From: a virus
Length of the DNA stretch: 64,000 bases
Virus record (IMG/VR): IMGVR_UViG_3300017989_000073
Location: 45,108-109,107 of that record
Reading direction: 5' to 3' (one strand)
Shown here in pieces: positions 1-64,000 of this stretch (positions are counted from its first letter, which is position 1; every line of letters begins with the position of its first letter). Below the pieces are notes generated by a model. That model saw nothing but the letters and a program-made list of their open reading frames with translations. It did no database searches and was not told the origin of the DNA. The position numbers were made by a program, and so were the translations under genes.

Positions 1-158
1 CCTGGAAGCGATCGAAGGGTCGGAGTAACTACCACGCCGGTGGTGTGGTGTTGAAAACTTAGTACCGGTGTTCCAGCCGGCAAGGTCGCAAGGCCTGCTC
101 GTCCGACGTGGCGGGAACTCGCAGTATGCGGGGATGGACCCTTAGGAGGGACTAGGCA
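1..158 (+). other. Window edge: possible gene 3' end plus sheath leader
   Basis: A reading frame closes with TAA at 26-28, so the last codons of an upstream gene may enter the window, but so few bases cannot prove it. The rest holds no convincing gene. Short GCCGG/GCCGGC pieces near 36 and 76 could fold weakly. An AGGAGGG Shine-Dalgarno sequence at 144-150 serves the sheath gene. Confidence 0.3.
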
Positions 159-2738
159 ATGGCCGAAATACTATCGCCCGGTGTGTTCGTAGAAGAGGTG
201 CCGAGTGCCGTCCAGGTCGTGCAGCCGGTTTCCACGTCGAACTTGGGCATCGTTGGAGCAACTCAGCGAGGACCTACGGACGAAGCGATCCTGGTCACCT
301 CGTTCGGACAATTCATCAGCATCTTCGGCGATCTCATTGCGGAGTCAAGAACCGGTCTCTCCATGGCCGCGTTCTTCGCCAATGGTGGACGCCGAGCCTA
401 TGTCGTCCGGGTGATGCCCGGAGACGCGGTGGAGGCCGGGACCGACCAGTCGGGTGCTCCCTCGGCTTACGACAAAGGTCAGGTCACCAGTGCTCGGAGA
501 GATTTCCAATGCAACACCGGTGATGGTGCCACGGCGACGGTCACTCAGGCCGTGCTCACGCCGGTTGCCCTGATCACGGACCTTGTGGCGGAGCCGGGTT
601 CGGCTGGTGTCACCTTCCGGTGGCGTTCGGATGATACTCCGGTAGCGACTGAGAACCTGTTCGAGCGGGACGGTGTGACCGCGCTTGTCCAGGATTCCGT
701 TGGGCACCCGAGTCACCATTACGAGGGCCGCGTTGTTACGTCGATGCCTTCTGACGGTGTCGATTCGGCTCTTCCAAGCATCATTCCTGGTGGCACTATC
801 ACCCTGAATTGGGACCCGGATGGTGCCACGCCGACGACCCTCAACCTGACGCAGGTCGGCACGACCATGCGCGCGAGCGGGACATCCGCGCAAGGCACGG
901 TGGCCACTCTCGATCTCATTTCCGGATTCCTCGTCGTCACCTTTGGCGGTACCGAGGTTCCGGTGCTCGCTGGAGACGGGACCAACATCACCCTCGACTA
1001 CACGCCCGGCACGGACGTACGGTCAATCTCCGACGACGGCAGCGGTGCCATCCCCGACGTCGGGCCGATCCTCACTGCGGCGGGCTCCGTCGACTACGTG
1101 GGAGCCACGGCTGGTAACTACACGTTCACCACGGCGGCTGGGTACGAGCCCGGAACGGCTTGCCCGGTTCTCTGTGACTACGACATTCAGGCCTGGGACA
1201 TCGATCCGATCTCGGTCGGTGCGTGGGCTAACGACATGCGGATTGAGGTGATCGGGAACGACGACTACTACACGGTTGCGACTGATACCTACACCCGCTT
1301 CAACATCAACGTCCGGCTACTCAACTCGTTGACCAATCTCTACGACATCAAGGAGACCTACGAGGAGATCACGTTTACGGACGCGACTTCGGCGCAGTAC
1401 TTCCCCGATGTGCTCAATGACTTGTCCGACCTCGTGAACGTGGTTGAGCCAGCACTCAACGCTGAGGGGCCGCAGCAGCTCAATGGTGAGTCTCGGAGTC
1501 AGGTCGTCGCTGCCGGCGACGAGTTGGCTGCGAATCGAGCTATCGCGACCACGCTCCTCGACGTCCCACTCGTTCCTCGTTCGTTCAGTCTGTCTTGGAC
1601 TGACACCACGAGCACGACCCGGACCATCACGGACGATGGTTCAGGGAACCTGATCGGTGATGTGGACGCCGCCGGGAACAACACCATCGACTACACCACG
1701 GGCGCGATCGACGTGCTTCTGTCGAATGCGATTGATCAGGATCAGCTCGTGTCTGCGACGTATCGGTCGGTTTCCGAGGAGGACAGCCACCTAGATGGGT
1801 TCGCAGGGGGTGCGGACGGCACCTTTGACGCTACCAACTACGGTCGGAGCCAGTTCACGGCGATCACCTTGGAGCCAAACTTCCAGGGCCTGTACGCCTT
1901 GAACAAGATCGAAGAGCTGATGCAGGTGATCATCCCCGATTTCGCAGGGGACGTGCAGATCACGAAGGACCTGCTCGACTATGTGGACAGCCGCGAGACA
2001 CTCCCTTCTGGTGGTGATCGCTTTGCCATCCTCATGGTGCCGCAGGGCTCGTCGGCGCAGGAGGCGGTGGACTTCGTGCGGCTCGACGTGGGGCAGTACT
2101 CCAAGTTCGCGGCTATCTACTGGCCGTGGGTGAAGGTTGCGGACCCGTTGGCGGACAACCGTCCGGTCGTGTTCCCACCTCTTGGACATTTGGCAGGCAT
2201 CTATGCTCGCACGGACACGAACCGAAACGTGGGCAAGGTCCCGGCAGGGACGGTGGATGGCGCGCTGAGTTTCCTCTCTGGCCTGGAGATCGACTCGATC
2301 AGCCAGGGGGAGCGCGACACGGTTTACCCCGCGAGGATCAACCCCCTCGTGTCCGGACCGCAGACCGGCCTCGCTGTCTGGGGTGCTCGGACGCTGTCGT
2401 TGCAGTCCGAGTGGCGGTACATCAACGCCCGGCGTCTGTTCATGTTCGTCGAGAAGTCCGTGTACAACTCGACGCACTGGATCGTCTTCGAGAACAATGG
2501 TTCGGGGCTCTGGGCGCGGATCAAGGCGCAGCTCCAGGCATTCCTCACCAATCTCTTCAACGATGGCCTATTCGCCGGAACGACGCCCTCCCAGGCGTTC
2601 TTTGTCACGGTGGACGAGTCCAACAACAGCCAGGCGTCGATCGACGCTGGTCAGGTGATCATTGACGTCGGGATTGCTCCGAACAAGCCTGCAGAATTTA
2701 TCCGATTCCGCTTTCAGCAGAAAACCTTGGATTCATAG
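159..2738 (+). CDS. Contractile tail sheath protein
   Basis: Forms the contractile outer cylinder of the tail. The N-terminus (SPGVFVEEVPS, then SNLGIVGATQRGP at about residues 28-40) is the classic sheath start, and the C-terminal third (about residues 590-850, with TPSQAFFVTVDESNN near the end) is the conserved sheath core. At 859 residues it is longer than many sheaths: about residues 100-340 and 450-535 are added beta-rich segments, each with a DDGSG element followed by a YTTG-like stretch, so probably two copies of one surface domain. The start has an AGGAGGG ribosome site. Its position just before the tube gene is the usual order. Confidence 0.95.
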   Translation: MAEILSPGVFVEEVPSAVQVVQPVSTSNLGIVGATQRGPTDEAILVTSFGQFISIFGDLIAESRTGLSMAAFFANGGRRAYVVRVMPGDAVEAGTDQSGAPSAYDKGQVTSARRDFQCNTGDGATATVTQAVLTPVALITDLVAEPGSAGVTFRWRSDDTPVATENLFERDGVTALVQDSVGHPSHHYEGRVVTSMPSDGVDSALPSIIPGGTITLNWDPDGATPTTLNLTQVGTTMRASGTSAQGTVATLDLISGFLVVTFGGTEVPVLAGDGTNITLDYTPGTDVRSISDDGSGAIPDVGPILTAAGSVDYVGATAGNYTFTTAAGYEPGTACPVLCDYDIQAWDIDPISVGAWANDMRIEVIGNDDYYTVATDTYTRFNINVRLLNSLTNLYDIKETYEEITFTDATSAQYFPDVLNDLSDLVNVVEPALNAEGPQQLNGESRSQVVAAGDELAANRAIATTLLDVPLVPRSFSLSWTDTTSTTRTITDDGSGNLIGDVDAAGNNTIDYTTGAIDVLLSNAIDQDQLVSATYRSVSEEDSHLDGFAGGADGTFDATNYGRSQFTAITLEPNFQGLYALNKIEELMQVIIPDFAGDVQITKDLLDYVDSRETLPSGGDRFAILMVPQGSSAQEAVDFVRLDVGQYSKFAAIYWPWVKVADPLADNRPVVFPPLGHLAGIYARTDTNRNVGKVPAGTVDGALSFLSGLEIDSISQGERDTVYPARINPLVSGPQTGLAVWGARTLSLQSEWRYINARRLFMFVEKSVYNSTHWIVFENNGSGLWARIKAQLQAFLTNLFNDGLFAGTTPSQAFFVTVDESNNSQASIDAGQVIIDVGIAPNKPAEFIRFRFQQKTLDS

Positions 2739-2801
2739 GGTTAGCGGGGCGGACTTCGGTAGCGGTTTCAGCAGATAAGGAAGTGTTTAGGGAGGTAGGT
2801 C

Positions 2802-3149
2802 ATGCAGGTAACATTCACGAACGCTTCGTCGGGCGACGTTTTTCTGAGCCTGCTCTACAAAAACTTGGCAGCAGGCGAGGCCGTGACGGTCTCGAAGTCG
2901 CGTTCCGAGTTGGACATGGAGCAGGAGCTGAAGAAGCTCGTTCAGGCCGGTACCATTGTCCTGTCGTTCGCGGTCGAGGACGGCGACGACGCTGCACTCG
3001 GCACCGAGCCTTGGCCGCCCTTCACGGACTTGAGCCGTCCGGCCCCGGCTGACTGGCCGCTCTTCGGCGCCATCTGGAACACGGATGACAATGCGCTGAA
3101 CTGGACGGATGGAACGAATTGGCGGGACGCGGCGGGTGTTATCACCTGA
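2802..3149 (+). CDS. Small virion protein, fibre-like C-terminus
   Basis: 115 residues, function not known. The first about 60 residues (FTNASSGDVFLS, then KLVQAGTIVLSF) form a short beta module that resembles the product starting at 40709, which also has a KWNQLVQAGICTL stretch. The C-terminus (AIWNTDDNALNWTDGTNWRD) looks like the short fibre motif in which an NTD element precedes DGTxW. It lies between sheath and tube genes, preceded by a GGGAGGTAGGTC ribosome site. Likely a tail or head-surface component; no enzymatic motif is visible. Confidence 0.6.
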   Translation: MQVTFTNASSGDVFLSLLYKNLAAGEAVTVSKSRSELDMEQELKKLVQAGTIVLSFAVEDGDDAALGTEPWPPFTDLSRPAPADWPLFGAIWNTDDNALNWTDGTNWRDAAGVIT

Positions 3150-3171
3150 TCGAGTCTGAGAGGAGATCATC

Positions 3172-3810
3172 ATGAGCTTCAGGTTTACACGTGGCTCTGT
3201 CGCTGTGGCTACTCTGACGCAGAGTGGGCAGCCAAGCAACGACGAGGATCTTGTCGTTGGTAGCGACACCTACAAGTTTCTTACCGCCCCTGCAGGGGCC
3301 ACAGCTGACATCGAGGTCGAGATCGGCGCGGACGCTGAGGCGTCACTCGACAATCTCCTCGCAGCTGCCCAGGCGAGTGGGACAGAGGCGCTGGTGTGGG
3401 ACAAGCTGAGCGCGACTCAGCTCCGTCTTCGCTCGGCAGTATCCGCCAACGGGCAGGTTGCTTCTGGGAACCCCGATATTGCACTCGATGCGAGCGGGGT
3501 GACGAACTGGGCCAGTGACGTTGGGGATGTCAACCTCAACACTCTGGCTGGGAAAGAGTCGGGGAACCAGGTTCTCGCGGCTACCAAGCTGGCGATCACC
3601 ACGGCCATGATCACGGCTGGGGCGGTGCGGTTTTCGTTCTCGTTCGTGCCGGCTGCGGTTCAGGTGACTGTCCTCGATGCGACGGGTGCGCTGAAGATGG
3701 CGATCACGGACACCTTTGTCATTTCAGGGAACGACGTGGTCGTTACTTTGAATGGCGGTGGCGGTGACCTGGCGAATACGGACGTCGTGCACATCACGGC
3801 TTTCGAGTAG
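3172..3810 (+). CDS. Putative virion structural protein, beta-rich
   Basis: 212 residues, rich in Ala, Thr, Val and Asp, without catalytic motifs. The N-terminal part has the shape of small phage adhesin or decoration domains (VVGSDTYKFLTAP, then ASLDNLLAAAQASGT). The C-terminus (about residues 150-212) is a predicted beta-sandwich with GNDVVVTLNGGGGDL. It follows a GAGAGGAGATCATC ribosome site. It is probably tail- or particle-associated because it sits between sheath and tube genes; exact role unknown. Confidence 0.6.
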   Translation: MSFRFTRGSVAVATLTQSGQPSNDEDLVVGSDTYKFLTAPAGATADIEVEIGADAEASLDNLLAAAQASGTEALVWDKLSATQLRLRSAVSANGQVASGNPDIALDASGVTNWASDVGDVNLNTLAGKESGNQVLAATKLAITTAMITAGAVRFSFSFVPAAVQVTVLDATGALKMAITDTFVISGNDVVVTLNGGGGDLANTDVVHITAFE

Positions 3811-3939
3811 GCTTGCGGTTGGTAGCTCGGCTGTTGTAGGTTTGGAATAACGACCGGAAGCCCTTCCGGCAGAGGTTTTTGACCTCGCCCGTCTTTGACG
3901 GGAACTCGCTGCGGCGGGACCAGGGACGGAGGCTGTTAC
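3811..3939 (+). promoter_or_regulatory. Structured intergenic leader with three hairpins
   Basis: Three short perfect inverted repeats follow one another: CCGGAA/TTCCGG near 3855-3870, GAGG/CCTC flanking TTTTTGA near 3872-3887, and CCGTC/GACGG near 3890-3903. A TTTTT run lies in the loop of the second. They could be a weak terminator, a processing site, or an RNA leader for the tube mRNA, which is usually made in large amounts. GTAGGTTT at 3836-3843 recurs in two other intergenic gaps. The tube ribosome site GGAGG closes the region. Confidence 0.4.
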
Positions 3940-4476
3940 ATGGCTCGGCCAGTGTCAGAAGACTTCCTTCACTCGATGCGTTTCCACGTCGAGGTTGTCA
4001 GCGGAGAGGTGGCGGCCGAGGAACGTCTCGGCCCCCCGCAGGCGGGCTTCTCGATGTGTTCGGTTCCTGAGGCTACGATCGAGGCGGTAGAGTACAAGGA
4101 AGGTACGTACATCTACACCCGCAAGCAGCCGGGGAACACGACTTTCGCACCGATCTCGCTTTCTCGAGGGGTGGCGATCACCGACCAAGCTTTCTGGAAG
4201 TGGACCAAGACGGTCATGGAGGGCGCTGGGAACTATCGGGAGGATGTGCGGATCAAGCACTACCACCGGGAGGAAGCGCTCACAGGAAGTACAGAGGGCA
4301 ACCTGACGGCGATCCCGACGGAGGTGGACGCCCAGCGGACCTATTTGGTCCATGAGGCGTTCCCGGCCCGGTACAAGGTGGCAGGTGACCTGGATGCCAC
4401 GGCGTCGGAAATCTCCATCATGGAACTCGACTTGGAGCTGGAGTACTACGAGCTGATCGTCAACGCTGCGGCGTAG
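3940..4476 (+). CDS. Tail tube protein (gp19-like)
   Basis: 178 residues, the size of a T4 gp19-type tube protein, whose stacked hexamers line the DNA channel inside the sheath. Family features seen: N-terminal FHVEV strand, GNTTFAPISLSRGVAITDQAFWKW (residues about 65-90, the loop and helix typical of tube proteins), and the C-terminal KVAGDLDATASEIS stretch followed by ELDLELEYYEL. ATG at 3940 was chosen over an upstream GTG-type extension because GGAGG lies correctly spaced before it. A strong terminator follows. The gene starting at 4566 is a diverged paralogue. Confidence 0.92.
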   Translation: MARPVSEDFLHSMRFHVEVVSGEVAAEERLGPPQAGFSMCSVPEATIEAVEYKEGTYIYTRKQPGNTTFAPISLSRGVAITDQAFWKWTKTVMEGAGNYREDVRIKHYHREEALTGSTEGNLTAIPTEVDAQRTYLVHEAFPARYKVAGDLDATASEISIMELDLELEYYELIVNAAA

Positions 4477-4481
4477 AAGAG

Positions 4482-4518
4482 GGCCGTAGGTCGCGTTCAC
4501 GCGGCTTGCGGCCTTTTT
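4482..4518 (+). terminator. Intrinsic terminator after the tube gene
   Basis: A 14-base-pair stem starting GGCCG and closing CGGCC, with G-T wobbles inside and a TTCA loop, is followed directly by TTTTT. It begins six bases after the tube stop codon. This is the clearest rho-independent terminator in the window and would let the tube mRNA be made at a level of its own. Confidence 0.85.
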
Positions 4519-4529
4519 CGCGCGGGGCG

Positions 4530-4539
4530 TTACCTAAGA
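4530..4539 (+). promoter_or_regulatory. Repeated TTACCTAAGA motif, candidate late promoter
   Basis: The ten bases TTACCTAAGA occur just after the tube terminator and 26 bases before the next start codon. The same string occurs at 5578 and a near copy, CTACCTATGA, at 18513, each 20-26 bases before a gene. No conserved -35 box is visible, so if this is a promoter it may need a phage factor. Confidence 0.35.
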
Positions 4540-4565
4540 GTTGATTGATTGGATCGGGTTGAACC

Positions 4566-5351
4566 GTGGCCAGAAGCTCGCTGACTGACTACCTGCAGAA
4601 CTATCCGTTCTGGTTGATGGATATCGCGCCGATCGAACCTTTGGCCCTTCCTCTCTTTTCCCCGCTTCTCGGTTTCTCCTCGATCACGGCCCCTGAGGTG
4701 AATGTCGAGATCACAGAGATTACCGAGGCCAACTGGTTTTTCAAGCGCAAGGTCGTGAAAGGCGGCGACGCCTCGAACATGACATTGTCGCGGGCCTCGA
4801 AGTGGTACGACAGTGACTTCTATCGGTGGGTTCTGGCTGCGTTAGCAGGTAACACTGGTGGAAGGGGGCCGCTCCACGCTACAGCGCTGGGTGGTGCAAC
4901 GCCTCGAAGAGACCTGCTCCTGGTGCATTTTATGTCCAGGAACCCGATTCCGGCGGGGGCGGCACAGGGATTGGCGGCTGCGGCCGGTGTACTGGCTCTA
5001 CAAGGGACGGCGACGGCGCTGGTAGGAAGTCCCTCGTCTCTAGCCTCGACGGCTTTTTTGGCCGGTTCTGCGGCTCAGGCGCAATCAATAGCGTCGTCTG
5101 CTGCCGGGGCACCCCTTGGGCCTTTTGAGTTCGCTCCGCGACTCCCTGCCAAGGCGTGGGTTCTCTACGGTTGCGTTCCGGCCCGATACAAGGCAGCTGG
5201 CGATTTCGACGCATCTGACGGGTCGATCTCGATCCAGGAGTTAGAGATTGCCGTTGAATCTTGGGACGAGCTGTCGCTCGGTAGTGAGGCGGCTCCAGTG
5301 GCTATGGGTATTGCGATTGCTGACGCTGTAGGCGGCGTAACTGCGAGGTAG
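4566..5351 (+). CDS. Second tail-tube-like protein with hydrophobic insert
   Basis: 261 residues. The N-terminal half (VNVEITEITEANWFF, then GGDASNMTLSRASKWYDSDFYRWV) and the C-terminus (CVPARYKAAGDFDASDG, then ELEIAVESWDELSLG) align with the tube protein upstream, so this is a tube-fold paralogue. Between them, about residues 130-195 are an Ala-rich, hydrophobic stretch absent from the tube. It may be a tube initiator or terminator, or a specialised ring. GTG start; the next gene begins three bases after its stop. The fold is well supported, the exact place in the tail is inference. Confidence 0.75.
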   Translation: MARSSLTDYLQNYPFWLMDIAPIEPLALPLFSPLLGFSSITAPEVNVEITEITEANWFFKRKVVKGGDASNMTLSRASKWYDSDFYRWVLAALAGNTGGRGPLHATALGGATPRRDLLLVHFMSRNPIPAGAAQGLAAAAGVLALQGTATALVGSPSSLASTAFLAGSAAQAQSIASSAAGAPLGPFEFAPRLPAKAWVLYGCVPARYKAAGDFDASDGSISIQELEIAVESWDELSLGSEAAPVAMGIAIADAVGGVTAR

Positions 5352-5354
5352 GCT

Positions 5355-5537
5355 ATGGGCAAGGATTGGGAGACTCTCGATACTGAGAAGGTGCTTCGCC
5401 GTCAACGCGATCAGCAGGAGCAGACAACCTCAAGTGGGGTGGGTGGTTACGAAGTTCCTTTGGGGGCACCTCTTCGGCCCCCGGTACCACCCTACAAGCC
5501 TGTCAAGCGATCGAAGAAGAAGCCCAAGCAGAAATAG
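5355..5537 (+). CDS. Small basic protein, unknown
   Basis: 60 residues with a charged N-terminal helix (WETLDTEKVLRRQRDQQEQ), a proline-rich middle (LRPPVPPYKPVK) and a lysine-rich end (RSKKKPKQK). No known domain. It follows the second tube gene closely and is probably co-translated. Behind it comes a hairpin (GATCCC/GGGGTC around TTTC, 5544-5560) without a T run. Confidence 0.55.
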   Translation: MGKDWETLDTEKVLRRQRDQQEQTTSSGVGGYEVPLGAPLRPPVPPYKPVKRSKKKPKQK

Positions 5538-5577
5538 GTCCGAGATCCCTTTCGGGGTCGTCGGCGTGTGAGTAGGT

Positions 5578-5587
5578 TTACCTAAGA
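5578..5587 (+). promoter_or_regulatory. Repeated TTACCTAAGA motif, second copy
   Basis: Identical to the ten bases at 4530. It lies 25 bases before the start of the HNH/RHH gene and overlaps a GTAGGTTT string that also occurs at 3836 and 43638. The even distance to the start codons suggests a transcription signal rather than chance. Confidence 0.35.
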
Positions 5588-5612
5588 ATTGCAGTAGTGG
5601 AGGAAGCGTACA

Positions 5613-6194
5613 ATGGACGGTGGAACAGAGGTTCTGAAGGCGTCTGTCAAGGATCGGAGGGGCGCCTGGGAGACTCGTGTCTTTGATGCCTGTGGGGGCC
5701 GGTGCTCGAACTGCGGGGACATTGAGCGGTTGAAGGTGCGCATGATCGTGCCGGAAGAGGCCGGTGGGAAGAGGGTTGTCGGCAACGGTGTGCTCCTGTG
5801 CCGGACGTGCGCTATGGCTCGGGATATACAGGCCAAGGTGCCACAGCCGGCGTCTGGGGAGCACACGCGCCCAATCAACTTCTTCGTGAGCCAAGGCCTC
5901 CACAGAAAGCTCAAAAATGGCTTGGCTGCCAGGCACGGTTTCCGGAGCGTGTCGTCTCTGGTCCGCTTCCTCATGTCGAAATACGTGACGGAGGCAGACC
6001 AGTTCGACGATCTGGACATGTTCCAGGATGGGGGCTCGGACGTGAAGATCAACGTTTGGGTTGGTCGGGACGTCTACGCGAGCTTCAAGGCCATCGCGGA
6101 CAGGAACGGGACGACGGTGACAGACACACTGAAAGGGCTCATCCGCATGTATGAGGCGGAGACCCGGCGGATTGTAGGAAGGACGAGACCATGA
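5613..6194 (+). CDS. Degenerate HNH zinc-finger plus two ribbon-helix-helix modules
   Basis: 193 residues. The N-terminus has the zinc frame of an HNH endonuclease (C31-C34 and C63-C66, with GG at 51-52 and N58), but the place of the catalytic histidines reads VRMIVP, so cleavage is unlikely. Two ribbon-helix-helix-like modules follow: NFFVSQGLHRKLKN to about 127, and INVWVGRDVYASFKA to about 185. These usually bind DNA as dimers. It sits between tube and tail chaperone genes behind a candidate promoter motif. A DNA-binding regulator is the best guess. Its stop overlaps the next start. Confidence 0.65.
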   Translation: MDGGTEVLKASVKDRRGAWETRVFDACGGRCSNCGDIERLKVRMIVPEEAGGKRVVGNGVLLCRTCAMARDIQAKVPQPASGEHTRPINFFVSQGLHRKLKNGLAARHGFRSVSSLVRFLMSKYVTEADQFDDLDMFQDGGSDVKINVWVGRDVYASFKAIADRNGTTVTDTLKGLIRMYEAETRRIVGRTRP

Positions 6195-7045
6195 ACGGCG
6201 AACAAAATCTTCAGAACGAGATCAGCGATGGAAAGCCTGAGGCACCTGTGGGTGGAGCCATCGAGCACATGCACACCGTGCAGCAGATGGAGACGCCGAA
6301 AGGTACGCTAGGTGTGTTCGAGCTGCCATGCGGCTACCTGGACCCGCACACTCAAGAGCTATTCCGGGAGGTACAGGTTCGGGAGATTACGGGACACGAG
6401 GAGGACATGTTGTCCTCGCAACAGGTTCCTTCGGCACAGAAGGTGTCGACTCTTCTAGCCGGGTGCGTGGAGCGTATTGGGACCGTCACGGACAAGGGCC
6501 TCATTTCGGGGATGGTGCAGGACCTGGTTATCGGGGATCGCGTCTTTCTCATTTTCGCCATCCGGCGCGTCACTCTCGGGGACGACCTCCCGGTGAGAGA
6601 GAAGTGTCCGGACTGCGGAGTAACTACGCTGTTCATGGTTGACCTTGCGGAAGACCTGAACCCGAAGGAGATGAAAAACCCGCGGAAGCGGGTGTACGAC
6701 GTGCAGCTTCCTTCCGGTACCACAGCCAGATTTCGGGTACCGACAGGGGCCGATGAGGCCAACTTCAACAAGATCATCAAGCGGCAGAAACACAAGGCAG
6801 ATGGGCCGTCCCAGTCTTTGCTTATGCGGTTGGAGCTGCTTGGAGGTGAAAAGCCCACCCTCAAGATGGTAAAGTCGCTAGGGATGCGTGATCGCCAATT
6901 CCTCCGGAACGAGTTTGAGGAGGTGGAGGGCGGCATCGATACGACTTTGGAGCTGGAGTGCCCGTCGTGTGGGAGCGAGTGGGAGAAGGATCTGGATCTC
7001 AGCGCTGCAAATTTTTTCTTCCCTGGGGGTCGGCGGAAGCGCTAG
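6191..7045 (+). CDS. Tail assembly chaperone, gp26/G-like (zero-frame product)
   Basis: 284 residues. It resembles T4 gp26-type and tail-chaperone proteins encoded just before the tape measure: GYLDPHTQELFREVQVREITGHEED (residues about 50-74), then a core with two zinc-ribbon pairs, CPDC near 138 and CPSC near 257. Such proteins coat the tape measure or help build the baseplate hub before tube polymerisation. The 3' end holds a T TTT TTC slippery site, and the -1 frame stays open for 68 more codons, as in lambda G/GT and P2 E/E'. Its ATG overlaps the previous stop. Confidence 0.8.
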   Translation: MNGEQNLQNEISDGKPEAPVGGAIEHMHTVQQMETPKGTLGVFELPCGYLDPHTQELFREVQVREITGHEEDMLSSQQVPSAQKVSTLLAGCVERIGTVTDKGLISGMVQDLVIGDRVFLIFAIRRVTLGDDLPVREKCPDCGVTTLFMVDLAEDLNPKEMKNPRKRVYDVQLPSGTTARFRVPTGADEANFNKIIKRQKHKADGPSQSLLMRLELLGGEKPTLKMVKSLGMRDRQFLRNEFEEVEGGIDTTLELECPSCGSEWEKDLDLSAANFFFPGGRRKR

Positions 7046-7224
7046 AGAAGGAACTCTTTTTTTTGATGGAGTGTTGGTCCGGTATCTCCTACGAAGCTGT
7101 CATGGGCATGCCCGTGACACGGCGTCACCGTTTGATGGTCGAGAAATCCAACCTCGAGCGGACGCGTCAGCAGAATCACAACGCGGCTCTTCAGCAGGCT
7201 CGGGCGAGAGCACGAAGACGGTAG
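6191..7224 (+). CDS. Tail assembly chaperone, -1 frameshift fusion product
   Basis: Predicted long form of the preceding chaperone: codons 1-276 in frame zero up to TTC at 7016-7018, then a -1 slip reads CTT CCC TGG from 7018 to the stop at 7222-7224, giving about 344 residues. The extension is helical (SAEALEKELFFLMECWSGISY) and ends in a basic tail (ARARARRR). The extension has no good independent start at its beginning, which favours frameshifting. By analogy with lambda gpGT, the extension would bind the tape measure or recruit tube subunits. Confidence 0.7.
7012..7018 (+). other. Slippery heptamer for -1 frameshift
   Basis: T TTT TTC fits the X XXY YYZ rule exactly in the chaperone frame. 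It lies nine codons before the zero-frame stop and just upstream of the tape measure gene, the standard place for this element in tailed phages. A strong downstream pseudoknot is not obvious; CTTCC and GGAAG around 7018-7040 could pair. Confidence 0.7.
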
Positions 7225-7233
7225 GAGGCGGCA

Positions 7234-10200
7234 GTGGGTTTGAACTTCATGGGCTGCGGTTTCAGCTTTGGGGCCAAAGACTCTGGTCTGAACGCTGCGC
7301 TCGGTAACGTCGACACCCAGTTCAAGCAGCTGAACGACTCGCTCAGTGACTTTCAGCACACCGCCGCAGAAGGGCTCGCCCCGGCTGGAGGGCTATTCAG
7401 CGGTCTTGGTGATGAACTCAAAGAGTTCGAGGGCGTCGAGTGGTCATTCGACGACCTAGATCTGAGTCTTCCGAGCGACCCCAAGGAGCAGGTAGACGAC
7501 CTCTCGGTCGCTATGGGTGGTATGGCTGCCGAGGCAGCTGTCGGTGGTACGAAGTTTGGTCGCATGGCGAACTCGGTTCTTGGAGGGGCCGGGAAGATAA
7601 CGGGGGCTCTGGGCTGGGTTGGTATGGCTCTCGGGCCGATCATTGCTGGGTTTGGTCAGGCGGCGGAGTCGGCCGGAGGTATGGTTGATGCTGTGACAGG
7701 CCTACCTCGCCGGGCCGGGGACGCGATTCACCGGATCGCGAATGAGGGCGTGAACCTGACCAACAGCCTGGAGGCCGAGGCTGTCTCTCTGGGTCAGACG
7801 GCACGGCAAGTCGGCGCGAACATGGGGTATATCGGCAGCGACCTCAATCGGTTTGTCCAGCAGTCTACCAGCATGGCTATGGGACTCAACATCGGGGCGG
7901 ATGAGGCCGCCAGGGCCATTCGTGCGTGGGACGAATCTGCTGAGGTGCTGGGAGCGACAGGTCTCCGGAGCGCTCAGGATGTGGCTAGGCTAACTTCGGC
8001 GCTCGGAATCAACGCCGACGTTCTTCGTAATTCGACTCTAGAGCTGCGAAATCTTGGGGCTTCGGACGAGCAGATCAACTTGGTCACTTCTGCTCTGACG
8101 CAGATGGGTCGTGAGACGGGGGATGTAGCTGGCGCCTTGAATGAGCTTCCACAGGTTTTGCAGATGCTTGAACGTCGTCGGGCTCTGGGGGATACGCCGG
8201 AGCAGATGGCTGCGTTTGCGGCTGACACCGCTGCGGCTGCGCGAGGATTGTTCGCACTGACGCAGGACTCAGATCGAGCCCGTCAGATGGCTTCCGAGCT
8301 GGCCGGGACTGTAACGGAGAGTCGAGAAGCGTTCCAGAACATGTTTGCAGGCACTGAGGATCAGCTTCCTCAGCTGGTCACGGAGCTTGCTGTCACCCGA
8401 GGTGAGGTGAACGAGTCATTCCGCCTCATGCAGGCCGGTCCGGGCGGCCTTATCGAAGGCATGGGGCAGCTGGTCCAGAGCACCCGGGATAGCGGGGGCA
8501 ACGTTGGACGTCTGATGGAGTTCATGCGTGGGCGGCTGCAGCAGGTATTTGGTCCTGAGATGACGGCGACGCTGATCAACTTCTGGGGAACGATGGACTC
8601 GGAGACCGTCCAGGCGATGGGGTCTATTCGCAACGCCTCCGTTGACCTCACACAGTTGGCTCGGGACGCCCACACGACCGGTCGCACGATGGACGAGGTC
8701 CTCGAACGCATGCGGGCCGGGTTTCAAACGGCGATGCGTCGGATTTCGCGGGCCGACTCGCGGGACTTTCTCCGGCGCACGCGCGACAGCCTGAGGGATC
8801 TTCGAGTGGCGGCGGGCGAAGCGGCGCGGTCTACCGGACCTCTCCGGGATGTCATGGGGCTTCTTTCTCGGTCCCAACAGCTAGGGGCTCTGGCTCTCAT
8901 GCCCGCCGAGCTGCGCGGTTCGGCGATAGCGGCCGACGAGCTACGTGGGCAGATCATGCCGCTTGTTGAAGCTTTCACGTCGTGGGGTGGCATTCTCGAC
9001 ACCGTGCTTGGGTATATTTCTATCTTCACGACGGATGTGATTACCGAGTGGGGGCGTTTGTCTAGAAGCGCTCGCCAAGCCGGGGAAGAGGCCATCGACC
9101 CCATGGTGATGCTTGGCCGGGCGATCGACAACCAGGCGCAACGGTACGCCTCCATCTTCGAGGAGTGGATTGGTGATATCGAACAGTGGGTGGTCCGCGC
9201 GGCGGAGGCGTTTTCCAACCTGAATTTCGATCAGCTCTTCGAGGGTCCGGCCGCTGGAGAAGAGGATCGCGGAGTCATGGGTGCTATCCGCCGAGTGGTG
9301 GAGAGACTAGGGGAGGTAGATTGGGCCGGGATATGGGCGAACATTCGGCAGGGTCTGGAGGGCCTGTTTGAGCACATTCGGCCATGGCTGGAAACCAAGA
9401 TGACTCAGTTCCGGGAGATCATTTGGAATCGCATCGGTGAATGGTGGGAGGGGATTGATTGGAACCAGGTGTTCAGCCAGATCGGTGACCTCGCCGCTAG
9501 CTTGTGGGAGGCTGTCCAGCCGGCTCTGGAGGTTCTTGGGACGATGATCGGGCAGTGGTTCCGAGACCATTGGCTTGACGTGTTCATGGTGTCGAGCACA
9601 GCGCTGTCGGCAGCTATCGTTGCGGCGTTGGTTGCCGCGCTTACGGTTGGAGCGGCTTTGTTGGTAGCCCCATTTGTAGGCCTCTGGGCAATCGTTGCTG
9701 AGGGGTGGGAGCGCTGGGGGGATAATGTCCGGGAGGTTGTCGGAGCGGTAGCGGTATGGTTCCAAGAGCTGTGGGAGCCTGTAGCTGAGGAGTTTTTGGA
9801 GCTGTGGGATGGGGCGTTTGGTACTTTCGAGTCGATGTGGGAGAACGCCACGTCTGCGCCACAGCGCTTCGAGAGGTGGTTGCGTGGTCTTTGGACCGGG
9901 TTTGTGCAGTGGTTTCGGAACGTGTTTCCGCAGACGACCCAAGCTATCGAGGAAGTGCTCCCGCAGTGGGTAGCTCGATTTGAGGAACTTAGGACTCGTC
10001 TTGCTGAGATATGGGGAAGTATCCGGGAGAACATAGCTCTAGCGTTGTCGTCGGTTCAAGAGGGGGTGATAACCCCGTTTTTCAACAACCTCACGGCGGC
10101 GTGGGAGGGAATCAGCGAGGTGGCTGGTACGGTGTGGTCGACGATCAGCGAGTCGATCGGCAGTGTGTGGGAGGATCTGGTAGGTGTCCCGGAGCGGATT

Positions 10201-11031
10201 CAAGAGGGGTGGAGTGGGCTGACGGCTATCCTGTCTCCCATTTTCGAGAGCCTGACACAGGCTATCCAGCCAGTGACGCAAGCGTTTCAAACTCTGGGTG
10301 ACGCTGGACGGGGGCAGCTCGATTCGATTCTGGCTGCCGCTGTACGGTTGTTTGGGAACTCCATCAACACAGTGGTGGGGCGAGATATGGAGGCGACCGA
10401 GGAAGTCATGACTTCGGCCGCTAACAGTGTGTCCGAGACGATGCAGGCTGTTCTCCACGACGCAACCGTGAATGCGATCGTGTCTGGGTTCCAGGAGGGC
10501 TTCGCCGCTGTAGTGGAGAACATGGGCGAGTTCTCGGAGGCGATGGTCGATCACTTCACGACCATGGCCGAGGGCATCTCCGAGATCATGACAGACCTGT
10601 TCAGTCGGGTGCTGGCGCAGTCGCTCGTCACGATGGAAGGAACCGAGACAGCTGTTGAAGGCATCATTGCCCGGCTTCGGACGATAACCGCGGCTAACGC
10701 GCGTCTGGCTGAGGCTCGGGGAGCAGCAGCATCAGCACTGGCTCGCCCGGCGGATGAAGAGGCGATGCGACGGCGCCTAGCTCAACTTCGGGGGAATGAG
10801 GTCCTTCAGGCCATCCACCATCCGGATTGGTATCGAGGAGTGGGAGGTCGCGGGGGATACCAGCAGTTGTTCGTGGCCAAGATGGACGAACTCCGGGAGG
10901 CGGTGGCTGCTCTTGGTGTAAATCCAACGGCAGGAACAACTGAGGAGCGCCGGCGAACGATTCGAGAGGCCCAAGCAGCGGTTTCTCGGATTGGGGGCCA
11001 TCCTGGTATGCCGGGTGGTCCAGGGAGATAA
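7234..11031 (+). CDS. Tape measure protein
   Basis: 1265 residues, one of the longest genes here, placed right after the tail chaperone. It spans the tail lumen and sets tail length; at roughly 1.5 A per residue the tail would be near 190 nm. It is mostly helical with Ala/Gly-rich segments near residues 110-150, long amphipathic helices, and a strongly hydrophobic stretch about residues 785-825 (ALSAAIVAALVAAL, then GAALLVAPFVGLW), usual for the part that enters the host membrane. Repeated W-x-x-hydrophobic helices follow. No peptidase or lysozyme motif is seen. GTG start after AGGAGG. Confidence 0.93.
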   Translation: MGLNFMGCGFSFGAKDSGLNAALGNVDTQFKQLNDSLSDFQHTAAEGLAPAGGLFSGLGDELKEFEGVEWSFDDLDLSLPSDPKEQVDDLSVAMGGMAAEAAVGGTKFGRMANSVLGGAGKITGALGWVGMALGPIIAGFGQAAESAGGMVDAVTGLPRRAGDAIHRIANEGVNLTNSLEAEAVSLGQTARQVGANMGYIGSDLNRFVQQSTSMAMGLNIGADEAARAIRAWDESAEVLGATGLRSAQDVARLTSALGINADVLRNSTLELRNLGASDEQINLVTSALTQMGRETGDVAGALNELPQVLQMLERRRALGDTPEQMAAFAADTAAAARGLFALTQDSDRARQMASELAGTVTESREAFQNMFAGTEDQLPQLVTELAVTRGEVNESFRLMQAGPGGLIEGMGQLVQSTRDSGGNVGRLMEFMRGRLQQVFGPEMTATLINFWGTMDSETVQAMGSIRNASVDLTQLARDAHTTGRTMDEVLERMRAGFQTAMRRISRADSRDFLRRTRDSLRDLRVAAGEAARSTGPLRDVMGLLSRSQQLGALALMPAELRGSAIAADELRGQIMPLVEAFTSWGGILDTVLGYISIFTTDVITEWGRLSRSARQAGEEAIDPMVMLGRAIDNQAQRYASIFEEWIGDIEQWVVRAAEAFSNLNFDQLFEGPAAGEEDRGVMGAIRRVVERLGEVDWAGIWANIRQGLEGLFEHIRPWLETKMTQFREIIWNRIGEWWEGIDWNQVFSQIGDLAASLWEAVQPALEVLGTMIGQWFRDHWLDVFMVSSTALSAAIVAALVAALTVGAALLVAPFVGLWAIVAEGWERWGDNVREVVGAVAVWFQELWEPVAEEFLELWDGAFGTFESMWENATSAPQRFERWLRGLWTGFVQWFRNVFPQTTQAIEEVLPQWVARFEELRTRLAEIWGSIRENIALALSSVQEGVITPFFNNLTAAWEGISEVAGTVWSTISESIGSVWEDLVGVPERIQEGWSGLTAILSPIFESLTQAIQPVTQAFQTLGDAGRGQLDSILAAAVRLFGNSINTVVGRDMEATEEVMTSAANSVSETMQAVLHDATVNAIVSGFQEGFAAVVENMGEFSEAMVDHFTTMAEGISEIMTDLFSRVLAQSLVTMEGTETAVEGIIARLRTITAANARLAEARGAAASALARPADEEAMRRRLAQLRGNEVLQAIHHPDWYRGVGGRGGYQQLFVAKMDELREAVAALGVNPTAGTTEERRRTIREAQAAVSRIGGHPGMPGGPGR

Positions 11032-11034
11032 GGC

Positions 11035-11358
11035 ATGGCTGTATCGGTGCAGAGCGGGAGTCGGCTCCGTTTTGGGGAACTGACCGAGGTTGACGGTGTA
11101 GAGTTTTGGGAGGTCCTTGATCTTCCTGCCATCCCTACGCAGAAGGACGATCTCGTGCATCGTGTGATCGGAGCTGATCGTCTCGATCTCCTAGCTCATC
11201 GGTATTACCAGGACTCGCGGTTGTGGTGGGCGATAGCTGTTGCCAATGATATGGAGGAAGTCCCGACGGAGTTGAATGTAGGGGACGAGATCCGCATTCC
11301 GTCTCCTCGTTATGTGACCCAGGTGCTGTTCAAGAAGGCCTCGGTTCAAAGGCGGTAA
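11035..11358 (+). CDS. Baseplate wedge/hub protein, gp53/LysM-like
   Basis: 107 residues. The core, DRLDLLAHRYYQDSRLWWAIAVAND followed by LNVGDEIRIPSP, is the LysM-like pattern of T4 gp53 and of small LysM tail proteins encoded between tape measure and hub. In virions this domain holds hub or wedge together rather than binding the cell wall. It starts three bases after the tape measure stop and is followed at once by the hub gene. Confidence 0.85.
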   Translation: MAVSVQSGSRLRFGELTEVDGVEFWEVLDLPAIPTQKDDLVHRVIGADRLDLLAHRYYQDSRLWWAIAVANDMEEVPTELNVGDEIRIPSPRYVTQVLFKKASVQRR

Positions 11359-11359
11359 C

Positions 11360-12808
11360 GTGCCAACTTTCGACTTCTCGGCTCCGTTTGTAGCGGCTCG
11401 GATCATTCTTCCGAGTGGGGATGCGTACCCGCTCTGGACGAATACAGGGGGAGCTGAGATTGGTCTTCCTGCTGTGCCCGGGCAGAAGAGTTTGCAAGCG
11501 TTGTCCTTTCTGCAGGAAGTGCAAGTGGAGATGAACCTCTCGGGCCTACCTAAGGTGTCGGCTCAGTTGAGCCCTCCGTTTGAGGACGGGATGAAGTTTT
11601 TGGACTCTCCACTTGCGGACGGACGTTTGACGAACCGCCTCGAAGTCCAGCTCGGGTACACCGGAGGTACAAGCGACGGAGGAGCGCTCCTATCGCCTCC
11701 ATATGCAGTGGCCTTGGTTGCTCCTGAGGTCTCGATAGACGTTGACGTGCAGATCAACCTGAAGGGTCAAGGGTTAGGTAGTCAGGCTCAACGGCAACCC
11801 GGGCGTATAACGCCGGGTCGAGGAGAGACCCGAAAGAACCTCATACGGAGATTGGTAGCTGGGGAAGGGGAAGGGCGGAGAACGCTAGAGGTGGACTTCT
11901 CGAGTGTGCCTGAGACGTCCGAAGCTGGGAGATACCTGAATGAGTCGGCTGCCGGGTTTGTGCAGGGCGGCCGATCGGACTGGTTTGCGTTGTGGGAGAT
12001 GGCGGAGCGCACGCAGTGCTTCATGCTCATTGTCGGGCCGCGTGTGTCAGGAGGGGCTTCGCGCTTGCTGTGGCTTCCTCGGGTGGACACGTTCTCTCGA
12101 CCTCCTACTCGCAGGTTCAGGCTTTACCACTATCCGGGAGGGAGGTTGCAGGGCGTTGGCGGTCTACAACTACAGGCTGGACAGCTATCCGAGGTGGAGC
12201 TACCTATTTTGTCTTTTTCGTGCAACACCGAAGCCGTTTGGAATGCGCTGACGTACCAAGATGTCCTCAACCATGGGGCTGCCCTCCGAAGTGTTGATCC
12301 GGATAGCGTTGAGCCGTCGGAAGAGATCATCACACTGGAGCAGACGGATGAGCCGGTGGATAGCGGAGAGGGAGGGCAGACACTGACCGCGACTGATGAG
12401 CTTCCGGACGTCCCGAATCAGGTTCCCGGTGATCCGGATAACCCGGATGCTGTGGCGAGGGCCGAAGCTGAGGTTCGTACTGGGGCAGCGATGAGTCTGC
12501 AGTGTGAGCTGGAGACGATCGGCGACCCGACAATACTTCCTGGGGATATGGTGGCTTTGTCCGGGTTGGGGAGGCGGTTCGATAACCAGGTATACCGGGT
12601 GGATGCCGTCACACACTCGATAGGGATGGGAGGGTTTACGACGAATCTGCGGCTCCAATCGAATGTGGATGCTGCTCGATCCGAAGGTACGAGGCAGCCA
12701 ACCGGTCGTGCCAATACAACCGATGTGGAGGATAGTCCTGCGTACACCGCATCCGTGCATCGGAGTCAGGCGGAACGAGCGAGGGCGGAGCTTCGAGGGG
12801 GTGGTTGA
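11360..12808 (+). CDS. Baseplate hub protein, gpD/gp27-like
   Basis: 482 residues. It forms the ring joining tube to spike. The C-terminal part (GDPTILPGDMVALSGLGRRFDNQVYRVDAV, residues about 405-435, ending GGFTTNLRLQSN) is the signature of P2 gpD/T4 gp27-type hubs. The N-terminal half carries the beta-barrel regions (FLQEVQVEMNLSGLPKVSAQL). A Glu/Asp-rich linker lies about residues 315-360. GTG start; the end overlaps the spike start by one base. The order hub-spike-W-J matches P2. Confidence 0.88.
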   Translation: MPTFDFSAPFVAARIILPSGDAYPLWTNTGGAEIGLPAVPGQKSLQALSFLQEVQVEMNLSGLPKVSAQLSPPFEDGMKFLDSPLADGRLTNRLEVQLGYTGGTSDGGALLSPPYAVALVAPEVSIDVDVQINLKGQGLGSQAQRQPGRITPGRGETRKNLIRRLVAGEGEGRRTLEVDFSSVPETSEAGRYLNESAAGFVQGGRSDWFALWEMAERTQCFMLIVGPRVSGGASRLLWLPRVDTFSRPPTRRFRLYHYPGGRLQGVGGLQLQAGQLSEVELPILSFSCNTEAVWNALTYQDVLNHGAALRSVDPDSVEPSEEIITLEQTDEPVDSGEGGQTLTATDELPDVPNQVPGDPDNPDAVARAEAEVRTGAAMSLQCELETIGDPTILPGDMVALSGLGRRFDNQVYRVDAVTHSIGMGGFTTNLRLQSNVDAARSEGTRQPTGRANTTDVEDSPAYTASVHRSQAERARAELRGGG

Positions 12809-13677
12809 TGGCTATCACGGCCGAAGAGATTTTGGACAACATCGTCCGATACGGGATTGAGTTCTATCGTATCTACCCAGGGCTTTACCGGGGCATCGTG
12901 ACGGCCAACGACGACCCGCAATCGCGTGGGAGGATTCAGGCACACGTTCCGTCTATGCAGGAGCAGCCTCCGGACATCTGGATCAAGGCGGCGGTACTAG
13001 GAGCTGGAGACGGTCGCGGTATTTTTTGGCCACCGGAGGTAGGAGATCCGGTGTACGTGTCGTTCGCACAGGGGCAGCCCGGACGCCCGGAGTGCTATAT
13101 CGGCGGTTGGTGGGGTCAGCGCGACGGGACGTCGGACGTGCCTGAGGGCCTTGGTTACTCGGGGGACTATCCAGACATCCGCGGGATGGTTACCCGGTTG
13201 GGTCACAAGCTCGTGTTCAGCGATGCAGATGGGGATGAGCGCGTAGAGATCATCTGGAACAAGCCGAACTCGGATGATGAGGCCCGCACCGACCGGTCGA
13301 AGACAGCGGCGCCCGGAGAGGTCGCGCAGGGAGGTGGTAGTGCCTCGATCAAGTTCACTGCTGACGGGTCGATGGAGATTACTGACAGCGCGAATCCTGC
13401 CCAGACGATCAAGACAAATGCGACCGATGGGACAATCGAGGTCGCCGACAAGAACGGGAACAAGGTGGTTCTCAGCGCAGCAGGAGCGCGTGTCGAGGCT
13501 GCTTCGATCGATCTCGGTGGGAGCGAGACATCGCCATCAACAGAGCCGGGTGTGTTGGGAACAAAGTGGTACACCTGGGCTGTCTCGCACACGCACGCGA
13601 CTCCGGTAGGGCCGTCTGGAGTTGCAACGCCGCCGCCTGACCCTTCGATCCTCTCCCAGATCGTGAGGATGAAGTGA
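12808..13677 (+). CDS. Central spike protein, gpV/gp5-like
   Basis: 289 residues. The N-terminal OB-fold (about 20-105: GLYRGIVTANDDPQSRGRIQAHVP, then WPPEVGDPVYVSFAQGQPGRP) is typical of gpV/gp5. The middle and C-terminus are short beta repeats (GSMEITDSANPAQTI, GTIEVADKNGNKVVL) expected of the triple-stranded beta-helix needle, then SIDLGG and an HTHATPVG stretch that could bind metal at the tip or belong to a tip-complex site. No lysozyme domain is inserted, unlike T4 gp5. ATG chosen over a preceding TTG; overlaps the hub stop. Confidence 0.9.
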   Translation: MAITAEEILDNIVRYGIEFYRIYPGLYRGIVTANDDPQSRGRIQAHVPSMQEQPPDIWIKAAVLGAGDGRGIFWPPEVGDPVYVSFAQGQPGRPECYIGGWWGQRDGTSDVPEGLGYSGDYPDIRGMVTRLGHKLVFSDADGDERVEIIWNKPNSDDEARTDRSKTAAPGEVAQGGGSASIKFTADGSMEITDSANPAQTIKTNATDGTIEVADKNGNKVVLSAAGARVEAASIDLGGSETSPSTEPGVLGTKWYTWAVSHTHATPVGPSGVATPPPDPSILSQIVRMK

Positions 13678-14234
13678 GCCTCGACGTAAACAAGCTCTAC
13701 AACGGGTTTGTGACGTGGTTTGAGACGCCGCAGAGCGTGATCACTTACGCTCAGGCGGAAGCGAAGATGGCGAGTGTCTACCACGTCTACGCGCAAGACG
13801 CGGAGGATGTGTCGGGGGAGAGGCTGGAGAACGCTTCGGAACGTCCGTTTAGAGATCAGCTCGCGTTTCAGCGCAGCCAGACCGCTCGACAGTTCGCCGA
13901 TCAGCTCGATGCTGCCTTTGTTGCCTACTGGCAGGACTTGACGTTTCCTACTTTGGTGGTGCCTCCGGCAGATCCGCCGTGTCCGAATGTTGGGGGCACG
14001 GGCGAGTTTTCTGTTGAGACCGCAGCCGTGGTGTCGGAGGTGTCTCCGCGGGCGATGTACGATGCGGTACTACCGGTCTTGACCACCTCGGACGAGCCGG
14101 CGCGGTTGAAGGCGCGGAAGCTGGCAGACGCGATGGACCGAGTAACGAAGAGCGCTGTGACGGTGCTCATCACTGGGGAGGACACGACGACGCCCACCCC
14201 GGTTGCAATAACCAACACGTGCACGGTGTTCTGA
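13674..14234 (+). CDS. Baseplate-region protein, unknown
   Basis: 186 residues, not recognised. The first about 90 residues are helical (WFETPQSVITYAQAEAKMASVYHVYAQ, then FQRSQTARQFADQLDAAFVAYWQDL). A Pro/Gly linker follows, then a second helical part (ARLKARKLADAMDRVTKSAVTVLI) and a Thr/Pro-rich tail. It starts with GTG overlapping the spike stop and ends overlapping the gp25-like start, so it is translated with the baseplate block and is probably a structural or assembly component. Confidence 0.65.
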   Translation: MSLDVNKLYNGFVTWFETPQSVITYAQAEAKMASVYHVYAQDAEDVSGERLENASERPFRDQLAFQRSQTARQFADQLDAAFVAYWQDLTFPTLVVPPADPPCPNVGGTGEFSVETAAVVSEVSPRAMYDAVLPVLTTSDEPARLKARKLADAMDRVTKSAVTVLITGEDTTTPTPVAITNTCTVF

Positions 14235-14611
14235 TGGCTACTCCGGTTATTTACAAGGGGATCAAGTATCCGTTTCAGAAGAGTGGTACAGGGTTGCCTG
14301 CAGCAGCGACGGATGACGACGTCATCAAAGATTCGCTCACGCAGCTAATCATGACGACGAACGGTGAGCGCGTGATGCGCCCCGATGTCGGCACCAACGC
14401 CAAGGCGTTTGTATTCGAGAACAACGATGTCGTCCTCGGCAATCTTATCCGGGCAGAGGTTCAGGCTGTGATCGGAAAGTACGAGCCTCGGGTTCAGCTG
14501 GTCGATGTGCGGGTCGAGCAGCGGCGTTCGGAAGTCATTCTGACGATCAGCTACATAGTGTTGTCCACGAGAAAGCCGGGGTCGGCTGCAATGGCGATTC
14601 CTGCGTTGTGA
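14234..14611 (+). CDS. Baseplate wedge protein, gp25/W-like
   Basis: 125 residues. The pattern KGIKYPFQKSGTGLPAAATDDDVIKDSL, then TTNGERVMRPDVGTNAKAFVFENND, is that of the gp25/W family, which joins the wedge to the sheath and starts sheath assembly. The fold is lysozyme-like in name only; phage members are structural. Start at the ATG overlapping the previous stop (TGATG), since the upstream GTG would only add five residues. Confidence 0.92.
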   Translation: MATPVIYKGIKYPFQKSGTGLPAAATDDDVIKDSLTQLIMTTNGERVMRPDVGTNAKAFVFENNDVVLGNLIRAEVQAVIGKYEPRVQLVDVRVEQRRSEVILTISYIVLSTRKPGSAAMAIPAL

Positions 14612-14621
14612 GAGGGTGGTT

Positions 14622-16784
14622 ATGGTGGAGCTTGCACTAGGGTCCCTGAACCGTGCCCGGTATGCTGGGCTGGATTTCGATACCCACAATGATGACCTGT
14701 TGGCCCAGCTACAGGTGAAGTACGCTTCCGACTTCAACGATTTCTCCGTGTCTAGCCTCGGGATCATGTTGTTGGACCTGACGGCTTACGGGTTGGATAC
14801 GATGAGTTTCTATCTGGATCGGCGGGCGACCGACACCTACCTCGCCACCGCCCGCACACGAGCCAGCGTGTCCCGCACGAGTAGGCAGCTCGGGTACAAG
14901 ATGGGCGGAGCTGTTGCGTCATCGGTCGACTTACACGTCACGGTTCGGGAAGTGTTTGCGTTCGATGTGACGGTTCCAGCCAGGTTCCAGTTCGATGGGC
15001 CGGACGGGCTGATTTTCGAGTGCGCGGAGGATGTTGTTTTCACCCCCGCTGAGCAGGGGATTGCCAACCACAAAGTCATCCCGGCATACGAGGGAGAGAC
15101 GATACAGGAGAGTTTTGTATCGGATGGGACCTCTGCCCAGGTGTTCGAGCTTCGGCGCATTCCGGAGGACGAGTTCGTTGTTCAGGGCACTGTGGAGGTG
15201 ACTGTTGATGGGGCGGTGTGGGACGAGTCCGACTTACTCGAGTATGGTGCAACGGACCAGTTCGAGGCAGGGTACAACGACGATCCGTCCACTATTCGAT
15301 TTGGAGATGGAATCGCCGGGAATATCCCGACGGCCGGGGCGTCGATAAACGTCACGTACGTTGCTTCCAGAGGTAAGTCGGGGCTGGTCTCTTCGGGCAC
15401 GATTGACGAGGAAACGACCCCACTGGTTGTGGCGTTCACAGAGATTCCTCTCACGATTACCAACCCGGAGGGGTCTTCAGGTGGGGATGATCGCGAGACG
15501 CTTGCCAGCGCGAAGGCGTTCGCACCCAAGGTTTGGAAATCGGCTGGGAAGGCGATCACTGGCGAGGACTACGACGGTCTGGCGGGATCATACGCGGACC
15601 CACTGTTCGGGCGTGTAGCTGTGGCGAAAGCGATCTCTTCCAGATCGGCCGGAGGGGACCTGACGGTTCAGAACTACATGACGAATATTCTGAACCAGGT
15701 CGATGCTCTGAATTCGTCGCTCACAATATCGACGGGTAACATAGGTGATGCTCTTGATATCGCCAGAACGGCTCTGACTGACCTTTCCTCGGCTATTGGG
15801 GACATCGCTTCTGAGCTGGCTTCGATTGAGTCGGAGGCCACCACTGCCAGGGCGTCCGCACGGGCAATAAAGAACAGCACGGGGGAGATTTCTACGGACG
15901 CTTCCGATATCAAGGGGCACGTTTCGAGTGGTATTGCTCTGGTGAACGCTTCGAGTGCCGACCCTACCGAGAAGAGTAATATCAATGCCCAGTTCAACCT
16001 GATCGATGCGGAGGCGGATGCTATCACCTCCGCGGCGGCGAGTGTGGAGGCCTCGGCCAATGCCATCGTCAGCGATGCCAACTCGATCCGCACTTCGACG
16101 GAGGAGACCGGGACCGATCTTGTCACCTCCGGTACCTACCTGAACGATGCGACCCAGCAAGGGGTCACCCTCGTGGCCCAGGTGGCCATTATCCAGACAG
16201 AATCGGACGCTATTGACACTGCGAATGCGGACCTCGTGACTGTGGTGGAAACTTCCAGGGACGGGATCAACGCTCACCTGGATCGCGTGCTCGCTTCCGA
16301 CTGCAAGGCGAACCTTGTAACAGTGGCAATTCTGGCTCGGGATGCGGGTGGGTTCTACACGGCGCCATCGACTGGTCTCATCGATTCTCTTCAAACGGAC
16401 TTGGACGCTCGTAAGGAGGTGACCCAGTCGGTAGCTGTCACGTCAGGGGAGAATTCACTCGTTCGACCTGTGATTACCGTGCGTGTGGGGATCTTCAAGA
16501 ACTACTCCACGGCAGCCATAAAGACGGCAGTGGAAGCGGCGGTGCAGGGCGTCCTTCGCGGCCGAGCGGTGGGGGTGTCGCTTTACGAGTCTGATCTGGA
16601 CGACGTGATTCTCGCGATTGACGGGGTAGCCTTCGTCAACGCCCGTATTTCTGGCCACTTGGATACGGACGGTACTACGACACTCACCTCGAAGCTGGAT
16701 GCGAGCGGTAACCTAATCATCGAGGAGAGCGAAGTCATTACGTTGGGCACGATCACTGTGAACCCCGAGGTCTATACCACATAG
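14622..16784 (+). CDS. Baseplate wedge protein, gp6/J-like, with coiled-coil insert
   Basis: 720 residues. N-terminal (FNDFSVSSLGIMLLDLTAYGLDTMSFYLDRRATDTYL) and middle parts match gpJ/gp6-type wedge proteins that form the inner baseplate iris. About residues 350-565 are an inserted, Ala/Ser/Asp-rich heptad region that splits the domain between strands VAVAKA and NLVTVAIL; the family domain then resumes (STGLIDSLQTDLDARKEVTQSVAV). The insert probably forms a coiled-coil arm, perhaps a fibre attachment site. ATG at 14622 was chosen because AGAGGG lies just before it. Confidence 0.85.
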   Translation: MVELALGSLNRARYAGLDFDTHNDDLLAQLQVKYASDFNDFSVSSLGIMLLDLTAYGLDTMSFYLDRRATDTYLATARTRASVSRTSRQLGYKMGGAVASSVDLHVTVREVFAFDVTVPARFQFDGPDGLIFECAEDVVFTPAEQGIANHKVIPAYEGETIQESFVSDGTSAQVFELRRIPEDEFVVQGTVEVTVDGAVWDESDLLEYGATDQFEAGYNDDPSTIRFGDGIAGNIPTAGASINVTYVASRGKSGLVSSGTIDEETTPLVVAFTEIPLTITNPEGSSGGDDRETLASAKAFAPKVWKSAGKAITGEDYDGLAGSYADPLFGRVAVAKAISSRSAGGDLTVQNYMTNILNQVDALNSSLTISTGNIGDALDIARTALTDLSSAIGDIASELASIESEATTARASARAIKNSTGEISTDASDIKGHVSSGIALVNASSADPTEKSNINAQFNLIDAEADAITSAAASVEASANAIVSDANSIRTSTEETGTDLVTSGTYLNDATQQGVTLVAQVAIIQTESDAIDTANADLVTVVETSRDGINAHLDRVLASDCKANLVTVAILARDAGGFYTAPSTGLIDSLQTDLDARKEVTQSVAVTSGENSLVRPVITVRVGIFKNYSTAAIKTAVEAAVQGVLRGRAVGVSLYESDLDDVILAIDGVAFVNARISGHLDTDGTTTLTSKLDASGNLIIEESEVITLGTITVNPEVYTT

Positions 16785-16840
16785 GCGCTGTATTCATTGA
16801 GATTTTACACCGGACGCGGTGGCGGGATCGGCGTGCTGGG

Positions 16841-16884
16841 TGGTACACTGAGCCAAGTTTGACACTTTGGCGGGGGAAGGGAGA
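16841..16884 (+). promoter_or_regulatory. Leader hairpin next to ribosome site
   Basis: After a TACACT box at 16844-16849 (a possible -10, without a good -35), GCCAAG/TTTGGC fold around an eight-base loop (16852-16871), and the Shine-Dalgarno sequence AAGGGAG follows at once. The same hairpin-then-ribosome-site design recurs at several promoters at 40.6 kb and beyond 58.9 kb. Confidence 0.4.
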
Positions 16885-16889
16885 CACCC

Positions 16890-18497
16890 ATGACGCGCAC
16901 CGCGGTTAGACAGGAAGAGCAGGTCCAGCCTTCCGAAACTTACGATGATTCGATTGCGCCGTCGTTGGCGAATTATGAGACGAACACCTCGCACGCCGAG
17001 GACGACTTCAACAACCTGCGATCGGCCGTTCACAACCTGTTGAAGGTGCGGACTGGGAACTGGTACGACGACATCACGATTCCGACCACGTTTGTGTCGG
17101 AGTCCCCGACAAGACGTGGCGTGGATAGCCTGGGTCAGGACCTTTGGGACGTTCAGCGACAACGAATCCTGAAGCGTCGAGCGGTCGTTGGTGCGGACGT
17201 CGGCCCGATCGCCGTCAATGCCCAGCACGTTGTTTTGACGGCTGCGGGGGAGCTTCCGGGGAACACTACGGCGGCAGTTGGTGCTGTGCAGACGCTCGGT
17301 ACCATTGTGGCGTATGAGGCTAGCTTCGATACTGCGACGCTGACCGAGGTTGCGGGTGGTGACACTCTCACTCCGAAGAACCTCTGCCTGATCGTGGACG
17401 CAGCCACACGAGATCCGATCACAGACGGCTCTGGGCGTGAGGTGTACGGTCTGCTCCAGAGTGAGAGCAACACGGACGGTCACACCATCAGTACCACCAC
17501 TCCGAACCGGGTGCAGATTTCATTTGTTGTGGCGAACGCGACGGGCGACGACCTGGAACTCGCAGCGGCTGGTACTATGGATGGTAAGTCCATCGACTAC
17601 AAGCCGACCGAGCGTTGGGCCTTCGAGGACATTCCTGAGCACGCGTGGCTCGGTGATGACTTCACCGATCAGGGTGCGGCCTCCCAGAACCGGCAGGGTG
17701 TCTACGACAACCAGGGAGTCGTTCCCGTCGACCTCACGACCAACGCCATCCTCGATCTGGAGGGAGCTGGGCTTATTTGGCGTATCCGCGACGATCTGGA
17801 AGCCAACCTGTTTTCGGTCATCGAGGGATCGGCCGGGGCGACCTCTGAGATCGAGTTCGGCTCTGATGTCGATGTCTTCGACAACGACGCCATCGACAAC
17901 GACTTCGCCAACCAGTTGCAGGTGGCGACCGGGTCGACCCCTATCCACATCGGTGTAACCGCCGGCCACGTCGAGACCACGGGCTCCGACGATTTGCATC
18001 TCCAGGCGGCTGCCGAGATGTTCCTGGATGACGTGAACCAGACCGGCTCGACGTGGGCGCAGACTGACGGTATCAAGCTCTCCGAAACCACGGCTGAGTG
18101 GGATGCCTTCGAGGCAGAGTTTGGGGAGGTCTCCCTCCTCAACGCCATCGTTCAGGCGTCTGAAGGCGTGACCCGTTGCAAGGCTGTGGCTGAGGTTTCT
18201 CAGAACATCCCTGCAGACATCCTGATCGAAGGGCCAAGTGGTCCCGGAACGGCCAACATTACAGCCGATCTTTGCGACTACCGGGCACTGACGTTCACGA
18301 GCGACGTGGATGTTTTCATCAACGGTCTCCTCCAGCGTAACGGCGCGGACGCCGCGGCTAACCACGATGTTTACCCCAGTGCTGTTGCGGCGGAGCGTCA
18401 GTACGGCTGTTTCTACGCGGAGTATCCACTCCGCTACCGCGGGGGTACCCGTCCGGACGTGATCACGATGCTCACGTGGGGCGATCCCGTTCCGTAG
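16890..18497 (+). CDS. Large baseplate- or fibre-associated structural protein
   Basis: 535 residues, no enzymatic motif. The N-terminal about 65 residues (YETNTSHAEDDFNNLRSAVHNLL) are a helical attachment region of the kind found at the start of tail-associated adhesins. The rest is beta-rich, Asp/Thr/Gly-heavy; the C-terminus (LTFTSDVDVFINGLLQRNG) resembles a module with a strand-FxNG turn common in phage fibres. It heads the fibre region behind its own 105-base intergenic leader, suggesting separate expression. Probably a virion protein on the baseplate. Confidence 0.65.
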   Translation: MTRTAVRQEEQVQPSETYDDSIAPSLANYETNTSHAEDDFNNLRSAVHNLLKVRTGNWYDDITIPTTFVSESPTRRGVDSLGQDLWDVQRQRILKRRAVVGADVGPIAVNAQHVVLTAAGELPGNTTAAVGAVQTLGTIVAYEASFDTATLTEVAGGDTLTPKNLCLIVDAATRDPITDGSGREVYGLLQSESNTDGHTISTTTPNRVQISFVVANATGDDLELAAAGTMDGKSIDYKPTERWAFEDIPEHAWLGDDFTDQGAASQNRQGVYDNQGVVPVDLTTNAILDLEGAGLIWRIRDDLEANLFSVIEGSAGATSEIEFGSDVDVFDNDAIDNDFANQLQVATGSTPIHIGVTAGHVETTGSDDLHLQAAAEMFLDDVNQTGSTWAQTDGIKLSETTAEWDAFEAEFGEVSLLNAIVQASEGVTRCKAVAEVSQNIPADILIEGPSGPGTANITADLCDYRALTFTSDVDVFINGLLQRNGADAAANHDVYPSAVAAERQYGCFYAEYPLRYRGGTRPDVITMLTWGDPVP

Positions 18498-18512
18498 CAG
18501 TTTTTGAATTCC

Positions 18513-18522
18513 CTACCTATGA
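18513..18522 (+). promoter_or_regulatory. CTACCTATGA motif, variant of TTACCTAAGA
   Basis: Eight of ten bases match the strings at 4530 and 5578. It lies 21 bases before the start chosen for the next gene, at a similar distance to the other two. A TTTTT run right after the previous stop precedes it. Confidence 0.3.
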
Positions 18523-18543
18523 CGGATGAAAGTGAGGACGTGG

Positions 18544-19113
18544 ATGAATGTGAACAAGTCGATGCTGAAAGTTGACCTGGCAAAATCGCTAGGTGCTCAG
18601 TACTCCAAAATGGCCTCCGTGGCGGAGAAAGATCGTCTCCGCCAGGAGGGGGCTGTCGACGCTCTCAAGGAAGCCGCCAAAGCCGTTGGGGACCTTGGGT
18701 TGAAGCTCGACCGGGCTTTCAAGGACGGGGAGTTGACGGCGGAGATGCTGAAGGACCCGAAGCAGGTCGAAATCTTCATCAAAAAGTGGAATCGGAGGGC
18801 TGTCGGAGCGATTGATAACTTAGCAACGGCAGCCGGAATCGCGATTCAAGTTGCTGCGGGACGAATGAAAGGTCTCCAGCAGGCGGAGGCTGTGGTCCAG
18901 AAGTCGGCGGAAGAGGAGCTTGCGAAGCTGCGCGAGCTGCAGCGGCAGATCGAGTCAGGCGAGCTGAAGGTTGAGGATGTGCAGGATCGTGAGGCTCCTC
19001 TCCCGTTGAAATACCAGCGCGAGGATGAGGGGGTGGCTGAGGTTGAGGTTGAGAAGGTTTCCAAAGCAAAGCGCGCGAAACCGAGAAAAGGGAGCAGCAA
19101 GAAGGGTAAGTAG
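18544..19113 (+). CDS. Helical protein with basic tail, unknown
   Basis: 189 residues, almost wholly helical. Heptad-like stretches are GAVDALKEAAKAVGDLGLKLDRAF and AEEELAKLRELQRQIESGELKV; the end is Lys/Arg-rich (KAKRAKPRKGSSKKGK). The second ATG was chosen because GAGGA stands the right distance upstream, while the first, 18 bases earlier, has none. It may be a fibre chaperone or a connector. Not recognised. Confidence 0.6.
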   Translation: MNVNKSMLKVDLAKSLGAQYSKMASVAEKDRLRQEGAVDALKEAAKAVGDLGLKLDRAFKDGELTAEMLKDPKQVEIFIKKWNRRAVGAIDNLATAAGIAIQVAAGRMKGLQQAEAVVQKSAEEELAKLRELQRQIESGELKVEDVQDREAPLPLKYQREDEGVAEVEVEKVSKAKRAKPRKGSSKKGK

Positions 19114-19119
19114 TGCAGG

Positions 19120-19806
19120 ATGGGACGTACTCCGCAGGCCTTTGACGGTCCTCTTTATGAAGAGGATTCGGTCCACATCTACGATCCGAATGATGAATCA
19201 CGCTACGCTATATTGAGACGGAGCGCGGGGAACTTCTCGATTTCTGTGTATGGGCCTGATGCTCAGGCCCTTTATTTGAATTGCAAGAAGGGTGTCTACC
19301 AGCTCGGCGGAACCTCAGCCAGTGAGTTCTTCCGTGTCACGGACAGCGGTGACGGCCTCATCTTCGAGGCTCTCGCAAGTAATCTCACGCGGATCAACCA
19401 TACCCTCGAGTTGTTGTCAGACGCACCGGACCCTTCAACCCCGGGTCAGGCTAAGTACAGCGGCAGTGCTTTCCGAATGCGTGACTCGCTTGGTGTGTTC
19501 AACCCTCGCGAAGGCGTGATGACGGATGAGCAGCACCGTCAAATAGACCAGCTCACCCATGAAATAGACGAGACCTCATATTACGAGCCGACGTATTCTG
19601 GTTGGCGGTTGGTGCAGGAAGGATGGTGGACGAACGCCTCGAAGACGACCCCTATTCGAGTGATCGACTACACATATACGGGTTCTAGGATCACCACTGA
19701 GGAGCGAAAGCAGTATGATGGGCTAGGTGTTTTAGTGGAGACGATGACGGGTACTTACACATATTCTGGATCGCGGATTGACAATGTGGATTGGGTGAGA
19801 ACGTAG
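19120..19806 (+). CDS. Putative tail fibre protein
   Basis: 228 residues. The N-terminal part (SISVYGPDAQALYLNCKKGVYQLGGTSASEFFRVTDSGDGLIF) is a beta module of fibre type. The middle has LGVFNPREGVMTDEQHRQIDQLTHEIDET, a break into a helical neck. The C-terminal about 65 residues hold two similar Tyr/Thr strands (VIDYTYTGSRITTEERKQYDG and GTYTYSGSRIDNVDW). First of four consecutive fibre-like genes; next gene begins two bases after the stop. Confidence 0.65.
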   Translation: MGRTPQAFDGPLYEEDSVHIYDPNDESRYAILRRSAGNFSISVYGPDAQALYLNCKKGVYQLGGTSASEFFRVTDSGDGLIFEALASNLTRINHTLELLSDAPDPSTPGQAKYSGSAFRMRDSLGVFNPREGVMTDEQHRQIDQLTHEIDETSYYEPTYSGWRLVQEGWWTNASKTTPIRVIDYTYTGSRITTEERKQYDGLGVLVETMTGTYTYSGSRIDNVDWVRT

Positions 19807-19807
19807 C

Positions 19808-20608
19808 ATGCCTGTGAATCAAGTCATAGTCGACCCTAGTGATACCTGGGTTGCTGTCGGTCAACACGAGTATGATCGCGGCCTTGGTGGCATTTTGATC
19901 CCGCCCCATGGTACGAGCTTCCCGATCTCCCCTCAGGCGGACGAGTATTTTTGGAGGGATGATCAGGCAAAGCTCTACAAGCGGAATTCCGCCAACACGG
20001 CGTGGGAAGCTCAAGGTGGAGGCGCGGACGTCGTAGGTCCTGCTTCTTCTACGGACAACTCTATCGCTCGGTGGGATGGTGCGACAGGGAAGCTCCTTCA
20101 GAACTCGGGGGTGCACCTAGGGGACGACGCGCGCATCAACAAGATCATGCACAACACCCCCGCAATATCAGATCCAGGGGGTTCTCCGTACCCAGGGGAT
20201 CAGTATTTCAATCTGACGTTGCAAGAGCAGATGCGGTACGACAGCGTTCGGGCGAAGTGGCTCTCCGTGGGTACCCTGGCCATTCAGGCTGGTCGGTATG
20301 TAAGTACCGGTGCTGGTATACCTTACCGTGCTGTCGGGTACGTGCAGTTCTCCACTACAGCCGGCATCCCGGTTCCGAAGTCAACGATCGTGTACCTCGC
20401 AATCCAGACGGAGAACGTCGTCTCCTCGACTTTGGAGGTCTATCAGGGGGTGTCTTTAGTCGGGTCTCTCGCGCACACTGGGAACTTCACTGAGGACGTC
20501 TCCGCTGATATCGATCTTGCCGCTGGCCATCTTGGTTTTGCTAATGCTGCTGGTGGGGCTGCTGTCACGAATGGCCAGATCTTGGCTGTGCTGAAGCGGA
20601 GGGCGTAG
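19808..20608 (+). CDS. Tail fibre protein with SSTDNSIARWDG motif
   Basis: 266 residues. Residues about 77-105 (GPASSTDNSIARWDG, then TGKLLQNSGV) are a motif met again and again in shafts of phage tail fibres. It is flanked by a small N-terminal domain with PHGTSFPISPQADEYFWRDD and a C-terminal jelly-roll-like half (about 150-266) with regular Val/Ala strands. Likely part of a fibre tip or shaft binding the host. No enzyme motif. Confidence 0.75.
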   Translation: MPVNQVIVDPSDTWVAVGQHEYDRGLGGILIPPHGTSFPISPQADEYFWRDDQAKLYKRNSANTAWEAQGGGADVVGPASSTDNSIARWDGATGKLLQNSGVHLGDDARINKIMHNTPAISDPGGSPYPGDQYFNLTLQEQMRYDSVRAKWLSVGTLAIQAGRYVSTGAGIPYRAVGYVQFSTTAGIPVPKSTIVYLAIQTENVVSSTLEVYQGVSLVGSLAHTGNFTEDVSADIDLAAGHLGFANAAGGAAVTNGQILAVLKRRA

Positions 20609-20610
20609 TC

Positions 20611-21810
20611 ATGGTCGACACGATTGTGGCCAGGAATCAAACTGGCAGTCCAGTCCCGTTGTACGAGATCGGTGTAGTGATTCCGGCAAGTGGGGAGGCT
20701 GTTCTTACTGACTACGCACCGTTCTATCAGATCCTTTGCGATCCAGAGCTAGGGGCGGCTGTTGATGGCGGGAGCGTACTTCTCACGATTGATGGGGTCG
20801 ACTTGGACGCCGAGGGTTCGTCGGTTGCAGCAAATGGTCCGCCAGTACAGGGGGTGCTCGCTCACAGCGATCTTGCGGATGTAGGTTTGGATGATCGGCA
20901 TCAGACGATTGCGCAGAAGGCCGCTCTGGATGCGAACATAGCACTCAGTGGTGAAAACCCTGTTGTTGACCAAGCGTCCCTCGACGCGGCCATTGAGGGG
21001 ATTACGTGGGAGCTGCCGGTAATCAGCGCGAGTGTCTTGGAGCCTCCCGAGTCGCCAGAAGTTGAGGATCGCTATCTGATTTTGGGGACTGGTAGTGGTG
21101 ATTGGGTCGGTCACGACGGTGAGATAGTGGAGTGGTCCGGAAGCGTGTGGGAGTTTACGGCTCCGGCAGATGGTACAGTCGTTCCTGTCCAGGACGAGGA
21201 CATCGAGTATCGCCAGGTAGCGCCAGAAGCCCCGTGGAAGTGGGCTCCGCGCCCAGGCGGTACAGCTGTTCACGGGAACAACAAGCATTCGCCAAACATG
21301 CTCACCGTTGGCGGTAATCGTACGGACGCAAATTTGAATGCTTTGACAGGTGGTGGAGAAACTGGTCTACATACCCATCCTCCCACCCTCCCCTCTGGTG
21401 CGAAGATCGTGTCTAGTGTGGACATGCCAGTCGGTTCCTCCCTTTTGGTTGTTCCGATCAATCCAGTTTATCCCACGCCATGGAGAACGGCTGTCCGGTG
21501 TTGCATCGACCCATCCCTCTACGGAATTCCTGGGTTTACGGCCGTCTACAACTTTGTGGTAGCGGCGCACTTGTCAACTGCCGGGGTTGTCGAACTCCGC
21601 TTATTCGATGTGACTCATAGGGTGGTTGTCGGCGATGTTCTCTCCTCCTCTGGTGCTGGAGTTGGTTACGTGACGCTCGCCGATTCGGACCGCCCGATCT
21701 CCGATTTTCAGGTTGGGCGGGCTATCATTGACCTTCAGGTGAGGCAACTTGCTGCAGGCCGTTACACGGTCCACAGCGGCCATATCGAGTTTGTACGGGA
21801 GAAGACGTGA
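20611..21810 (+). CDS. Tail fibre protein with DUF2793-like domain
   Basis: 399 residues. After an N-terminal about 120-residue domain, residues about 140-190 (EPPESPEVEDRYLILGTGSGDWVGHDGEIVEWSG in outline) match the DUF2793 repeat of fibre proteins. GNNKHSPNMLTVGG and TGLHTHPP follow, a metal-binding His-x-His type used in trimeric fibre shafts. The C-terminus (about 265-399) is a beta-sandwich, possibly the receptor-binding end. It overlaps the next gene by one base. Confidence 0.78.
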   Translation: MVDTIVARNQTGSPVPLYEIGVVIPASGEAVLTDYAPFYQILCDPELGAAVDGGSVLLTIDGVDLDAEGSSVAANGPPVQGVLAHSDLADVGLDDRHQTIAQKAALDANIALSGENPVVDQASLDAAIEGITWELPVISASVLEPPESPEVEDRYLILGTGSGDWVGHDGEIVEWSGSVWEFTAPADGTVVPVQDEDIEYRQVAPEAPWKWAPRPGGTAVHGNNKHSPNMLTVGGNRTDANLNALTGGGETGLHTHPPTLPSGAKIVSSVDMPVGSSLLVVPINPVYPTPWRTAVRCCIDPSLYGIPGFTAVYNFVVAAHLSTAGVVELRLFDVTHRVVVGDVLSSSGAGVGYVTLADSDRPISDFQVGRAIIDLQVRQLAAGRYTVHSGHIEFVREKT

Positions 21811-22847
21811 TGGCGACCACATACAAGTACAGGTTGTGGTGCGAAGACGAGTCAGCGTGGGTAACTTGGCTGATCGCCGAAGGTGAGCCGACACCGACGA
21901 CCTGCCCCAAAAATACGGCACACACGATCGATACCACCAAGACATGTATTGTCGAGGTCTACAGCGATCAGCCAGTTTTCGACACGTCGGGGCATATGAA
22001 GATTCGGCCAGAGAAGCCGACTGAGCCGCGCGCGAACATCATCTCTCCAAATTTCTGCGACCCGTTGACATGGCACACCAAGTCAGTGCGGGTTGAGGGG
22101 GAGGAGCTGGAGGCCAACCACGACCGAACGCGATTTTTTGCACAGCATCATCGCTGGGTCGATCTCAACCACGGGAGAGTGTCCGACGAGGACTCGATCA
22201 GCTCCGGCAAGTTACCCGTCATTTACGTCGACGACGAGGTACAGACGGAGGTATCTCCGTTCACTTGCTTGGACTCTCTCCCCAACGGTAACTGGCCAGG
22301 GGATTACGTTGTGCACCACGAGCATGGCATTGTCGAGTTCAATGAAGCTGTTCCTGAAGGGGCTGTTGTCACAGCGGATTATTCGTACGTTACCACGTCG
22401 GAATGGATCATGGCGCCTAATGAGGGGACGATTCTATCTATGGTGGGATCTGAGGTGCAGTTTTCAGAGAATGTCGTGCTGATGGACACGATCCGCTTTT
22501 CGGTCTGGGGGATTGCAGACTACTTTCTCCCGCCAGAGATGATCGGGAATGAGGAGGGTCAGATACCGTCTGGGACGAAGATCCAGCTTGAGGACAAGGT
22601 CTACAAGACCATGGGGGATTTTATCAACGAAGCAAACGGTGCGTATCCGACGATCCCACAGATAGGCGGCCCTGTTCGTGGCACTTCCAGTCCGATTCTC
22701 GAGATCCCGTGGGTGTATCGGACGGCGATCAATCTTTACCACTCCAAAGGGATGGAGGTACGAGTGTCCCTCGAGCACGACATTCCATGTCGAGGAGATA
22801 TGGGGACCATCGCCTTTTACTGTGTGTCCCTAGCAGAGGGGAGCTGA
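21810..22847 (+). CDS. Putative fibre/baseplate adhesin
   Basis: 345 residues. The start (YRLWCEDESAWVTWLIAEGEPTPTTCPKNTAHTIDT) has the CPxNxxHxID element that opens many small phage receptor-binding proteins. The middle has a repeated strand-turn pattern (VYVDDE-like, then GNWPGDYVVHHEHGIVEFNEAVPEGAVV), and the C-terminus ends with a compact beta domain (SKGMEVRVSLEHDIPCRGD). ATG at 21810 overlaps the preceding stop; a GGGAGA ribosome site lies upstream. Probable virion adhesin, exact role unknown. Confidence 0.6.
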   Translation: MATTYKYRLWCEDESAWVTWLIAEGEPTPTTCPKNTAHTIDTTKTCIVEVYSDQPVFDTSGHMKIRPEKPTEPRANIISPNFCDPLTWHTKSVRVEGEELEANHDRTRFFAQHHRWVDLNHGRVSDEDSISSGKLPVIYVDDEVQTEVSPFTCLDSLPNGNWPGDYVVHHEHGIVEFNEAVPEGAVVTADYSYVTTSEWIMAPNEGTILSMVGSEVQFSENVVLMDTIRFSVWGIADYFLPPEMIGNEEGQIPSGTKIQLEDKVYKTMGDFINEANGAYPTIPQIGGPVRGTSSPILEIPWVYRTAINLYHSKGMEVRVSLEHDIPCRGDMGTIAFYCVSLAEGS

Positions 22848-22849
22848 CC

Positions 22850-23110
22850 ATGGGCAGGCCCATCGAGGTGGCCGTTCGTTTGTGCCCTGTCTGTTACGGC
22901 CATTACGGTTTGTGTGGGTGTGATGGGCGGACACGTGAAGTGGGGTGGGTGCAGGGACGGGACAGCCTCACTTGGGTGGAAGCTCGCGAGGCGGTCAGGG
23001 CGTTGGTCCAACGGTTGGCAAGACAGGACGGGGAAACTCCCAAGGCGTGGTCCGGTCGGGTACTCGACACTCTAGGTCTCACTGAGAAATTGTTGAGGGG
23101 GAGCGGTTGA
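22850..23110 (+). CDS. Small zinc-ribbon protein
   Basis: 86 residues with a Cys cluster (LCPVCYGHYGLCGCDG, residues 11-26) that can bind zinc, then a helical C-terminus (WVEAREAVRALVQRLARQ). GGGGAG precedes the ATG. Function unknown; it opens the small cassette containing an NlpC/P60-like enzyme and a phosphoesterase. Confidence 0.6.
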   Translation: MGRPIEVAVRLCPVCYGHYGLCGCDGRTREVGWVQGRDSLTWVEAREAVRALVQRLARQDGETPKAWSGRVLDTLGLTEKLLRGSG

Positions 23111-23111
23111 C

Positions 23112-23624
23112 ATGTCGTATGACGTCACAGTCGGCTTTTCCAGTCAGAAGACGTTTGTGTCGTGGCTGATCCGGGTCTTTACTGGTTCTCGGTGGGCGCA
23201 TTCTTGGATCGAGTACAGGTCCGGGCTTTGGGGTGGTCGGTGGATAGCGCATTCGACGGGGGCGGGGGTGCAGAAGGTCCCGGCCGAACAGCTAAAGGCG
23301 GTGTGGTCGTCCTGGGTGGGATACTCGTGCGAGATCGACCTCACCCCCGGAATCCGCACGAACAGGTCCTATGTTGGCACAGGGTACGACTTTGTGAGCC
23401 TTGGTGGTCACATTCTACGCTTGATGACCTGGTGGCTTCTCGGTCGCCGGATTCTTAATCCGAGTCGGGACGCTAGTAAAGTTACGTGCTCGGAGTTTGT
23501 AGCTCGCATTCTGAAGGGTGCCGGAGTGCCTGGGACCGAAGAGTGGGACCCCGAGACTATGGACTCTGGGGCATTGCAGTCGTTCTGCGAGACCTCTCCG
23601 TATTTCACAAAGGTGCAGGGATGA
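23112..23624 (+). CDS. NlpC/P60-like (permuted papain fold) hydrolase
   Basis: 170 residues. The order His then Cys (RWAHSWIEY near 27-35, TCSEFVARILKGAGVP near 125-140) is that of circularly permuted NlpC/P60 enzymes of the YiiX type, which hydrolyse amide or thioester bonds in peptides or lipids. A Tyr/Asp pair (GTGYDFVSLGGH near 90-101) would complete the site. No signal peptide. In a phage tail region it could cut cell-wall peptide, or modify a lipid or virion protein. The next gene overlaps by four bases. Confidence 0.65.
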   Translation: MSYDVTVGFSSQKTFVSWLIRVFTGSRWAHSWIEYRSGLWGGRWIAHSTGAGVQKVPAEQLKAVWSSWVGYSCEIDLTPGIRTNRSYVGTGYDFVSLGGHILRLMTWWLLGRRILNPSRDASKVTCSEFVARILKGAGVPGTEEWDPETMDSGALQSFCETSPYFTKVQG

Positions 23625-24289
23625 TTCTCGTCGTTTCAGACCTTCATATTGGGCGCAATCGTCACGAGGGGTGGAAACGGGCGTTCGCGCTGATGGAGGG
23701 GCGTGAGTGGTCTAAGATCTTCGTCCTCGGCGATCTGTTCGACCTTTGGCAGCGCCCTGAGGTCACGATGGTGGACTCAACGCTTGCTACACTCTCACGG
23801 CTAGACGCGAATGTGGTGTACACGGTCGGCAATCACGACGAAGAGGTAGTCAAGGAGATCAACCATTGGGACCACAAGATTGAAGTGTGCCCGCACCACA
23901 CCGAGGAGATTGCAGGCCTTAGGTTCCGGTTCTTGCACGGGCACTCCGTCGATCGCTTCTACACGTGCCATCGGACGCTGTCGCGGGTGATCACTCGATT
24001 CGAGGCAGTCGTGTACTCTCTGTTTGGTTGGGACATCCAGGAGGCGGCTCGACGCTTGGCGGGCAAGGTGATAGCGCGCGCTCGTATGGGTCTCCACAGG
24101 CGGCTTGTTCGGGCGAATTGGGATGTGGACGTTTTGCTTGCGGGGCATACGCACTTGCCTGGGATGTCGACTATTGAAGGCGTGCTGTTGGTGAACGCAG
24201 GGGATTGGGTTCACCACCAAACGTATGTAACCATCGAGGAAAGTACTGGTAGATGCGAGGTACTTGAGTTTGAGACGGACCAGAAGTGA
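23621..24289 (+). CDS. Calcineurin-like metallophosphoesterase
   Basis: 222 residues with all five family motifs: D7-x-H9, GDLFDLW (37-43), GNHDEE (70-75), LHGHSVD and GHTHLPG near the end. These hold two metal ions. Size and the GDLFDLW start resemble UDP-2,3-diacylglucosamine pyrophosphatase (LpxH) and related envelope phosphoesterases. Substrate is not known. It is translationally coupled (ATGA) to the NlpC/P60-like gene, which suggests a shared job. A basic helical insert (about 145-185) before the last motif could touch membrane or substrate. Chosen start follows the overlap; longer forms run through the neighbour. Confidence 0.85.
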   Translation: MILVVSDLHIGRNRHEGWKRAFALMEGREWSKIFVLGDLFDLWQRPEVTMVDSTLATLSRLDANVVYTVGNHDEEVVKEINHWDHKIEVCPHHTEEIAGLRFRFLHGHSVDRFYTCHRTLSRVITRFEAVVYSLFGWDIQEAARRLAGKVIARARMGLHRRLVRANWDVDVLLAGHTHLPGMSTIEGVLLVNAGDWVHHQTYVTIEESTGRCEVLEFETDQK

Positions 24290-24414
24290 CCACGTCGTGG
24301 TGTGAGGAGGGTTCTGTGCCGGCTCTGGGATTGTGTGAATAGTCTGCGCGTGCGGTGCTGTGGGAGCAGACATGAGTGGCCGGATAGCCGGGACAGAGCA
24401 AGGAGGGTGCACCC

Positions 24415-25353
24415 ATGGCGAGGAAGCGTTCGTCGTCTCCGGATCTCAAGTTGGACGTCGAGGATGTCGATCTAGATAGGCGATGGAGGTTGACTGTGAC
24501 GCCACCCAAGGGTTCTGATTTGCGTGTCCCGGACGCGGAGTCATTCGCTGCCCACGAAGGGACGCCGGTCGTCAACAGGCAAGAGTTGGCTTGGGATGAG
24601 ATCGCTCAAATGTCGAAGCACTTACGGAGGCTCGTCCGAGCGACAAACAACCAGGCCAAGTACGTTGAGAAGATTCCGGACCTCCAAGAGGATGTACAGG
24701 CCTCGAAAAAGTCGGCGGACAGAGCACTCCAGAAGGTCGATATTCTCGACACGAAGGTGACCACGGAGATGAAGGGGCTCGATCGTCGCGTTGAGAAGGT
24801 GGAAGAGCGTGGACACGACTGCGCCCAGGTAGCGGTTATAGCGGACCTCCGGGATGCCAGCCTTGAGACTCGACGTAAGGTCGAGACGAGCGTGGTTGAG
24901 GGTATCAAGACTCGGGAGCGTCTGAACACTGCTCAGGATGATTTGGTAGCTGTCGACAAAGAGGTGAAGAGGTTTTCTAACGCTCGTCGCAGCTTCGTCA
25001 TGGGGTTGATCGGCCTCATCATTTTCGGACTCTCGTCGGTTGGGTCCCTAATTTGGTTTCTGTCGGCGTTGGACACCCAGGTGGCGACTGAGCAACGCGA
25101 GCGCCGGGATAGCTATGCTCGCCTCGAGATGCAGCTGGGGAAGATGAGCAAGACAGCGAATACGGCCCCAGTGCAACGCGAGATTCGGACGCTCACCAAA
25201 GCCGTTCAGAAGGCCAACGGTCACGAGACCACGGAAGAGTTCTGTTCTGGGCTTTCGGACCGCACTGTCAAGTCCATCAAGCGCATGGTGCCTGAGAGCG
25301 AGTGGCCTCGCTGCCGACGGTTTGGGCTAGAGCCCGTCCGACACCGCAAATGA
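24415..25353 (+). CDS. Coiled-coil membrane protein, unknown
   Basis: 312 residues. About 60-190 are continuous heptad helices (KHLRRLVRATNNQAKYVEKIPDL to LVAVDKEVKRFSNARR). A single membrane segment (FVMGLIGLIIFGLSSVGSLIWFL, about 195-217) comes next, then another helical stretch and a Cys-containing tail. The start follows AAGGAGG. The 125-base gap before it shows GTCTGC/GCAGAC and CCGG/CCGG repeats but no clear promoter. It may be a membrane partner of the two enzymes before it or have a lysis role; neither is proven. Confidence 0.65.
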   Translation: MARKRSSSPDLKLDVEDVDLDRRWRLTVTPPKGSDLRVPDAESFAAHEGTPVVNRQELAWDEIAQMSKHLRRLVRATNNQAKYVEKIPDLQEDVQASKKSADRALQKVDILDTKVTTEMKGLDRRVEKVEERGHDCAQVAVIADLRDASLETRRKVETSVVEGIKTRERLNTAQDDLVAVDKEVKRFSNARRSFVMGLIGLIIFGLSSVGSLIWFLSALDTQVATEQRERRDSYARLEMQLGKMSKTANTAPVQREIRTLTKAVQKANGHETTEEFCSGLSDRTVKSIKRMVPESEWPRCRRFGLEPVRHRK

Positions 25354-25580
25354 GCTTTCCTATTTTTGAGATCCCATCAGGGTCGATTGATGGGGTAAAC
25401 CGCATTTTCTACGTGAGTACGGACTACCGGCCTGGTACGACGCAGGTGTGGCTCAACGGGCTGATGCAGGGCCGACACGGGCAGGACGGTTGGAAGGAGA
25501 TGGGCGGAAAGAAGCTGCAGCTCCACGAGGCTCCTCGCCTCGGCGACGTCCTTCAAGTCAACTACACGCCGATCGCGTAG
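25350..25580 (+). CDS. Small fibre-associated protein, tandem copy 1
   Basis: 76 residues. The sequence FEIPSGSIDGVNRIFYVSTDYRPGTTQVWLNG is nearly the same as the first 40 residues of the next gene, so the two arose by duplication. Such FxVP-GxxDGxNxxFxxS...LNG modules are a common head-and-neck domain of phage adhesins. ATG overlaps the previous stop; longer versions would run through the end of that gene. Confidence 0.65.
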   Translation: MSFPIFEIPSGSIDGVNRIFYVSTDYRPGTTQVWLNGLMQGRHGQDGWKEMGGKKLQLHEAPRLGDVLQVNYTPIA

Positions 25581-25612
25581 ACACGTCCATCAAACTTGAG
25601 GTATAAGGGGGC

Positions 25613-26071
25613 ATGCCGCTTCCCCACTTCGAGGTCCCATCGGGCGCTATCGACGGGGTCAACCGGGTGTTTACCGTGTCGCAGCCGTATCGGCCCGGCA
25701 CGACGGCAGTATTTCTGAACGGGCTCCTTCTCCGAGCGGACTACCCGGACGGGTGGGACGAGACTGATCCCTCGACGGGCGAGGTTACTCTGAAAGAGCC
25801 TCCACGGGTCACGAAGATCACGCCCGATGTGGTGCAGGTGTTCTATATTGACCTTTCGCCCGACGTTTTGGACGCGGCGATTGTCTGCCGCTTGACGGGG
25901 CACCTACGCGACGTTGACGGGCTGGAAGGGTACCTGGTTGTCCAGACCCATCTTCGAGGCTCTGTGGGTGCCTCAGAGGGCATTGAGGGGTTTTTGAGGA
26001 CCGAGCAGGGGCTCCGCGCTGAACTCCAGGCCGAAGGTACACTGCATGGAAGCCTGGCGGAGGTGTGTTGA
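25613..26071 (+). CDS. Fibre-associated protein, tandem copy 2
   Basis: 152 residues. Residues 1-85 repeat the preceding gene (FEVPSGAIDGVNRVFTVSQPYRPGTTAVFLNG) with a longer loop. The C-terminal about 60 residues are short Gly/Leu repeats (LTGHLRDVDGLEGYL, LRGSVGASEGIEGFL, LRAELQAEGTLHGSL), probably a beta-solenoid turn series. Likely virion surface protein. A GGTATAAGGGGG string just upstream holds the ribosome site. Confidence 0.65.
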   Translation: MPLPHFEVPSGAIDGVNRVFTVSQPYRPGTTAVFLNGLLLRADYPDGWDETDPSTGEVTLKEPPRVTKITPDVVQVFYIDLSPDVLDAAIVCRLTGHLRDVDGLEGYLVVQTHLRGSVGASEGIEGFLRTEQGLRAELQAEGTLHGSLAEVC

Positions 26072-26090
26072 TGTGTGAGAGGGTACGATA

Positions 26091-26477
26091 ATGTCAGGCA
26101 CTACGAGTATCTTGGGACCCGAGAACGAGATCGAAATCTACCGAGGTGCGTCCAAGACTTTCGAGTTGGAAGTGGTTGATGGTGAAGAGGAGGAAGTGGA
26201 CCTGACGGGGGCTCGGGTCATTCTCTCTGTGAAGTGCGCCTTGGCAGACCCTTCTCCGCTGATTCAGAAGGACAGTGATGCGGGAGCGACGCAGGTGGAC
26301 ATCACGCATCCGAAGGAGGGGAAGGCTGAGATCAAGTTCGTTCCCTCGGATACACGCGCCATGGATGCTGGGGAGTACATCTTCGATGTGTGGGTGGTGC
26401 TTGCAAGCGGTACTCGCAGCCCAGTCATTCTGCCCTCGCCGTTCAAGGTGGTCGCTGGCGTCACGGTGTTGACCTAG
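26091..26477 (+). CDS. Ig-like/BppU-N-like virion protein
   Basis: 128 residues, one beta-sandwich domain: FELEVVDGEEEEVDLTGARVILSVKC, then MDAGEYIFDVWVVLASGTRSPV. The DLTGA...YxFDVWV pattern is that of small domains on baseplate upper proteins and decoration proteins of many phages. GAGAGGG precedes the ATG. No enzyme motif. Confidence 0.6.
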   Translation: MSGTTSILGPENEIEIYRGASKTFELEVVDGEEEEVDLTGARVILSVKCALADPSPLIQKDSDAGATQVDITHPKEGKAEIKFVPSDTRAMDAGEYIFDVWVVLASGTRSPVILPSPFKVVAGVTVLT

Positions 26478-26508
26478 AGCGTCCAATGGACGCAGCATGA
26501 GGGTCATG

Positions 26509-27114
26509 ATGAAGTGGACGCACTGGATTCTGTACTTTGTAGCACTTCCCTGGAATTTGCTGGTGGCGTGGCCAGCAGTACTTCTTATCCGCCTGTTCTG
26601 GGGTGAGGACCTTCGCTGGGAAACTCCCCCTCCTTACGATCGCAAACGAGGGGGTGGGGGCGGCCCGTGCCTCACCTGTCGAATTCGGGCTGGGTCTTTT
26701 CCAGTTACGTCTGGTACGTGGCCCAAGGGGTGGTATCTGTATCGAGACGGGGACAAGGTGTACGCCTGGGGAGGAACGACTCTCGGTCACGGGATCTTCT
26801 ACGGCCCTAAAGGGCGAAAAGGGCTAGCTGAGTGGACGCGGATTCAGGCACATGAACATGTACACGTTGAACAGGCCGAAGTGGCTATGCTGCGGTCGTT
26901 CATTACCGGGCTAGCGGCTGGCGCACCTTTGTGGGCTTTCGGGCACTCGGGTCCTGGCGTGGCTGTGTTTTTGGTGATCTGGACCTGCGGGTATCTGATG
27001 ATGGGTATTTCAGGGTGGCTGACGGCGGTGCTGCGCGGGGAGGAGGCGTATTGGGGGTCATCCCACGAGGAGAGCGCCCGGGCGCAGGATGATCGACTCG
27101 CGGGGAGGAAGTGA
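26509..27114 (+). CDS. Membrane protein with HExxH motif
   Basis: 201 residues. A hydrophobic N-terminus (about 4-28), a soluble part with a CxxC pair (PCLTCR), a central AHEHVHVEQAE helix (HExxH, the zinc-protease signature), then a hydrophobic pair of helices (about 130-180) and a charged end with HEESARAQDDRL. This looks like a small membrane-bound metallopeptidase or a remnant of one. Start chosen at the third ATG because GAGGG is correctly placed. It sits between fibre genes; substrate unknown. The next gene overlaps by one base. Confidence 0.55.
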   Translation: MKWTHWILYFVALPWNLLVAWPAVLLIRLFWGEDLRWETPPPYDRKRGGGGGPCLTCRIRAGSFPVTSGTWPKGWYLYRDGDKVYAWGGTTLGHGIFYGPKGRKGLAEWTRIQAHEHVHVEQAEVAMLRSFITGLAAGAPLWAFGHSGPGVAVFLVIWTCGYLMMGISGWLTAVLRGEEAYWGSSHEESARAQDDRLAGRK

Positions 27115-27965
27115 TGGCGAACACGCCTCGAATGAATTGGCCCTTCCCGAACGAAAACCAGGACCCTTGGTACATCGCGCTTGAAAACTTCGCTAAGGCT
27201 CTCGATACGTCGGGTTACGCTGCGCGCGAAGACCGCCACCTCATTCTGGTTGGCGGGGGGACCATTACGTGGGACGCAGTGGGGTCGACGCTCCAATGGA
27301 CAGCTCCTCTTCAGATCGTTTCCCCGATTACCGGGTTCTTGCTCGATATTCCGGCGAATACTATCACGATTGAGGATGGGCAGGTGTTCTACGGAACGCT
27401 TGTTCGTGCCCCGACCAGGAACCTCGAGATTGCGGTTGCTGTTGCGAATCAGGTTCCGAACACGGATGAAGACATTCTGCTCGCGGTGCGTGTCGGGAAT
27501 GATCTGCACTGGCGAGGTGGCGCGTCGATGGGGGGTGGTGGGGCCGGTACGGGTACTGTCTTTGCGGATGGCGCATCGGATTACTCCTATGTTCAGGCGG
27601 CTAGTCCCATCGAGGAGGTTGTTGGGCAGCTGACATTTGATGGTGCGGTTGTCACGTCTGGGCTGAAGGCGGTTTTCCGGGCCACCTTGCGGGTCACGCT
27701 GGTTGCGGCCGGTACGTCCTATGTTCGCTTGTATGACTTGGGTCCCCCGGGGGCTCCGATACCCCCTCGCCTGGTCACGAGTTTGAGCACGACTTCGGAT
27801 GGCCAGCAGTACTTGGAGACCGATCTGACTGTCGTGTCAGCGGCCCCCGCGAGCGGCGAGATACTCGACGTCGCTCGGATGTACGAGATCGTAGTCGAAC
27901 AGAGTGCGACGACAGGTGACTCTGTGTATCTCGGTTCGGCCGGGATCAACGTTGAGGGTGTCTGA
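27114..27965 (+). CDS. Tail fibre with shared N-terminal anchor domain (A)
   Basis: 283 residues. The first about 140 (MNWPFPNENQDPWYIALENFAKALDTSG, AAREDRHLILVGGG, then APTRNLEIAVAVANQVPNTDED) align closely with the N-terminus of the protein starting at 32274, so both share an attachment domain. A GGGGAGTGT linker follows, then a jelly-roll-like C-terminal half with SYVQAASPIEEVVGQLTFDG. The two proteins probably compete for or alternate on the same baseplate socket. ATG preceded by GGGGAGG. Confidence 0.75.
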   Translation: MANTPRMNWPFPNENQDPWYIALENFAKALDTSGYAAREDRHLILVGGGTITWDAVGSTLQWTAPLQIVSPITGFLLDIPANTITIEDGQVFYGTLVRAPTRNLEIAVAVANQVPNTDEDILLAVRVGNDLHWRGGASMGGGGAGTGTVFADGASDYSYVQAASPIEEVVGQLTFDGAVVTSGLKAVFRATLRVTLVAAGTSYVRLYDLGPPGAPIPPRLVTSLSTTSDGQQYLETDLTVVSAAPASGEILDVARMYEIVVEQSATTGDSVYLGSAGINVEGV

Positions 27966-27995
27966 TGGTGGCGGTTGTCTGTTTCGGAGGTTGCT

Positions 27996-29108
27996 ATGGC
28001 TAATGACATCTTCGTGCGGAACTGCCGCACTCCCGATAGGACGACCTCACAGTCCTGGGGAGAGGTGTGGGACCTTCGTGAGATGCTGTTGGTCGGGGGT
28101 TATACGGAGAACTCCAATGACGGGGACGCGGCGTGGACTGGGTCGGCTCTCGTGTCCGCACCTGTTGACTGTGCTGTCGACGCCGGTAACCCGAGGCAGA
28201 TTACCTCTCCATCTGGCCCTTTTACGCAGGCCATGGTGGATGACAATCACATAATCGGATTGTTGGCTTCCAACGACCAGAACAGGATATTGGCCCGCAT
28301 CGAGGAGTACGTCGATGCCAATACGATCAAGATAGATCGGATGTCGTGGAATGACGTTGTGGGCTGGGCAACAGAGTTCGGGATCACGGCCCGAGTGTCA
28401 AGGTGCCAGAATCAGTTTTTGTCCAGCGGGGCGTGGGTGCTGATGGACGCTCCTGGTGGATCAAACATGCAGGTCCGCATTGTTGCGGTGAACAGCCAGT
28501 ACTACAACATCTACGTACGTCCGAATGGCCAAGGCGCCGATCCCACAGAGACCACCGCGGTGACGATCTACGGTTGGTACGCCTGGGAGAATTCCTACAA
28601 CATGGCTGTCAAGGATCAGCACCTGTTGTTTTGGAAGATGTACAACTACAATGGGACTAGGTACGGTCGCGTCTTCGGGTTCTGCGATCTTGATCTGGCT
28701 ACCGGCGATCCCAATCCTGGGCTTCTGTGCGACATCCTTATCAGCACCACACTTCCGTGGCATGGTAGTTACTACATGCTCGATACTGTCCCGGCAGCTG
28801 TTACAGTTTATCCGAGCGTTCTGAAACAGTATGGGGGCCAGGACACGGATTATTCGTTGCTCTCTCGGCTCGGGCACCGGCTTGTGAACGGTCAGCCCGG
28901 ATACGTACAGCTCCACAGTCCGTGGGTGTACGGGGCGAGCTTGACAAACGAGGCATATCGAAGGGGTCGGATTCCAGAGGACATGTTACGGTTCACCTAC
29001 CAAAATTATGACATTTTGCAGCCGGTTACGGATGATTGGCTGCACCTATATAACGGGTTGGCAGTGCCAAGGCGGCCTGGCGATCCTGTTGTGCACTCGC
29101 CAATTTAG
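27996..29108 (+). CDS. Adhesin paralogue 1 of a duplicated pair
   Basis: 370 residues. Opens with MANDIFVRNC and shares its whole length with the next gene: GGYTENSNDGDAAWTGS, ITSPSGPFTQAMVDD, MSWNDVVGW, WxLxDAPGGSNMQVR, and HVRPNGQ-like IYVRPNGQGADP. The second part carries many Trp/Tyr residues (YGWYAWENSYNMAVKDQHLLFWKMYNYNG in outline), as sugar-binding or ligand-binding surfaces do. Probable receptor-binding protein. Start at the ATG after GGAGG matches the paralogue; an earlier ATG-less extension does not. Confidence 0.7.
   Translation: MANDIFVRNCRTPDRTTSQSWGEVWDLREMLLVGGYTENSNDGDAAWTGSALVSAPVDCAVDAGNPRQITSPSGPFTQAMVDDNHIIGLLASNDQNRILARIEEYVDANTIKIDRMSWNDVVGWATEFGITARVSRCQNQFLSSGAWVLMDAPGGSNMQVRIVAVNSQYYNIYVRPNGQGADPTETTAVTIYGWYAWENSYNMAVKDQHLLFWKMYNYNGTRYGRVFGFCDLDLATGDPNPGLLCDILISTTLPWHGSYYMLDTVPAAVTVYPSVLKQYGGQDTDYSLLSRLGHRLVNGQPGYVQLHSPWVYGASLTNEAYRRGRIPEDMLRFTYQNYDILQPVTDDWLHLYNGLAVPRRPGDPVVHSPI
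28101..28145 (+). repeat. 45-base direct repeat, copy 1
   Basis: Identical over 45 bases to 29229-29273 in the paralogue, while flanking codons differ at silent sites. It encodes YTENSNDGDAAWTGS. Such an island points to recent recombination or gene conversion between the two copies. Confidence 0.85.
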
Positions 29109-29123
29109 GTAGGGGACTCGACA

Positions 29124-30245
29124 ATGGCTGCCGATATATTCGTTCGTAACTGCCGGGAGGTACCCCAGTCAAACAATCAGTCTGGGGCTACGGTATTCAA
29201 TCTTCGGGAGCTGTTTCTGCTCGCAGGGTATACGGAGAACTCCAATGACGGGGACGCGGCGTGGACTGGGTCGTCGGTGGTGGCTACACCGTCAGACTGC
29301 GCCGTAGGTGCCGTTCCTAGACAGATCACCTCTCCATCCGGTCCTTTTACACAGGCTATGGTGGACGACGAGCACGTCATCTCCTTGTTGGCCACGAACA
29401 AGCAGAATCGGGTCAAAGCGCGAATCGTTGAGTTCATCGACGCCGATACGATCAAGATCGATTCCATGTCGTGGAATGATGTGGTTGGGTGGGAGACCGA
29501 GTCAGGAATACCGGCGAGGGTGACCAGGGCAACAAGCCAGATTGTGGCGAACGGGGCGTGGACTTTGCTAGATGCGCCTGGCGGGTCGAATATGCAAGTT
29601 CGTCTCGAGTCCGCGGCTGTGAACTACATGTACGTTCACGTCCGGCCGAACGGGCAGGCTGGGGACCCGCGCGAAATGGGTGGGTATCAGCTCTACGGGA
29701 CGTACACCTGGCAGGATCACTTCAACATGTCGGCTAAAGATCATGATGTGCTGATCTGGGGCATGCGCAACTATAACGGGACACTCTATTGCCACGTGCT
29801 CGGGGTATGCGAGCTGGGTTTGGCCGGGAGTGACCCCGGCCCAGCGATGCTGGTGGGCGGATACATCGAATCGGTGTACGCATGGGAGCTGTCTTACTGG
29901 ATGTTGGGGGCTACGGGCGTGTCAATGAGCGTCTACCCCGGCATCTGGAAGTATTACGGGGATCAGGATTCGAGTGACTGCTTGACGCGCAACAACCCAA
30001 AATACCAGCTTGTGAACGGTAATCCGGGTGTGGTTGGAGCGTACGCTCCGTGGGTTCACGGGCCGGACTGGCCTAACGAGGCTTTCAGGCGTGGGCGGGT
30101 TCCTGCAGATTTCCTGCGGTTCACTCACGCAACTCTTGGGGCGTTATCGCCGTTCGATCCAGATGGCGAGTGGATGCACACCTATGGTGGCCTGGCGGTG
30201 CCGAGAAACGGGCATGGTGACCCCCGCATTATTCCGCCGATCTGA
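29124..30245 (+). CDS. Adhesin paralogue 2 of a duplicated pair
   Basis: 373 residues, the second copy of the preceding gene: MAADIFVRNC, AGYTENSNDGDAAWTGS, ITSPSGPFTQAMVDD, DADTIKIDSMSWNDVVGWETE, then WTLLDAPGGSNMQVRLES. Differences gather in the C-terminal half, where receptor contact would be expected. Both carry a module like ITSPSGPF...ARIxExxDAxTIKID that recurs, more diverged, in several later proteins. Confidence 0.7.
   Translation: MAADIFVRNCREVPQSNNQSGATVFNLRELFLLAGYTENSNDGDAAWTGSSVVATPSDCAVGAVPRQITSPSGPFTQAMVDDEHVISLLATNKQNRVKARIVEFIDADTIKIDSMSWNDVVGWETESGIPARVTRATSQIVANGAWTLLDAPGGSNMQVRLESAAVNYMYVHVRPNGQAGDPREMGGYQLYGTYTWQDHFNMSAKDHDVLIWGMRNYNGTLYCHVLGVCELGLAGSDPGPAMLVGGYIESVYAWELSYWMLGATGVSMSVYPGIWKYYGDQDSSDCLTRNNPKYQLVNGNPGVVGAYAPWVHGPDWPNEAFRRGRVPADFLRFTHATLGALSPFDPDGEWMHTYGGLAVPRNGHGDPRIIPPI
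29229..29273 (+). repeat. 45-base direct repeat, copy 2
   Basis: Partner of 28101-28145, exact over 45 bases. The distance between copies is 1128 bases, so recombination between them would delete or duplicate about one adhesin gene. Confidence 0.85.
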
Positions 30246-30281
30246 TCGTGGAGGGTGATCGAGGATTAGTGAGGAAATACA

Positions 30282-31961
30282 ATGAACATCTGGGGACGAG
30301 ATCTTGAGGTCTCATTCAATACAGCAGCTGGCCAAGGTGGTATGGGGAAGATCAACTCCTATATTTTCCATTTGCTTCGGCTCATCGGTTGGACCTGGCT
30401 GTGGGAGTGTGATGGAACGGCGGCCGACCCGAATAGGTGTCCCGACGGGAATATGGAGGCAGCTGGTGTGGGATCGTGGACTGCGGTAGGTACTGGCTCT
30501 CTCGCGAAGGACACGTCGGAGTTTCATTCCGGTACTCAGAGTCTCGAGATCACAGCTCCGGCGACGAGTGACGGTGCCAGGAGTGCCGCCCTCACGAGCA
30601 TGGACGACTCGACGGACTATCGTGTGGCCATCTGGGCGTATAACGACAGTGGCGTTGCCTGGGACGTCGAGGTTGACGACGGCAGTGGATCGTTCTCCTC
30701 AGTCGGCACCATTCCTGATAACAGTGGGGTGTGGACGCTGTACGAGTTCGCGTTCACTACGCACACGTCCGGTACCAGGTACATCCGGGTCGTAAATGAT
30801 CTCGGTACTGGCGGCGAGGTCGTCTACGTCGACGGTATCCTGATCTGGCGAAGTTGGTTTGAGCACAATGTCGATCAGGAAGGGACTGATGGGACGCTCA
30901 CAAACCCGGATGAGTTTTCCAGCACCGGCTATACATTCGTCGCGGGAGACGTTGGTAAGGTAATCGTCGTTCATGACCCTACCAATGTCGGCAACACCGG
31001 GTGGTACACGATTGCTAGTGTGGCGGCTGGTGTAGCCACTTTGGAGATGCGATCAACCACTGCGGCATTTACGACTCAGGGCTCTCTTGCGTGGCGCATG
31101 CTCGATCCGGCCAATGCTCCTGATGACACCAGCTCGTCCTCCGCCATCGGCGCCGGTTGGATGCTTGAGAGTCCTCATTCCTCAAGCTGGCGGTTGAAAT
31201 GCCGCTACAACCTGACGTACGGCAGTACCGACAAAGGTGTTTCCTATGCCAGTTCGCCGGTAGATACTGACTTCGACTTTTCAACTGGGAATTTCTATCC
31301 GTCAGGTCCATCGACCCAGCGCAGCATGCAGGGGGATTACTACTACACGACGAGCGGTTTTTGGTCGGACACGGCGTTCTGGCGCGGGCCTGCAATCGGT
31401 ACTGGGTATGGGGTTACGTCGCCGTGCCGAGCCTTTTTGAAAACGGACTCGGACGGGTCGTACGTGGCTTCTGTAGTTTTCGAGCAGGGTGCTGGGTACC
31501 ACGGCGCGTTCTTGGTCGGGTATACCGGGAACGACTCGTATCATCCTGGCATTCAAGAGTTCCTCCAGCAGATGAGGTGGGAGGATCGAACGAGAGCGGG
31601 TGAGATCAATTTTACGACCGATGATGATCGGTATTTCCCCTACGTAGGTATCGGCTTTACCCCTGATGATCTTGCCGTCTGGACCAACCTTGCCCAGGAG
31701 GGAATAGGAGCAGGTACCGTCAACCCGTGGGTTCGTTCTCTGGCCTGCGCGAATCAGTTTTCCGGGGACGAGCAGCTACGCCCACTGATCATTGCGCGGG
31801 ACCCGACCGGGGACGAAGGATTTCCGAGTATTCGTGAGTCGAACATAGGCATTTACCAGGGGCGGTCCACCCTCCCTGACCTGAGTACCTTCGACTCCGA
31901 TCAATATCTGCACTTCAAGGACGGGTACGTGTGGGAATGGCCTGGAGTAGACGTGCTGTGA
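30282..31961 (+). CDS. Large adhesin with carbohydrate-binding-like domain
   Basis: 559 residues. About 55-190 look like a CBM4/9-type jelly roll: DGNMEAAGVGSWTAVGTG, FHSGTQSLEITAP, YRVAIWAYNDSG, then IRVVNDLGTGGEVVYVDGILIW. About 205-280 hold the module FVAGDVGKVIVVHDPTN...GWYTIASV seen in six copies in the gpI-like protein. The C-terminal 280 residues are Trp/Tyr-rich (WRLKCRYNLTYGS, FWRGPAIGTGYG). Likely a sugar-binding receptor protein. GAGGAAATACA ribosome site before ATG. Confidence 0.7.
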   Translation: MNIWGRDLEVSFNTAAGQGGMGKINSYIFHLLRLIGWTWLWECDGTAADPNRCPDGNMEAAGVGSWTAVGTGSLAKDTSEFHSGTQSLEITAPATSDGARSAALTSMDDSTDYRVAIWAYNDSGVAWDVEVDDGSGSFSSVGTIPDNSGVWTLYEFAFTTHTSGTRYIRVVNDLGTGGEVVYVDGILIWRSWFEHNVDQEGTDGTLTNPDEFSSTGYTFVAGDVGKVIVVHDPTNVGNTGWYTIASVAAGVATLEMRSTTAAFTTQGSLAWRMLDPANAPDDTSSSSAIGAGWMLESPHSSSWRLKCRYNLTYGSTDKGVSYASSPVDTDFDFSTGNFYPSGPSTQRSMQGDYYYTTSGFWSDTAFWRGPAIGTGYGVTSPCRAFLKTDSDGSYVASVVFEQGAGYHGAFLVGYTGNDSYHPGIQEFLQQMRWEDRTRAGEINFTTDDDRYFPYVGIGFTPDDLAVWTNLAQEGIGAGTVNPWVRSLACANQFSGDEQLRPLIIARDPTGDEGFPSIRESNIGIYQGRSTLPDLSTFDSDQYLHFKDGYVWEWPGVDVL

Positions 31962-31969
31962 GGTGAATG

Positions 31970-32254
31970 ATGGCAGTCGAGATAGAGGGGTTGGAGGTCG
32001 ATTTCATGGTATGGGGGCAGTTCAGCCGGGACGGAGTGGTAGGGGTCTTGGACGTGGAGTGGTGGTATCCTTATCCTCTTGGTGACTCGACTCAGTACGT
32101 GGTGAATAAGGTGTGGGACACGGTGGCAGGAGAATGGGTGCCCTGGGACACAAAAGAGATCGACGACACGGGGAAGGAGTACCCAGGACCGGGGGTATTC
32201 GGGGTGGACACGGAAGGGTATCGTGTAGAAACGATCAAGTTCACACGGGTCTGA
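31970..32254 (+). CDS. Small acidic protein, unknown
   Basis: 94 residues, beta-rich: VDFMVWGQFSRDGVVGVLDVEWWYPYPLGD, ending GYRVETIKFTRV. No known domain. It is wedged between two adhesin genes, and could be a fibre assembly chaperone or cap. Two ATG codons stand side by side; the second is better spaced from AGGTGA. Confidence 0.55.
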   Translation: MAVEIEGLEVDFMVWGQFSRDGVVGVLDVEWWYPYPLGDSTQYVVNKVWDTVAGEWVPWDTKEIDDTGKEYPGPGVFGVDTEGYRVETIKFTRV

Positions 32255-32273
32255 TTTAGCGGGGAGATTTACG

Positions 32274-34133
32274 GTGCCTAATAGCCTACGCATGAGCTGG
32301 CCCTATCCGGCTGAGAATCAGCAGTCGTGGTATGAGGCCTTCCGGTCTTTCGTCGAGGCGATGGACTCCTCCGGATTCGCTTCGCGCGAGGATCGGCATC
32401 TCATCCTCTCCGGCGGAAATGTTGTGACTTGGAATGGGTCAACTGGCCTTCTCCAGTGGACGGGGGCGATCAGCATCGTGTCTCCCGTAACTGGATTCCA
32501 GGTCCAGATAGATCCGGCGTCGATTACGATCGCGGATGGCCAGGTCATGTACGCTGTACTGACCCGAGCGCCGACTCGGATAGTGACGGTTGCAGTCGTC
32601 GCGGCTGGTCAGGTTCCGAACACAGACGAGGCTCTTACGCTCGCCGCTCGCGTTGGAACGCGCTTGTACTGGAGGAACGGCCTACTTCTGGATACGGGGG
32701 AATCGGTTACAAACCTTGGTTCCAAGCAGGGAGGTGGGGGTGGTTCGCCACTGCAGGTCGACGATGAGGGCAGCACGCTCGCCACGAACTGTAATCTCCT
32801 CGACTTCGTAGGGTCTGGGGTAACGGCAACGGTTACAGCTCCCGACCAAATACAGGTGTCGATCCCTGGTGGAGCTTCCGGTTCGGCCAGTGGGGATCTG
32901 TCGGGGACGTATCCGAGCCCGACGGTTGACAAAATTCAAGGGTTGGATGTTTTCGATTTGATCTCCCCGTCGAATGGGGATGTCCTCGCCTGGGACGGCG
33001 GGAACTCGCGTTGGGACGCACAGGCACCAGGGACTACTACGGACCGTAGGACGGCTTTCTACGTTGTAGGTAACGCGACGAACGGCGACACCTCCGTCGT
33101 GTGCGACTACTTGGACACAGGCGACGGTGCGCAGCTGGCAACTGCTCTGGCTGCTGCAGGGGCGGGTGCTGATGTGTACATACGCCCTGGAACTTATGAC
33201 TTGGGACAGGTCGGTTCACCGCCGGCTCCGCTAGCGATTCCAGCCGATGTTCGGGTTCGAGGGGCCGGGCGTTCGCACACGAAGATCGTGACGAGGGCGC
33301 AGGGAGACCAGGGGGCCTTTACGCTAGGGGCGCGGTCGGTCCTGGAGGACGTAGGCATCAACGTAGCGCTTCCGGTTGGTGCAGGCTCAGGGTCTACTGC
33401 CGTCGTGGAGCTTGCTGCGGCTCGGGCTCAGTGCCGACGTGTATCTGTAGACTTCCCGGGCCTGTGGACGATTGCTGAGGCTACACTCACCGTGCTCCGA
33501 GCGTGCTTTGAGGCAGGTGTATCGGCAACGACAGCGGGTCAGGACGCACAGTTCGTGGACTGTGAAGCCGGGATGACCAACGCTGTGCCTAAGTTTCTCG
33601 ATTTGGGCCTTCTGGCAGGGAACGAGATGGTTGTCTTCTCGGTCACGTTTGGTGGGCCTATCCCCATTATCGCAGCGCTCATCAAACGATGTCGGTCTAA
33701 CGGCGCGGACCGAGGCGGTGTGAGTTACACGCCCACACGCGTAATCGATTCCACCTTCGAGGACTTTCACGAGCTGGGGTTTTTGATCACTGGCTCGGAC
33801 GCTGTCGGAAGTGAGATTGCTGATTGTTTTTTCCTGTCCACCATAGGGGCGCTGGCGACGGGACGTGGGGTTGTCCTAGACACCGTCACGGCTGTCGGAG
33901 TGGTGGACAACTACATCTACAACGACGCTCCCACGGCCGGACAAGAGGCGATCGAGTGCGTCGCGGCAGACTGGAACACCGTCCGCGGTAACCGAGGAGG
34001 GTCGTTTGGAACTGTGATGGGGGCCGTGCGATTGGATGCTAGCTCGGACAACAACATCGTGAGCGGTAACAATTTCCAGGGGGCTACGTACACGGACCTT
34101 GGGGCGCTCAATGATGTGGCCCATAACAAGTAG
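32274..34133 (+). CDS. Tailspike with shared anchor domain (B) and beta-helix
   Basis: 619 residues. Residues 1-140 repeat the anchor of the protein starting at 27114 (MSWPYPAENQQSWYEAFRSFVEAMDSSGFA, REDRHLILSGG). About 145-235 are a linker with the SGDLSGTYPSPTVDKIQG fibre motif. From about 265 on, DVYIRPGTYDLG and later short repeats (RVIDSTFEDFHELGFLITGS, DASSDNNIVSGNNF) are typical of a right-handed beta-helix of the pectate-lyase/tailspike kind. Enzymatic residues cannot be assigned. GTG start after GGGGAG. Confidence 0.8.
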   Translation: MPNSLRMSWPYPAENQQSWYEAFRSFVEAMDSSGFASREDRHLILSGGNVVTWNGSTGLLQWTGAISIVSPVTGFQVQIDPASITIADGQVMYAVLTRAPTRIVTVAVVAAGQVPNTDEALTLAARVGTRLYWRNGLLLDTGESVTNLGSKQGGGGGSPLQVDDEGSTLATNCNLLDFVGSGVTATVTAPDQIQVSIPGGASGSASGDLSGTYPSPTVDKIQGLDVFDLISPSNGDVLAWDGGNSRWDAQAPGTTTDRRTAFYVVGNATNGDTSVVCDYLDTGDGAQLATALAAAGAGADVYIRPGTYDLGQVGSPPAPLAIPADVRVRGAGRSHTKIVTRAQGDQGAFTLGARSVLEDVGINVALPVGAGSGSTAVVELAAARAQCRRVSVDFPGLWTIAEATLTVLRACFEAGVSATTAGQDAQFVDCEAGMTNAVPKFLDLGLLAGNEMVVFSVTFGGPIPIIAALIKRCRSNGADRGGVSYTPTRVIDSTFEDFHELGFLITGSDAVGSEIADCFFLSTIGALATGRGVVLDTVTAVGVVDNYIYNDAPTAGQEAIECVAADWNTVRGNRGGSFGTVMGAVRLDASSDNNIVSGNNFQGATYTDLGALNDVAHNK

Positions 34134-34164
34134 GATTTGAGATGCTCTTGCGATCTCGGAGGGT

Positions 34165-36996
34165 GTGACTATTCCTGGATTTGGGACCGGGCCTTTTGGT
34201 AGTGCGGCGTTTGGGCGATTCAACTGGTCAAGGCGCGTGCTCTTCGAGGCGGCACCGGAAATCTACCGGACGGCTGATTTGGAGAACGACGATCTGTTCC
34301 GTCGATATGCGGAGGCTCAGGGAGCGTCGTTTGACAACTTGCGCGAGAAGATCGCCGCCTTTGCCGACCTCCGAGATCCACGAGCGGCCCGAACTCGTTA
34401 CGATGAGACAGCACTCCTTCGATTAGGCCGAGTCGAGGCTGTCAAAGGGGCCGTAGAGCAGCAGGGCGCGCTGGCCTCTGTTTCCGCGAGTGGTGTTTTC
34501 GTCACTCGACGGGGGCGGTTCACGTTCGCGGACGTAGGGAAAGAGATCACGGTGGCCGGTTCGACAATAGAGGCGAACAACCGGACCATTATGGTCACCA
34601 GCATCAACAGTCCGAAGGAAGTCCTGACTAGTCCGTCATTGGCGACAGATAGCGGTCCACTTCGGTGGGAGCTGAGGCAGGCGGACGCCTCCACCATTGT
34701 GGAGACCCGTGTGCAGGTGCTGGCAGGGGACGTCACAGGCATCGCCCCGGGGTGGATTCTGTCTGACGGATTTGCCGATTTTACGGTGCTGGAGAGAAAA
34801 CAGTTCAAGCCGGAGTCGGAAGAGAGGAAGCTCCTGACCCTCAGGGAGGGACTCGACGGATCGATCAGCGCTACGCTGCGGTTCACTTCGCCCACGCTGG
34901 CCCTGACTTCCAAGGACGTCGGACGCCGGCTCACGATTGCGTCTTCGATCAACCCGGACACGAACAATGGGAAGTTCGAGATCGTGGACGTTTTGAGCCC
35001 GACCGAGTGCATTCTCGACTCTACCAATTTGGTGATTGAATCAACGGGGGTGCTCGTGTGGGCGCTCCTGCGCGATCCGGAGCTGGTGCTTCAAGGGTCG
35101 GCAACTCTTCGGGGGGCGGTTGAGCAGGAGGGGGAGAACGGGGACATCGTATCTGTCGGGCCTCCTTCGGTGTTCGAGTCGGTAACGGCGTCGTTCACGA
35201 CAGACGACGAGGGTAAGCTTCTCACACTTCACACCCTGAACCCGGCCCTGAGCGCAAACAATGGGACTTACGAAATCCTGGATGTGGTGTCGGAGGTTCA
35301 GGTCGAGGTTGACGGTACGCTGGTAGTCGGCACGGATTTCCACTGGCAGGTTCGGGACCCGACCGACGTGGGAGACGAGACACAGGTTGAGGTTCGAGCG
35401 TCGAGCCTGCTGCAGTACCTGGCTCAGGATTTCGGGATCGAGGTCGACTACCGCGAGGAAGAGGAGTGGCAGCGACGCTGGGTGGAATCCGTGTCTCGGT
35501 GGATCGCGACGAAGGGGCACGAGGACTGCTACAAGTACCTAGCGGAGCTGACGGGGTTCACGGCGGAGGTGGTAGGACTCTACCGCGTGAGCCAGGAACT
35601 GTACGCTGCCGTGGCGGCTGCTGGGGCCACCACCTACGATCCTGGAGAGAGTGCGGCAGGACGGTCCGGTACGGACGGAAGTTTGGATTTGGTGGCGCTG
35701 CTCGTTCGGTTCTCTTCGCCAACAGCTGCCTTTTGGGGCGGCGATGTGGGGCGCCAAATCGACATCTCGGATTCGTCCGGGGGTACAAACGACGGGCTCT
35801 ACACCATCAACAAAGTAATAGACGCCTACACCGTCGAGTTCCGATCAGTGGACTCTATGACCGGGACAGCGGACCCGAACAACGGATTACTGACGTGGCG
35901 GGTGGTGCGGCTTTACGCAGACCAAGCCCCGTTGCTGCCGTACTACGATGAGGTCCACATGGACCTCATGACCTACCTGAAAACCGCGGCTGTGTTTACT
36001 GTGGACAAGTACTGTTGGGAGCAGAACCCGTCTCCGTGGTCCACCCTCCTAGGTCCAGGGTCGAGCGGGGACGGGGTGATTTTCATCACGAGTGCGTCGC
36101 CGGCCACGCCGATGCCTGTACCCTCCCCGTACGTAGTTCGGGGACGAGGCGACTTCGAGGTGGTGACAGGGCTGGGGGAGGGCCGTTGGCGGCTTACGGA
36201 CTCGGACCCGGATACGTTCCTGCTCGACACGGTACCGGAGTTTCCTCTCGTTCACACGGGCACGGATGGGCAGCTCTCCGCACCTCGGAACTTCAATGTG
36301 TCGGAGATGCGGTTTTCGGCGGCCGATACAGGGCGGGTACTGATTGTGTCAAACGCTGCGATTCCTACGCAGAACCAGGCGTACGTGATCGCCGCCGTTC
36401 CGGCTTTCGGGATGACTCTGATTTTGGCTCCCTCCCACAACACGGTCACAGACCCCAACAATGGTAGCCTGGTGTGGGAGGTTCGAGACCCTGATATGAG
36501 CGGGTCGGATGGTTCTCTGACAGCGACACGACGGTTTTCAGCCCCCTCGGCTACGTTTGTTGCGACTGACGAGGGGAAGCGACTTGTCGTTACCGAGAGC
36601 CTGTCCGGTAACAACCACACTTACACGATCGAGACGTTCATCGACGCTCAGAATGTGGACCTCGCTCCGTACGACTCCCCAACCGTTCCGGACGCGAACA
36701 ATGGGAGTCTTGCGTGGGCGATGTTCTCCTATGAGTTTCAGGTGATCGCGACGGAGCCTCCGGTGGTCGGGGCTGCGTCGTTGGAGTACATCTGCCCTGA
36801 GCTGATGACCTGCGACTACTGCCGGTCGAACAAGGCTCTGGTCGAGGCGAGCACGCCTTATTTGCTGGAAAATGGGCTGGAGCGGCTCCGGGATCGTTTG
36901 GAGCAGGGGACGCCTAAGCACGTCGAGCTGATCGAAAACTACGGGTTCCAGCTGAATGCCAGCTTGAGCCTGACAGCGACTGTGGACTCCCCGTGA
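34165..36996 (+). CDS. gpI-like baseplate protein with six repeated beta modules
   Basis: 943 residues. A P2 gpI-type core is split up: LFEAAPEIYRTAD with AFADLRDPRAARTRYDETAL at the start, LLQYLAQDFGIEVDYREEEEWQRRWVESVSRW near 405-440 (the gpI hallmark with KGHEDCYKYLAELTG), and TPKHVELIENYGFQL at the end. Between them are six copies of an about 75-residue module with F...DVGK/xI, NNGxYxI and dPNNGxLxW. The modules, likely sugar- or protein-binding domains, decorate the wedge-fibre joint. GTG start with GGAGGG very close, so the start is not certain. Confidence 0.75.
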   Translation: MTIPGFGTGPFGSAAFGRFNWSRRVLFEAAPEIYRTADLENDDLFRRYAEAQGASFDNLREKIAAFADLRDPRAARTRYDETALLRLGRVEAVKGAVEQQGALASVSASGVFVTRRGRFTFADVGKEITVAGSTIEANNRTIMVTSINSPKEVLTSPSLATDSGPLRWELRQADASTIVETRVQVLAGDVTGIAPGWILSDGFADFTVLERKQFKPESEERKLLTLREGLDGSISATLRFTSPTLALTSKDVGRRLTIASSINPDTNNGKFEIVDVLSPTECILDSTNLVIESTGVLVWALLRDPELVLQGSATLRGAVEQEGENGDIVSVGPPSVFESVTASFTTDDEGKLLTLHTLNPALSANNGTYEILDVVSEVQVEVDGTLVVGTDFHWQVRDPTDVGDETQVEVRASSLLQYLAQDFGIEVDYREEEEWQRRWVESVSRWIATKGHEDCYKYLAELTGFTAEVVGLYRVSQELYAAVAAAGATTYDPGESAAGRSGTDGSLDLVALLVRFSSPTAAFWGGDVGRQIDISDSSGGTNDGLYTINKVIDAYTVEFRSVDSMTGTADPNNGLLTWRVVRLYADQAPLLPYYDEVHMDLMTYLKTAAVFTVDKYCWEQNPSPWSTLLGPGSSGDGVIFITSASPATPMPVPSPYVVRGRGDFEVVTGLGEGRWRLTDSDPDTFLLDTVPEFPLVHTGTDGQLSAPRNFNVSEMRFSAADTGRVLIVSNAAIPTQNQAYVIAAVPAFGMTLILAPSHNTVTDPNNGSLVWEVRDPDMSGSDGSLTATRRFSAPSATFVATDEGKRLVVTESLSGNNHTYTIETFIDAQNVDLAPYDSPTVPDANNGSLAWAMFSYEFQVIATEPPVVGAASLEYICPELMTCDYCRSNKALVEASTPYLLENGLERLRDRLEQGTPKHVELIENYGFQLNASLSLTATVDSP

Positions 36997-37004
36997 GGTA
37001 GCGT

Positions 37005-37499
37005 ATGCCGACAGACATTGAGGCAGTGGTAACGGACATCGGGCGGCTTCGCCTTTTGCAGGGGTGGGGACAGACGACTCCCCTCACCTATATCACAGAC
37101 TTCAAGGTTGGTGAGGGTGGATGGGAGAGCACGCCGGCGGGGCAGGTCCCGCGCGACCCGACCGACCCGGGGCCATCGAACAACCGCGGTCCGACTCTGT
37201 CGGATCTCGATTGCATTGCCAACCCGTCGGATTACCCGGCGGACTCCAGGGGCAACTTTACGAAAGCGCTGGCTCCCGGGGATTTTGCCTTCACCGGCAA
37301 TACCACGATGGAAGTGACGTGCTTTCTTGACTTTGCGGAGTTCAACGACGACGGGAGTGGAAACTTCCCCGAGATGTACGAGATCGGGCTTTTCAACTCG
37401 GCTGGGAGCATGGTGGCCTATGGTACCTTCCCAGTCGTGGAGAAGAACCCTGGTGTTCAGCGGACCTTCACTGTGAAGATCAACGCGGACAGGAGCTGA
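37005..37499 (+). CDS. gpH-N-terminus-like connector protein
   Basis: 164 residues. YITDFKVGEGGWESTPAG near the start and EMYEIGLFNSAGSMVAYGTFPVVEKNPGVQRTF in outline near the end match the baseplate-binding N-terminal domain of P2 gpH-type fibres, here as a separate gene. It would join fibres to the gpI-like protein encoded just upstream. GAGGT ribosome site; the following fibre gene starts one base after its stop. Confidence 0.7.
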   Translation: MPTDIEAVVTDIGRLRLLQGWGQTTPLTYITDFKVGEGGWESTPAGQVPRDPTDPGPSNNRGPTLSDLDCIANPSDYPADSRGNFTKALAPGDFAFTGNTTMEVTCFLDFAEFNDDGSGNFPEMYEIGLFNSAGSMVAYGTFPVVEKNPGVQRTFTVKINADRS

Positions 37500-37500
37500 C

Positions 37501-39603
37501 ATGCCCACCACCCTTCAACAGTTCGCCGACACTGAGGTCAAGGTACGGTACAAGGAACCGCTGCTGACTGCCGCCCTGGACCAGATGCTGACGGGGATTA
37601 CTCCCGAGGGCATCCATCGCGGGTTTCGCCTTGGGTCCATCGCTTCGCCAAACGTGACGGTGGAGGCTGATCCGGCGGACAGCGACCACGTGGCAGCCTA
37701 CACAACGGCGGATGGCTACACACTTCGTATCCGACGCACTGGTGGGAACTTCACCGTCGACCTTTCCTCGCTTCTTGGGGCGGATAAGACATGGGTCCTG
37801 GCAATCTTCGCTGAGTACGGAACGGCGATCACCACGTTCGCGGAGATCCGGGCCTATGAGCTTAGCCCCACGGACGAGTTCACCGGAGCTGCGGAGAAAG
37901 ACGAGCTGGTGGTTCTCGGGACCGTGACTGAGGCGACAGGTGTGCTCACCTCCCAGACCCCCGACTATCGCACGCTCGCTTGGGATCACGTCGGGTCGGA
38001 CGCTATGCCCTGGGAGCAGATCATCGAGAATGGCAGTTTCGAGGTCGCGGCTGATGCGGCCACGTTTACTGCTTCTGACCGCGGATTCGTTCCGCATTGG
38101 GACACTCAGTACATCCCCGCCAACCATACGTGGGCCATCACAGCTACGAACCCTCACACCGGGCGCTATGCCTTGCAGGTGACTGGCACGGGTACGACAG
38201 CCCTCAGTTCGATTCCTCCAGATCGGATTGTAGCGGTCCAGCCCGGGCAGTTGGTTCGTGTCTCCTACTGGCTCCGCGGGAACGCATGGGCGGGTGTGGA
38301 CCCTGCTGGTACGATGGGGGTTCAGCTGAACTTCTACGGCCCGAACCTGAGCTTACTGTCGTTTCAGGTTGTGCAGGACAAGACACTGTCCGGGACGTTC
38401 GCGTGGCAGCAGTTCGACGAATACATCGAGGTGCCCTCTGGCGTGGCGTGGATGGTTCCTTCGATTGTCGTTTACGACCCCACTACGCCGGCGACGGGGT
38501 CTCTGGTTTTCGATGACGTTCGTGTCTGGGTGGCGAATGGGCCTCCCACGATTCCTTACTCTTCCTTGCAGGACGGGTTGACGAACGGTGGGAAAATTGT
38601 TGGCCAGCTCGGGGTGGCTGAGACCAACTTGACGCAGTTCGGTATCACGCAGGACCTCGAGAGCTTTGTGAAGGGCGTCTTGCAGCTTCACAAGTTCGAC
38701 AACCTGACGACGCCTCCGGTGAACCGGTACCGTTGGAAGCGGTTGGACGATGAGCCGTTTGCGCTTCGGCTGGTGGAGGGGGCGCTTCGGCTGGAGGGAG
38801 TGGTAGGGACAGCCGACGAGGCGGAATACGCGCGTCTCGGGGTTGAGGTTGCGGACCCGGCAACGTGCCTCCGAACGAATGTATTGCAAGCGTACTCGAA
38901 TGCATACGACCAGGTTGCCCGCCGTTATCACCAGGCGGGACTGACCTATGCAGCACTCAGCGAGATCATCAACGCTCGCTGGGATGAATCGGCAGGGGAG
39001 TTTGTACTTGACGAAACTAACGAGGACGCGATTCGGTTGTTGCTCCGGAACTTGCAGGACGGGGTATCGGAGTGTTGCAGTCTCGGCGGGCTCGATCACA
39101 CAGCAGGGTCGTCGTTTCCCAGCTTCACGGATTTTTTGAAGGTTATCTCGGATATCTCGTCACCGTCTCCGAATGTGGGTGTGTACCTTCGAGACGGCAT
39201 GATCCGATTTACGAACGCGTCGACTTTCTATCGCTCGAATCGGGTTGATCCAGGTTTCGACAACGTGCTGTGTGCTGCCAACACGGTGAAGGCCTGGGCG
39301 CACTTTACGATCGGAAATGGCCTGGCCACGATTCTGGAGGCGTACGGGTTTAGCGGCATTACCTACGATCAGTACACCCCGACACTCACGTTTCATCGGG
39401 CTATGAGTACCACTACATATGCGCTTGCTATGATCAATGTAGGGTCAACGTCCATAACCTTCCGGCCGATAACTTTGAACTTCTCTGATTTCGACTTCGG
39501 GGGTCTCACTCACAATGCTGGAGGCGGGCACGCTCAGACAGACTTCGGGCCGGGTACCGATGTTCGTACGGGGACTGCCATTGTGATAGCTCGACAGAGC
39601 TAG
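37501..39603 (+). CDS. Large tail fibre with carbohydrate-binding-like domain
   Basis: 700 residues. About 1-170 form an attachment region (FRLGSIASPNVTVEADPADSDHVAAYTTADGYTL in outline, then AEKDELVVLGTVT). About 178-345 are a CBM4/9-like jelly roll: IENGSFEVAADAATF, HTGRYALQVTGTGT, VRVSYWLRGNAW, GSLVFDDVRVW. The remaining 350 residues include a helical stretch (KDFARLGVEV-type, then YNAYDQVARRYHQAG) and a compact C-terminal beta domain (TSITFRPITLNFSDFDFGG). Likely the main side fibre. AGGAG before ATG. Confidence 0.75.
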   Translation: MPTTLQQFADTEVKVRYKEPLLTAALDQMLTGITPEGIHRGFRLGSIASPNVTVEADPADSDHVAAYTTADGYTLRIRRTGGNFTVDLSSLLGADKTWVLAIFAEYGTAITTFAEIRAYELSPTDEFTGAAEKDELVVLGTVTEATGVLTSQTPDYRTLAWDHVGSDAMPWEQIIENGSFEVAADAATFTASDRGFVPHWDTQYIPANHTWAITATNPHTGRYALQVTGTGTTALSSIPPDRIVAVQPGQLVRVSYWLRGNAWAGVDPAGTMGVQLNFYGPNLSLLSFQVVQDKTLSGTFAWQQFDEYIEVPSGVAWMVPSIVVYDPTTPATGSLVFDDVRVWVANGPPTIPYSSLQDGLTNGGKIVGQLGVAETNLTQFGITQDLESFVKGVLQLHKFDNLTTPPVNRYRWKRLDDEPFALRLVEGALRLEGVVGTADEAEYARLGVEVADPATCLRTNVLQAYSNAYDQVARRYHQAGLTYAALSEIINARWDESAGEFVLDETNEDAIRLLLRNLQDGVSECCSLGGLDHTAGSSFPSFTDFLKVISDISSPSPNVGVYLRDGMIRFTNASTFYRSNRVDPGFDNVLCAANTVKAWAHFTIGNGLATILEAYGFSGITYDQYTPTLTFHRAMSTTTYALAMINVGSTSITFRPITLNFSDFDFGGLTHNAGGGHAQTDFGPGTDVRTGTAIVIARQS

Positions 39604-39611
39604 GAGGTATC

Positions 39612-40007
39612 ATGATCACGTACGCAGAGGCTCTCTCTGATACGCTTTCTATGGATCTTGAGGTATCCGTGGAAGGGATGGAAATCTCGGTGGTCGGGGG
39701 GAAGGTCACACTGGGTGAGGTGGTAGGTACTGTCCCGTCGGCTGCCTGCACTATTGTTAGCGATGACGACTATCCGGTGTCCGTGTTCGGATATGTTGTG
39801 CAGGATCGGGAGTCGGGAAAGCTCGATCTCTTGGTGGATGAGGTGGCGGTCGAGCGCGGGGATCGGCGTTATCGATTCAGCGAATCGGGTCCTTACCGGC
39901 TTTTGAATCGTCTGTTCCACATGAACGTTCCGGCGGGAGCGACTGACCTGAGTGAAGTCTTGGTCACTGTCTGGAAGATCGTGGCGGAGAAGGTGGAGGA
40001 CAACTGA
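39612..40007 (+). CDS. Small virion-region protein, unknown
   Basis: 131 residues, acidic. About 20-110 form beta strands (MEISVVGGKVTLGEVVGT, YPVSVFGYVVQDRESGKLDLLV). The C-terminus is helical. No recognised domain. Ribosome site AGGAGGTATC. The stop overlaps the start of the next gene, so the two are coupled. Confidence 0.55.
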   Translation: MITYAEALSDTLSMDLEVSVEGMEISVVGGKVTLGEVVGTVPSAACTIVSDDDYPVSVFGYVVQDRESGKLDLLVDEVAVERGDRRYRFSESGPYRLLNRLFHMNVPAGATDLSEVLVTVWKIVAEKVEDN

Positions 40008-40213
40008 TGGCACGGCAGATGAAAAAAGTGAGCGACCTTCCAGGGCAGTCTGACTCTACGACGCGCCGCCGGGCACAGCGGTCCCGGAGGTCTGAACGAG
40101 CGGCGCGTTTTCGCGAGGTGACCTTTGAGACGCTGACGGCGAAGCAGAAGGACCGGCTTTTGAAGGAGTTGGCGGTTCAGGCTGGGCTGATCGACGACAG
40201 CGATGATGAGTAG
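40007..40213 (+). CDS. Small Arg-rich protein, unknown
   Basis: 68 residues, strongly basic in the first half (TTRRRAQRSRRSERAARFRE) and helical acidic in the second (KQKDRLLKELAVQAGLIDDSDDE). The charge split suggests nucleic-acid or protein binding. GGAGGACAACTG stands before ATG. Confidence 0.55.
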   Translation: MARQMKKVSDLPGQSDSTTRRRAQRSRRSERAARFREVTFETLTAKQKDRLLKELAVQAGLIDDSDDE

Positions 40214-40221
40214 GAGCAGCT

Positions 40222-40629
40222 ATGAGCGTTAGAATCAGGTACTCGATCGAAGCGTCTGTCTCTTCCACATCCGCGGAGGAGAAGGATCTTGGAAATGTCT
40301 CGTACGAGGTCGTGAACGATGATGCAGGGGAAGGCGGGGTCCGGAAGACGCTCCTAGCTGCAGGTGCTACGGACGTGTCGGTTATGATGACCGAAATCTC
40401 GGCCGCGCGGTTTGTGCTCATCCGGACGAACGCTGCCGATCCGACTGAAACATTGGGGGCTATCACGGTGAAGAAGAACGCCATCGGTAATGAGCCGACG
40501 ACCGTCGAGCCTCTTCCCGGAGCAACGGAGGGGCATTTGCTCATGTCGACTTCGGGCATCACTGACCTCTTCGCATCGAACGCCACGAGTGTGGATACGG
40601 AGATCACTGTCATGGCTGTCGGAGACTAG
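40222..40629 (+). CDS. Small beta-sandwich virion protein
   Basis: 135 residues. IRYSIEASVSSTSAEEKDLGNVSYEVVNDD, ARFVLIRTNAADPT and the C-terminal TEITVMAV strand suggest a single beta-sandwich typical of head or tail decoration proteins. It is the last gene of its block; a promoter with its own leader follows six bases later. Confidence 0.55.
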   Translation: MSVRIRYSIEASVSSTSAEEKDLGNVSYEVVNDDAGEGGVRKTLLAAGATDVSVMMTEISAARFVLIRTNAADPTETLGAITVKKNAIGNEPTTVEPLPGATEGHLLMSTSGITDLFASNATSVDTEITVMAVGD

Positions 40630-40633
40630 TAGC

Positions 40634-40700
40634 TTGACTCGACGATCGGAGTTACACTAGGCTTTGTCGAAGAACACCGGGGTTATCCCCCGGTAGGAGG
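40634..40700 (+). promoter_or_regulatory. Sigma70-like promoter with leader hairpin
   Basis: TTGACT (40634) and TAGGCT (40658) are 18 bases apart. The leader folds into a seven-pair hairpin, ACCGGGG/CCCCGGT around TTATC (40676-40694), and the ribosome site AGGAGG follows without a gap. Both parts recur at the early-region promoters, so this is likely a real control unit for the gene cluster from 40.7 kb on. Confidence 0.7.
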
Positions 40701-40708
40701 CAAACGAT

Positions 40709-41050
40709 ATGCTAGTCACCGTGACCAACACTGCTGGCCGTGCCATCAACGTTCCCGCCGTGGGTGAGGACGGGGTTTCGCTTCCAGGTGGTAACCACCC
40801 GCAGGAGGCCACTCATCGGACTGATCCGCTTCCCTACCCCTTCAGCCACATCGGCACGCTGGCGATTGCGGGAACGAAGCAGCTCCCCATGCATCCGCGG
40901 GATTGGCGCTACAGCCGCTCGCAGATGGCGCGCGGGATGCCCGTCTCCGAGAAGTGGAATCAGCTGGTACAGGCGGGCATCTGCACGCTGACCGTGGCTG
41001 CCCAGGCGAACCGGCGCGACCAGGAAGAGCTGTTCGTCAACGCTGTCTGA
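40709..41050 (+). CDS. Putative virion protein, first gene of block
   Basis: 113 residues. VTVTNTAGRAINVPAVGEDGVSLPGG is a strand pair; HPRDWRYSRSQMARGMPVSEKWNQLVQAGICTLTV resembles the small protein encoded after the sheath (both end with a LVQAGxxxL strand). Strong promoter and ribosome site suggest abundant synthesis, as for a capsid decoration protein. No enzyme motif. Confidence 0.6.
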   Translation: MLVTVTNTAGRAINVPAVGEDGVSLPGGNHPQEATHRTDPLPYPFSHIGTLAIAGTKQLPMHPRDWRYSRSQMARGMPVSEKWNQLVQAGICTLTVAAQANRRDQEELFVNAV

Positions 41051-41089
41051 TCGACGTTGCCTGCAGCGAGTAAGCTCCTAGGAGGATCT

Positions 41090-41398
41090 ATGGGTCACCT
41101 GTTGGAAGAAGTTCGAGCCCGTGTAATGGCTCCCGGGCCGTTTTCCCGATGGAAGCACGAGGCCTCGAACCAGGCACGGCCGGACGTCAGGAACCTCTCG
41201 GGAGCTGCCCGAACGGCCCTGGCGTACTGTCGCGACCTGCCGGCGTACACGGCCATGAACTCCCGAGCGGATGTTCGCCGTGTGGTCTTTGCCACGCTGC
41301 AGAACCTCTACCCACTCGTGGAGGCTATCGACACCGACGCGGGGTTGTACCTCGCGCAGGCAGTCGAGGCACTTCGGAAGGTCGGGGCAGACATCTGA
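41090..41398 (+). CDS. Small helical protein with N-terminal LLEEVR tag
   Basis: 102 residues. Starts MGHLLEEVRARVM, like several neighbours (MASILEEAR, MQHLIEEYN, MSLVEEVRG). The rest is helical (ADVRRVVFATLQNLYPLVEAIDTDAGLYLAQAVEALRKVG). AGGAGG is perfectly placed before ATG; a longer form lacks a ribosome site. In T4, short N-terminal peptides ending in LxE or IxE send proteins into the prohead and are cut off; the same may be true here. Stop overlaps the next start. Confidence 0.6.
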   Translation: MGHLLEEVRARVMAPGPFSRWKHEASNQARPDVRNLSGAARTALAYCRDLPAYTAMNSRADVRRVVFATLQNLYPLVEAIDTDAGLYLAQAVEALRKVGADI

Positions 41399-41745
41399 TG
41401 TCGGAGTTTGTTCTCCAGCCAGCCAGGATACGGGACGGGAAGTTTGTCCCGGAGAGGCACGGCGAGGCCGTGACACTGGACTGGCCCGCGCTGGTTGAGC
41501 GGTTCTCCCCCTCTCGGACGCGAACGTCTCTGATGCTTCTCAGGGCCATCCAGCCAGGTATGTTTGTCGGTACTCGGAGGCGAGGGACTGAAGTCAATAC
41601 CTTCACCTTCAATGCGGCCGGCAGGTCCAGGAACGCGGCTCACGTGCTGAAGCAGGACCCCACGTTCGGGAGATCGATCGAGGAAGTCTTCCTGGTGAAC
41701 TCGGTGAAGTGGGATATGAAGCTGCAGGAGCTGGGCGCGGCGTAG
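41398..41745 (+). CDS. Small protein, unknown
   Basis: 115 residues, mixed: DWPALVERFSPSRTRTSLMLLRAIQPGMFVGTRRR then FTFNAAGRSRNAAHVLKQDPTF. It may bind nucleic acid by its basic middle, but no known domain is visible. Start overlaps the preceding stop (TGATG). Confidence 0.55.
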   Translation: MSEFVLQPARIRDGKFVPERHGEAVTLDWPALVERFSPSRTRTSLMLLRAIQPGMFVGTRRRGTEVNTFTFNAAGRSRNAAHVLKQDPTFGRSIEEVFLVNSVKWDMKLQELGAA

Positions 41746-41786
41746 GGGCTGTGGTACAACTCGGTTCTAGACTTGGAGGGTTTGAC

Positions 41787-42332
41787 GTGGAGCGTATGGA
41801 GCGAATCATGAGTCTCGTGGAGGAGGTGCGTGGCATCCTCGATCTTCACGAGGTCTCCGGCATGAAGAAGGCGCACAAGGCGAGCGTGATGTCTCGGATC
41901 GCCGCGACGCATGAGAAGGGCAACCCGAAGCACGGTGCGGATGCCCAGTCCCACGCCAAGAAGGTGATGTCCAAGATCAAGAAGGGTCACGCGGCCTCTA
42001 CTCGGCACAACCCTTTCAAGAACTTGAAGAAGGGCAAGCACCTCGGCGGCACCTCGAAAGCTGTGGCTCGTATCAAGGGTCCGAGCACGACGACTCCTGG
42101 CCGGAAGAGGGGGCAGTGGCGCTGCCGTTGCAGCCACTACCACTGCATCTGCACCGGCAAGGGCGAGGAGAACAAGGGCAAGGTCAAGCACGTCGAGATC
42201 AAGAAGCAGTACAAGGCGGGCTACAACCAGCGCTACAAGAAGTGGCGCCAGAAGCACGCCAAGCGCTTCGCTGCCGGGAAGACCTTCAAAGCCCCGAAGA
42301 AGCCGCACCACAAGGGCTACGAGTCGGACTAG
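41787..42332 (+). CDS. Lys/His-rich basic protein with CxC zinc knuckle
   Basis: 181 residues, about one third Lys, His or Arg. After an N-terminal MSLVEEVRGIL tag come HKASVMSRIAATHEKGNPKHGADAQSHAKK, a Cys cluster RCRCSHYHCICTG (about 113-125) that can hold zinc, and a long basic tail to KKPHHKGYESD. This is the look of a DNA-condensing protein packed inside the head. GTG at 41787 has the best ribosome site (GGAGGG); ATG at 41808, directly at the tag, is the alternative. Upstream 41 bases hold GGTACAACTC, shared in part with 43619. Confidence 0.6.
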   Translation: MERMERIMSLVEEVRGILDLHEVSGMKKAHKASVMSRIAATHEKGNPKHGADAQSHAKKVMSKIKKGHAASTRHNPFKNLKKGKHLGGTSKAVARIKGPSTTTPGRKRGQWRCRCSHYHCICTGKGEENKGKVKHVEIKKQYKAGYNQRYKKWRQKHAKRFAAGKTFKAPKKPHHKGYESD

Positions 42333-42346
42333 GCCGGGAGGGCTGA

Positions 42347-43180
42347 GTGCCGACCCTGGGGACGCTGGCGGCGGGGATTCAGAGCGTCTCCGCTACTCGT
42401 CGCAGTGAGGTCTACCTGACCGAGCTGAATGACGATGACCGCCCAGCTATGACGACTGGGGTTCCTCAGTGGAGAAAATTCCAGTACTTCCCCGAGTCCG
42501 TTTCCGACACAAAGCAAGTCAACTACCAGCCGAAAGAGGTCCCCGGGGGGACTCTCCCCCTCTACCAATTTACAGGGTCGGGAGAGCGGGCGATCTCGTT
42601 CACAGCTTACTTCACAACCGACGTTGATCACCTGGCGGACCAGCAGACGATTGATTACGACGGAGGGACAGGGTCGCTACTAGGTGACCAGACTCTTCCA
42701 CCGGGTGTTGAGTTTCGGACGCAGACAGTGGACGGGGCGATTGAGGCTTTGTACAAGCGCCTTCAAGCTTCGGGGGTTCGGGACCGGAGTCCGTTCATTC
42801 CCGGTATGCTGATTTGGCTCCGTCGGTTCATGCTTCCGCGGTACGGGGAGAACGCTGAGATCGGTGTTCCTCTCACCAGGCCGCCACACAAGCTCCTGCT
42901 CCACTTTCCCGGCTCTGAGATCGAGCTGTTTGGCGGGGCGGGAGGGTTCAGCCCTCGCGGTGGGGGTGTCCTCTGTATTATGACCTCTTGCGACATCACG
43001 CTTGAGGCGTTCTTCCCCTCTGGGAACATCCGAATCGCCTCGGTGAGCCTCGCCTTCGCCGAGGTCCCGCAGAGAGCTGGGCGAGTTAGGTTCCCGTCGG
43101 CAGCAGGTATGGATCAGTATATGGTTTGGCACAAGATGGTCGCTGCGGCTCGGGCCGGTGCATCAGGAGTGTCACCATGA
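42347..43180 (+). CDS. Tube/baseplate adaptor of the CIS-tube-like family
   Basis: 277 residues. WRKFQYFPESVSDTKQVNYQPKEVPGGTLPLYQFTGSGERAISFTAYF in outline (about 42-90) and LLLHFPGS, GVLCIMTSCDITLEAFFPSGNIRIASVSLAFAEV (about 180-245) match the tube-like ring proteins found between tube and spike in contractile systems. Role: likely tube start or baseplate-tube joint, although it lies far from the other tail genes. GTG start after GGGAGG. Overlaps the next gene by four bases. Confidence 0.6.
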   Translation: MPTLGTLAAGIQSVSATRRSEVYLTELNDDDRPAMTTGVPQWRKFQYFPESVSDTKQVNYQPKEVPGGTLPLYQFTGSGERAISFTAYFTTDVDHLADQQTIDYDGGTGSLLGDQTLPPGVEFRTQTVDGAIEALYKRLQASGVRDRSPFIPGMLIWLRRFMLPRYGENAEIGVPLTRPPHKLLLHFPGSEIELFGGAGGFSPRGGGVLCIMTSCDITLEAFFPSGNIRIASVSLAFAEVPQRAGRVRFPSAAGMDQYMVWHKMVAAARAGASGVSP

Positions 43181-43611
43181 GCCGAAAAGCCCTCCTGAAG
43201 GTCTTGGGAGAGACGCTGGGGGCTCCGAGTCCGCAGCGTTCTTCAGCCGCGTGGAAGGGGTTCTACGCGCCGTTAGGGCAGCTATCCGTCCCGATGAACC
43301 GGGATGGTGTGCAGCAGGCGTGGCCCTACCGCACCGAGACAGCAGAGGTAGTGTGGAAGCACGCCTCCGATCTCATCCCCAAACATCCCGAGTTGGATGA
43401 GGTTGACCTCCTGAAGAAGGCGATCGAGAACTCTGGTGTTGATCCTCTCGATCTGTCCCCGGAAGATTGGCGGCTCCTCGAAATGGCCATTGAGTGGCGC
43501 AAGGCGGGTGCTGCTTGGCAGAAGCGGCCTAGGATCGGGGGTAGCACGCCCGGTGGTCCGTACAATTCGTGGGGCATGGGGCATTGGCTCCCGAAGCGTG
43601 GAGCACCCTAG
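43177..43611 (+). CDS. Putative structural protein, unknown
   Basis: 144 residues. N-terminus MSRKALLKVLGETLGAP is helical with an LGE element; the middle, HPELDEVDLLKKAIENSGVDPLDLSPEDWRLLEMAIEWRKAG, is a helix pair; the end is Gly/Pro-rich (GGSTPGGPYNSWGMGHW). No match to a known family. ATGA overlap with the previous gene suggests they work together. Confidence 0.55.
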   Translation: MSRKALLKVLGETLGAPSPQRSSAAWKGFYAPLGQLSVPMNRDGVQQAWPYRTETAEVVWKHASDLIPKHPELDEVDLLKKAIENSGVDPLDLSPEDWRLLEMAIEWRKAGAAWQKRPRIGGSTPGGPYNSWGMGHWLPKRGAP

Positions 43612-43651
43612 CCCTTGTAGTACAACCCTCCGAGATGGTAGGTTTCAGGGG

Positions 43652-43852
43652 ATGCCGATCAGACCGGTAGCTTCACATATCGACGAGATCGAGGCTGAGG
43701 CCGACGCTGCGCCGGAGCCTGGGGAGGATTGGATCATGCTTCCATTTCCCAGTCCGGTCTACAAGGCCCTGTCCGACGCGGCGGCGAAGAAAAACATGAC
43801 GGTGGCCCAGCTGCTTGCTCGTGCCATCACGCTGGTGATCGAGGAGGAGTGA
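43652..43852 (+). CDS. Small helix protein, possible ribbon-helix-helix
   Basis: 66 residues. An acidic stretch (DEIEAEADAAPEPGEDW), then IMLPFPSPVYKALSDAAAKKNMTVAQLLARAITLVIEE, which fits strand-helix-turn-helix of the Arc/RHH kind. If real it may be a regulator. The 40-base gap before it carries GTACAACCC and GTAGGTTT strings; the latter also occurs at 3836 and 5572. Confidence 0.5.
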   Translation: MPIRPVASHIDEIEAEADAAPEPGEDWIMLPFPSPVYKALSDAAAKKNMTVAQLLARAITLVIEEE

Positions 43853-43853
43853 C

Positions 43854-44288
43854 ATGCCTTTCCCGACAGGATGGCCGCCAAGGTTCCCGAGCGGACAACG
43901 AAACATCCGATTTTACATCGCGGCGACGGCTACAGCAGCCTACGCCGATCGGGCCTACCTATTCGCCGATCAGGTTGGGGCAAACCCGTACACACCTCTC
44001 CCAGAAGTTCGTCCGGGGGAAGATGTGTCAGCCCCGGACTATAGCGGCCCCACCAACCTGGGGGCTCCCCCTCTAGGGACTGGGCAGCGCGGGGATGATC
44101 CCCACCCCATGATCTGGTCCGAGGAGATGATGATCATCAACAACGGGGTGTCGGCAATCTACTTCTCATTTGACGGTGTGAACGATCACGGACAAGTACC
44201 GGCGTCTGGCTCGATTCTGATGTCGCGGAAGGAAGCTGGGATCGCTGTACGCGGTAATGGCAACGATTTTGTAGTGTACGCGTGGTGA
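43854..44288 (+). CDS. Virion protein with FSFDG beta domain
   Basis: 144 residues. NIRFYIAATATAAYADRAYLFA is an N-terminal hydrophobic segment. The C-terminal 60 residues (SAIYFSFDGVNDHGQVPASGSILMSRKEAGIAVRGNGNDFVVYAW in outline) match a small beta domain found in head-tail or tail adhesion proteins of many phages. It begins one base after the previous stop. Confidence 0.6.
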   Translation: MPFPTGWPPRFPSGQRNIRFYIAATATAAYADRAYLFADQVGANPYTPLPEVRPGEDVSAPDYSGPTNLGAPPLGTGQRGDDPHPMIWSEEMMIINNGVSAIYFSFDGVNDHGQVPASGSILMSRKEAGIAVRGNGNDFVVYAW

Positions 44289-44292
44289 AGCG

Positions 44293-45126
44293 ATGGCCGG
44301 GAAGAAACCGTACGAACCTCCCCCGCTTGGCTTGCTAGGGATGAAGCTCGGTCAAGTCGCTAAGGCAATGGGACCGCTCCCCAAGAAGGGAGGGTACCAT
44401 TCCACGTCCACGCCCAAGACCTTGAGCCCCAAAACCCCGAAGCCCCGCCCGATCGAGGTGTTCAAGTACACCCCTTCGGGTGCTAAGGACGCCGATCCGA
44501 ATCTGGTCATGCTGAAGGTTCCGAAGCACTCGGTGGGGGTGGAGGCATTCGCCAAACGGCTGAAGGAGCTGGGGCTCGGTCTGGCGGTCGGTCACCCGAA
44601 GATTGAGACTGGCGGCTACTACCACATGGCCGTTGTCTCTAGGGCCGAGGCGAAAGCCGCGTCAGCTGAGAACAAGGGGGCGTTGATCGTTGGCAAGGAG
44701 CCGGCGAAGCCTAAGCCAAAATGGACTTCGGCCGGATGCGTCGTTATCGATTCGATGGATGACTTGGATCATGTCTACGTGATCAAGCCCTCGAACAACT
44801 ACGGACCTCCGAGCTTCCCGAAGGGGAGCGTGGACAAGGGAGAGTCCCTCCGACAGACGGCTCTTCGCGAGGTATGGGAGGAGACAGGTCTCCGCGTGAA
44901 GATCCTGCCAGGCAAGGTGTCCTACCTGGGGAAGTTCGAGGGGTCCTACTCCTGGACCCACTATTTCCTCGCCGTGAAGACGGGAGGGCACCCCCGCCCG
45001 ACTCGGGAAACCGAGTGGGCGCGTTTGGTGACGTGGGACGAAGCCGACCACCTGTTCCAGCACAACAAGCGGGACCGACACGTGGCTCGGCTGGCGAGAC
45101 AGGCGCTGAAGTACTACCAGCGCTAG
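44293..45126 (+). CDS. Nudix hydrolase with extra N-terminal domain
   Basis: 277 residues. The Nudix box is complete at 178-200: G-x5-E184-x7-R192-E193-x2-E196-E197-x-G199-L200. Nudix enzymes split nucleoside diphosphates linked to another group (oxidised NTPs, NADH, ADP-ribose, RNA caps); substrate here is not known. The N-terminal about 125 residues are an added domain with a Pro/Lys-rich start (GPLPKKGGYHSTSTPKTLSP) and VMLKVPKHSVGVEAFAKRLKELGLGLAVG. It sits among virion-type genes, so it might be packaged. Confidence 0.85.
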   Translation: MAGKKPYEPPPLGLLGMKLGQVAKAMGPLPKKGGYHSTSTPKTLSPKTPKPRPIEVFKYTPSGAKDADPNLVMLKVPKHSVGVEAFAKRLKELGLGLAVGHPKIETGGYYHMAVVSRAEAKAASAENKGALIVGKEPAKPKPKWTSAGCVVIDSMDDLDHVYVIKPSNNYGPPSFPKGSVDKGESLRQTALREVWEETGLRVKILPGKVSYLGKFEGSYSWTHYFLAVKTGGHPRPTRETEWARLVTWDEADHLFQHNKRDRHVARLARQALKYYQR

Positions 45127-45149
45127 GACGAGAGTTTGGGAGGCGGACG

Positions 45150-45431
45150 ATGGCGTGGTACTTCCTGCGGGTACCTCGGTGCAATACCCGAGAATCCGTT
45201 GAGGCTTTCAAACGTGAGGTGGCCAAGTTGGGGCGTGTTTACGAGCACGGCTTGGGAACCGAGGTGGACTCAACCGCCGGCTGGTACACGATCCAGGCGA
45301 AGGAGCCCTCGGTTCCAGATTTGCGAGACCGCCTGCATCGTTTGGGCATAAGCGTGTATATCGATCTCGTTGAGCCATTGATCAAGCCCATTGATGGGCG
45401 AGCTATCGCGCGGCAGCTGGCGTTGTTCTGA
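45150..45431 (+). CDS. Small alpha/beta protein, unknown
   Basis: 93 residues. WYFLRVPRCNTRESVEAFKREVAKLGRVYEHG and LRDRLHRLGISVYIDLVEPLIKP give a beta-alpha-beta shape like a small ferredoxin-like or ACT-like unit. No functional motif. GGGAGGCGGACG precedes the ATG. Confidence 0.55.
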   Translation: MAWYFLRVPRCNTRESVEAFKREVAKLGRVYEHGLGTEVDSTAGWYTIQAKEPSVPDLRDRLHRLGISVYIDLVEPLIKPIDGRAIARQLALF

Positions 45432-45457
45432 GCCGACTATCACTCTACGTCGTTTAG

Positions 45458-45811
45458 ATGTATGATCGCTACGTCATGTCGGCGTGGCTCAAAGCGCTAT
45501 GGAAGCGGTCCAAGTGGGTGATTTTGAGCGTTTCGGGGGCTGTGCTCCTGATTGTCGTTTTCATCCTCCGGGGTCTTTTCACTGGTCGTCCCTCCAAGCC
45601 TCCACCGAAGCCGGGAGAGCCGCAGCCGTTGCCTCCTGTTGACGAGCGGATCACGGAGCGGGTGGCACAGGCTGAAGAAGAGGCGACCGTTGCTCGCATT
45701 GAAGCCAAGGTTCGCGCGGATGCCGACCGTGAGCAGCTGGAGCGCATCAACCAGGTAGAGGACGGGGCTGAGCGTCGCCGTCGCCTCGCCGCGATGTTGA
45801 GGAGATTGTGA
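45458..45811 (+). CDS. Small membrane protein with coiled-coil tail
   Basis: 117 residues. One membrane segment (WVILSVSGAVLLIVVFILRGLF, about 20-41), a Pro-rich linker (PSKPPPKPGEPQPLPPVDE), then a charged coiled coil (ERVAQAEEEATVARIEAKVRADADREQLERI). Topology fits a holin-like, spanin-like or other membrane accessory protein. The first ATG is used; MSAW at 45476 is the alternative. TATGAT at the start could be a -10 box. The next gene overlaps by one base. Confidence 0.55.
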   Translation: MYDRYVMSAWLKALWKRSKWVILSVSGAVLLIVVFILRGLFTGRPSKPPPKPGEPQPLPPVDERITERVAQAEEEATVARIEAKVRADADREQLERINQVEDGAERRRRLAAMLRRL

Positions 45812-46419
45812 TGCAGCATCTTATCGAAGAGTACAACCGACTGACTGGTGTTGGTCCCTCGCTCACTGAAAAGGCGTCGGCCGACCCCATGCTGGGGGTC
45901 CTGGCCAAGGCATTCTCCGTCAAGGCCGTCAAGCCGGCGGACGTGAAGTTCCTGCGATACCGGAAGGTTGGAAAGGGCGTGGAGCTGGAAGACAAGGCTA
46001 GCCGCCTGGGCGGGATTCTGACTTCAGTCGAGCCTCGTGATGCTGACCCGGGCGATCTTCTCGCATTTTTGAAGAGTCACGGGGCGAAGCCGGCTCCGAA
46101 GGTTGAGGCGTTGGATGAGTCGGTCGCGAGGACCATCCTGAAGCAGATGGGGGGCTCCGGCCGCCTGAAGGCGATGATCGGCGCCAAACACTTCATCGAC
46201 CACGGCCAGTCCCTCTCCTTCCAGTTCCCGAATCGCAAGCGGTCCAAGGGGAATTACGTGAAGATCACGCTCCGCGGCGATGACACCTACGACATGGAGT
46301 TTTCAGTCATCAGCGGCGGTGGGACCAAGGTGAAGAAGGTCAAGACCTACTCTGGCATCTACTTCGACCAGCTTCAGCCGCTGTTCACCGAGTGGACGGG
46401 GCTCCGGCTGAGGCTGTGA
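45811..46419 (+). CDS. Putative head-targeted protein with LIEEYN tag
   Basis: 202 residues. N-terminus MQHLIEEYNRLTGVG belongs to the shared tag group. About 85-200 contain EALDESVARTILKQMGG, with an LDE that could be a cleavage site, and a compact end domain (FIDHGQSLSFQFPNRKRSKGNYVKITLRGDDTYDMEFSVISGGG in outline) that is beta-rich. Unknown function. ATG overlaps the previous stop; the end overlaps the J-domain gene. Confidence 0.55.
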   Translation: MQHLIEEYNRLTGVGPSLTEKASADPMLGVLAKAFSVKAVKPADVKFLRYRKVGKGVELEDKASRLGGILTSVEPRDADPGDLLAFLKSHGAKPAPKVEALDESVARTILKQMGGSGRLKAMIGAKHFIDHGQSLSFQFPNRKRSKGNYVKITLRGDDTYDMEFSVISGGGTKVKKVKTYSGIYFDQLQPLFTEWTGLRLRL

Positions 46420-46718
46420 TGGACTACTCGGACGCACAGGTTGCGGAGGTCATGTCGAAGTTGGGTGTTGACCACTCCGATCTCGTGCGTGCGCAGTCGT
46501 GTCAGCGGTCCCTGGAAGCCCTCCAGCGGCGTGTGAAGGGGACCTACAAGCTTGTAGCTCTTGAGTGCCACCCGGATCGAACCGGGGGAGACGATGAGAA
46601 GACTGCCCTGTTTCAGCTAGCGACCCATGTGGTACAAGAGATCGAGTCAATGAAAGCCCATTCTCATTCTCGGCGAGTGAGGTGGGCTGTGCGAATTCGC
46701 TCTATGAGCGTGACGTAG
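46419..46718 (+). CDS. J-domain-like protein
   Basis: 99 residues. An HPD triad (residues 51-53) stands after a helix RRVKGTYKLVALEC and before DRTGGDDEKTALFQLATHVVQEIESM, as in helices II and III of DnaJ domains. The HPD loop is what stimulates the ATPase of DnaK/Hsp70. The rest lacks Gly/Phe and zinc-finger parts, so it is a J-domain-only protein. It could steer host DnaK during infection or virion assembly. Short J-like domains also occur in T-antigens and phage proteins; the call rests on the triad plus helix pattern. Confidence 0.65.
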   Translation: MDYSDAQVAEVMSKLGVDHSDLVRAQSCQRSLEALQRRVKGTYKLVALECHPDRTGGDDEKTALFQLATHVVQEIESMKAHSHSRRVRWAVRIRSMSVT

Positions 46719-46727
46719 GGGACGACT

Positions 46728-47747
46728 ATGGCATCCATTCTTGAAGAAGCTCGCAATCTTATGCCGGGTAGGGCTCGGAAGCATTGGTCCCTGACTGCGG
46801 ATGGTGGACTCGAAGAGGGGGCTCTCGACGATTTGTTCTCAGATGATGACGAGGACGAAGAAGAGGACGAGAGACTTTACCAGCACTCGATGGCTGAGAT
46901 GCAGAAGATGATTCCGCGCCTGAACAAGGCTCAGCCTCGCTTCCGTGCGGCGTTAGAGAAGATGAGTGGTTATGGGGGGTGGACCTCTTACGGGGCTGCT
47001 ATGCGGCATGGACGGGTGTTCGTTCCCTTCGGCACCTTCGCCGCGCTGAGTCTTCAGCTCAACCACGTGGACAATGCGGGCGTGATTCGGATGTATCGTG
47101 TCGAGTACGAGGTCTCCCCCAGGCACTCAAAACCGAACGATGTTCGCGAGGTCTTCTTGCGTATCAACGGCACGGTGCGTCGGAAGGGTACACAGGCGGA
47201 CGACCGGAAGTTCGAGAAGACGTTCTCTTTCGATCTCGGCAGAGGCTCCAAGTCGAATCGGTACGACAACCCCGGAGCGGTCTTCGCGAAGGCTCGACCC
47301 GTCTTCGCGAAGCTGAACAAAATGATGCCGAAGGGCATGAAGGAGTCCGTCGCCGGGGCTCCCGGAGCTTTCGCTGTCTCGGACGCTGAGCCTTCGACGC
47401 TGGAGAAGATGAAGGCCGACCTCATCGACCGCTGCCGCAACCCCCGCTGGGAGTACCCCTCGTGGGCGCTCCCGAAGGTGGAGCTGGACGAGGCAGAACT
47501 TTCTGCGCTGAAAATGTCTAAGTGGGACATAGCGGCTCTGGAGAAGAATGTGCGCGGTCCGAACGACGTGTTTTCCAAGGCTCTGAAGATCGCGAAGGCG
47601 GGCAATCCAGTTCCGTGGAAGCTCCTGTATGCGGTCTTGAACCACCTGAAGAAAAGGCGGTCTTGGGATGACAGCACCCCTTCGTCCGAGTATCGCGACG
47701 AAGAGGGGCTGATCGGCAAACTCGAAAAGAACATGAGGCGGTACTGA
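46728..47747 (+). CDS. Putative head-targeted protein with SILEEAR tag
   Basis: 339 residues. Starts MASILEEARNLMPGRAR, very like the T4 capsid-targeting peptide with its IAEA end. GGLEEGALDDLF and an Asp/Glu run (DDDEDEEEDE, about 40-49) follow. About 85-190 are beta strands (VFVPFGTFAALSLQLNHVD, VIRMYRVEYEVSP), and the rest helical (WKLLYAVLNHLKKRR). No known domain. Confidence 0.6.
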   Translation: MASILEEARNLMPGRARKHWSLTADGGLEEGALDDLFSDDDEDEEEDERLYQHSMAEMQKMIPRLNKAQPRFRAALEKMSGYGGWTSYGAAMRHGRVFVPFGTFAALSLQLNHVDNAGVIRMYRVEYEVSPRHSKPNDVREVFLRINGTVRRKGTQADDRKFEKTFSFDLGRGSKSNRYDNPGAVFAKARPVFAKLNKMMPKGMKESVAGAPGAFAVSDAEPSTLEKMKADLIDRCRNPRWEYPSWALPKVELDEAELSALKMSKWDIAALEKNVRGPNDVFSKALKIAKAGNPVPWKLLYAVLNHLKKRRSWDDSTPSSEYRDEEGLIGKLEKNMRRY

Positions 47748-47749
47748 GG

Positions 47750-47950
47750 ATGGGGGACCGCGAGGAACACCTGGAGGCGGTCAAGGCCCGTCTCCGTCTG
47801 AAGGTCCCCGGCCTGAAGAAGTCGATCGGTGCCGGGGACGTTGTGCGAAAGGCGACCGAAGCGCTCGGGATCGAGCACTGCGACGACTGCGACGAGCGCA
47901 AGGAACGCATGAACCGCTGGCTTCGGTTTGAGGCCTACCTGGAGGAGTAA
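47750..47950 (+). CDS. Small CDDC helical protein
   Basis: 66 residues: LEAVKARLRLKVPGLKKSIGAGDVVRKATEALGIEHCDDCDERKERMNRWLRFE. The CDDC...R...N pattern at the end recurs in small uncharacterised phage proteins. A single Cys pair may bind a metal together with a partner. It begins two bases after the previous stop. Confidence 0.6.
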   Translation: MGDREEHLEAVKARLRLKVPGLKKSIGAGDVVRKATEALGIEHCDDCDERKERMNRWLRFEAYLEE

Positions 47951-47955
47951 GAGGC

Positions 47956-48510
47956 GTGCGAAGGTTCTTAGCCATCTTTGTTCTTGGTGTGGTTGGTTGT
48001 GGTGGAGCCCAGCGCCCCGATCTTCACCCGCTGGTGGCGGAGGATCGTCGCCCGGAGTCGCGAGCGCTACCTGTCGACGCAAGATCGGAGCCTCTGCCCG
48101 CGGACACTCCGCTGGACCTGCCCGAAGGGTACGTCATGCCAGTGGACCGTGGGGAGTGCATTCCCGAGGCCGGTTTTGAGCTTCCAGCATCGGACGAGCC
48201 TCAGGTCGTTCCCGGACCCTGTCCCGAGCATTCTGGTATTTTCGTGTCGGAGTCTCGGGCGAATCGTGATGCCATCTACCGCATCCGCTACACGGAGCTG
48301 CGTCGAACCTACGAGTCGGACCGCCGTGTGTGGGCAGCTCACCGCGACCTATACGAAGCACAGGTAGCGGCCGACCGTGAGGAGATTTCGAGGCTCCAGC
48401 CCAGCTGGTGGGAAAGACACGATGGTACGATCTTGACAGCGGTTGGGGTTGTAGTCGGGGCGGCTGTGACGGTTGCGATTACGTTCGCGGTGAATCAGGT
48501 ATCGGAGTAA
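47956..48510 (+). CDS. Predicted unimolecular spanin (u-spanin)
   Basis: 184 residues. The N-terminus MRRFLAIFVLGVVGC is a lipoprotein signal with lipobox VVGC and lipidation at C15. About 157-180 (ILTAVGVVVGAAVTVAITFAV) are one membrane helix near the C-terminus. An outer-membrane lipid anchor plus inner-membrane helix in one chain is the plan of T1 gp11-type spanins, which fuse the two membranes in the last lysis step. The periplasmic part is Pro-rich then helical (YRIRYTELRRTYESDRRVWAAHRDLYEAQVAADREEIS in outline). GTG start after GGAG. Confidence 0.7.
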   Translation: MRRFLAIFVLGVVGCGGAQRPDLHPLVAEDRRPESRALPVDARSEPLPADTPLDLPEGYVMPVDRGECIPEAGFELPASDEPQVVPGPCPEHSGIFVSESRANRDAIYRIRYTELRRTYESDRRVWAAHRDLYEAQVAADREEISRLQPSWWERHDGTILTAVGVVVGAAVTVAITFAVNQVSE

Positions 48511-48513
48511 TCC

Positions 48514-50487
48514 ATGGAGGCTATCTTCACAGAGGCTCAGCGTGTTGGTCTGCAGGCTCTTGCAGAGGGCACGATAGACGACCAATGGATCAAGGGTGTG
48601 CGGGCTGGATGGAAGGCGCTGGCGAAGCAGACCAGAAAATTCAGGGGGCGCCGGTCAAAGGCCCCGAAGATTGACTTCCAGTACATCTACGATGCCTCGG
48701 AGGGCGGTGAGGCAGCACTCCAGAACGTCAAGCGCTACATCGGTCGGCTCCGTGACGACCTTCTCCTGAACAAGGGCTTCTGGGATCTTCCCTCTGAGGC
48801 GCAGGGGAAGAAAGAAGTCAGCATGATCCGGCGCTACAAGACCAAGGTCATCGACGAGCTGGACGCTGCCGAGGAGGCGATCGATGACGGGATCATGCGT
48901 GTCACGGGAGCCAAGACCGACGCGCAGGAGGTCGACCGCTTCGGTCACACCGGGTACTGGTACAAGCGGCTCCAGAACGACAAGGAGAAGTTCGACTGGT
49001 ATCTCAACGGTATCGGCGTCAACGTAGACAATGCCGTCGAGGAGGCGGACAAGGCAATCTCTGGTCGTCTCCTTCGGCATCTGACGAAGATCCTCGCCAC
49101 GTCATACTCCTACTCCATGGAGTACCCGACCACGGGGAGCGAGAAGTGGCGGAGCAAGAAGCGCTATGTGAAGAAGCAGGTTCCCATCGATTGGGGCGAG
49201 CACGAGCCTGAAGTGGTGCACCTTGGCAAGGCGACGGTTGTCTTCCAGGACATGCCGCGCATCGGGGATGAGCCACATAGCATCATCTCACCGCGAAAGG
49301 TAGGCTCGCATAGCTATACGAAGTCGGGAGGCTCTGAGACGAAGCTGACGTCGAGGACGAAGTACGGCGGCGGATACATGCACCCTCGGCGGCGAGCAGA
49401 ATTCGTCGATGGGCTCAAACAGGCCCAGGGGATGCTGCGGGCAGTCCGCCTCGGCAAGCTCTTCCGCGGGCACTTCATTGTGGAGCCGAAAGAACGGGCA
49501 GGCACGAACCAGCACGGTGCCCATTTCGGTGTTGGTGGCAGGTATTACCGCAAGGGGGACAAGATCCACCTCTACGGCAGCCTGAAGGTGCACGATATTC
49601 CAGGTCTGGCGATCCACGAGATCGGCCATCGGTACTGGTACAAACACATGACCAGGCAGGACCGGGCCAACTTCTCGAAGTGGTTCGGTGACGTTCCGGC
49701 TGTGTCCGAGTACGGGGGTGTGAGCCCAGCTGAGGACTTTGCCGAGGTCTTCATGTTCTACGTGATGAAGCAGAAGCTCACCAAGGACCAGCACGATCGC
49801 TTCCGGCAGTTCATGACTGGGCACCGGCCGCGCACAGAGTCGCTGGAAGAGGGCACGGCCACGAAAGCTCAGAAGTGCAAATACTGTGACGAACCCGCCG
49901 CAGTCAGCCTCATCTGGGCAGACGGTCGGGCCTACATCCCCGTCTGCAAGGCACACGAGCGCAAGGCGCGCAACCAGATAGCCTCGCAGAACGACTCCGT
50001 GTGCGACGTGAAACAGGTCGAGCAAGGGCCGATTGCCCCTCGCGGGCGCATGGAGCAGGCTCTGCGCCCCGCTCTCGACTTCGTGGAGGAGGCACCTCCG
50101 GGCGCTTACTTCGGTCTGCAGGCGGACCCTCGTCGCGCAGAGAGCGCGCTGGCCGAGGCTCCGGCAGAGTCACCCCCACGTGCGTCCATTGGACGCAGGG
50201 ACACTCCCCGCGGTGCGCTATTCCGGAAGCGCACGAGTAGCGATATGCAGGGGGTCAAGGCCGGAAAGCCCATCAAGCGCTCAACTGGCAAGGGCGTGAA
50301 TCGTCGGGGTCAGGACTCTCGGGGAAGCGTGGAGCGTCCGGACCGAACTCGGCAGGAGATTCCCGATTCCTTGTTGCAGATGCTGGGGTCGGACTGGTCG
50401 ACCATGCAGGCTCGGCGCGTGCACGACAATCGCATGACCATCAACATTGACGGAGTGAGATACTCGGTCTACACGAGGAAGGGCTGA
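48514..50487 (+). CDS. Large protein with gluzincin-type metallopeptidase domain
   Basis: 657 residues. H368-E369-I-G-H372 inside LAIHEIGHRYWYKH and the downstream SPAEDFAEVF (E407, E411) are zinc ligands and catalytic Glu of a gluzincin. The N-terminus MEAIFTEAQRVGLQALAEG recalls the T4 capsid-targeting peptide. A zinc-ribbon-like CKYCDEPAAV...CKAH (about 453-482) and a disordered tail with SLEEG, LAEAP and VEEAP sites follow. May be a packaged protease or an internal virion protein. Coupled to the next gene by TGATG. Confidence 0.7.
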   Translation: MEAIFTEAQRVGLQALAEGTIDDQWIKGVRAGWKALAKQTRKFRGRRSKAPKIDFQYIYDASEGGEAALQNVKRYIGRLRDDLLLNKGFWDLPSEAQGKKEVSMIRRYKTKVIDELDAAEEAIDDGIMRVTGAKTDAQEVDRFGHTGYWYKRLQNDKEKFDWYLNGIGVNVDNAVEEADKAISGRLLRHLTKILATSYSYSMEYPTTGSEKWRSKKRYVKKQVPIDWGEHEPEVVHLGKATVVFQDMPRIGDEPHSIISPRKVGSHSYTKSGGSETKLTSRTKYGGGYMHPRRRAEFVDGLKQAQGMLRAVRLGKLFRGHFIVEPKERAGTNQHGAHFGVGGRYYRKGDKIHLYGSLKVHDIPGLAIHEIGHRYWYKHMTRQDRANFSKWFGDVPAVSEYGGVSPAEDFAEVFMFYVMKQKLTKDQHDRFRQFMTGHRPRTESLEEGTATKAQKCKYCDEPAAVSLIWADGRAYIPVCKAHERKARNQIASQNDSVCDVKQVEQGPIAPRGRMEQALRPALDFVEEAPPGAYFGLQADPRRAESALAEAPAESPPRASIGRRDTPRGALFRKRTSSDMQGVKAGKPIKRSTGKGVNRRGQDSRGSVERPDRTRQEIPDSLLQMLGSDWSTMQARRVHDNRMTINIDGVRYSVYTRKG

Positions 50488-52556
50488 TGACTCCGGAGAA
50501 AGCATACAAGCGCGTCTACACGGCGTGGGCGATCTACAATGGCGACACGAGGCTCAAGCGCTCAGGGGTCGTCGAGTTTCATCAGCTGACCGACGAGGAT
50601 GTGAAGCTCGCGGCCAAGCACGCGAAGGGGCATCCCGGCAAGGAGAGCATCGTGAAGCAAGTACGAGAAGCGCGGCGCCATCACGAGACGACTTCGCATG
50701 AGCACCTCCACCGGCTCGTGGAGGCGAGGGAGGAAGACATGGCTCGAGATCACATGACCCATTTTCAGAAGCTTGCTGGCATCCGGCCGACGCTGCCGAG
50801 CCTGGAAGAGAAGGAGGGCATCGAGACCGAGGATGAGAAGCAACAGGAAGCCGCGACTCAAGCTTACTCGATCAAGGGGCTCAAGCCTTCGGACATGAAC
50901 AATTCGACGACTGTGATGGGTGCGCTCTACAAGTCGCTGCCCACCTGGTTGAAACGCCGGCAGGAGGCAGGACAGGTCACGCTCACTCACGGTGACGAGG
51001 TCAAGATCGGTGACTACAAGATCACCGGACAGTGGCACCGGAGCGGCAGCATCACTACGTACCTGTACAAGGGCCGGAAGGTGATTCAGTTCGCGAAGGA
51101 GACCTCTCCCGAGGCTGCGTACCGGGAGTTTCAGAACTACCTCAATTACGCGATCCATCACTACGAGCCTACCAAGGTGCCGTCGCTGCGGGTGGCCAAG
51201 AAGGCGTCGTTCCTTGCAAAGGGTCATGGTGTGATGCGAAAGACCGGGACTGGGTACGAGCGGATGCGTGTCGTGGAGGACGAGAACGCTCTGGACGAGA
51301 GCGACTACGACCTCTACCAGGGGCAGAAGCCCTTCAAGATCCAGGTCCAGCCTCCCGGGGGAAAGAGCTTTGTTGATATGTCCATGCCGGGCACGCAAGG
51401 CCGGATGGGCGCGGCGGATCGGACGTTGGCCGGGGCGAAGAAGATGATCGCCACCTTCCAGAAGATGGATCGCAAACACGGCGAGCCCCTGAAGTACCGC
51501 ATTCTGAAGGGCGGAAAGCCAGTCTACACCTCCGAAGGTGTTGAGCCTGAAGGGGATGACCTCGACGAAGCTGCTCGGTTCGAGGTGACCCTCAAGAAGA
51601 TGCTGCCGAACTACAAGCAGATGGCCAAGAAGATCCCGGGTATTCTCCAGAAGGGCGGGAAAACCTCTCAGACGGTCAATACCGCGCTGTTCGGCAACGA
51701 AGGTGCCGGGCAGATCTACAAGACCGAGGCTCTGCTAGCGTGGATGCGCCAGATGGGTGTGCTGGGCCACATGTCAGGGATATGGTATGTGAAGTCCAAG
51801 CAAGAAGGCATGGACGAGTCCGCGTATTACACGGCCAAGACCGAGCCAGACCGGGAGTTTGCAGCGGGTTGGGTAGCTGCCATGAAACGGATATCGGATC
51901 TCCCTGTCGAGGATGTCGAGCGCGGGGTGAAAAAGGCTGTGTCTGGCCGTAGCGCAGACTACAAGGTTGGCTACCAGACAGCCGTCGCCCACTGGAATGG
52001 GACAGCCACCAAGCATCTGAACCGAGCCCACGATCTGGGGCTCGTGAAGGCGTATTCCGGGTATCACGGACAAGGTCATTTCCGCCACCCCACAAATAGC
52101 GTCAAGTCGGTCTCGGAAAGCTGCGAGCGGTCAGATGGGCCTGTTTTGCTGGGGCGTACTGTCCTGGCCGAGAGCGTGGGGCAGTTCCGGACAATGTCGG
52201 GCATCGACCCGTTGCCCCGACGCCGCTTGGCGGAGGCGTCGAGCTTTGTTAGTGGTGTGCCGACTCGGAAGGAAGACCCCTTTGACAAGGTGAAAACCTA
52301 CAAAATCAAGGGGAAGGCCGGTGTTGAGGGTACCCAGCGCGGCTACGTTGTCTACGCCGATACAGACAAGGGTAAGGTCGATATCGCGTACTTCCCGGAC
52401 AAGGGGGGCAAGGAAGTCGATGCTGCCTACAATGCAGCTTCGGCGGCAGCCAACTCGATCAACAAGTACGGCAAGTACAGCCGCACGGGCGACCCGAGGA
52501 AGCGAGTTCAGAGTGTGCGGGTGAAGGGTAATACCCTGACCGTCCACTACAGATAA
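50487..52556 (+). CDS. Large multi-domain protein with [LI]xE sites, unknown
   Basis: 689 residues, not recognised. The first about 100 are helical and His-rich (EARRHHETTSHEHLHRLVEAREED). Candidate processing sites divide it: SLEEKEGIE near 110, ALDESDYD near 270, DLDEAARFE near 360, RLAEASSF near 580. Between them are a beta region (GDEVKIGDYKITGQWHRSGSITTYLY), a helical piece with TEALLAWMRQMGVL, and a C-terminal beta-alpha domain (GYVVYADTDKGKVDIAYFPDKGG). Probably a polyprotein-like internal virion component. Confidence 0.55.
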   Translation: MTPEKAYKRVYTAWAIYNGDTRLKRSGVVEFHQLTDEDVKLAAKHAKGHPGKESIVKQVREARRHHETTSHEHLHRLVEAREEDMARDHMTHFQKLAGIRPTLPSLEEKEGIETEDEKQQEAATQAYSIKGLKPSDMNNSTTVMGALYKSLPTWLKRRQEAGQVTLTHGDEVKIGDYKITGQWHRSGSITTYLYKGRKVIQFAKETSPEAAYREFQNYLNYAIHHYEPTKVPSLRVAKKASFLAKGHGVMRKTGTGYERMRVVEDENALDESDYDLYQGQKPFKIQVQPPGGKSFVDMSMPGTQGRMGAADRTLAGAKKMIATFQKMDRKHGEPLKYRILKGGKPVYTSEGVEPEGDDLDEAARFEVTLKKMLPNYKQMAKKIPGILQKGGKTSQTVNTALFGNEGAGQIYKTEALLAWMRQMGVLGHMSGIWYVKSKQEGMDESAYYTAKTEPDREFAAGWVAAMKRISDLPVEDVERGVKKAVSGRSADYKVGYQTAVAHWNGTATKHLNRAHDLGLVKAYSGYHGQGHFRHPTNSVKSVSESCERSDGPVLLGRTVLAESVGQFRTMSGIDPLPRRRLAEASSFVSGVPTRKEDPFDKVKTYKIKGKAGVEGTQRGYVVYADTDKGKVDIAYFPDKGGKEVDAAYNAASAAANSINKYGKYSRTGDPRKRVQSVRVKGNTLTVHYR

Positions 52557-52583
52557 TCAGACGACAGTGAGGGGTGACGGACG

Positions 52584-52997
52584 ATGGACGTGGTTGAGCA
52601 GACGTGGAAAGAGTTGGGGTACAAGGTCCGAGCGACCGGGTACCGTGCGTGGGTGCGGACGTTGCCGCGCCCTCGGAAGATCGGGAGCATCTGGCTCCCC
52701 CCGAAGATGGCCAGTTTCCATGGCGAGCTGCCCCACCTGAGAACGGTCTATGCGATCATTCTCAGTGCCGGTCCCAAGGGTGTCGCTCGGGAGCTGAAGC
52801 CGGGCGACATCGTCGCGTTCAAGCGACTGGAGTTTGCGTGGTGGGCGAAGCTGGAGCCCACGCAGACCGATGAGTATGGTGGAGATGAGGAGTACGTCGG
52901 TTATATCGATGCAAACCACATCTGCTACCTGCTGGAGGATGCCAATGGCGACCAAATCCCGAAGAGCGTTCGAGACGCCGCGGCAGCGGCTATCTGA
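52584..52997 (+). CDS. GroES-like (co-chaperonin fold) protein
   Basis: 137 residues. IGSIWLPP, then TVYAIILSAGPKG, LKPGDIVAFKR and EYVGYIDANHICYLLED follow the order of strands in GroES/Cpn10: GGIxLP, GxVxAVGxG, VKxGDxVxF and ILAVx. T4 gp31 and similar phage proteins replace GroES when the host chaperonin folds capsid protein. The mobile loop would be about residues 30-50 (PKMASFHGELPHLR). Its closeness to a J-domain gene adds to a chaperone theme. The next gene starts inside its last 53 bases. Confidence 0.6.
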   Translation: MDVVEQTWKELGYKVRATGYRAWVRTLPRPRKIGSIWLPPKMASFHGELPHLRTVYAIILSAGPKGVARELKPGDIVAFKRLEFAWWAKLEPTQTDEYGGDEEYVGYIDANHICYLLEDANGDQIPKSVRDAAAAAI

Positions 52998-54339
52998 GTC
53001 CGCCGCCAGCGCCCCGTTCGGTTCAATGGTTGGCTGGCGCACGCCGACTGGCCGTATGTACGGGGTCGTGGTGGGCAAAGAGGAGGGGAAACGAGGGAAG
53101 GATCTTCTCTGCCTCACGGTCTACGACAAGGCCCTCCAGAAGGACCCGGGGTTGAGGCTCTACCGGGACGAGGATCGGTCCAACCGGCTGGAACCGGTGA
53201 TGCCTGGCATCAGGATGGACCTTCAGCGGGTTCCAGCGAGTCGGGCTACCCGTCATGGGCGCCTGGCCGGTCCCGCTCTGAGGCCTTACATCCAGGCTGC
53301 TGCGCACCTGCAGTTGGAGGGGCACGCCGAGGAGTCCAAATTCTGGATTCAGGGAGCTGTCAAGCGTCCGGGTCGTCTGAGGAAGATCCTGGGTGTTTCG
53401 GATGCTGAGTGGGAGAAGCTGTCGAAGTCGCAGAAGCTCAAGATAATCGATCAGGCATTGAAGGATGAGCCCGACGCCAGCGCGCGCGGGGCACTCGCCC
53501 TGGGACGCCGGTTCATTGGTGGCGAATTCCGACGGGAGGATATCCAACGGATCGCCGACGCCCTTTCCCGGCTTCGTAAGGAACTCTCGGACGCTGACGG
53601 CAGTATCCACACCGAGGGTGATGACTTGGAGGAGAACTCCCGTGCCGTTCTTCACTGGGTCCGGCAGAAGTTTGGAGCTGCCAAGGCCAAGGCTCACCGC
53701 GCCTTTGTCAAGATGGTCCGTCGCAATCCGTCCGCACACCGCCGGAAGATGCGAACGGATCGGATGTACCACCAGCGCCACAAGTGGCACGACGCCCTCA
53801 TGCGAAAGACCAAGCGTTCGGGCTGGGTCCGCCGACACATCCGGCCTCATCTGGAGAGCTACGATGCGTATTGTGACTTCGGGTGCCACGCCTTCACAAG
53901 GTACTGCGAGGCCCATCCTGACATCGACTCTGAGGACTTCGGTCGCTATGTGACCGCGCACAATCGGGCTGATCGAGATTCCGGAGAACTGGAAGATATC
54001 GCTCCCGATGAGATCGCTCGTCTCGGCCGAGAGTTCGCGAAGGCTAACGGGTTGGAGGAGCGGGACCCGGGCCAGGCGTTCATGGACCTCCCTTTCGAGC
54101 TTCGAGTCACCGAGGGCGGGAGCCGCAGCTCTATGAAGGTTCAGACGCTCATCTTCAGCAAGGACCGGTTCAGCCGGAAGGATGCAATGAAGTGGGCGAA
54201 AGCTCATGGGTTCAAGGCCGCGAAGGTGGATGAGAAAGAGAACACTTTTCGCCTCCGTCAGCGCGACCCTGACCAGTTCGGGACCTTCCGCACGATCACG
54301 TTCAAGCCCGGCATCAAGGCTGTGGTTGCTCGCAGCTAG
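52945..54339 (+). CDS. Large protein with C-terminal protease-associated-like domain
   Basis: 464 residues. ATG at 52945 has GGAGG at the right distance and overlaps the previous gene. RLSESAASAP near residue 15 is an early LxE-type site. Middle: helical and very basic (KMVRRNPSAHRRKMRTDRMYHQRHKWHDALMRKTKR in outline). About 400-464, VQTLIFSKDRFSRKDAMKWAKAHGFK then RLRQRDPDQFGTFRTITFKPGI, is a domain I recall from phage head-maturation protease proteins and similar genes; no Ser/His catalytic pair is clear. Role uncertain, likely head-associated. Confidence 0.55.
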   Translation: MATKSRRAFETPRQRLSESAASAPFGSMVGWRTPTGRMYGVVVGKEEGKRGKDLLCLTVYDKALQKDPGLRLYRDEDRSNRLEPVMPGIRMDLQRVPASRATRHGRLAGPALRPYIQAAAHLQLEGHAEESKFWIQGAVKRPGRLRKILGVSDAEWEKLSKSQKLKIIDQALKDEPDASARGALALGRRFIGGEFRREDIQRIADALSRLRKELSDADGSIHTEGDDLEENSRAVLHWVRQKFGAAKAKAHRAFVKMVRRNPSAHRRKMRTDRMYHQRHKWHDALMRKTKRSGWVRRHIRPHLESYDAYCDFGCHAFTRYCEAHPDIDSEDFGRYVTAHNRADRDSGELEDIAPDEIARLGREFAKANGLEERDPGQAFMDLPFELRVTEGGSRSSMKVQTLIFSKDRFSRKDAMKWAKAHGFKAAKVDEKENTFRLRQRDPDQFGTFRTITFKPGIKAVVARS

Positions 54340-54348
54340 TCTTTGCTC

Positions 54349-54377
54349 TTGACTAGCTCCCTCCTATCTGATAGCTC
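54349..54377 (+). promoter_or_regulatory. Sigma70-like promoter, nearly leaderless
   Basis: TTTGCTC then TTGACT (54349), a 17-base spacer and TAGCTC (54372). TTTGCTCTTGAC is shared with promoters at 58891, 61093 and 63914. The start codon lies only eight bases after the -10 box and no Shine-Dalgarno sequence fits in, so the mRNA would begin at or next to ATG. Confidence 0.6.
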
Positions 54378-54385
54378 TGGGTGTC

Positions 54386-55036
54386 ATGTCGTCCACGAAA
54401 AGAGGCGGTCAACGTACTCCCGCTGACGCCTATCCCACGCCTCCTTGGTGCGTTCACAGGCTGCTGGATCGGGTGACGTTGCCTTCCGGGCTGTGGTACG
54501 AGCCGTGTGCTGGGGACGGTGCGATTGTCCAGGTCGTGAACTCGCGACTCCCGAACGTGGCGTGGGCTCTGAACGAGCTGCGGTCGGAGATGGATGAGAC
54601 GCTGAGGCGATTGGAGCCCATGGCACCGGTGTCGGTTGGTGACATTTTGGACCCGGAGACACCGTTGCCTCCTCGGGATAAGACGGTGTGTATCATCACG
54701 AACCCTCCATATCGAATTGCTTGGGAGCTGCTGCACAAGATGTTGCGGGAGTTTCCAAACTCGTACATTGTGTTGCTGCTCCGGGTGAACTTCATCGCGT
54801 CCAAAGGGCGCCACGGGTTCATGAGCCAGTACATGCCCGATGTGTACGTGCTTCCGAATCGGCCGGGATTCAAGGCCTGGGGGAAGACCGATTCTCCCGA
54901 GTACGGGTGGTTCGTCTGGAAGCCATGGCCTCGGGCGCGAGCACGCGGGTTGATTGAGCTGCTCGACCTCACTTCCGTGGAGGAGCGGAAGAGAGTTGCT
55001 GATGCTGCGACTGTGTATTCTGAATCGGGCCGGTGA
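54386..55036 (+). CDS. DNA adenine-N6 methyltransferase-like protein
   Basis: 216 residues. EPCAGDG (39-45) is the S-adenosylmethionine-binding motif I and TNPPY (104-108) the catalytic motif IV of DNA amino-methyltransferases. PTPPWCVHRLL before motif I is usual for this group. The C-terminal domain is short, so specificity may be loose or need a partner. Likely use: mark phage DNA against host restriction. Transcribed from its own promoter. No restriction nuclease gene is near. Confidence 0.85.
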   Translation: MSSTKRGGQRTPADAYPTPPWCVHRLLDRVTLPSGLWYEPCAGDGAIVQVVNSRLPNVAWALNELRSEMDETLRRLEPMAPVSVGDILDPETPLPPRDKTVCIITNPPYRIAWELLHKMLREFPNSYIVLLLRVNFIASKGRHGFMSQYMPDVYVLPNRPGFKAWGKTDSPEYGWFVWKPWPRARARGLIELLDLTSVEERKRVADAATVYSESGR

Positions 55037-55353
55037 GATGGGTTATGGAGCGACAGAAGCAGCGCGTGTGGAGCGACGCGGACACGCCGCCGATGAGCGA
55101 CCCAGTGTGGGCCGAGTGGTCGGCCCCTCTCTTGGAGTTCCTGCTAAAACGTCCGCGTTCGTGGACAGAGTTGGAGACGTGGAGACGATCCCGGCGTGTC
55201 AACGGCTACCTGCTCCGGAATTGCCTGGCGTGGTTGGAGGAGGCGGGGGCTGCCCGGTCTGAAGGTACGGGCAAAGACTTGCTATGGATCGGCTGGGCGC
55301 CCGATATGACAGGAGATTACGATGGCGAAGCAACCGAAGAGTCAACCCGTTGA
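55033..55353 (+). CDS. Small winged-helix-like protein
   Basis: 106 residues. LLEFLLKRPRSWTELETWRRSRRVNGYLLRNCLAWLEEAGAARSEG reads as helix-turn-helix plus wing (about 32-78). A DNA-binding role is plausible. GTG overlapping the methylase stop is used; ATG at 55045 is the alternative. It ends inside the first codons of the FtsZ-like gene, so the three genes are translated as a unit. Confidence 0.5.
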   Translation: MRWVMERQKQRVWSDADTPPMSDPVWAEWSAPLLEFLLKRPRSWTELETWRRSRRVNGYLLRNCLAWLEEAGAARSEGTGKDLLWIGWAPDMTGDYDGEATEESTR

Positions 55354-56644
55354 CGATGGCGGAGATCCCCTCTACGACGAGCTGCCCGCGGTGCCGCGGG
55401 AGGCCTCGCCAGCGAAAGCAGCGAAGAACGTTGCAGCCAACCGCGATGTGGACGCAGTCGCGATGCGGCGCCGGTTCCAGGGGGCCGACATTGATCCGCT
55501 AGACGATGCGGGCGGTGGCGTCGACATTCCAGACTTCGGCGCCGAATACGAAGCTTCTTTCGATGGTTCTCGGGAGGTCGAGGACGACTTCGCTGGCGGG
55601 GAGACTCGCTCAGCTATCAAGATGGCTTTCATTGGCGCGGGTCAAGGAGGCGGTCGTATTGCTCAGGCCTTCTACGACATGGGCTACCGGCGCGTATGCG
55701 TGTGCAACACCACTCCACAGGACATGGCAGCTCTCACCATCCCGCATCAGCTCGTCATCGGCAACGATCGTGGTGGTGCTGGCAAGGACCCCGAGGAGGG
55801 GAAGCTTGCGGCCCAGGAGTCCTACGAAGACATCATGGATCTCATGATGCGGTCGTGGGGCGAGGGGGTGGAGCACGTCTACATTTGTGTCGGCGGAGGG
55901 GGCGGATCAGGTACGGGGTCGTGGCCGGTGCTGCTCGACGCCGCACGTGAGTACGCCAAGTCCACCAACATCGAGAAGCCCTTCTACAAGCACCTCGGTG
56001 TGATTATGAGCCTGCCGAAGCGCTCTGAGGGCTCACGAGTCCAGCGCAATGCGCACACAGCCATCACCGATGCGCTGAAGAAGTTGGAGAGCGGGAAGAT
56101 CGCGTCCCTCATCATCGTCGACAACGCGAAGATCCATGAGCTGTACCCCGGGCTTCCGGTGAAGAAATTCTGGCAGACGGCGAACCGGAACTTCGCCGGG
56201 GTGTTGCACACCTTCAATCTCCTGGCCGCCAAGGACAGCGACTACAACACGTTCGACCGAGCGGACTTCCGTAGTGTCGTGCAGAACGGCTTGATGGTCT
56301 TCGGCATGACGCGTGTGGACAAGTGGCAGGGGAAGGAAGACATCTCGAAGGCGGTGCGCCAGAACCTCAAAGGCACCCTGCTCGCTGACGGCTTCGATCT
56401 GAGCAAGGCAGACATGGCCGGTGCCATCGTCCTCGCCCACGACGAGATCCTGAGCCAGATTCCGATGGAGAACATTGACTACTCGTTCAACAGCCTCGGT
56501 CGGGCGCTGGGGAACGAGGGCATCACGCTTCACAACGGGATTTACGAATCGAAGGGTCGGGTATCGATGCGGGTCTTTACGATCATTTCTGGTCTGGAGG
56601 CTCCCCAGTCTCGTCTGGACGAGCTGGAGCAGGCTGCTCGCTAA
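55322..56644 (+). CDS. FtsZ/tubulin-superfamily GTPase
   Basis: 440 residues. After a disordered about 95-residue N-terminus, IKMAFIGAGQGGGRIAQAF (99-117) is the T1 loop, CNTTPQDMAAL (128-138) the base-sensing strand, GGGGGSGTGS (191-200) the tubulin signature loop T4, and VDNAKIHE (267-274) the T6 region. N309-x2-D312-x2-D315 stands where FtsZ keeps its GTP-hydrolysing T7 loop. So both halves of the inter-subunit site exist and it should form GTP-dependent filaments. Phage relatives centre or segregate DNA, but this one does not look like PhuZ. AGGAGATTACG precedes ATG. Confidence 0.85.
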   Translation: MAKQPKSQPVDDGGDPLYDELPAVPREASPAKAAKNVAANRDVDAVAMRRRFQGADIDPLDDAGGGVDIPDFGAEYEASFDGSREVEDDFAGGETRSAIKMAFIGAGQGGGRIAQAFYDMGYRRVCVCNTTPQDMAALTIPHQLVIGNDRGGAGKDPEEGKLAAQESYEDIMDLMMRSWGEGVEHVYICVGGGGGSGTGSWPVLLDAAREYAKSTNIEKPFYKHLGVIMSLPKRSEGSRVQRNAHTAITDALKKLESGKIASLIIVDNAKIHELYPGLPVKKFWQTANRNFAGVLHTFNLLAAKDSDYNTFDRADFRSVVQNGLMVFGMTRVDKWQGKEDISKAVRQNLKGTLLADGFDLSKADMAGAIVLAHDEILSQIPMENIDYSFNSLGRALGNEGITLHNGIYESKGRVSMRVFTIISGLEAPQSRLDELEQAAR

Positions 56645-56698
56645 CCCCTCGATCCTCGTAGAGTTTTCATCCTCTGCCCCCTGCGCTACCATGAATTT

Positions 56699-56869
56699 GT
56701 GGCTGGTCAACGGGAAGCTGTCCCTCCGCGTCCGCATCCGCTGTGGCGGGTGTACGTGAACGGACGTCTGCGGGCACTTTACGGTATCGAATGCCGTCCG
56801 AACGGCGCGCGGCGGGCTATGCTCTACGCGTGGATGGGCGAGCGTCCTCGGAGGCGTCGAGCCTCGTGA
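56699..56869 (+). CDS. Possible small basic protein
   Basis: 56 codons from GTG, giving a basic peptide with LWRVYVNGRLRALYGIE and RRAMLYAWMGERPRRRRAS. It looks protein-like and fills the 265-base gap after the FtsZ-like gene, but no ribosome site is seen. The gap otherwise holds only a 22-codon frame from 56691 and a TATGAT box at 56887. Confidence 0.25.
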   Translation: MAGQREAVPPRPHPLWRVYVNGRLRALYGIECRPNGARRAMLYAWMGERPRRRRAS

Positions 56870-56909
56870 TTCTAGCCTTGTACTTATGATCCATGATATA
56901 GAGGATGAC

Positions 56910-58880
56910 ATGGGTATTCCGACGATCGACACCAAGGGATGGCGGTTGCCGAAGCGGGGCAAGCATGATTCGCCCGAGGTGACCTACACAGACGAGATGT
57001 ACCTCAAAAAGGGTCTTCCGGTGACGCCGACTCCGACTCCATCGACGGGCGGTTCGGGCCTGCCGGTCGTCGACACACGTGAGTGGACCCTTCCGAAGAA
57101 GGAGGCGCCGCTGGAAGAGACCAAGTATGGTCCCGGCGGTCCTACCTACACCGAGCGGGAGCTGGTGGGTTATCTTCGCAAGCACAAGCGAGTCAGTGTG
57201 GGTGAGCTGGCCTACTCGTTCGGTGGCCATCCGCAGGCCCACACGAAGTTCCTCCAGGCCCTCGTGAAGAAGGGAAAGCTCACCTTTGTCCACCGCAAAG
57301 GCGGCGGGTTCTACACGCTTCCGACGCAGGCGGTCGAACACAGTCCCCTCGACGAGGTGCAGGAGTCTCCGTCCGAGGTGGCGATGGCTCTCTTGGGTGC
57401 CAAGTGGAACGCTCTGAAACGCGATGGGTGGCGGGCCGTGCCCTTCAAACTTCCGTCCGGGAAAAGGCTCTCCGATCTTGACATGCTGGGACCGCTGCCC
57501 CTGGCCAAGGTACGTGCGTTTCAGGACCGCGGGGTGATGCTCGTCCGTGAAGGCTCAGAAGCGGCACGTTCGGAGGATGAGCTGGATGAGTTCAATCCGC
57601 TCGACAACCTGAAGCCGAAAGGCACCGCTTCCGAACGTTTCGTTCAGTCCCGGAGCCCGAACTACGGCGAAGGGTGTGATGGGTCTTTCAAGCGTCGCAA
57701 AGCCGGCAAGCCCGTGAAAGGCAGGAAGGGCAAAGGCCGGGGTATGAGCGTTGGCCAAGGTGAAGGTCCCGTCGGTCGTCGGGCAGTGGAGGACGTGCAG
57801 AGCGTGCAGCGACGCTTGGCCGGGCTCGTCGAGTCCCAGCACATCGAATTCGCTGTAGGAACGCCGTATCGGCGTATGCCGGATGAGACGATGTTGGTCG
57901 AGGTGGAATCGGAGCAGGTCGAAGCCGCTGGTGAGCTGATCGGGAAGCACCAGGCGAGCACGGGTATGAAGATCGGGAGCCTCCCGTGGGTGGTAGTCAA
58001 GGCCACACCGACTCGAGTGACTGTGGCTTCTGGTTCAGGCGTCAACCCAGGCTCGAAGTTTTCTGGCAAAAAGTACGTGTTTACGTGGGATGGGACCGGC
58101 TATAAGCGCCAGGGTCAATACCTGCATACAGATGGCGTCTACGCTCTGAAGGAGTCTTTTCTCTCTTCCGAGCAGAAGGCTTTGGCTGGCCTGACTGAGC
58201 GCGCTCCGCTGCCCCGTCCGCTGCACGACACGAGGCCCGTGGCTTCGACCCGGACTCACGGTATCCTCGACGATGGTGAGGACGCTGGCGACGCCTACGT
58301 GGATCGAGTCCTGCGTGAGTCACGATGGTTCTTCCGCGACTTCGGCGATCTGGCACTGGGTGATCGCCCTTTCGGCGAGGCCCCCGGCGGTAGGTCGGGA
58401 CCGTGGCGGGGCTCCGATGACAAACCGGCAAAGACGCCCGTGGTCCGGCAGGGGAAGGTGAAGGGTGTTGTGGGGGGTGGAGCGCAGAAGAAGGCCAAGG
58501 CAAAGGCTCCTCCCGAGGATGTACCTGTTGAGGAGCGAGACTCTGGCGTCTCCCACGGTCTGAGATCTCTTGGACAGCACCTCAAGAGCACGGGACACCG
58601 GATGGGTCATGGCTCGCTGGCGCAGAAGGCGAAGGAGCGACTGCACGGCCACATTCGGAAGTTTGCCAAGAAGCACGGCATTGGAACGCACGCTGCGCCA
58701 GCCAAGAAGAAGGGGGAGCCCCCGAAGGTTCCGGGTAAGAAGGCGAAGCCTGGAGGTCCAAAGCAGGCCGCGCCGCTGGTAGGGCCGAAGATGAAGCGGC
58801 CCGGCGAGGATGCCTCGAAGCCGAAGGCCAAGCCGCGGTCCCGCCCGAAAGCGAAACCGAAGGCCAAGGCTGCCGAGTAA
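56910..58880 (+). CDS. Large protein with histone-H1-like basic tail
   Basis: 656 residues. Two N-terminal repeats share [TV][IV]DTxxWxLPK (TIDTKGWRLPKRG and VVDTREWTLPKKE). About 95-150 look like a winged helix (TERELVGYLRKHKRVSVGELAYSFGG, then LVKKGKLTFVHRKGGGFYTLP). LEETKYG, PLDEVQE and ELDEFNP are candidate [LI]xE sites. The C-terminal 130 residues are Lys/Pro/Ala-rich (KKKGEPPKVPGKKAKPGGPKQ), as in histone H1. Likely a DNA-bound internal head protein. ATG at 56910 follows GAGG; an upstream ATG has no ribosome site. Confidence 0.6.
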   Translation: MGIPTIDTKGWRLPKRGKHDSPEVTYTDEMYLKKGLPVTPTPTPSTGGSGLPVVDTREWTLPKKEAPLEETKYGPGGPTYTERELVGYLRKHKRVSVGELAYSFGGHPQAHTKFLQALVKKGKLTFVHRKGGGFYTLPTQAVEHSPLDEVQESPSEVAMALLGAKWNALKRDGWRAVPFKLPSGKRLSDLDMLGPLPLAKVRAFQDRGVMLVREGSEAARSEDELDEFNPLDNLKPKGTASERFVQSRSPNYGEGCDGSFKRRKAGKPVKGRKGKGRGMSVGQGEGPVGRRAVEDVQSVQRRLAGLVESQHIEFAVGTPYRRMPDETMLVEVESEQVEAAGELIGKHQASTGMKIGSLPWVVVKATPTRVTVASGSGVNPGSKFSGKKYVFTWDGTGYKRQGQYLHTDGVYALKESFLSSEQKALAGLTERAPLPRPLHDTRPVASTRTHGILDDGEDAGDAYVDRVLRESRWFFRDFGDLALGDRPFGEAPGGRSGPWRGSDDKPAKTPVVRQGKVKGVVGGGAQKKAKAKAPPEDVPVEERDSGVSHGLRSLGQHLKSTGHRMGHGSLAQKAKERLHGHIRKFAKKHGIGTHAAPAKKKGEPPKVPGKKAKPGGPKQAAPLVGPKMKRPGEDASKPKAKPRSRPKAKPKAKAAE

Positions 58881-58898
58881 CCCTCCGTACGTTTGCTC

Positions 58899-58959
58899 TT
58901 GACATCCTCCTGCCCTTGCGGTATGGTTGTTGTGGGATCGCGGAAATGCCGCGAAGGAG
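58899..58959 (+). promoter_or_regulatory. Promoter with CGCGG hairpin leader
   Basis: CGTTTGCTC leads into TTGACA (58899), a 17-base spacer and TATGGT (58922). The mRNA would begin close to GGATCGCGG, so CGCGG/CCGCG around AAATG (58939-58953) forms at its very 5' end, followed immediately by AAGGAG. The same structure with another loop lies at 61143. Confidence 0.8.
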
Positions 58960-58965
58960 CAGATG

Positions 58966-59223
58966 ATGATCAACACTCACGAGTACACCACCGACGTTTT
59001 GGAATCCATGCCGATCCTGGCGCAGGGGCAGGCCGAGGACCTCCGGACCGAGGTCGAGCTGCATGACGGCTCGATCGGTCGAATCTGGATGTCTCGGGTG
59101 GGAGTTGACGGGGGTGAGCCCTGGGAGCATACGGTCACGCTCGAAGTTCGGCGCAACGGTCGGTGGCACAACGTCATTCGTTGGGACGGGGACAATCCTG
59201 CCGATTTCGAGGTCCTTGAGTAG
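58966..59223 (+). CDS. Small early-type protein, unknown
   Basis: 85 residues, acidic: LAQGQAEDLRTEVELHDGSIGRIWMSRVGVDGGEPWEHTVTLEVRRNGRWHNVIRW in outline. Beta-hairpin rich with a helical start. No known domain. The second ATG is chosen: it is six bases from AAGGAG, the first only three. Small proteins behind strong early promoters in phages often act on host enzymes; that is inference here. Confidence 0.65.
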   Translation: MINTHEYTTDVLESMPILAQGQAEDLRTEVELHDGSIGRIWMSRVGVDGGEPWEHTVTLEVRRNGRWHNVIRWDGDNPADFEVLE

Positions 59224-59232
59224 GCCTCAGGC

Positions 59233-59279
59233 TTGTCGGGAGAACAGGGATAAGGTAGGCTCGATTTCGAGCCCGGAGG
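59233..59279 (+). promoter_or_regulatory. Possible promoter and hairpin before ribosome site
   Basis: TTGTCG (59233) and TAGGCT (59256) are 17 bases apart. GGCTCG/CGAGCC around ATTT (59258-59273) stands one base before GGAGG. Here the hairpin overlaps the -10 box, so either transcription starts elsewhere or the hairpin works in a longer mRNA. Confidence 0.4.
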
Positions 59280-59286
59280 AAGTCAA

Positions 59287-60027
59287 ATGAACGCAGATGC
59301 CAGGGAATTGCAGGTGTTCATCGAGAACGAGGCCGATCTGTATCGCCAGCAGTTCCTGCCGATCTTGAAGAACCTTATGACCAAGCACGCTCAGGGGAAG
59401 TACGACCGGCAGAAGGCGGTCAAGCTCTTCATGTACTTGGTCGACAACGGGGCCAGGAAGTACACCCAGCAGCATGGAAGCCCTGGCCAGAAGTGGAACG
59501 ACATGTTCCCGAAGCGCGTGCGTCTGGAGACGGCGGCGGCTCTCCGTGATGACTTCGAGGACGAGGCGAAGACAGGCAACTACGACGAGTACATTCCCAA
59601 GAAGTACCGCGGTAAGGTCTCGGGCAAGACGCTTGGCGAGGGGCAGGAGCAGGACGAGAGCGGCCCCTTGTTCGATGCTGCGACCCGCGACTCGCTGCAC
59701 GAGGTGGCTAACACCTTGAGCACGGAGTCCGGGGACGGAGAGATTTCCGAGGGCGCTGACCCTCTCCGCCATGTCGAGTCGTACATGGACGAGGCCATGC
59801 GCGGACACTCGATCATGATGGACAACTTGAATGACGCTCTGAACCGGATGACAGACTATCTGCACCAGTATGGGCCTGACCAGAATTTGTCCGCTCAGGT
59901 GAAGTCTCTCGTCCGTATTTTTGGCGACGTGAAGAAGGTGGGGTATCGCGAGCTGGCCCACACGAAACAGCTCGTGCAAAGGCTCCGACGCGAAAGCGCG
60001 AAGTACGGTCCCGAAGCTCGCACGTAG
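59287..60027 (+). CDS. Helical protein, unknown
   Basis: 246 residues, mainly helical. DLYRQQFLPILKNLMTKHAQGKYDRQKAVKLFMYLVDNGARKY (about 17-59) resembles an N-terminal segment met in uncharacterised phage proteins. FEDEAKTGNYDEYIPKKYR and RHVESYMDEAMRGHSIMMDNLNDALNRMTDYLHQYG follow. No catalytic motif. GGAGGAAGTCAA before ATG. Confidence 0.6.
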   Translation: MNADARELQVFIENEADLYRQQFLPILKNLMTKHAQGKYDRQKAVKLFMYLVDNGARKYTQQHGSPGQKWNDMFPKRVRLETAAALRDDFEDEAKTGNYDEYIPKKYRGKVSGKTLGEGQEQDESGPLFDAATRDSLHEVANTLSTESGDGEISEGADPLRHVESYMDEAMRGHSIMMDNLNDALNRMTDYLHQYGPDQNLSAQVKSLVRIFGDVKKVGYRELAHTKQLVQRLRRESAKYGPEART

Positions 60028-60038
60028 TTCACCCGATC

Positions 60039-60293
60039 ATGTTCGACAAGGACCCCGTTCCCGCGGTCTGTCAGGCCGAGGATTGCACTCGTTCCCCAGA
60101 GTACGCATGCGAGGCTTGGGTGATGACGCCGCCGTTCCGTGGCTACGTTGTGGGTGAGATCGCGCTCTGCGGGGCGCATGCTGCACAGTTCGAGACGCGA
60201 AAGCGGATCTCCGTGCTTACGGACCCTCACAACCTCGACCTTGTGTCAGCTGCTGTGTGGAGAGACGGGGAAATCTTTTCCGAGGGCTCTTGA
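60039..60293 (+). CDS. Small zinc-binding protein
   Basis: 84 residues with VCQAEDCTRSPEYAC and LCGAH (Cys/Cys...Cys/His), a zinc-ribbon type also present in the large metallopeptidase protein. Function unknown. Its stop codon lies inside the TTGACA box of the next promoter. Confidence 0.6.
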   Translation: MFDKDPVPAVCQAEDCTRSPEYACEAWVMTPPFRGYVVGEIALCGAHAAQFETRKRISVLTDPHNLDLVSAAVWRDGEIFSEGS

Positions 60294-60317
60294 CAGAGGC
60301 TCAGGATGGTTTAGGCT
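60290..60317 (+). promoter_or_regulatory. Promoter for the tRNA / Pth2 unit
   Basis: GGCTCTTGACA (box at 60290) and TAGGCT (60312), 16-base spacer. Transcription would start near 60324, about 110 bases before the first tRNA. The gap in between holds no gene; a second TTGACA at 60344 has no -10 box. Confidence 0.65.
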
Positions 60318-60433
60318 AATCCCATGACTCGCCACTCCAGTCATTGACAGTCAGCCCCCCGAGGGCCTTCCCGCATTGCAGCCTGACATGGTGATCAATC
60401 CCCGCCGCGTATCCGTACGTTGCGGAGTTCTAT

Positions 60434-60508
60434 TCGTGGGTAGCTCAATGGTAGAGCGCCTGGACTCTCGAGTCCGGGAGGCTGGTGGTTCAAGTCCATC
60501 CCCACGAG
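60434..60508 (+). tRNA. tRNA-like gene with abnormal anticodon loop (CTC or quadruplet)
   Basis: Acceptor stem TCGTGGG/CCCACGA is perfect over seven pairs; T8-A9, D stem GCTC/GAGC, T stem GGTGG/CCATC and T loop TTCAAGT are all regular. The anticodon arm is not: CTGGA/TCCGG encloses an eight-base loop CTCTCGAG, or CCTGG/CCGGG a ten-base one, and the arm can zip up to a CTCG tetraloop. The gene is about three bases longer than its other arms predict. The anticodon reads CTC (Glu) or, as a four-base anticodon, CTCG. Confidence 0.7.
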
Positions 60509-60511
60509 CCC

Positions 60512-60585
60512 GCCGCAGAGGTGTTCCTGGTGGCACACCCGGTCTAATGAGCCGGGAGGACATGGTTCGAGCCCATGCTGCGGCA
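60512..60585 (+). tRNA. tRNA-like gene, anticodon AAT in standard register
   Basis: Acceptor GCCGCAG/CTGCGGC, D stem GTGT/ACAC with TCCTGGTGGC loop, anticodon stem CCGGT/GCCGG with loop CTAATGA, variable GAGGA, T stem CATGG/CCATG and T loop TTCGAGC all pair. Discriminator A. The anticodon reads AAT (Ile codon ATT), rare in bacteria, base 26 seems missing, and G stands at 37. It lies three bases after the first tRNA. Its T arm contains the start codon of the peptidyl-tRNA hydrolase gene. Confidence 0.7.
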
Positions 60586-60933
60586 TATGCCAAACTATTC
60601 GTGGTGGGGAGGCACGATCTTCCCCCAGGACTGCGCGTCGCTCAGATGTTCCACGCCCTACGCCGTTTTGCCTCGGAGCATCCCTACATTGAAGACCGCT
60701 GGTACAGGGAGTCCAACACCATCGTGCTCCTCGAGATCGACGGCGAAGACATCACAGCCCTGGCTGAGCGCGCTCGTGCTCGGAACCTCACCATGTCCGA
60801 GTTTTCCGAGCCGGGGGTAGCGAATGGCGCAGTCACCGCCATTGCGTTTGGCCCCGACGCTGAGCGGCTGCTCTCGTCACTCCCGCTTGCTTTGAGAGAA
60901 GCTCACGAGCCGTCAGAATCGCAGACTGGATGA
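60562..60933 (+). CDS. Peptidyl-tRNA hydrolase type 2-like protein
   Basis: 123 residues. RHDLPPGLRVAQMFHALRRF (17-36) and NLTMSEFSEPGVANGAVTAIAFGP with a final LPLAL fit the bacterial branch of Pth2 (R-x-DL-x2-G...AQ...HA; F-x-EP...TA-A). Pth2 frees tRNA from stalled peptidyl-tRNA. The start is the ATG after GGGAGGAC, which lies inside the tRNA gene: 24 bases are shared. A GTG at 60601 would avoid the overlap but cut the first beta strand. The end overlaps a minus-strand gene. Confidence 0.75.
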   Translation: MVRAHAAAYAKLFVVGRHDLPPGLRVAQMFHALRRFASEHPYIEDRWYRESNTIVLLEIDGEDITALAERARARNLTMSEFSEPGVANGAVTAIAFGPDAERLLSSLPLALREAHEPSESQTG

Positions 60934-61030
60934 GGATGAACTGCTTCTTGTCGTAACCCGGCGTGCCGACTGCCTGGTCCCAGAGTCGGAGTAGTGCGTA
61001 CTCTGCTTCTTTCAGTCTCTGCGGCGTCAT
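60833..61030 (-). CDS. Small helical protein, minus strand
   Basis: 65 residues: LKEAEYALLRLWDQAVGTPGYDKKQFILIQSAILTARELLSK, then a basic tail. GGGAGGGCAC stands before the ATG, and a TTGCGC/TAGGAT promoter lies upstream. Its last 101 bases overlap the end of the Pth2-like gene on the other strand, so the two mRNAs are antisense there. Function unknown. Confidence 0.65.
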   Translation of the reverse strand: MTPQRLKEAEYALLRLWDQAVGTPGYDKKQFILIQSAILTARELLSKQAGVTRAAAQRRGQTQWR

Positions 61031-61055
61031 GTGCCCTCCCACATAGTCACACACT

Positions 61056-61084
61056 ATCCTACATCAACCTACAAAAATGCGCAA
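61056..61084 (-). promoter_or_regulatory. Minus-strand promoter
   Basis: On the minus strand, TTGCGC (61079-61084) and TAGGAT (61056-61061) are 17 bases apart, 26 bases before the small minus-strand gene. It is back to back with the plus-strand promoter at 61101, forming a divergent control region. Confidence 0.5.
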
Positions 61085-61100
61085 GGACTTTCGTTTGCTC

Positions 61101-61163
61101 TTGACACGAGTCGGACCCTCCGGCATGCTGGAGTCAACGGATCGCGGAACTACCGCGAAGGAG
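61101..61163 (+). promoter_or_regulatory. Promoter with CGCGG hairpin leader, second copy
   Basis: CGTTTGCTC, TTGACA (61101), 17-base spacer, CATGCT (61124). CGCGG/CCGCG around AACTA (61143-61157) is followed at once by AAGGAG. Stem and flanks match the leader at 58939 while the loop differs, which suggests that the structure is kept. Confidence 0.8.
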
Positions 61164-61169
61164 ATGATC

Positions 61170-61328
61170 ATGGAGAACTTTCAAGACGAAACCACTACCA
61201 CTACCTCCACCGAGCTGGAGGCCCTCGCTGAGAGCATCATGGCCTTGGACCCGAGTGACTTCCAGGACGGGGTGATCCTGGAGAGCGTGCGTCACACAGA
61301 CCTGCTCTCCGAGCTGGGTCTCAAGTAG
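61170..61328 (+). CDS. Small acidic early-type protein
   Basis: 52 residues: a Thr-rich start (ENFQDETTTTTSTELE) and LAESIMALDPSDFQDGVILESVRHTDLLSELG. No known domain. The ATG six bases after AAGGAG is used. It resembles the protein from 58966 in size, charge and leader, but not in sequence. Confidence 0.6.
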   Translation: MENFQDETTTTTSTELEALAESIMALDPSDFQDGVILESVRHTDLLSELGLK

Positions 61329-61338
61329 AGGTGCCCTC

Positions 61339-61725
61339 ATGAAGATTGCAATCACGGTCGATGTGACCGACAAGCGTATCGCCTATCTGCTCAGCGCGGC
61401 CTTTGAGGGCGGCGTGGGCTACTGGTGCCAGATCGTAGGCTACGTAAAGCCTGATGACCCTCGCAGCGTGCTGGGCGATGAGACGATCTACCGCCATATC
61501 GACTACCCCCTGACTGGCGGTGCCGTACGCTGCCGAGTCGTGGACGAGGCGGTCGAGGACCCCGGGACTTTGATCCTGGACCGCGAAGCTATCAAGCGCG
61601 GATTGCGTCTGATGGCTCAGGAATGGCCCCAGCACTGGGCTGATTTCATGGACGAGTCTGAGGATGCGAGTACTGCCGACGTGTTCCTCCAGTGCGCACT
61701 TCTCGGCGGAGTAGTGTACGGCTAG
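61339..61725 (+). CDS. Conserved-type phage protein, unknown
   Basis: 128 residues. AYLLSAAFEGGVGYWCQIV, PLTGGAVRCRV, GLRLMAQEWPQHWADFMDE and DASTADVFLQCALLGGVVYG form a pattern I know from uncharacterised proteins of many phages. No role known. AGAGG ribosome site. The next gene starts directly after the stop. Confidence 0.7.
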   Translation: MKIAITVDVTDKRIAYLLSAAFEGGVGYWCQIVGYVKPDDPRSVLGDETIYRHIDYPLTGGAVRCRVVDEAVEDPGTLILDREAIKRGLRLMAQEWPQHWADFMDESEDASTADVFLQCALLGGVVYG

Positions 61726-61914
61726 ATGAGCCCTGACGCCCACCTACTCCTGGAACTACGAGACCGCGGTTTCATCGACGCTTCGGACGCTCTCGAGGTC
61801 TGTGGCCGATGCTGGCGACGCGCTGATCGAGCCCTTCGGGAGCTGGCGAGGGAAGGGCACGTGAAAAAGGCCGACGGGCGCCCTAGGAGGAAGTCGCGCT
61901 GGGTATTCGTTTGA
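61726..61914 (+). CDS. Small helix-turn-helix-like protein
   Basis: 62 residues: DRGFIDASDALEVCGRCWRRADRALRELAREGHVKKADGRPRRKSRWVFV. Helix-turn-helix with a basic wing is likely, so DNA binding. Its stop overlaps the TTGACA box of the promoter for the ParB-like gene, a place from which it could act on it. Confidence 0.55.
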   Translation: MSPDAHLLLELRDRGFIDASDALEVCGRCWRRADRALRELAREGHVKKADGRPRRKSRWVFV

Positions 61915-61986
61915 CAATCTTCTGGCTAGCTGGTAAGGCTGATCAGATTCTTGGACGGGAGCCCCCGCTCTGGGGCAGGGAAGGAG
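61911..61986 (+). promoter_or_regulatory. Promoter with GCCCC hairpin leader
   Basis: TTGACA (61911), 17-base spacer, TAAGGC (61934). GCCCC/GGGGC around CGCTCT (61961-61976), then AGGG and AAGGAG. Same plan as the leaders at 40676, 58939, 61143 and 63961. Confidence 0.7.
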
Positions 61987-61993
61987 AGAGACG

Positions 61994-62905
61994 ATGGGAG
62001 GACAGGCGTTTTCCGGACCACGGCTTCACGGGTTTCATTTGGAGCCTGAGAAGCTGGTCATCGTGGGCGGCGATGGGCCTAATGATGTGCCCGGTCGTGA
62101 CAGTGACGGGAACGTTCACCACCTCTACGACGAGCGCGTGAAGCTGCCGCTGAGCGAGGAGTTCATTCTCAACGTGATGACGCTGGGGGTGAAGAAGAAT
62201 GTTCTCATAACCAAGATCGATGGCAAGGGGTATGTAATCGACGGGCGGCAGCGGGTGCGCGCCGCTCGGGCCGCGAACAAGCGACTAATTCAGGTGGGCG
62301 AGCCACCGATTCGTGTTCCGGTTGTTCAGCAGGGTGGCGAAGAGCAGCTGCATATGCTGATCGGGATCAGCACGAACGAGTTCAACCACGCTGATACTCT
62401 GCTGGTGAAGGCCCGGAAAGCTCAGCGCTTGAAGGATCGGGGCCTCACCGCAGAAGAGATCGCCATGGCTTTTGGTGTCACACCTAAGTCGATCACGGTC
62501 TGGTCTCAGATGCTGTCGCTCAGTGAGTCCGTAAAGCAGGCGGTGGAGGCGGGCAAGGTGTCGGCCAGTGCTGCCGCACAGCTCCACACTCTCCCTCCGA
62601 CTGAGCAGAAGACACAGCTCGACATTCTCATGGAAGCGAGCAAAGAGACGGGGAAGCCTCCTACAGCGAAGGACACGGCGAAGGCGGCGAAGCGGGCGAA
62701 AGGTCAAGATCCGAGCATCGCTCCCCCTAAGAAGGTGCTCCGGTACATCGTCGAGAAGCGGCAGGTGCACGAGGATGTTCTGTCCGAGGATTTTGTGGCT
62801 GGCGTAGCGTTCGCCATCGGGCTTCGCGATGCGAAGTCGATCAGTGGTCTGTCGGACGTTGTGAAGACTGCCAAGGCCGCCCCCGCGAAGAAGAAGGGGG
62901 CGTAG
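61994..62905 (+). CDS. ParB/Spo0J-like protein
   Basis: 303 residues. VKKNVLITKIDGKGYVIDGRQRVRAARAAN (67-95) is the ParB N-terminal fold with the DGxxR motif, and LKDRGLTAEEIAMAFGVTPKSITVWSQMLSLSESVKQAVEAGKVSASAA is the ParB helix-turn-helix with its linker. ParB proteins bind CTP and centromere sites; lone phage ones often regulate genes or act as nucleases. No ParA is in the window. C-terminal about 60 residues differ from ParB and end basic. Behind its own promoter. Confidence 0.8.
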   Translation: MGGQAFSGPRLHGFHLEPEKLVIVGGDGPNDVPGRDSDGNVHHLYDERVKLPLSEEFILNVMTLGVKKNVLITKIDGKGYVIDGRQRVRAARAANKRLIQVGEPPIRVPVVQQGGEEQLHMLIGISTNEFNHADTLLVKARKAQRLKDRGLTAEEIAMAFGVTPKSITVWSQMLSLSESVKQAVEAGKVSASAAAQLHTLPPTEQKTQLDILMEASKETGKPPTAKDTAKAAKRAKGQDPSIAPPKKVLRYIVEKRQVHEDVLSEDFVAGVAFAIGLRDAKSISGLSDVVKTAKAAPAKKKGA

Positions 62906-62920
62906 CCCTTTCTTCTCTCC
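62878..62920 (+). terminator. Likely intrinsic terminator over the ParB-like stop
   Basis: CGCCCCC/GGGGGCG, seven pairs with an 11-base loop, then TAG (the stop codon) and CCCTTTCTTCTCTCC. The T tract is broken by C, so it may be only partly efficient. Confidence 0.45.
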
Positions 62921-62948
62921 ACACCAATTCAACCCTAGGACTGCTCCG

Positions 62949-63485
62949 ATGCCAATCACGAACAAGACCAAGATGTACGAGTTGCTTCAGCGGGGAAAAC
63001 TCGGGAACGCTCTTCGCACCTGGAACTCGGAGGCGGACTATCTAGCTTCAGGGTTCAAAGGGCGGTCCAGCCTCCGCTGCAAGAAGCCAGGGGTGACGTT
63101 TCGTCACGGGATGACGCACGCCGAGACCATTCGTCAAGGGAGGTTATGCTTCGAGGGCTGTCAGCCGGGCGACTTTATCTACTGCGAGTCGGCTCCGGAT
63201 TGGCTGTGCATTTTCCAAGGGGAAGTGCGGCGCGGGTTGCATGGGCTCGATCTGCGTTGGTCCACAGAGAGGACCGACCTCCGGACTGCCTTGCGGAACG
63301 CCAAGGAGGTGAACGGGGTTCGGGCGCTGGTGTTGCTACAGCACTTTCTCGATCCCCGAGACTACGACGAGCTGATGAGTTTGCTTGACGCCTACGAGGA
63401 TCACGTAGTTGAGTTCAGCGTGTTTGGGTGCCCAGTAGGGGAGCTGGGGCGCACGATGTGCATCTGGGAGTGTCGGGCCTATTGA
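62949..63485 (+). CDS. Protein of unknown function with Cys-rich core
   Basis: 178 residues. MYELLQRGKLGNALRTWNSEADYLASGFKGRSSLRCKKPGV, then GRLCFEGCQPGDFIYCESAPDWLCIFQGEVRRG, and a helical end (LLQHFLDPRDYDELMSLLD). Seven Cys residues but no regular zinc site. Not recognised. Its end overlaps the minus-strand decarboxylase gene by seven bases. Confidence 0.65.
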   Translation: MPITNKTKMYELLQRGKLGNALRTWNSEADYLASGFKGRSSLRCKKPGVTFRHGMTHAETIRQGRLCFEGCQPGDFIYCESAPDWLCIFQGEVRRGLHGLDLRWSTERTDLRTALRNAKEVNGVRALVLLQHFLDPRDYDELMSLLDAYEDHVVEFSVFGCPVGELGRTMCIWECRAY

Positions 63486-63853
63486 GCGGTGCACATGAAC
63501 ATGAGCGGTTCTCTCCACTCACCTCGTTCTATGTACCATCCCCTCCCATGACCTCCGAGTCTTCGGACCAGGCTAGTCATGGCCTGGCGAGGGTCGAGGT
63601 TCCCGCAGGTGAAGATGTCGGCAGCGTAGTACCCCCACTCTGGGTAGGTGTGAATCGAGGCGTGGGATTCTGCGAGCCCAACGACGGCTGTGACACCTTG
63701 CGGTTCAAACGCGTGGGACCAGGTGTGGAGGACGGCGGCTTCAGCTTCGAGGCAGGCTGCTCGGAGCGCTTCGGCTACGACTCCCTCCTCGTTGAGAGTT
63801 TTCGGGTTGGCGTCCCAGACGTCCACAAGCACGTGCCGCCCAACGACTAGCAT
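63479..63853 (-). CDS. speD: SpeD-family pyruvoyl-dependent decarboxylase
   Basis: 124 residues. LAESHASIHTYPE carries the self-cleavage site E62-S63 that makes the pyruvoyl cofactor; H68 and C83 take the same numbers as in Thermotoga S-adenosylmethionine decarboxylase. GRHVLVDVWD at the start is also family-typical. The enzyme would make decarboxylated AdoMet for spermidine, but relatives including phage ones have become arginine or ornithine decarboxylases. ATG at 63853 gives the family length; longer forms start from GTG or TTG. It runs against the other genes. Confidence 0.85.
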   Translation of the reverse strand: MLVVGRHVLVDVWDANPKTLNEEGVVAEALRAACLEAEAAVLHTWSHAFEPQGVTAVVGLAESHASIHTYPEWGYYAADIFTCGNLDPRQAMTSLVRRLGGHGRGWYIERGEWREPLMFMCTAQ

Positions 63854-63921
63854 CCGCCGACTGTACCAACCCTCGGACTCGACGTCCATTGTACGCTGCT
63901 GCGATTTCTTCACGTTTGCTC

Positions 63922-63983
63922 TTGACAAGTCCTTGGGGATCAGGTAGCCTGTCTGTAGATGGCCGAAACATCGGCCAAGGAGG
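63922..63983 (+). promoter_or_regulatory. Promoter with GGCCGA hairpin leader
   Basis: CGTTTGCTC, TTGACA (63922), 17-base spacer, TAGCCT (63945). GGCCGA/TCGGCC around AACA (63961-63976), then AAGGAGG. Another stem sequence but the same layout as at 58939 and 61143. Confidence 0.8.
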
Positions 63984-63990
63984 ATGAGCG

Positions 63991-64000
63991 ATGTACCACC
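63991..64000 (+). CDS. Start of a gene cut by the window end
   Basis: ATG TAC CAC follows AAGGAGG at seven bases and a full promoter-leader unit, so a gene starts here and leaves the window. Another ATG at 63984 is too close to the ribosome site. Confidence 0.5.

What the first reader, a model, noticed from the sequence alone, without database searches (positions are those of the whole stretch)
55322..56644. Phage-encoded FtsZ/tubulin-like GTPase with intact active site
Signature loop GGGGGSGTGS and an N-x2-D-x2-D in the T7 position are both present, so polymerisation and GTP hydrolysis should be possible. A disordered about 95-residue N-terminal arm and co-translation with an adenine methylase and a winged-helix-like protein are unusual. 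It could position phage DNA, block host FtsZ or organise a replication zone.
Basis: partly seen in the sequence, partly recalled or inferred. Interest (0 to 1): 0.78.

Follow-up and report, generated by a model that had tools for sequence, protein, structure and literature searches.

The report
Phage tubulin beside virion-assembly genes
This phage gene makes a real tubulin-type filament protein, most like the TubZ proteins that move plasmids. It belongs to a large family of uncultured viruses whose members, in most genomes seen, sit next to the genes that build and fill the virus head, which suggests an undescribed way in which ordinary (non nucleus-forming) phages move virus parts inside a bacterium.

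Summary
Window 55322-56644 (+) encodes a 440-aa tubulin-superfamily GTPase (Pfam Tubulin 1.3e-13, TubZ-like_C 5.5e-7, both over cut-off; confident predicted core; closest solved folds TubZ, CetZ and FtsZ). By profile, loops and tree it is TubZ-type, not FtsZ. The T7 motif is slightly misread: the two catalytic aspartates (D312, D315) are invariant in 83 aligned sequences, but the asparagine is not conserved. The co-translated winged-helix gene is real but incidental: in the two closest relatives it is separated from the tubulin gene, it is not detectably TubR, and no centromere repeats were found.

New here: the protein belongs to a viral family (240 matching stretches in IMG/VR, 83 loci read; only 2 loci found in a prokaryote genome scan). 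It is single-copy, under purifying selection, lacks the TubZ C-terminal tail, and carries instead an N-terminal arm with a conserved short motif about 32 residues before the G-loop. In 55 of 70 loci a portal gene lies within three genes upstream, usually with terminase. Best explanation: a late-expressed cytomotive filament serving virion assembly in phages without a known nucleus. Function is inferred, not shown.

The parts
55322..56644 (+). TubZ-type tubulin-like GTPase, 440 aa
55322..55615 (+). disordered, acidic N-terminal arm (residues 1-98)
   Evidence: pLDDT <50 for nearly all of residues 1-94; arm 37-193 aa long across the family
55520..55537 (+). conserved short motif VDIPDF (residues 67-72) in the arm
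   Evidence: [VILM]x[VILM]P[DE] in 74 of 83 arms, shuffled mean 5.9, max 14; about 32 residues before the G-loop in most members
55625..56146 (+). GTPase domain (residues 102-275)
   Evidence: Pfam Tubulin 1.3e-13
55892..55921 (+). tubulin signature loop T4 GGGGGSGTGS (residues 191-200)
   Evidence: G191, G193, G194, G195, G197 and G199 invariant in 83 aligned sequences
56246..56266 (+). T7 catalytic loop NTFDRAD (residues 309-315)
   Evidence: D312 and D315 invariant in 83 aligned sequences; an intein-like insert sits at this loop in relative L006
56213..56605 (+). TubZ-like C-terminal domain (residues 298-428); only 16 residues follow G424
   Evidence: Pfam TubZ-like_C 5.5e-7; tail lengths
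55033..55353 (+). winged-helix protein, 106 aa, overlapping upstream gene; probably not part of the system
   Evidence: fold; weak to TubR; separated from the tubulin gene in L005 and L014
54386..55036 (+). DNA methyltransferase (NPPY motif), neighbour only
   Evidence: phrog_799 9.4e-38; found beside the tubulin only in close relatives

Best explanation
It is a TubZ-clade tubulin that most likely assembles, with GTP, into dynamic (treadmilling or dynamically unstable) filaments late in infection, in a myovirus with a T4-like head. Shown by computation: fold, TubZ-type loops, invariant catalytic aspartates, purifying selection, family-wide proximity to packaging and head genes, loss of the TubZ C-terminal tail, and a conserved motif in the N-terminal arm. 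Inferred: the filaments position or carry procapsids, portal/terminase complexes or packaging sites, as PhuZ filaments carry capsids in phiKZ-like phages, and the N-terminal arm is the hook that grips the cargo or the neighbouring subunit in place of the missing C-terminal tail.
For: Pfam Tubulin and TubZ-like_C over cut-offs. AlphaFold core and Foldseek best hit TubZ 4ei7, E 1e-22, TM 0.66/0.75. hhalign E 2.5e-42 to TubZ against 1.5e-24 to FtsZ. Tree groups the family with TubZ and phage G gp138 away from FtsZ/CetZ at 100%. Core dN/dS about 0.08-0.11. Portal gene within 3 genes upstream in 55 of 70 loci, terminase too in 47; head/MCP genes downstream in 25 of 43, identities. Independent placements beside TerL and a T4-type portal (L013), a baseplate wedge gene (L015) and a head-tail adaptor (L012). 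The window's own phage has a T4-like portal, protease, head protein and contractile tail. Arm motif. Single copy in 14 of 14 records. Precedent: PhuZ carries capsids (PMC7950403, PMC9067925); the TubZ C-tail drives assembly and binds TubRC (PMC5322520).
Against: Neighbouring genes suggest co-expression, not function. Structural genes are a large part of any phage genome, so a single adjacency is weak. In the window itself the gene lies about 60 kb from the head genes, among unassigned genes beyond the tail module. Loci are related, so counts are not independent. No expression, GTPase or polymerisation data exist. The arm motif's partner is unknown.
Confidence: 0.45

Rival explanations
1. Genome positioning: filaments centre or move replicating phage DNA, as PhuZ does for the phage nucleus, without a direct role for capsids.
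For: PhuZ and TubZ both move DNA or DNA compartments (PMC4244570, PMC9178275); the closest fold is TubZ; a ParB-like protein is encoded 5.3 kb downstream (61994-62905).
Against: No TubR by profile, no iterons; a phiKZ chimallin query found nothing, but with no positive control; linkage is to packaging and head genes rather than to replication genes.
Confidence: 0.25
2. Type III (TubZRC) partition of a plasmid-like or carrier-state phage: the 106-aa winged-helix protein is TubR.
For: In plasmid TubZ loci a gene of about 100-120 aa lies directly upstream of tubZ, the same layout as the window; the protein has a winged-helix fold.
Against: The winged-helix gene occurs only in L005 and L014 among relatives and is separated from the tubulin there; profile match to the presumed TubR set is weak (probability 25%); no TubR in the top 50 folds; no tubC-like iterons; the TubR-binding C-terminal tail is absent.
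Confidence: 0.1
3. Host-division interference: the protein or its arm motif, which resembles the FtsZ C-terminal peptide (VDIPDF here against LDIPxFL), competes for host division proteins or co-assembles with FtsZ.
For: The arm motif is conserved at a nearly fixed distance from the core; the FtsZ consensus ends in an LDI-type peptide.
Against: A six-residue likeness is weak; in most of the family the motif reads PDIPxP; the catalytic site and core are kept under purifying selection, more than a decoy would need; the core is far from FtsZ.
Confidence: 0.1
4. A GTPase that acts as a monomer or small assembly factor in head assembly or packaging, or becomes a virion part, without filaments.
For: Gene sits within the head module in most loci; the C-terminal tail used by TubZ filaments is missing.
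Against: T7 aspartates, which in this superfamily complete the neighbouring subunit's active site in a filament, are invariant in 83 of 83, which implies head-to-tail contacts.
Confidence: 0.1

Closest known systems
TubZ of Bacillus-type plasmids and phage c-st (type III partition, TubZRC)
   Same: Closest fold, TubZ-like_C domain, T3 GAG[KR], T5 LP[KR]xxEG, T6 VDN, T7 xxFDxx[DE]
   Different: No detectable TubR or iterons, no C-terminal tail (16 residues after G424 against 77-80), an N-terminal arm instead, virion-gene neighbourhood
PhuZ of Chimalliviridae (phiKZ, 201phi2-1)
   Same: Phage-encoded tubulin of a large myophage; possible capsid transport
   Different: Low structural similarity (PhuZ of phage Noxifer TM 0.46-0.57); this phage has a T4-like head, no chimallin found; PhuZ position in the tree unresolved
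FtsZ / CetZ
   Same: Tubulin superfamily core, signature loop, two T7 aspartates
   Different: Weaker profile match, T6 is VDN not PND, T7 Asn not kept, no C-terminal linker and peptide
Bacillus phage G gp138 (putative FtsZ-like)
   Same: Phage tubulin grouping on the TubZ side
   Different: About 28% identity to family member L025, changed T1/T4 glycines, long C-tail, different neighbourhood
Uncultured Caudovirales phage protein A0A6J5RW92, annotated FtsZ
   Same: Best viral structural match, TM 0.72, 30% identity; probably a family member
   Different: Only a database annotation; no study found
FtsZ homologue of AdsorpSeq viral population 18 (PMC7452251)
   Same: FtsZ homologue in a circular phage contig without a nucleus protein; authors suggest a possibly different system
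   Different: Not compared here; sequence not at hand

Membership tests
Tubulin/FtsZ superfamily | GTPase domain with signature loop and activation domain | tested here: met
   Pfam over cut-off, predicted fold
Tubulin/FtsZ superfamily | T7 catalytic acidic residues | tested here: met
   D312 and D315 in 83 of 83
Tubulin/FtsZ superfamily | GTP-dependent polymerisation | not testable with these tools
   needs purified protein
TubZ (TubZRC partition) | TubZ-type core and C-terminal domain | tested here: met
TubZ (TubZRC partition) | TubR partner gene directly upstream | tested here: inconclusive
   winged-helix gene adjacent in the window but not detectably TubR and not linked in relatives
TubZ (TubZRC partition) | tubC centromere iterons nearby | tested here: not met
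   no iterated repeats near the gene or as tandem arrays in the window
TubZ (TubZRC partition) | flexible C-terminal tail | tested here: not met
   16 residues after G424 against 77-80
PhuZ | belongs to a nucleus-forming Chimalliviridae phage with chimallin | tested here: inconclusive
   no chimallin match but no positive control; T4-like head and portal
PhuZ | groups with PhuZ by sequence | tested here: inconclusive
   PhuZ is a long branch with 59% support
FtsZ | N-x-D-x-x-D T7 motif | tested here: not met
   Asn position is Thr/Ser/Ala
FtsZ | C-terminal linker and conserved peptide | tested here: not met
CetZ | groups with archaeal CetZ | not tested
   only one archaeal FtsZ/CetZ sequence was in the tree

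The most novel reading that the evidence does not exclude
A dedicated virion-assembly tubulin: a TubZ-derived, tail-less filament, made together with portal and terminase, that uses a conserved N-terminal hook to move or organise procapsids or packaging sites in phages that have no nucleus, and that is widespread among uncultured phages.
Probability: 0.35. Interest if true: 0.87.

Novelty: new variant of a known kind. Interest (0 to 1): 0.66.

Why it matters
Phage tubulins are described as a hallmark of nucleus-forming Chimalliviridae with only a handful elsewhere (PMC11835377), or as plasmid-type partition proteins. This family is abundant, single-copy, sits next to the DNA-packaging and head genes in most loci, and occurs in contigs of up to about 210 kb with at least two unrelated-looking head types. 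If the inference holds, active transport inside bacteria is used by many ordinary tailed phages. Why phages need a cytoskeleton is posed as an open question in PMC7950403, and the conserved arm motif offers a direct handle to find the cargo.

Tried and rejected
TubRZ operon reading: the layout looked right, but the winged-helix gene is unlinked in the closest relatives and has no firm TubR signal. Centromere repeats: none. Close relatives among named phages and plasmids: none; best hits are distant FtsZ/TubZ; the 'Acinetobacter phage MD-2021a' hit is a chromosomal ddlB-ftsQAZ-lpxC cluster, not a phage gene. The first bacterial-genome scan found nothing; the second found 2 loci in uncultured or MAG contigs, with its candidate list truncated. 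Chimallin search was empty but without a positive control. Placing PhuZ in the tree failed (long branch). Portal profile against the PDB gave nothing. Phage c-st, pXO1 and pBtoxis were deliberately not fetched as yardsticks; TubZ sequences from other plasmids were used.

Full report
What is there. The window is the last 64 kb of a 109,107-base virus record. The ORF at 55322-56644 (+) has 440 codons, a good ribosome-binding site, and a start (MAKQPK) conserved in the 83%-identical relative L005. Pfam Tubulin matches residues 102-275 (1.3e-13) and TubZ-like_C residues 298-428 (5.5e-7), both over the curated cut-offs. AlphaFold with nine window and viral-locus sequences gives a confident core and a disordered stretch up to about residue 94. 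Foldseek finds TubZ first (4ei7, E 1e-22), then CetZ and FtsZ; among viral predictions the best is an uncultured phage protein named FtsZ in the database (TM 0.72, 30% identity) and PhuZ is far behind.

Which tubulin. A profile of 21 family members matches a TubZ profile with E 2.5e-42 over nearly the whole core and an FtsZ profile with 1.5e-24. Trees place the family with TubZ and phage G gp138, 100% separated from FtsZ and the one archaeal FtsZ/CetZ sequence. The diagnostic loops agree: T3 GGAGK, T5 LPKxxEG, T6 VDN, T7 xxFDxxD, as in TubZ, against GAGANP, TxPFxxEG, PND and NxDFAD in FtsZ. Most of the plasmid TubZ sequences also lack Asn at the FtsZ position, so its loss need not mean loss of activity.

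The family. Scans of IMG/VR gave 3, then 9, then 240 confirmed stretches as the query broadened; 83 loci were read. Each of 14 records searched whole has exactly one Tubulin-family match. Named phages contain no close member; two scans of a one-genome-per-species prokaryote collection gave two loci, both in uncultured or metagenome-assembled contigs, and the second scan's candidate list was truncated. Between the window, L005 and L014, dN/dS of the core is about 0.08-0.11 (synonymous sites are near saturation for the window pairs).

Neighbourhood. In the largest clade the order is ERCC4 nuclease, terminase (phrog_2, 4.6e-23), portal (phrog_16240 and others), tubulin, small genes some of which look like membrane or lipoproteins, a weakly scaffold-like protein, a cement-like protein and a protein weakly like SU10 MCP. 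Of 70 loci with at least 2.5 kb upstream, 55 have the portal gene within three genes upstream and 47 also terminase; of 43 with at least 7 kb downstream, 25 have the scaffold-like and MCP-like genes. Outside that clade the placements differ but several are again virion genes: before TerL and a T4-type portal (L013), after a baseplate wedge gene (L015), next to a head-tail adaptor (L012). The window's phage has a T4-like portal, head protease, head protein, sheath, tape measure and baseplate, and the tubulin lies in a co-directional region beyond the tail genes. These loci are related, so the counts overstate independence; the varied placements are the stronger point.

Termini. TubZ ends with a flexible tail needed for filament dynamics and TubRC binding (PMC5322520). 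Here only 5-32 residues (16 in the window) follow the last strand, against 77-80 in five plasmid TubZ sequences. Instead there is an acidic N-terminal arm of 37-193 residues. Within it a motif [VILM]x[VILM]P[DE] (VDIPDF in the window) occurs in 74 of 83 arms against a shuffled mean of 5.9, and lies about 32 residues before the G-loop in most members although arm length varies fivefold. The shuffle does not correct for relatedness, but the near-fixed spacing argues for constraint.

The operon clue. The 106-aa upstream protein is predicted as a winged helix, resembles many regulators without a firm hit, and matches the TubR-position proteins of plasmids only weakly. It is found only in L005 and L014, where other sequence separates it from the tubulin gene. 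No iterons were found. The methylase is likewise found only in close relatives. Co-translation in the window is therefore real but probably incidental.

Mechanism. PhuZ filaments carry capsids to the phage nucleus and a dead mutant traps capsids on static filaments (PMC7950403, PMC9067925). A single-copy tubulin beside portal and terminase in phages with ordinary heads fits a similar late transport or positioning role without a nucleus. That step is inference. Genome positioning, TubZRC partition, host-division interference and a non-filament assembly role remain as rivals with lower weight.

Novelty. Published surveys call tubulin a distinguishing gene of Chimalliviridae with a handful elsewhere (PMC11835377); one study noted an FtsZ homologue in a circular contig without a nucleus protein and left it open (PMC7452251). 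I found no description of this family or of its link to packaging genes in the papers searched; most subscription papers and all preprints were not covered.

Noticed in passing
L006:10850-11884: A 345-aa in-frame insert with intein-like ends (C...TGN|T) splits the tubulin gene exactly at the T7 catalytic loop; Pfam Hint_2 is only a weak match (E 0.011). One literature search showed no paper on an intein in a tubulin/FtsZ gene.
   Followed up: partly
G000:C1:31184-34282 (upstream of the window): The portal gene of the window's own phage carries an intein-like insert (C...VVHN|S) between two parts of the T4-type portal.
   Followed up: no
61994-62905: ParB-like protein (phrog_1033, 9.8e-31), 5.3 kb downstream of the tubulin and conserved in L005 at 67%; a possible DNA-partition factor.
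   Followed up: no
60433-60585: Two adjacent tRNA-like calls (one with a four-base anticodon ctcg, one Ile aat) overlap an ORF at 60376-60933 that is conserved in L005.
   Followed up: no
48514-50487, 50487-52556 and 56886-58880: Large proteins without significant PHROG matches around the tubulin gene, one with an HExxH metallopeptidase-like motif (HEIGH), one very lysine-rich at its C-terminus.
   Followed up: partly
L095: 'Acinetobacter phage MD-2021a' in the phage collection holds a bacterial ddlB-ftsQ-ftsA-ftsZ-lpxC cluster, so that stretch looks like host chromosome filed as phage.
   Followed up: no
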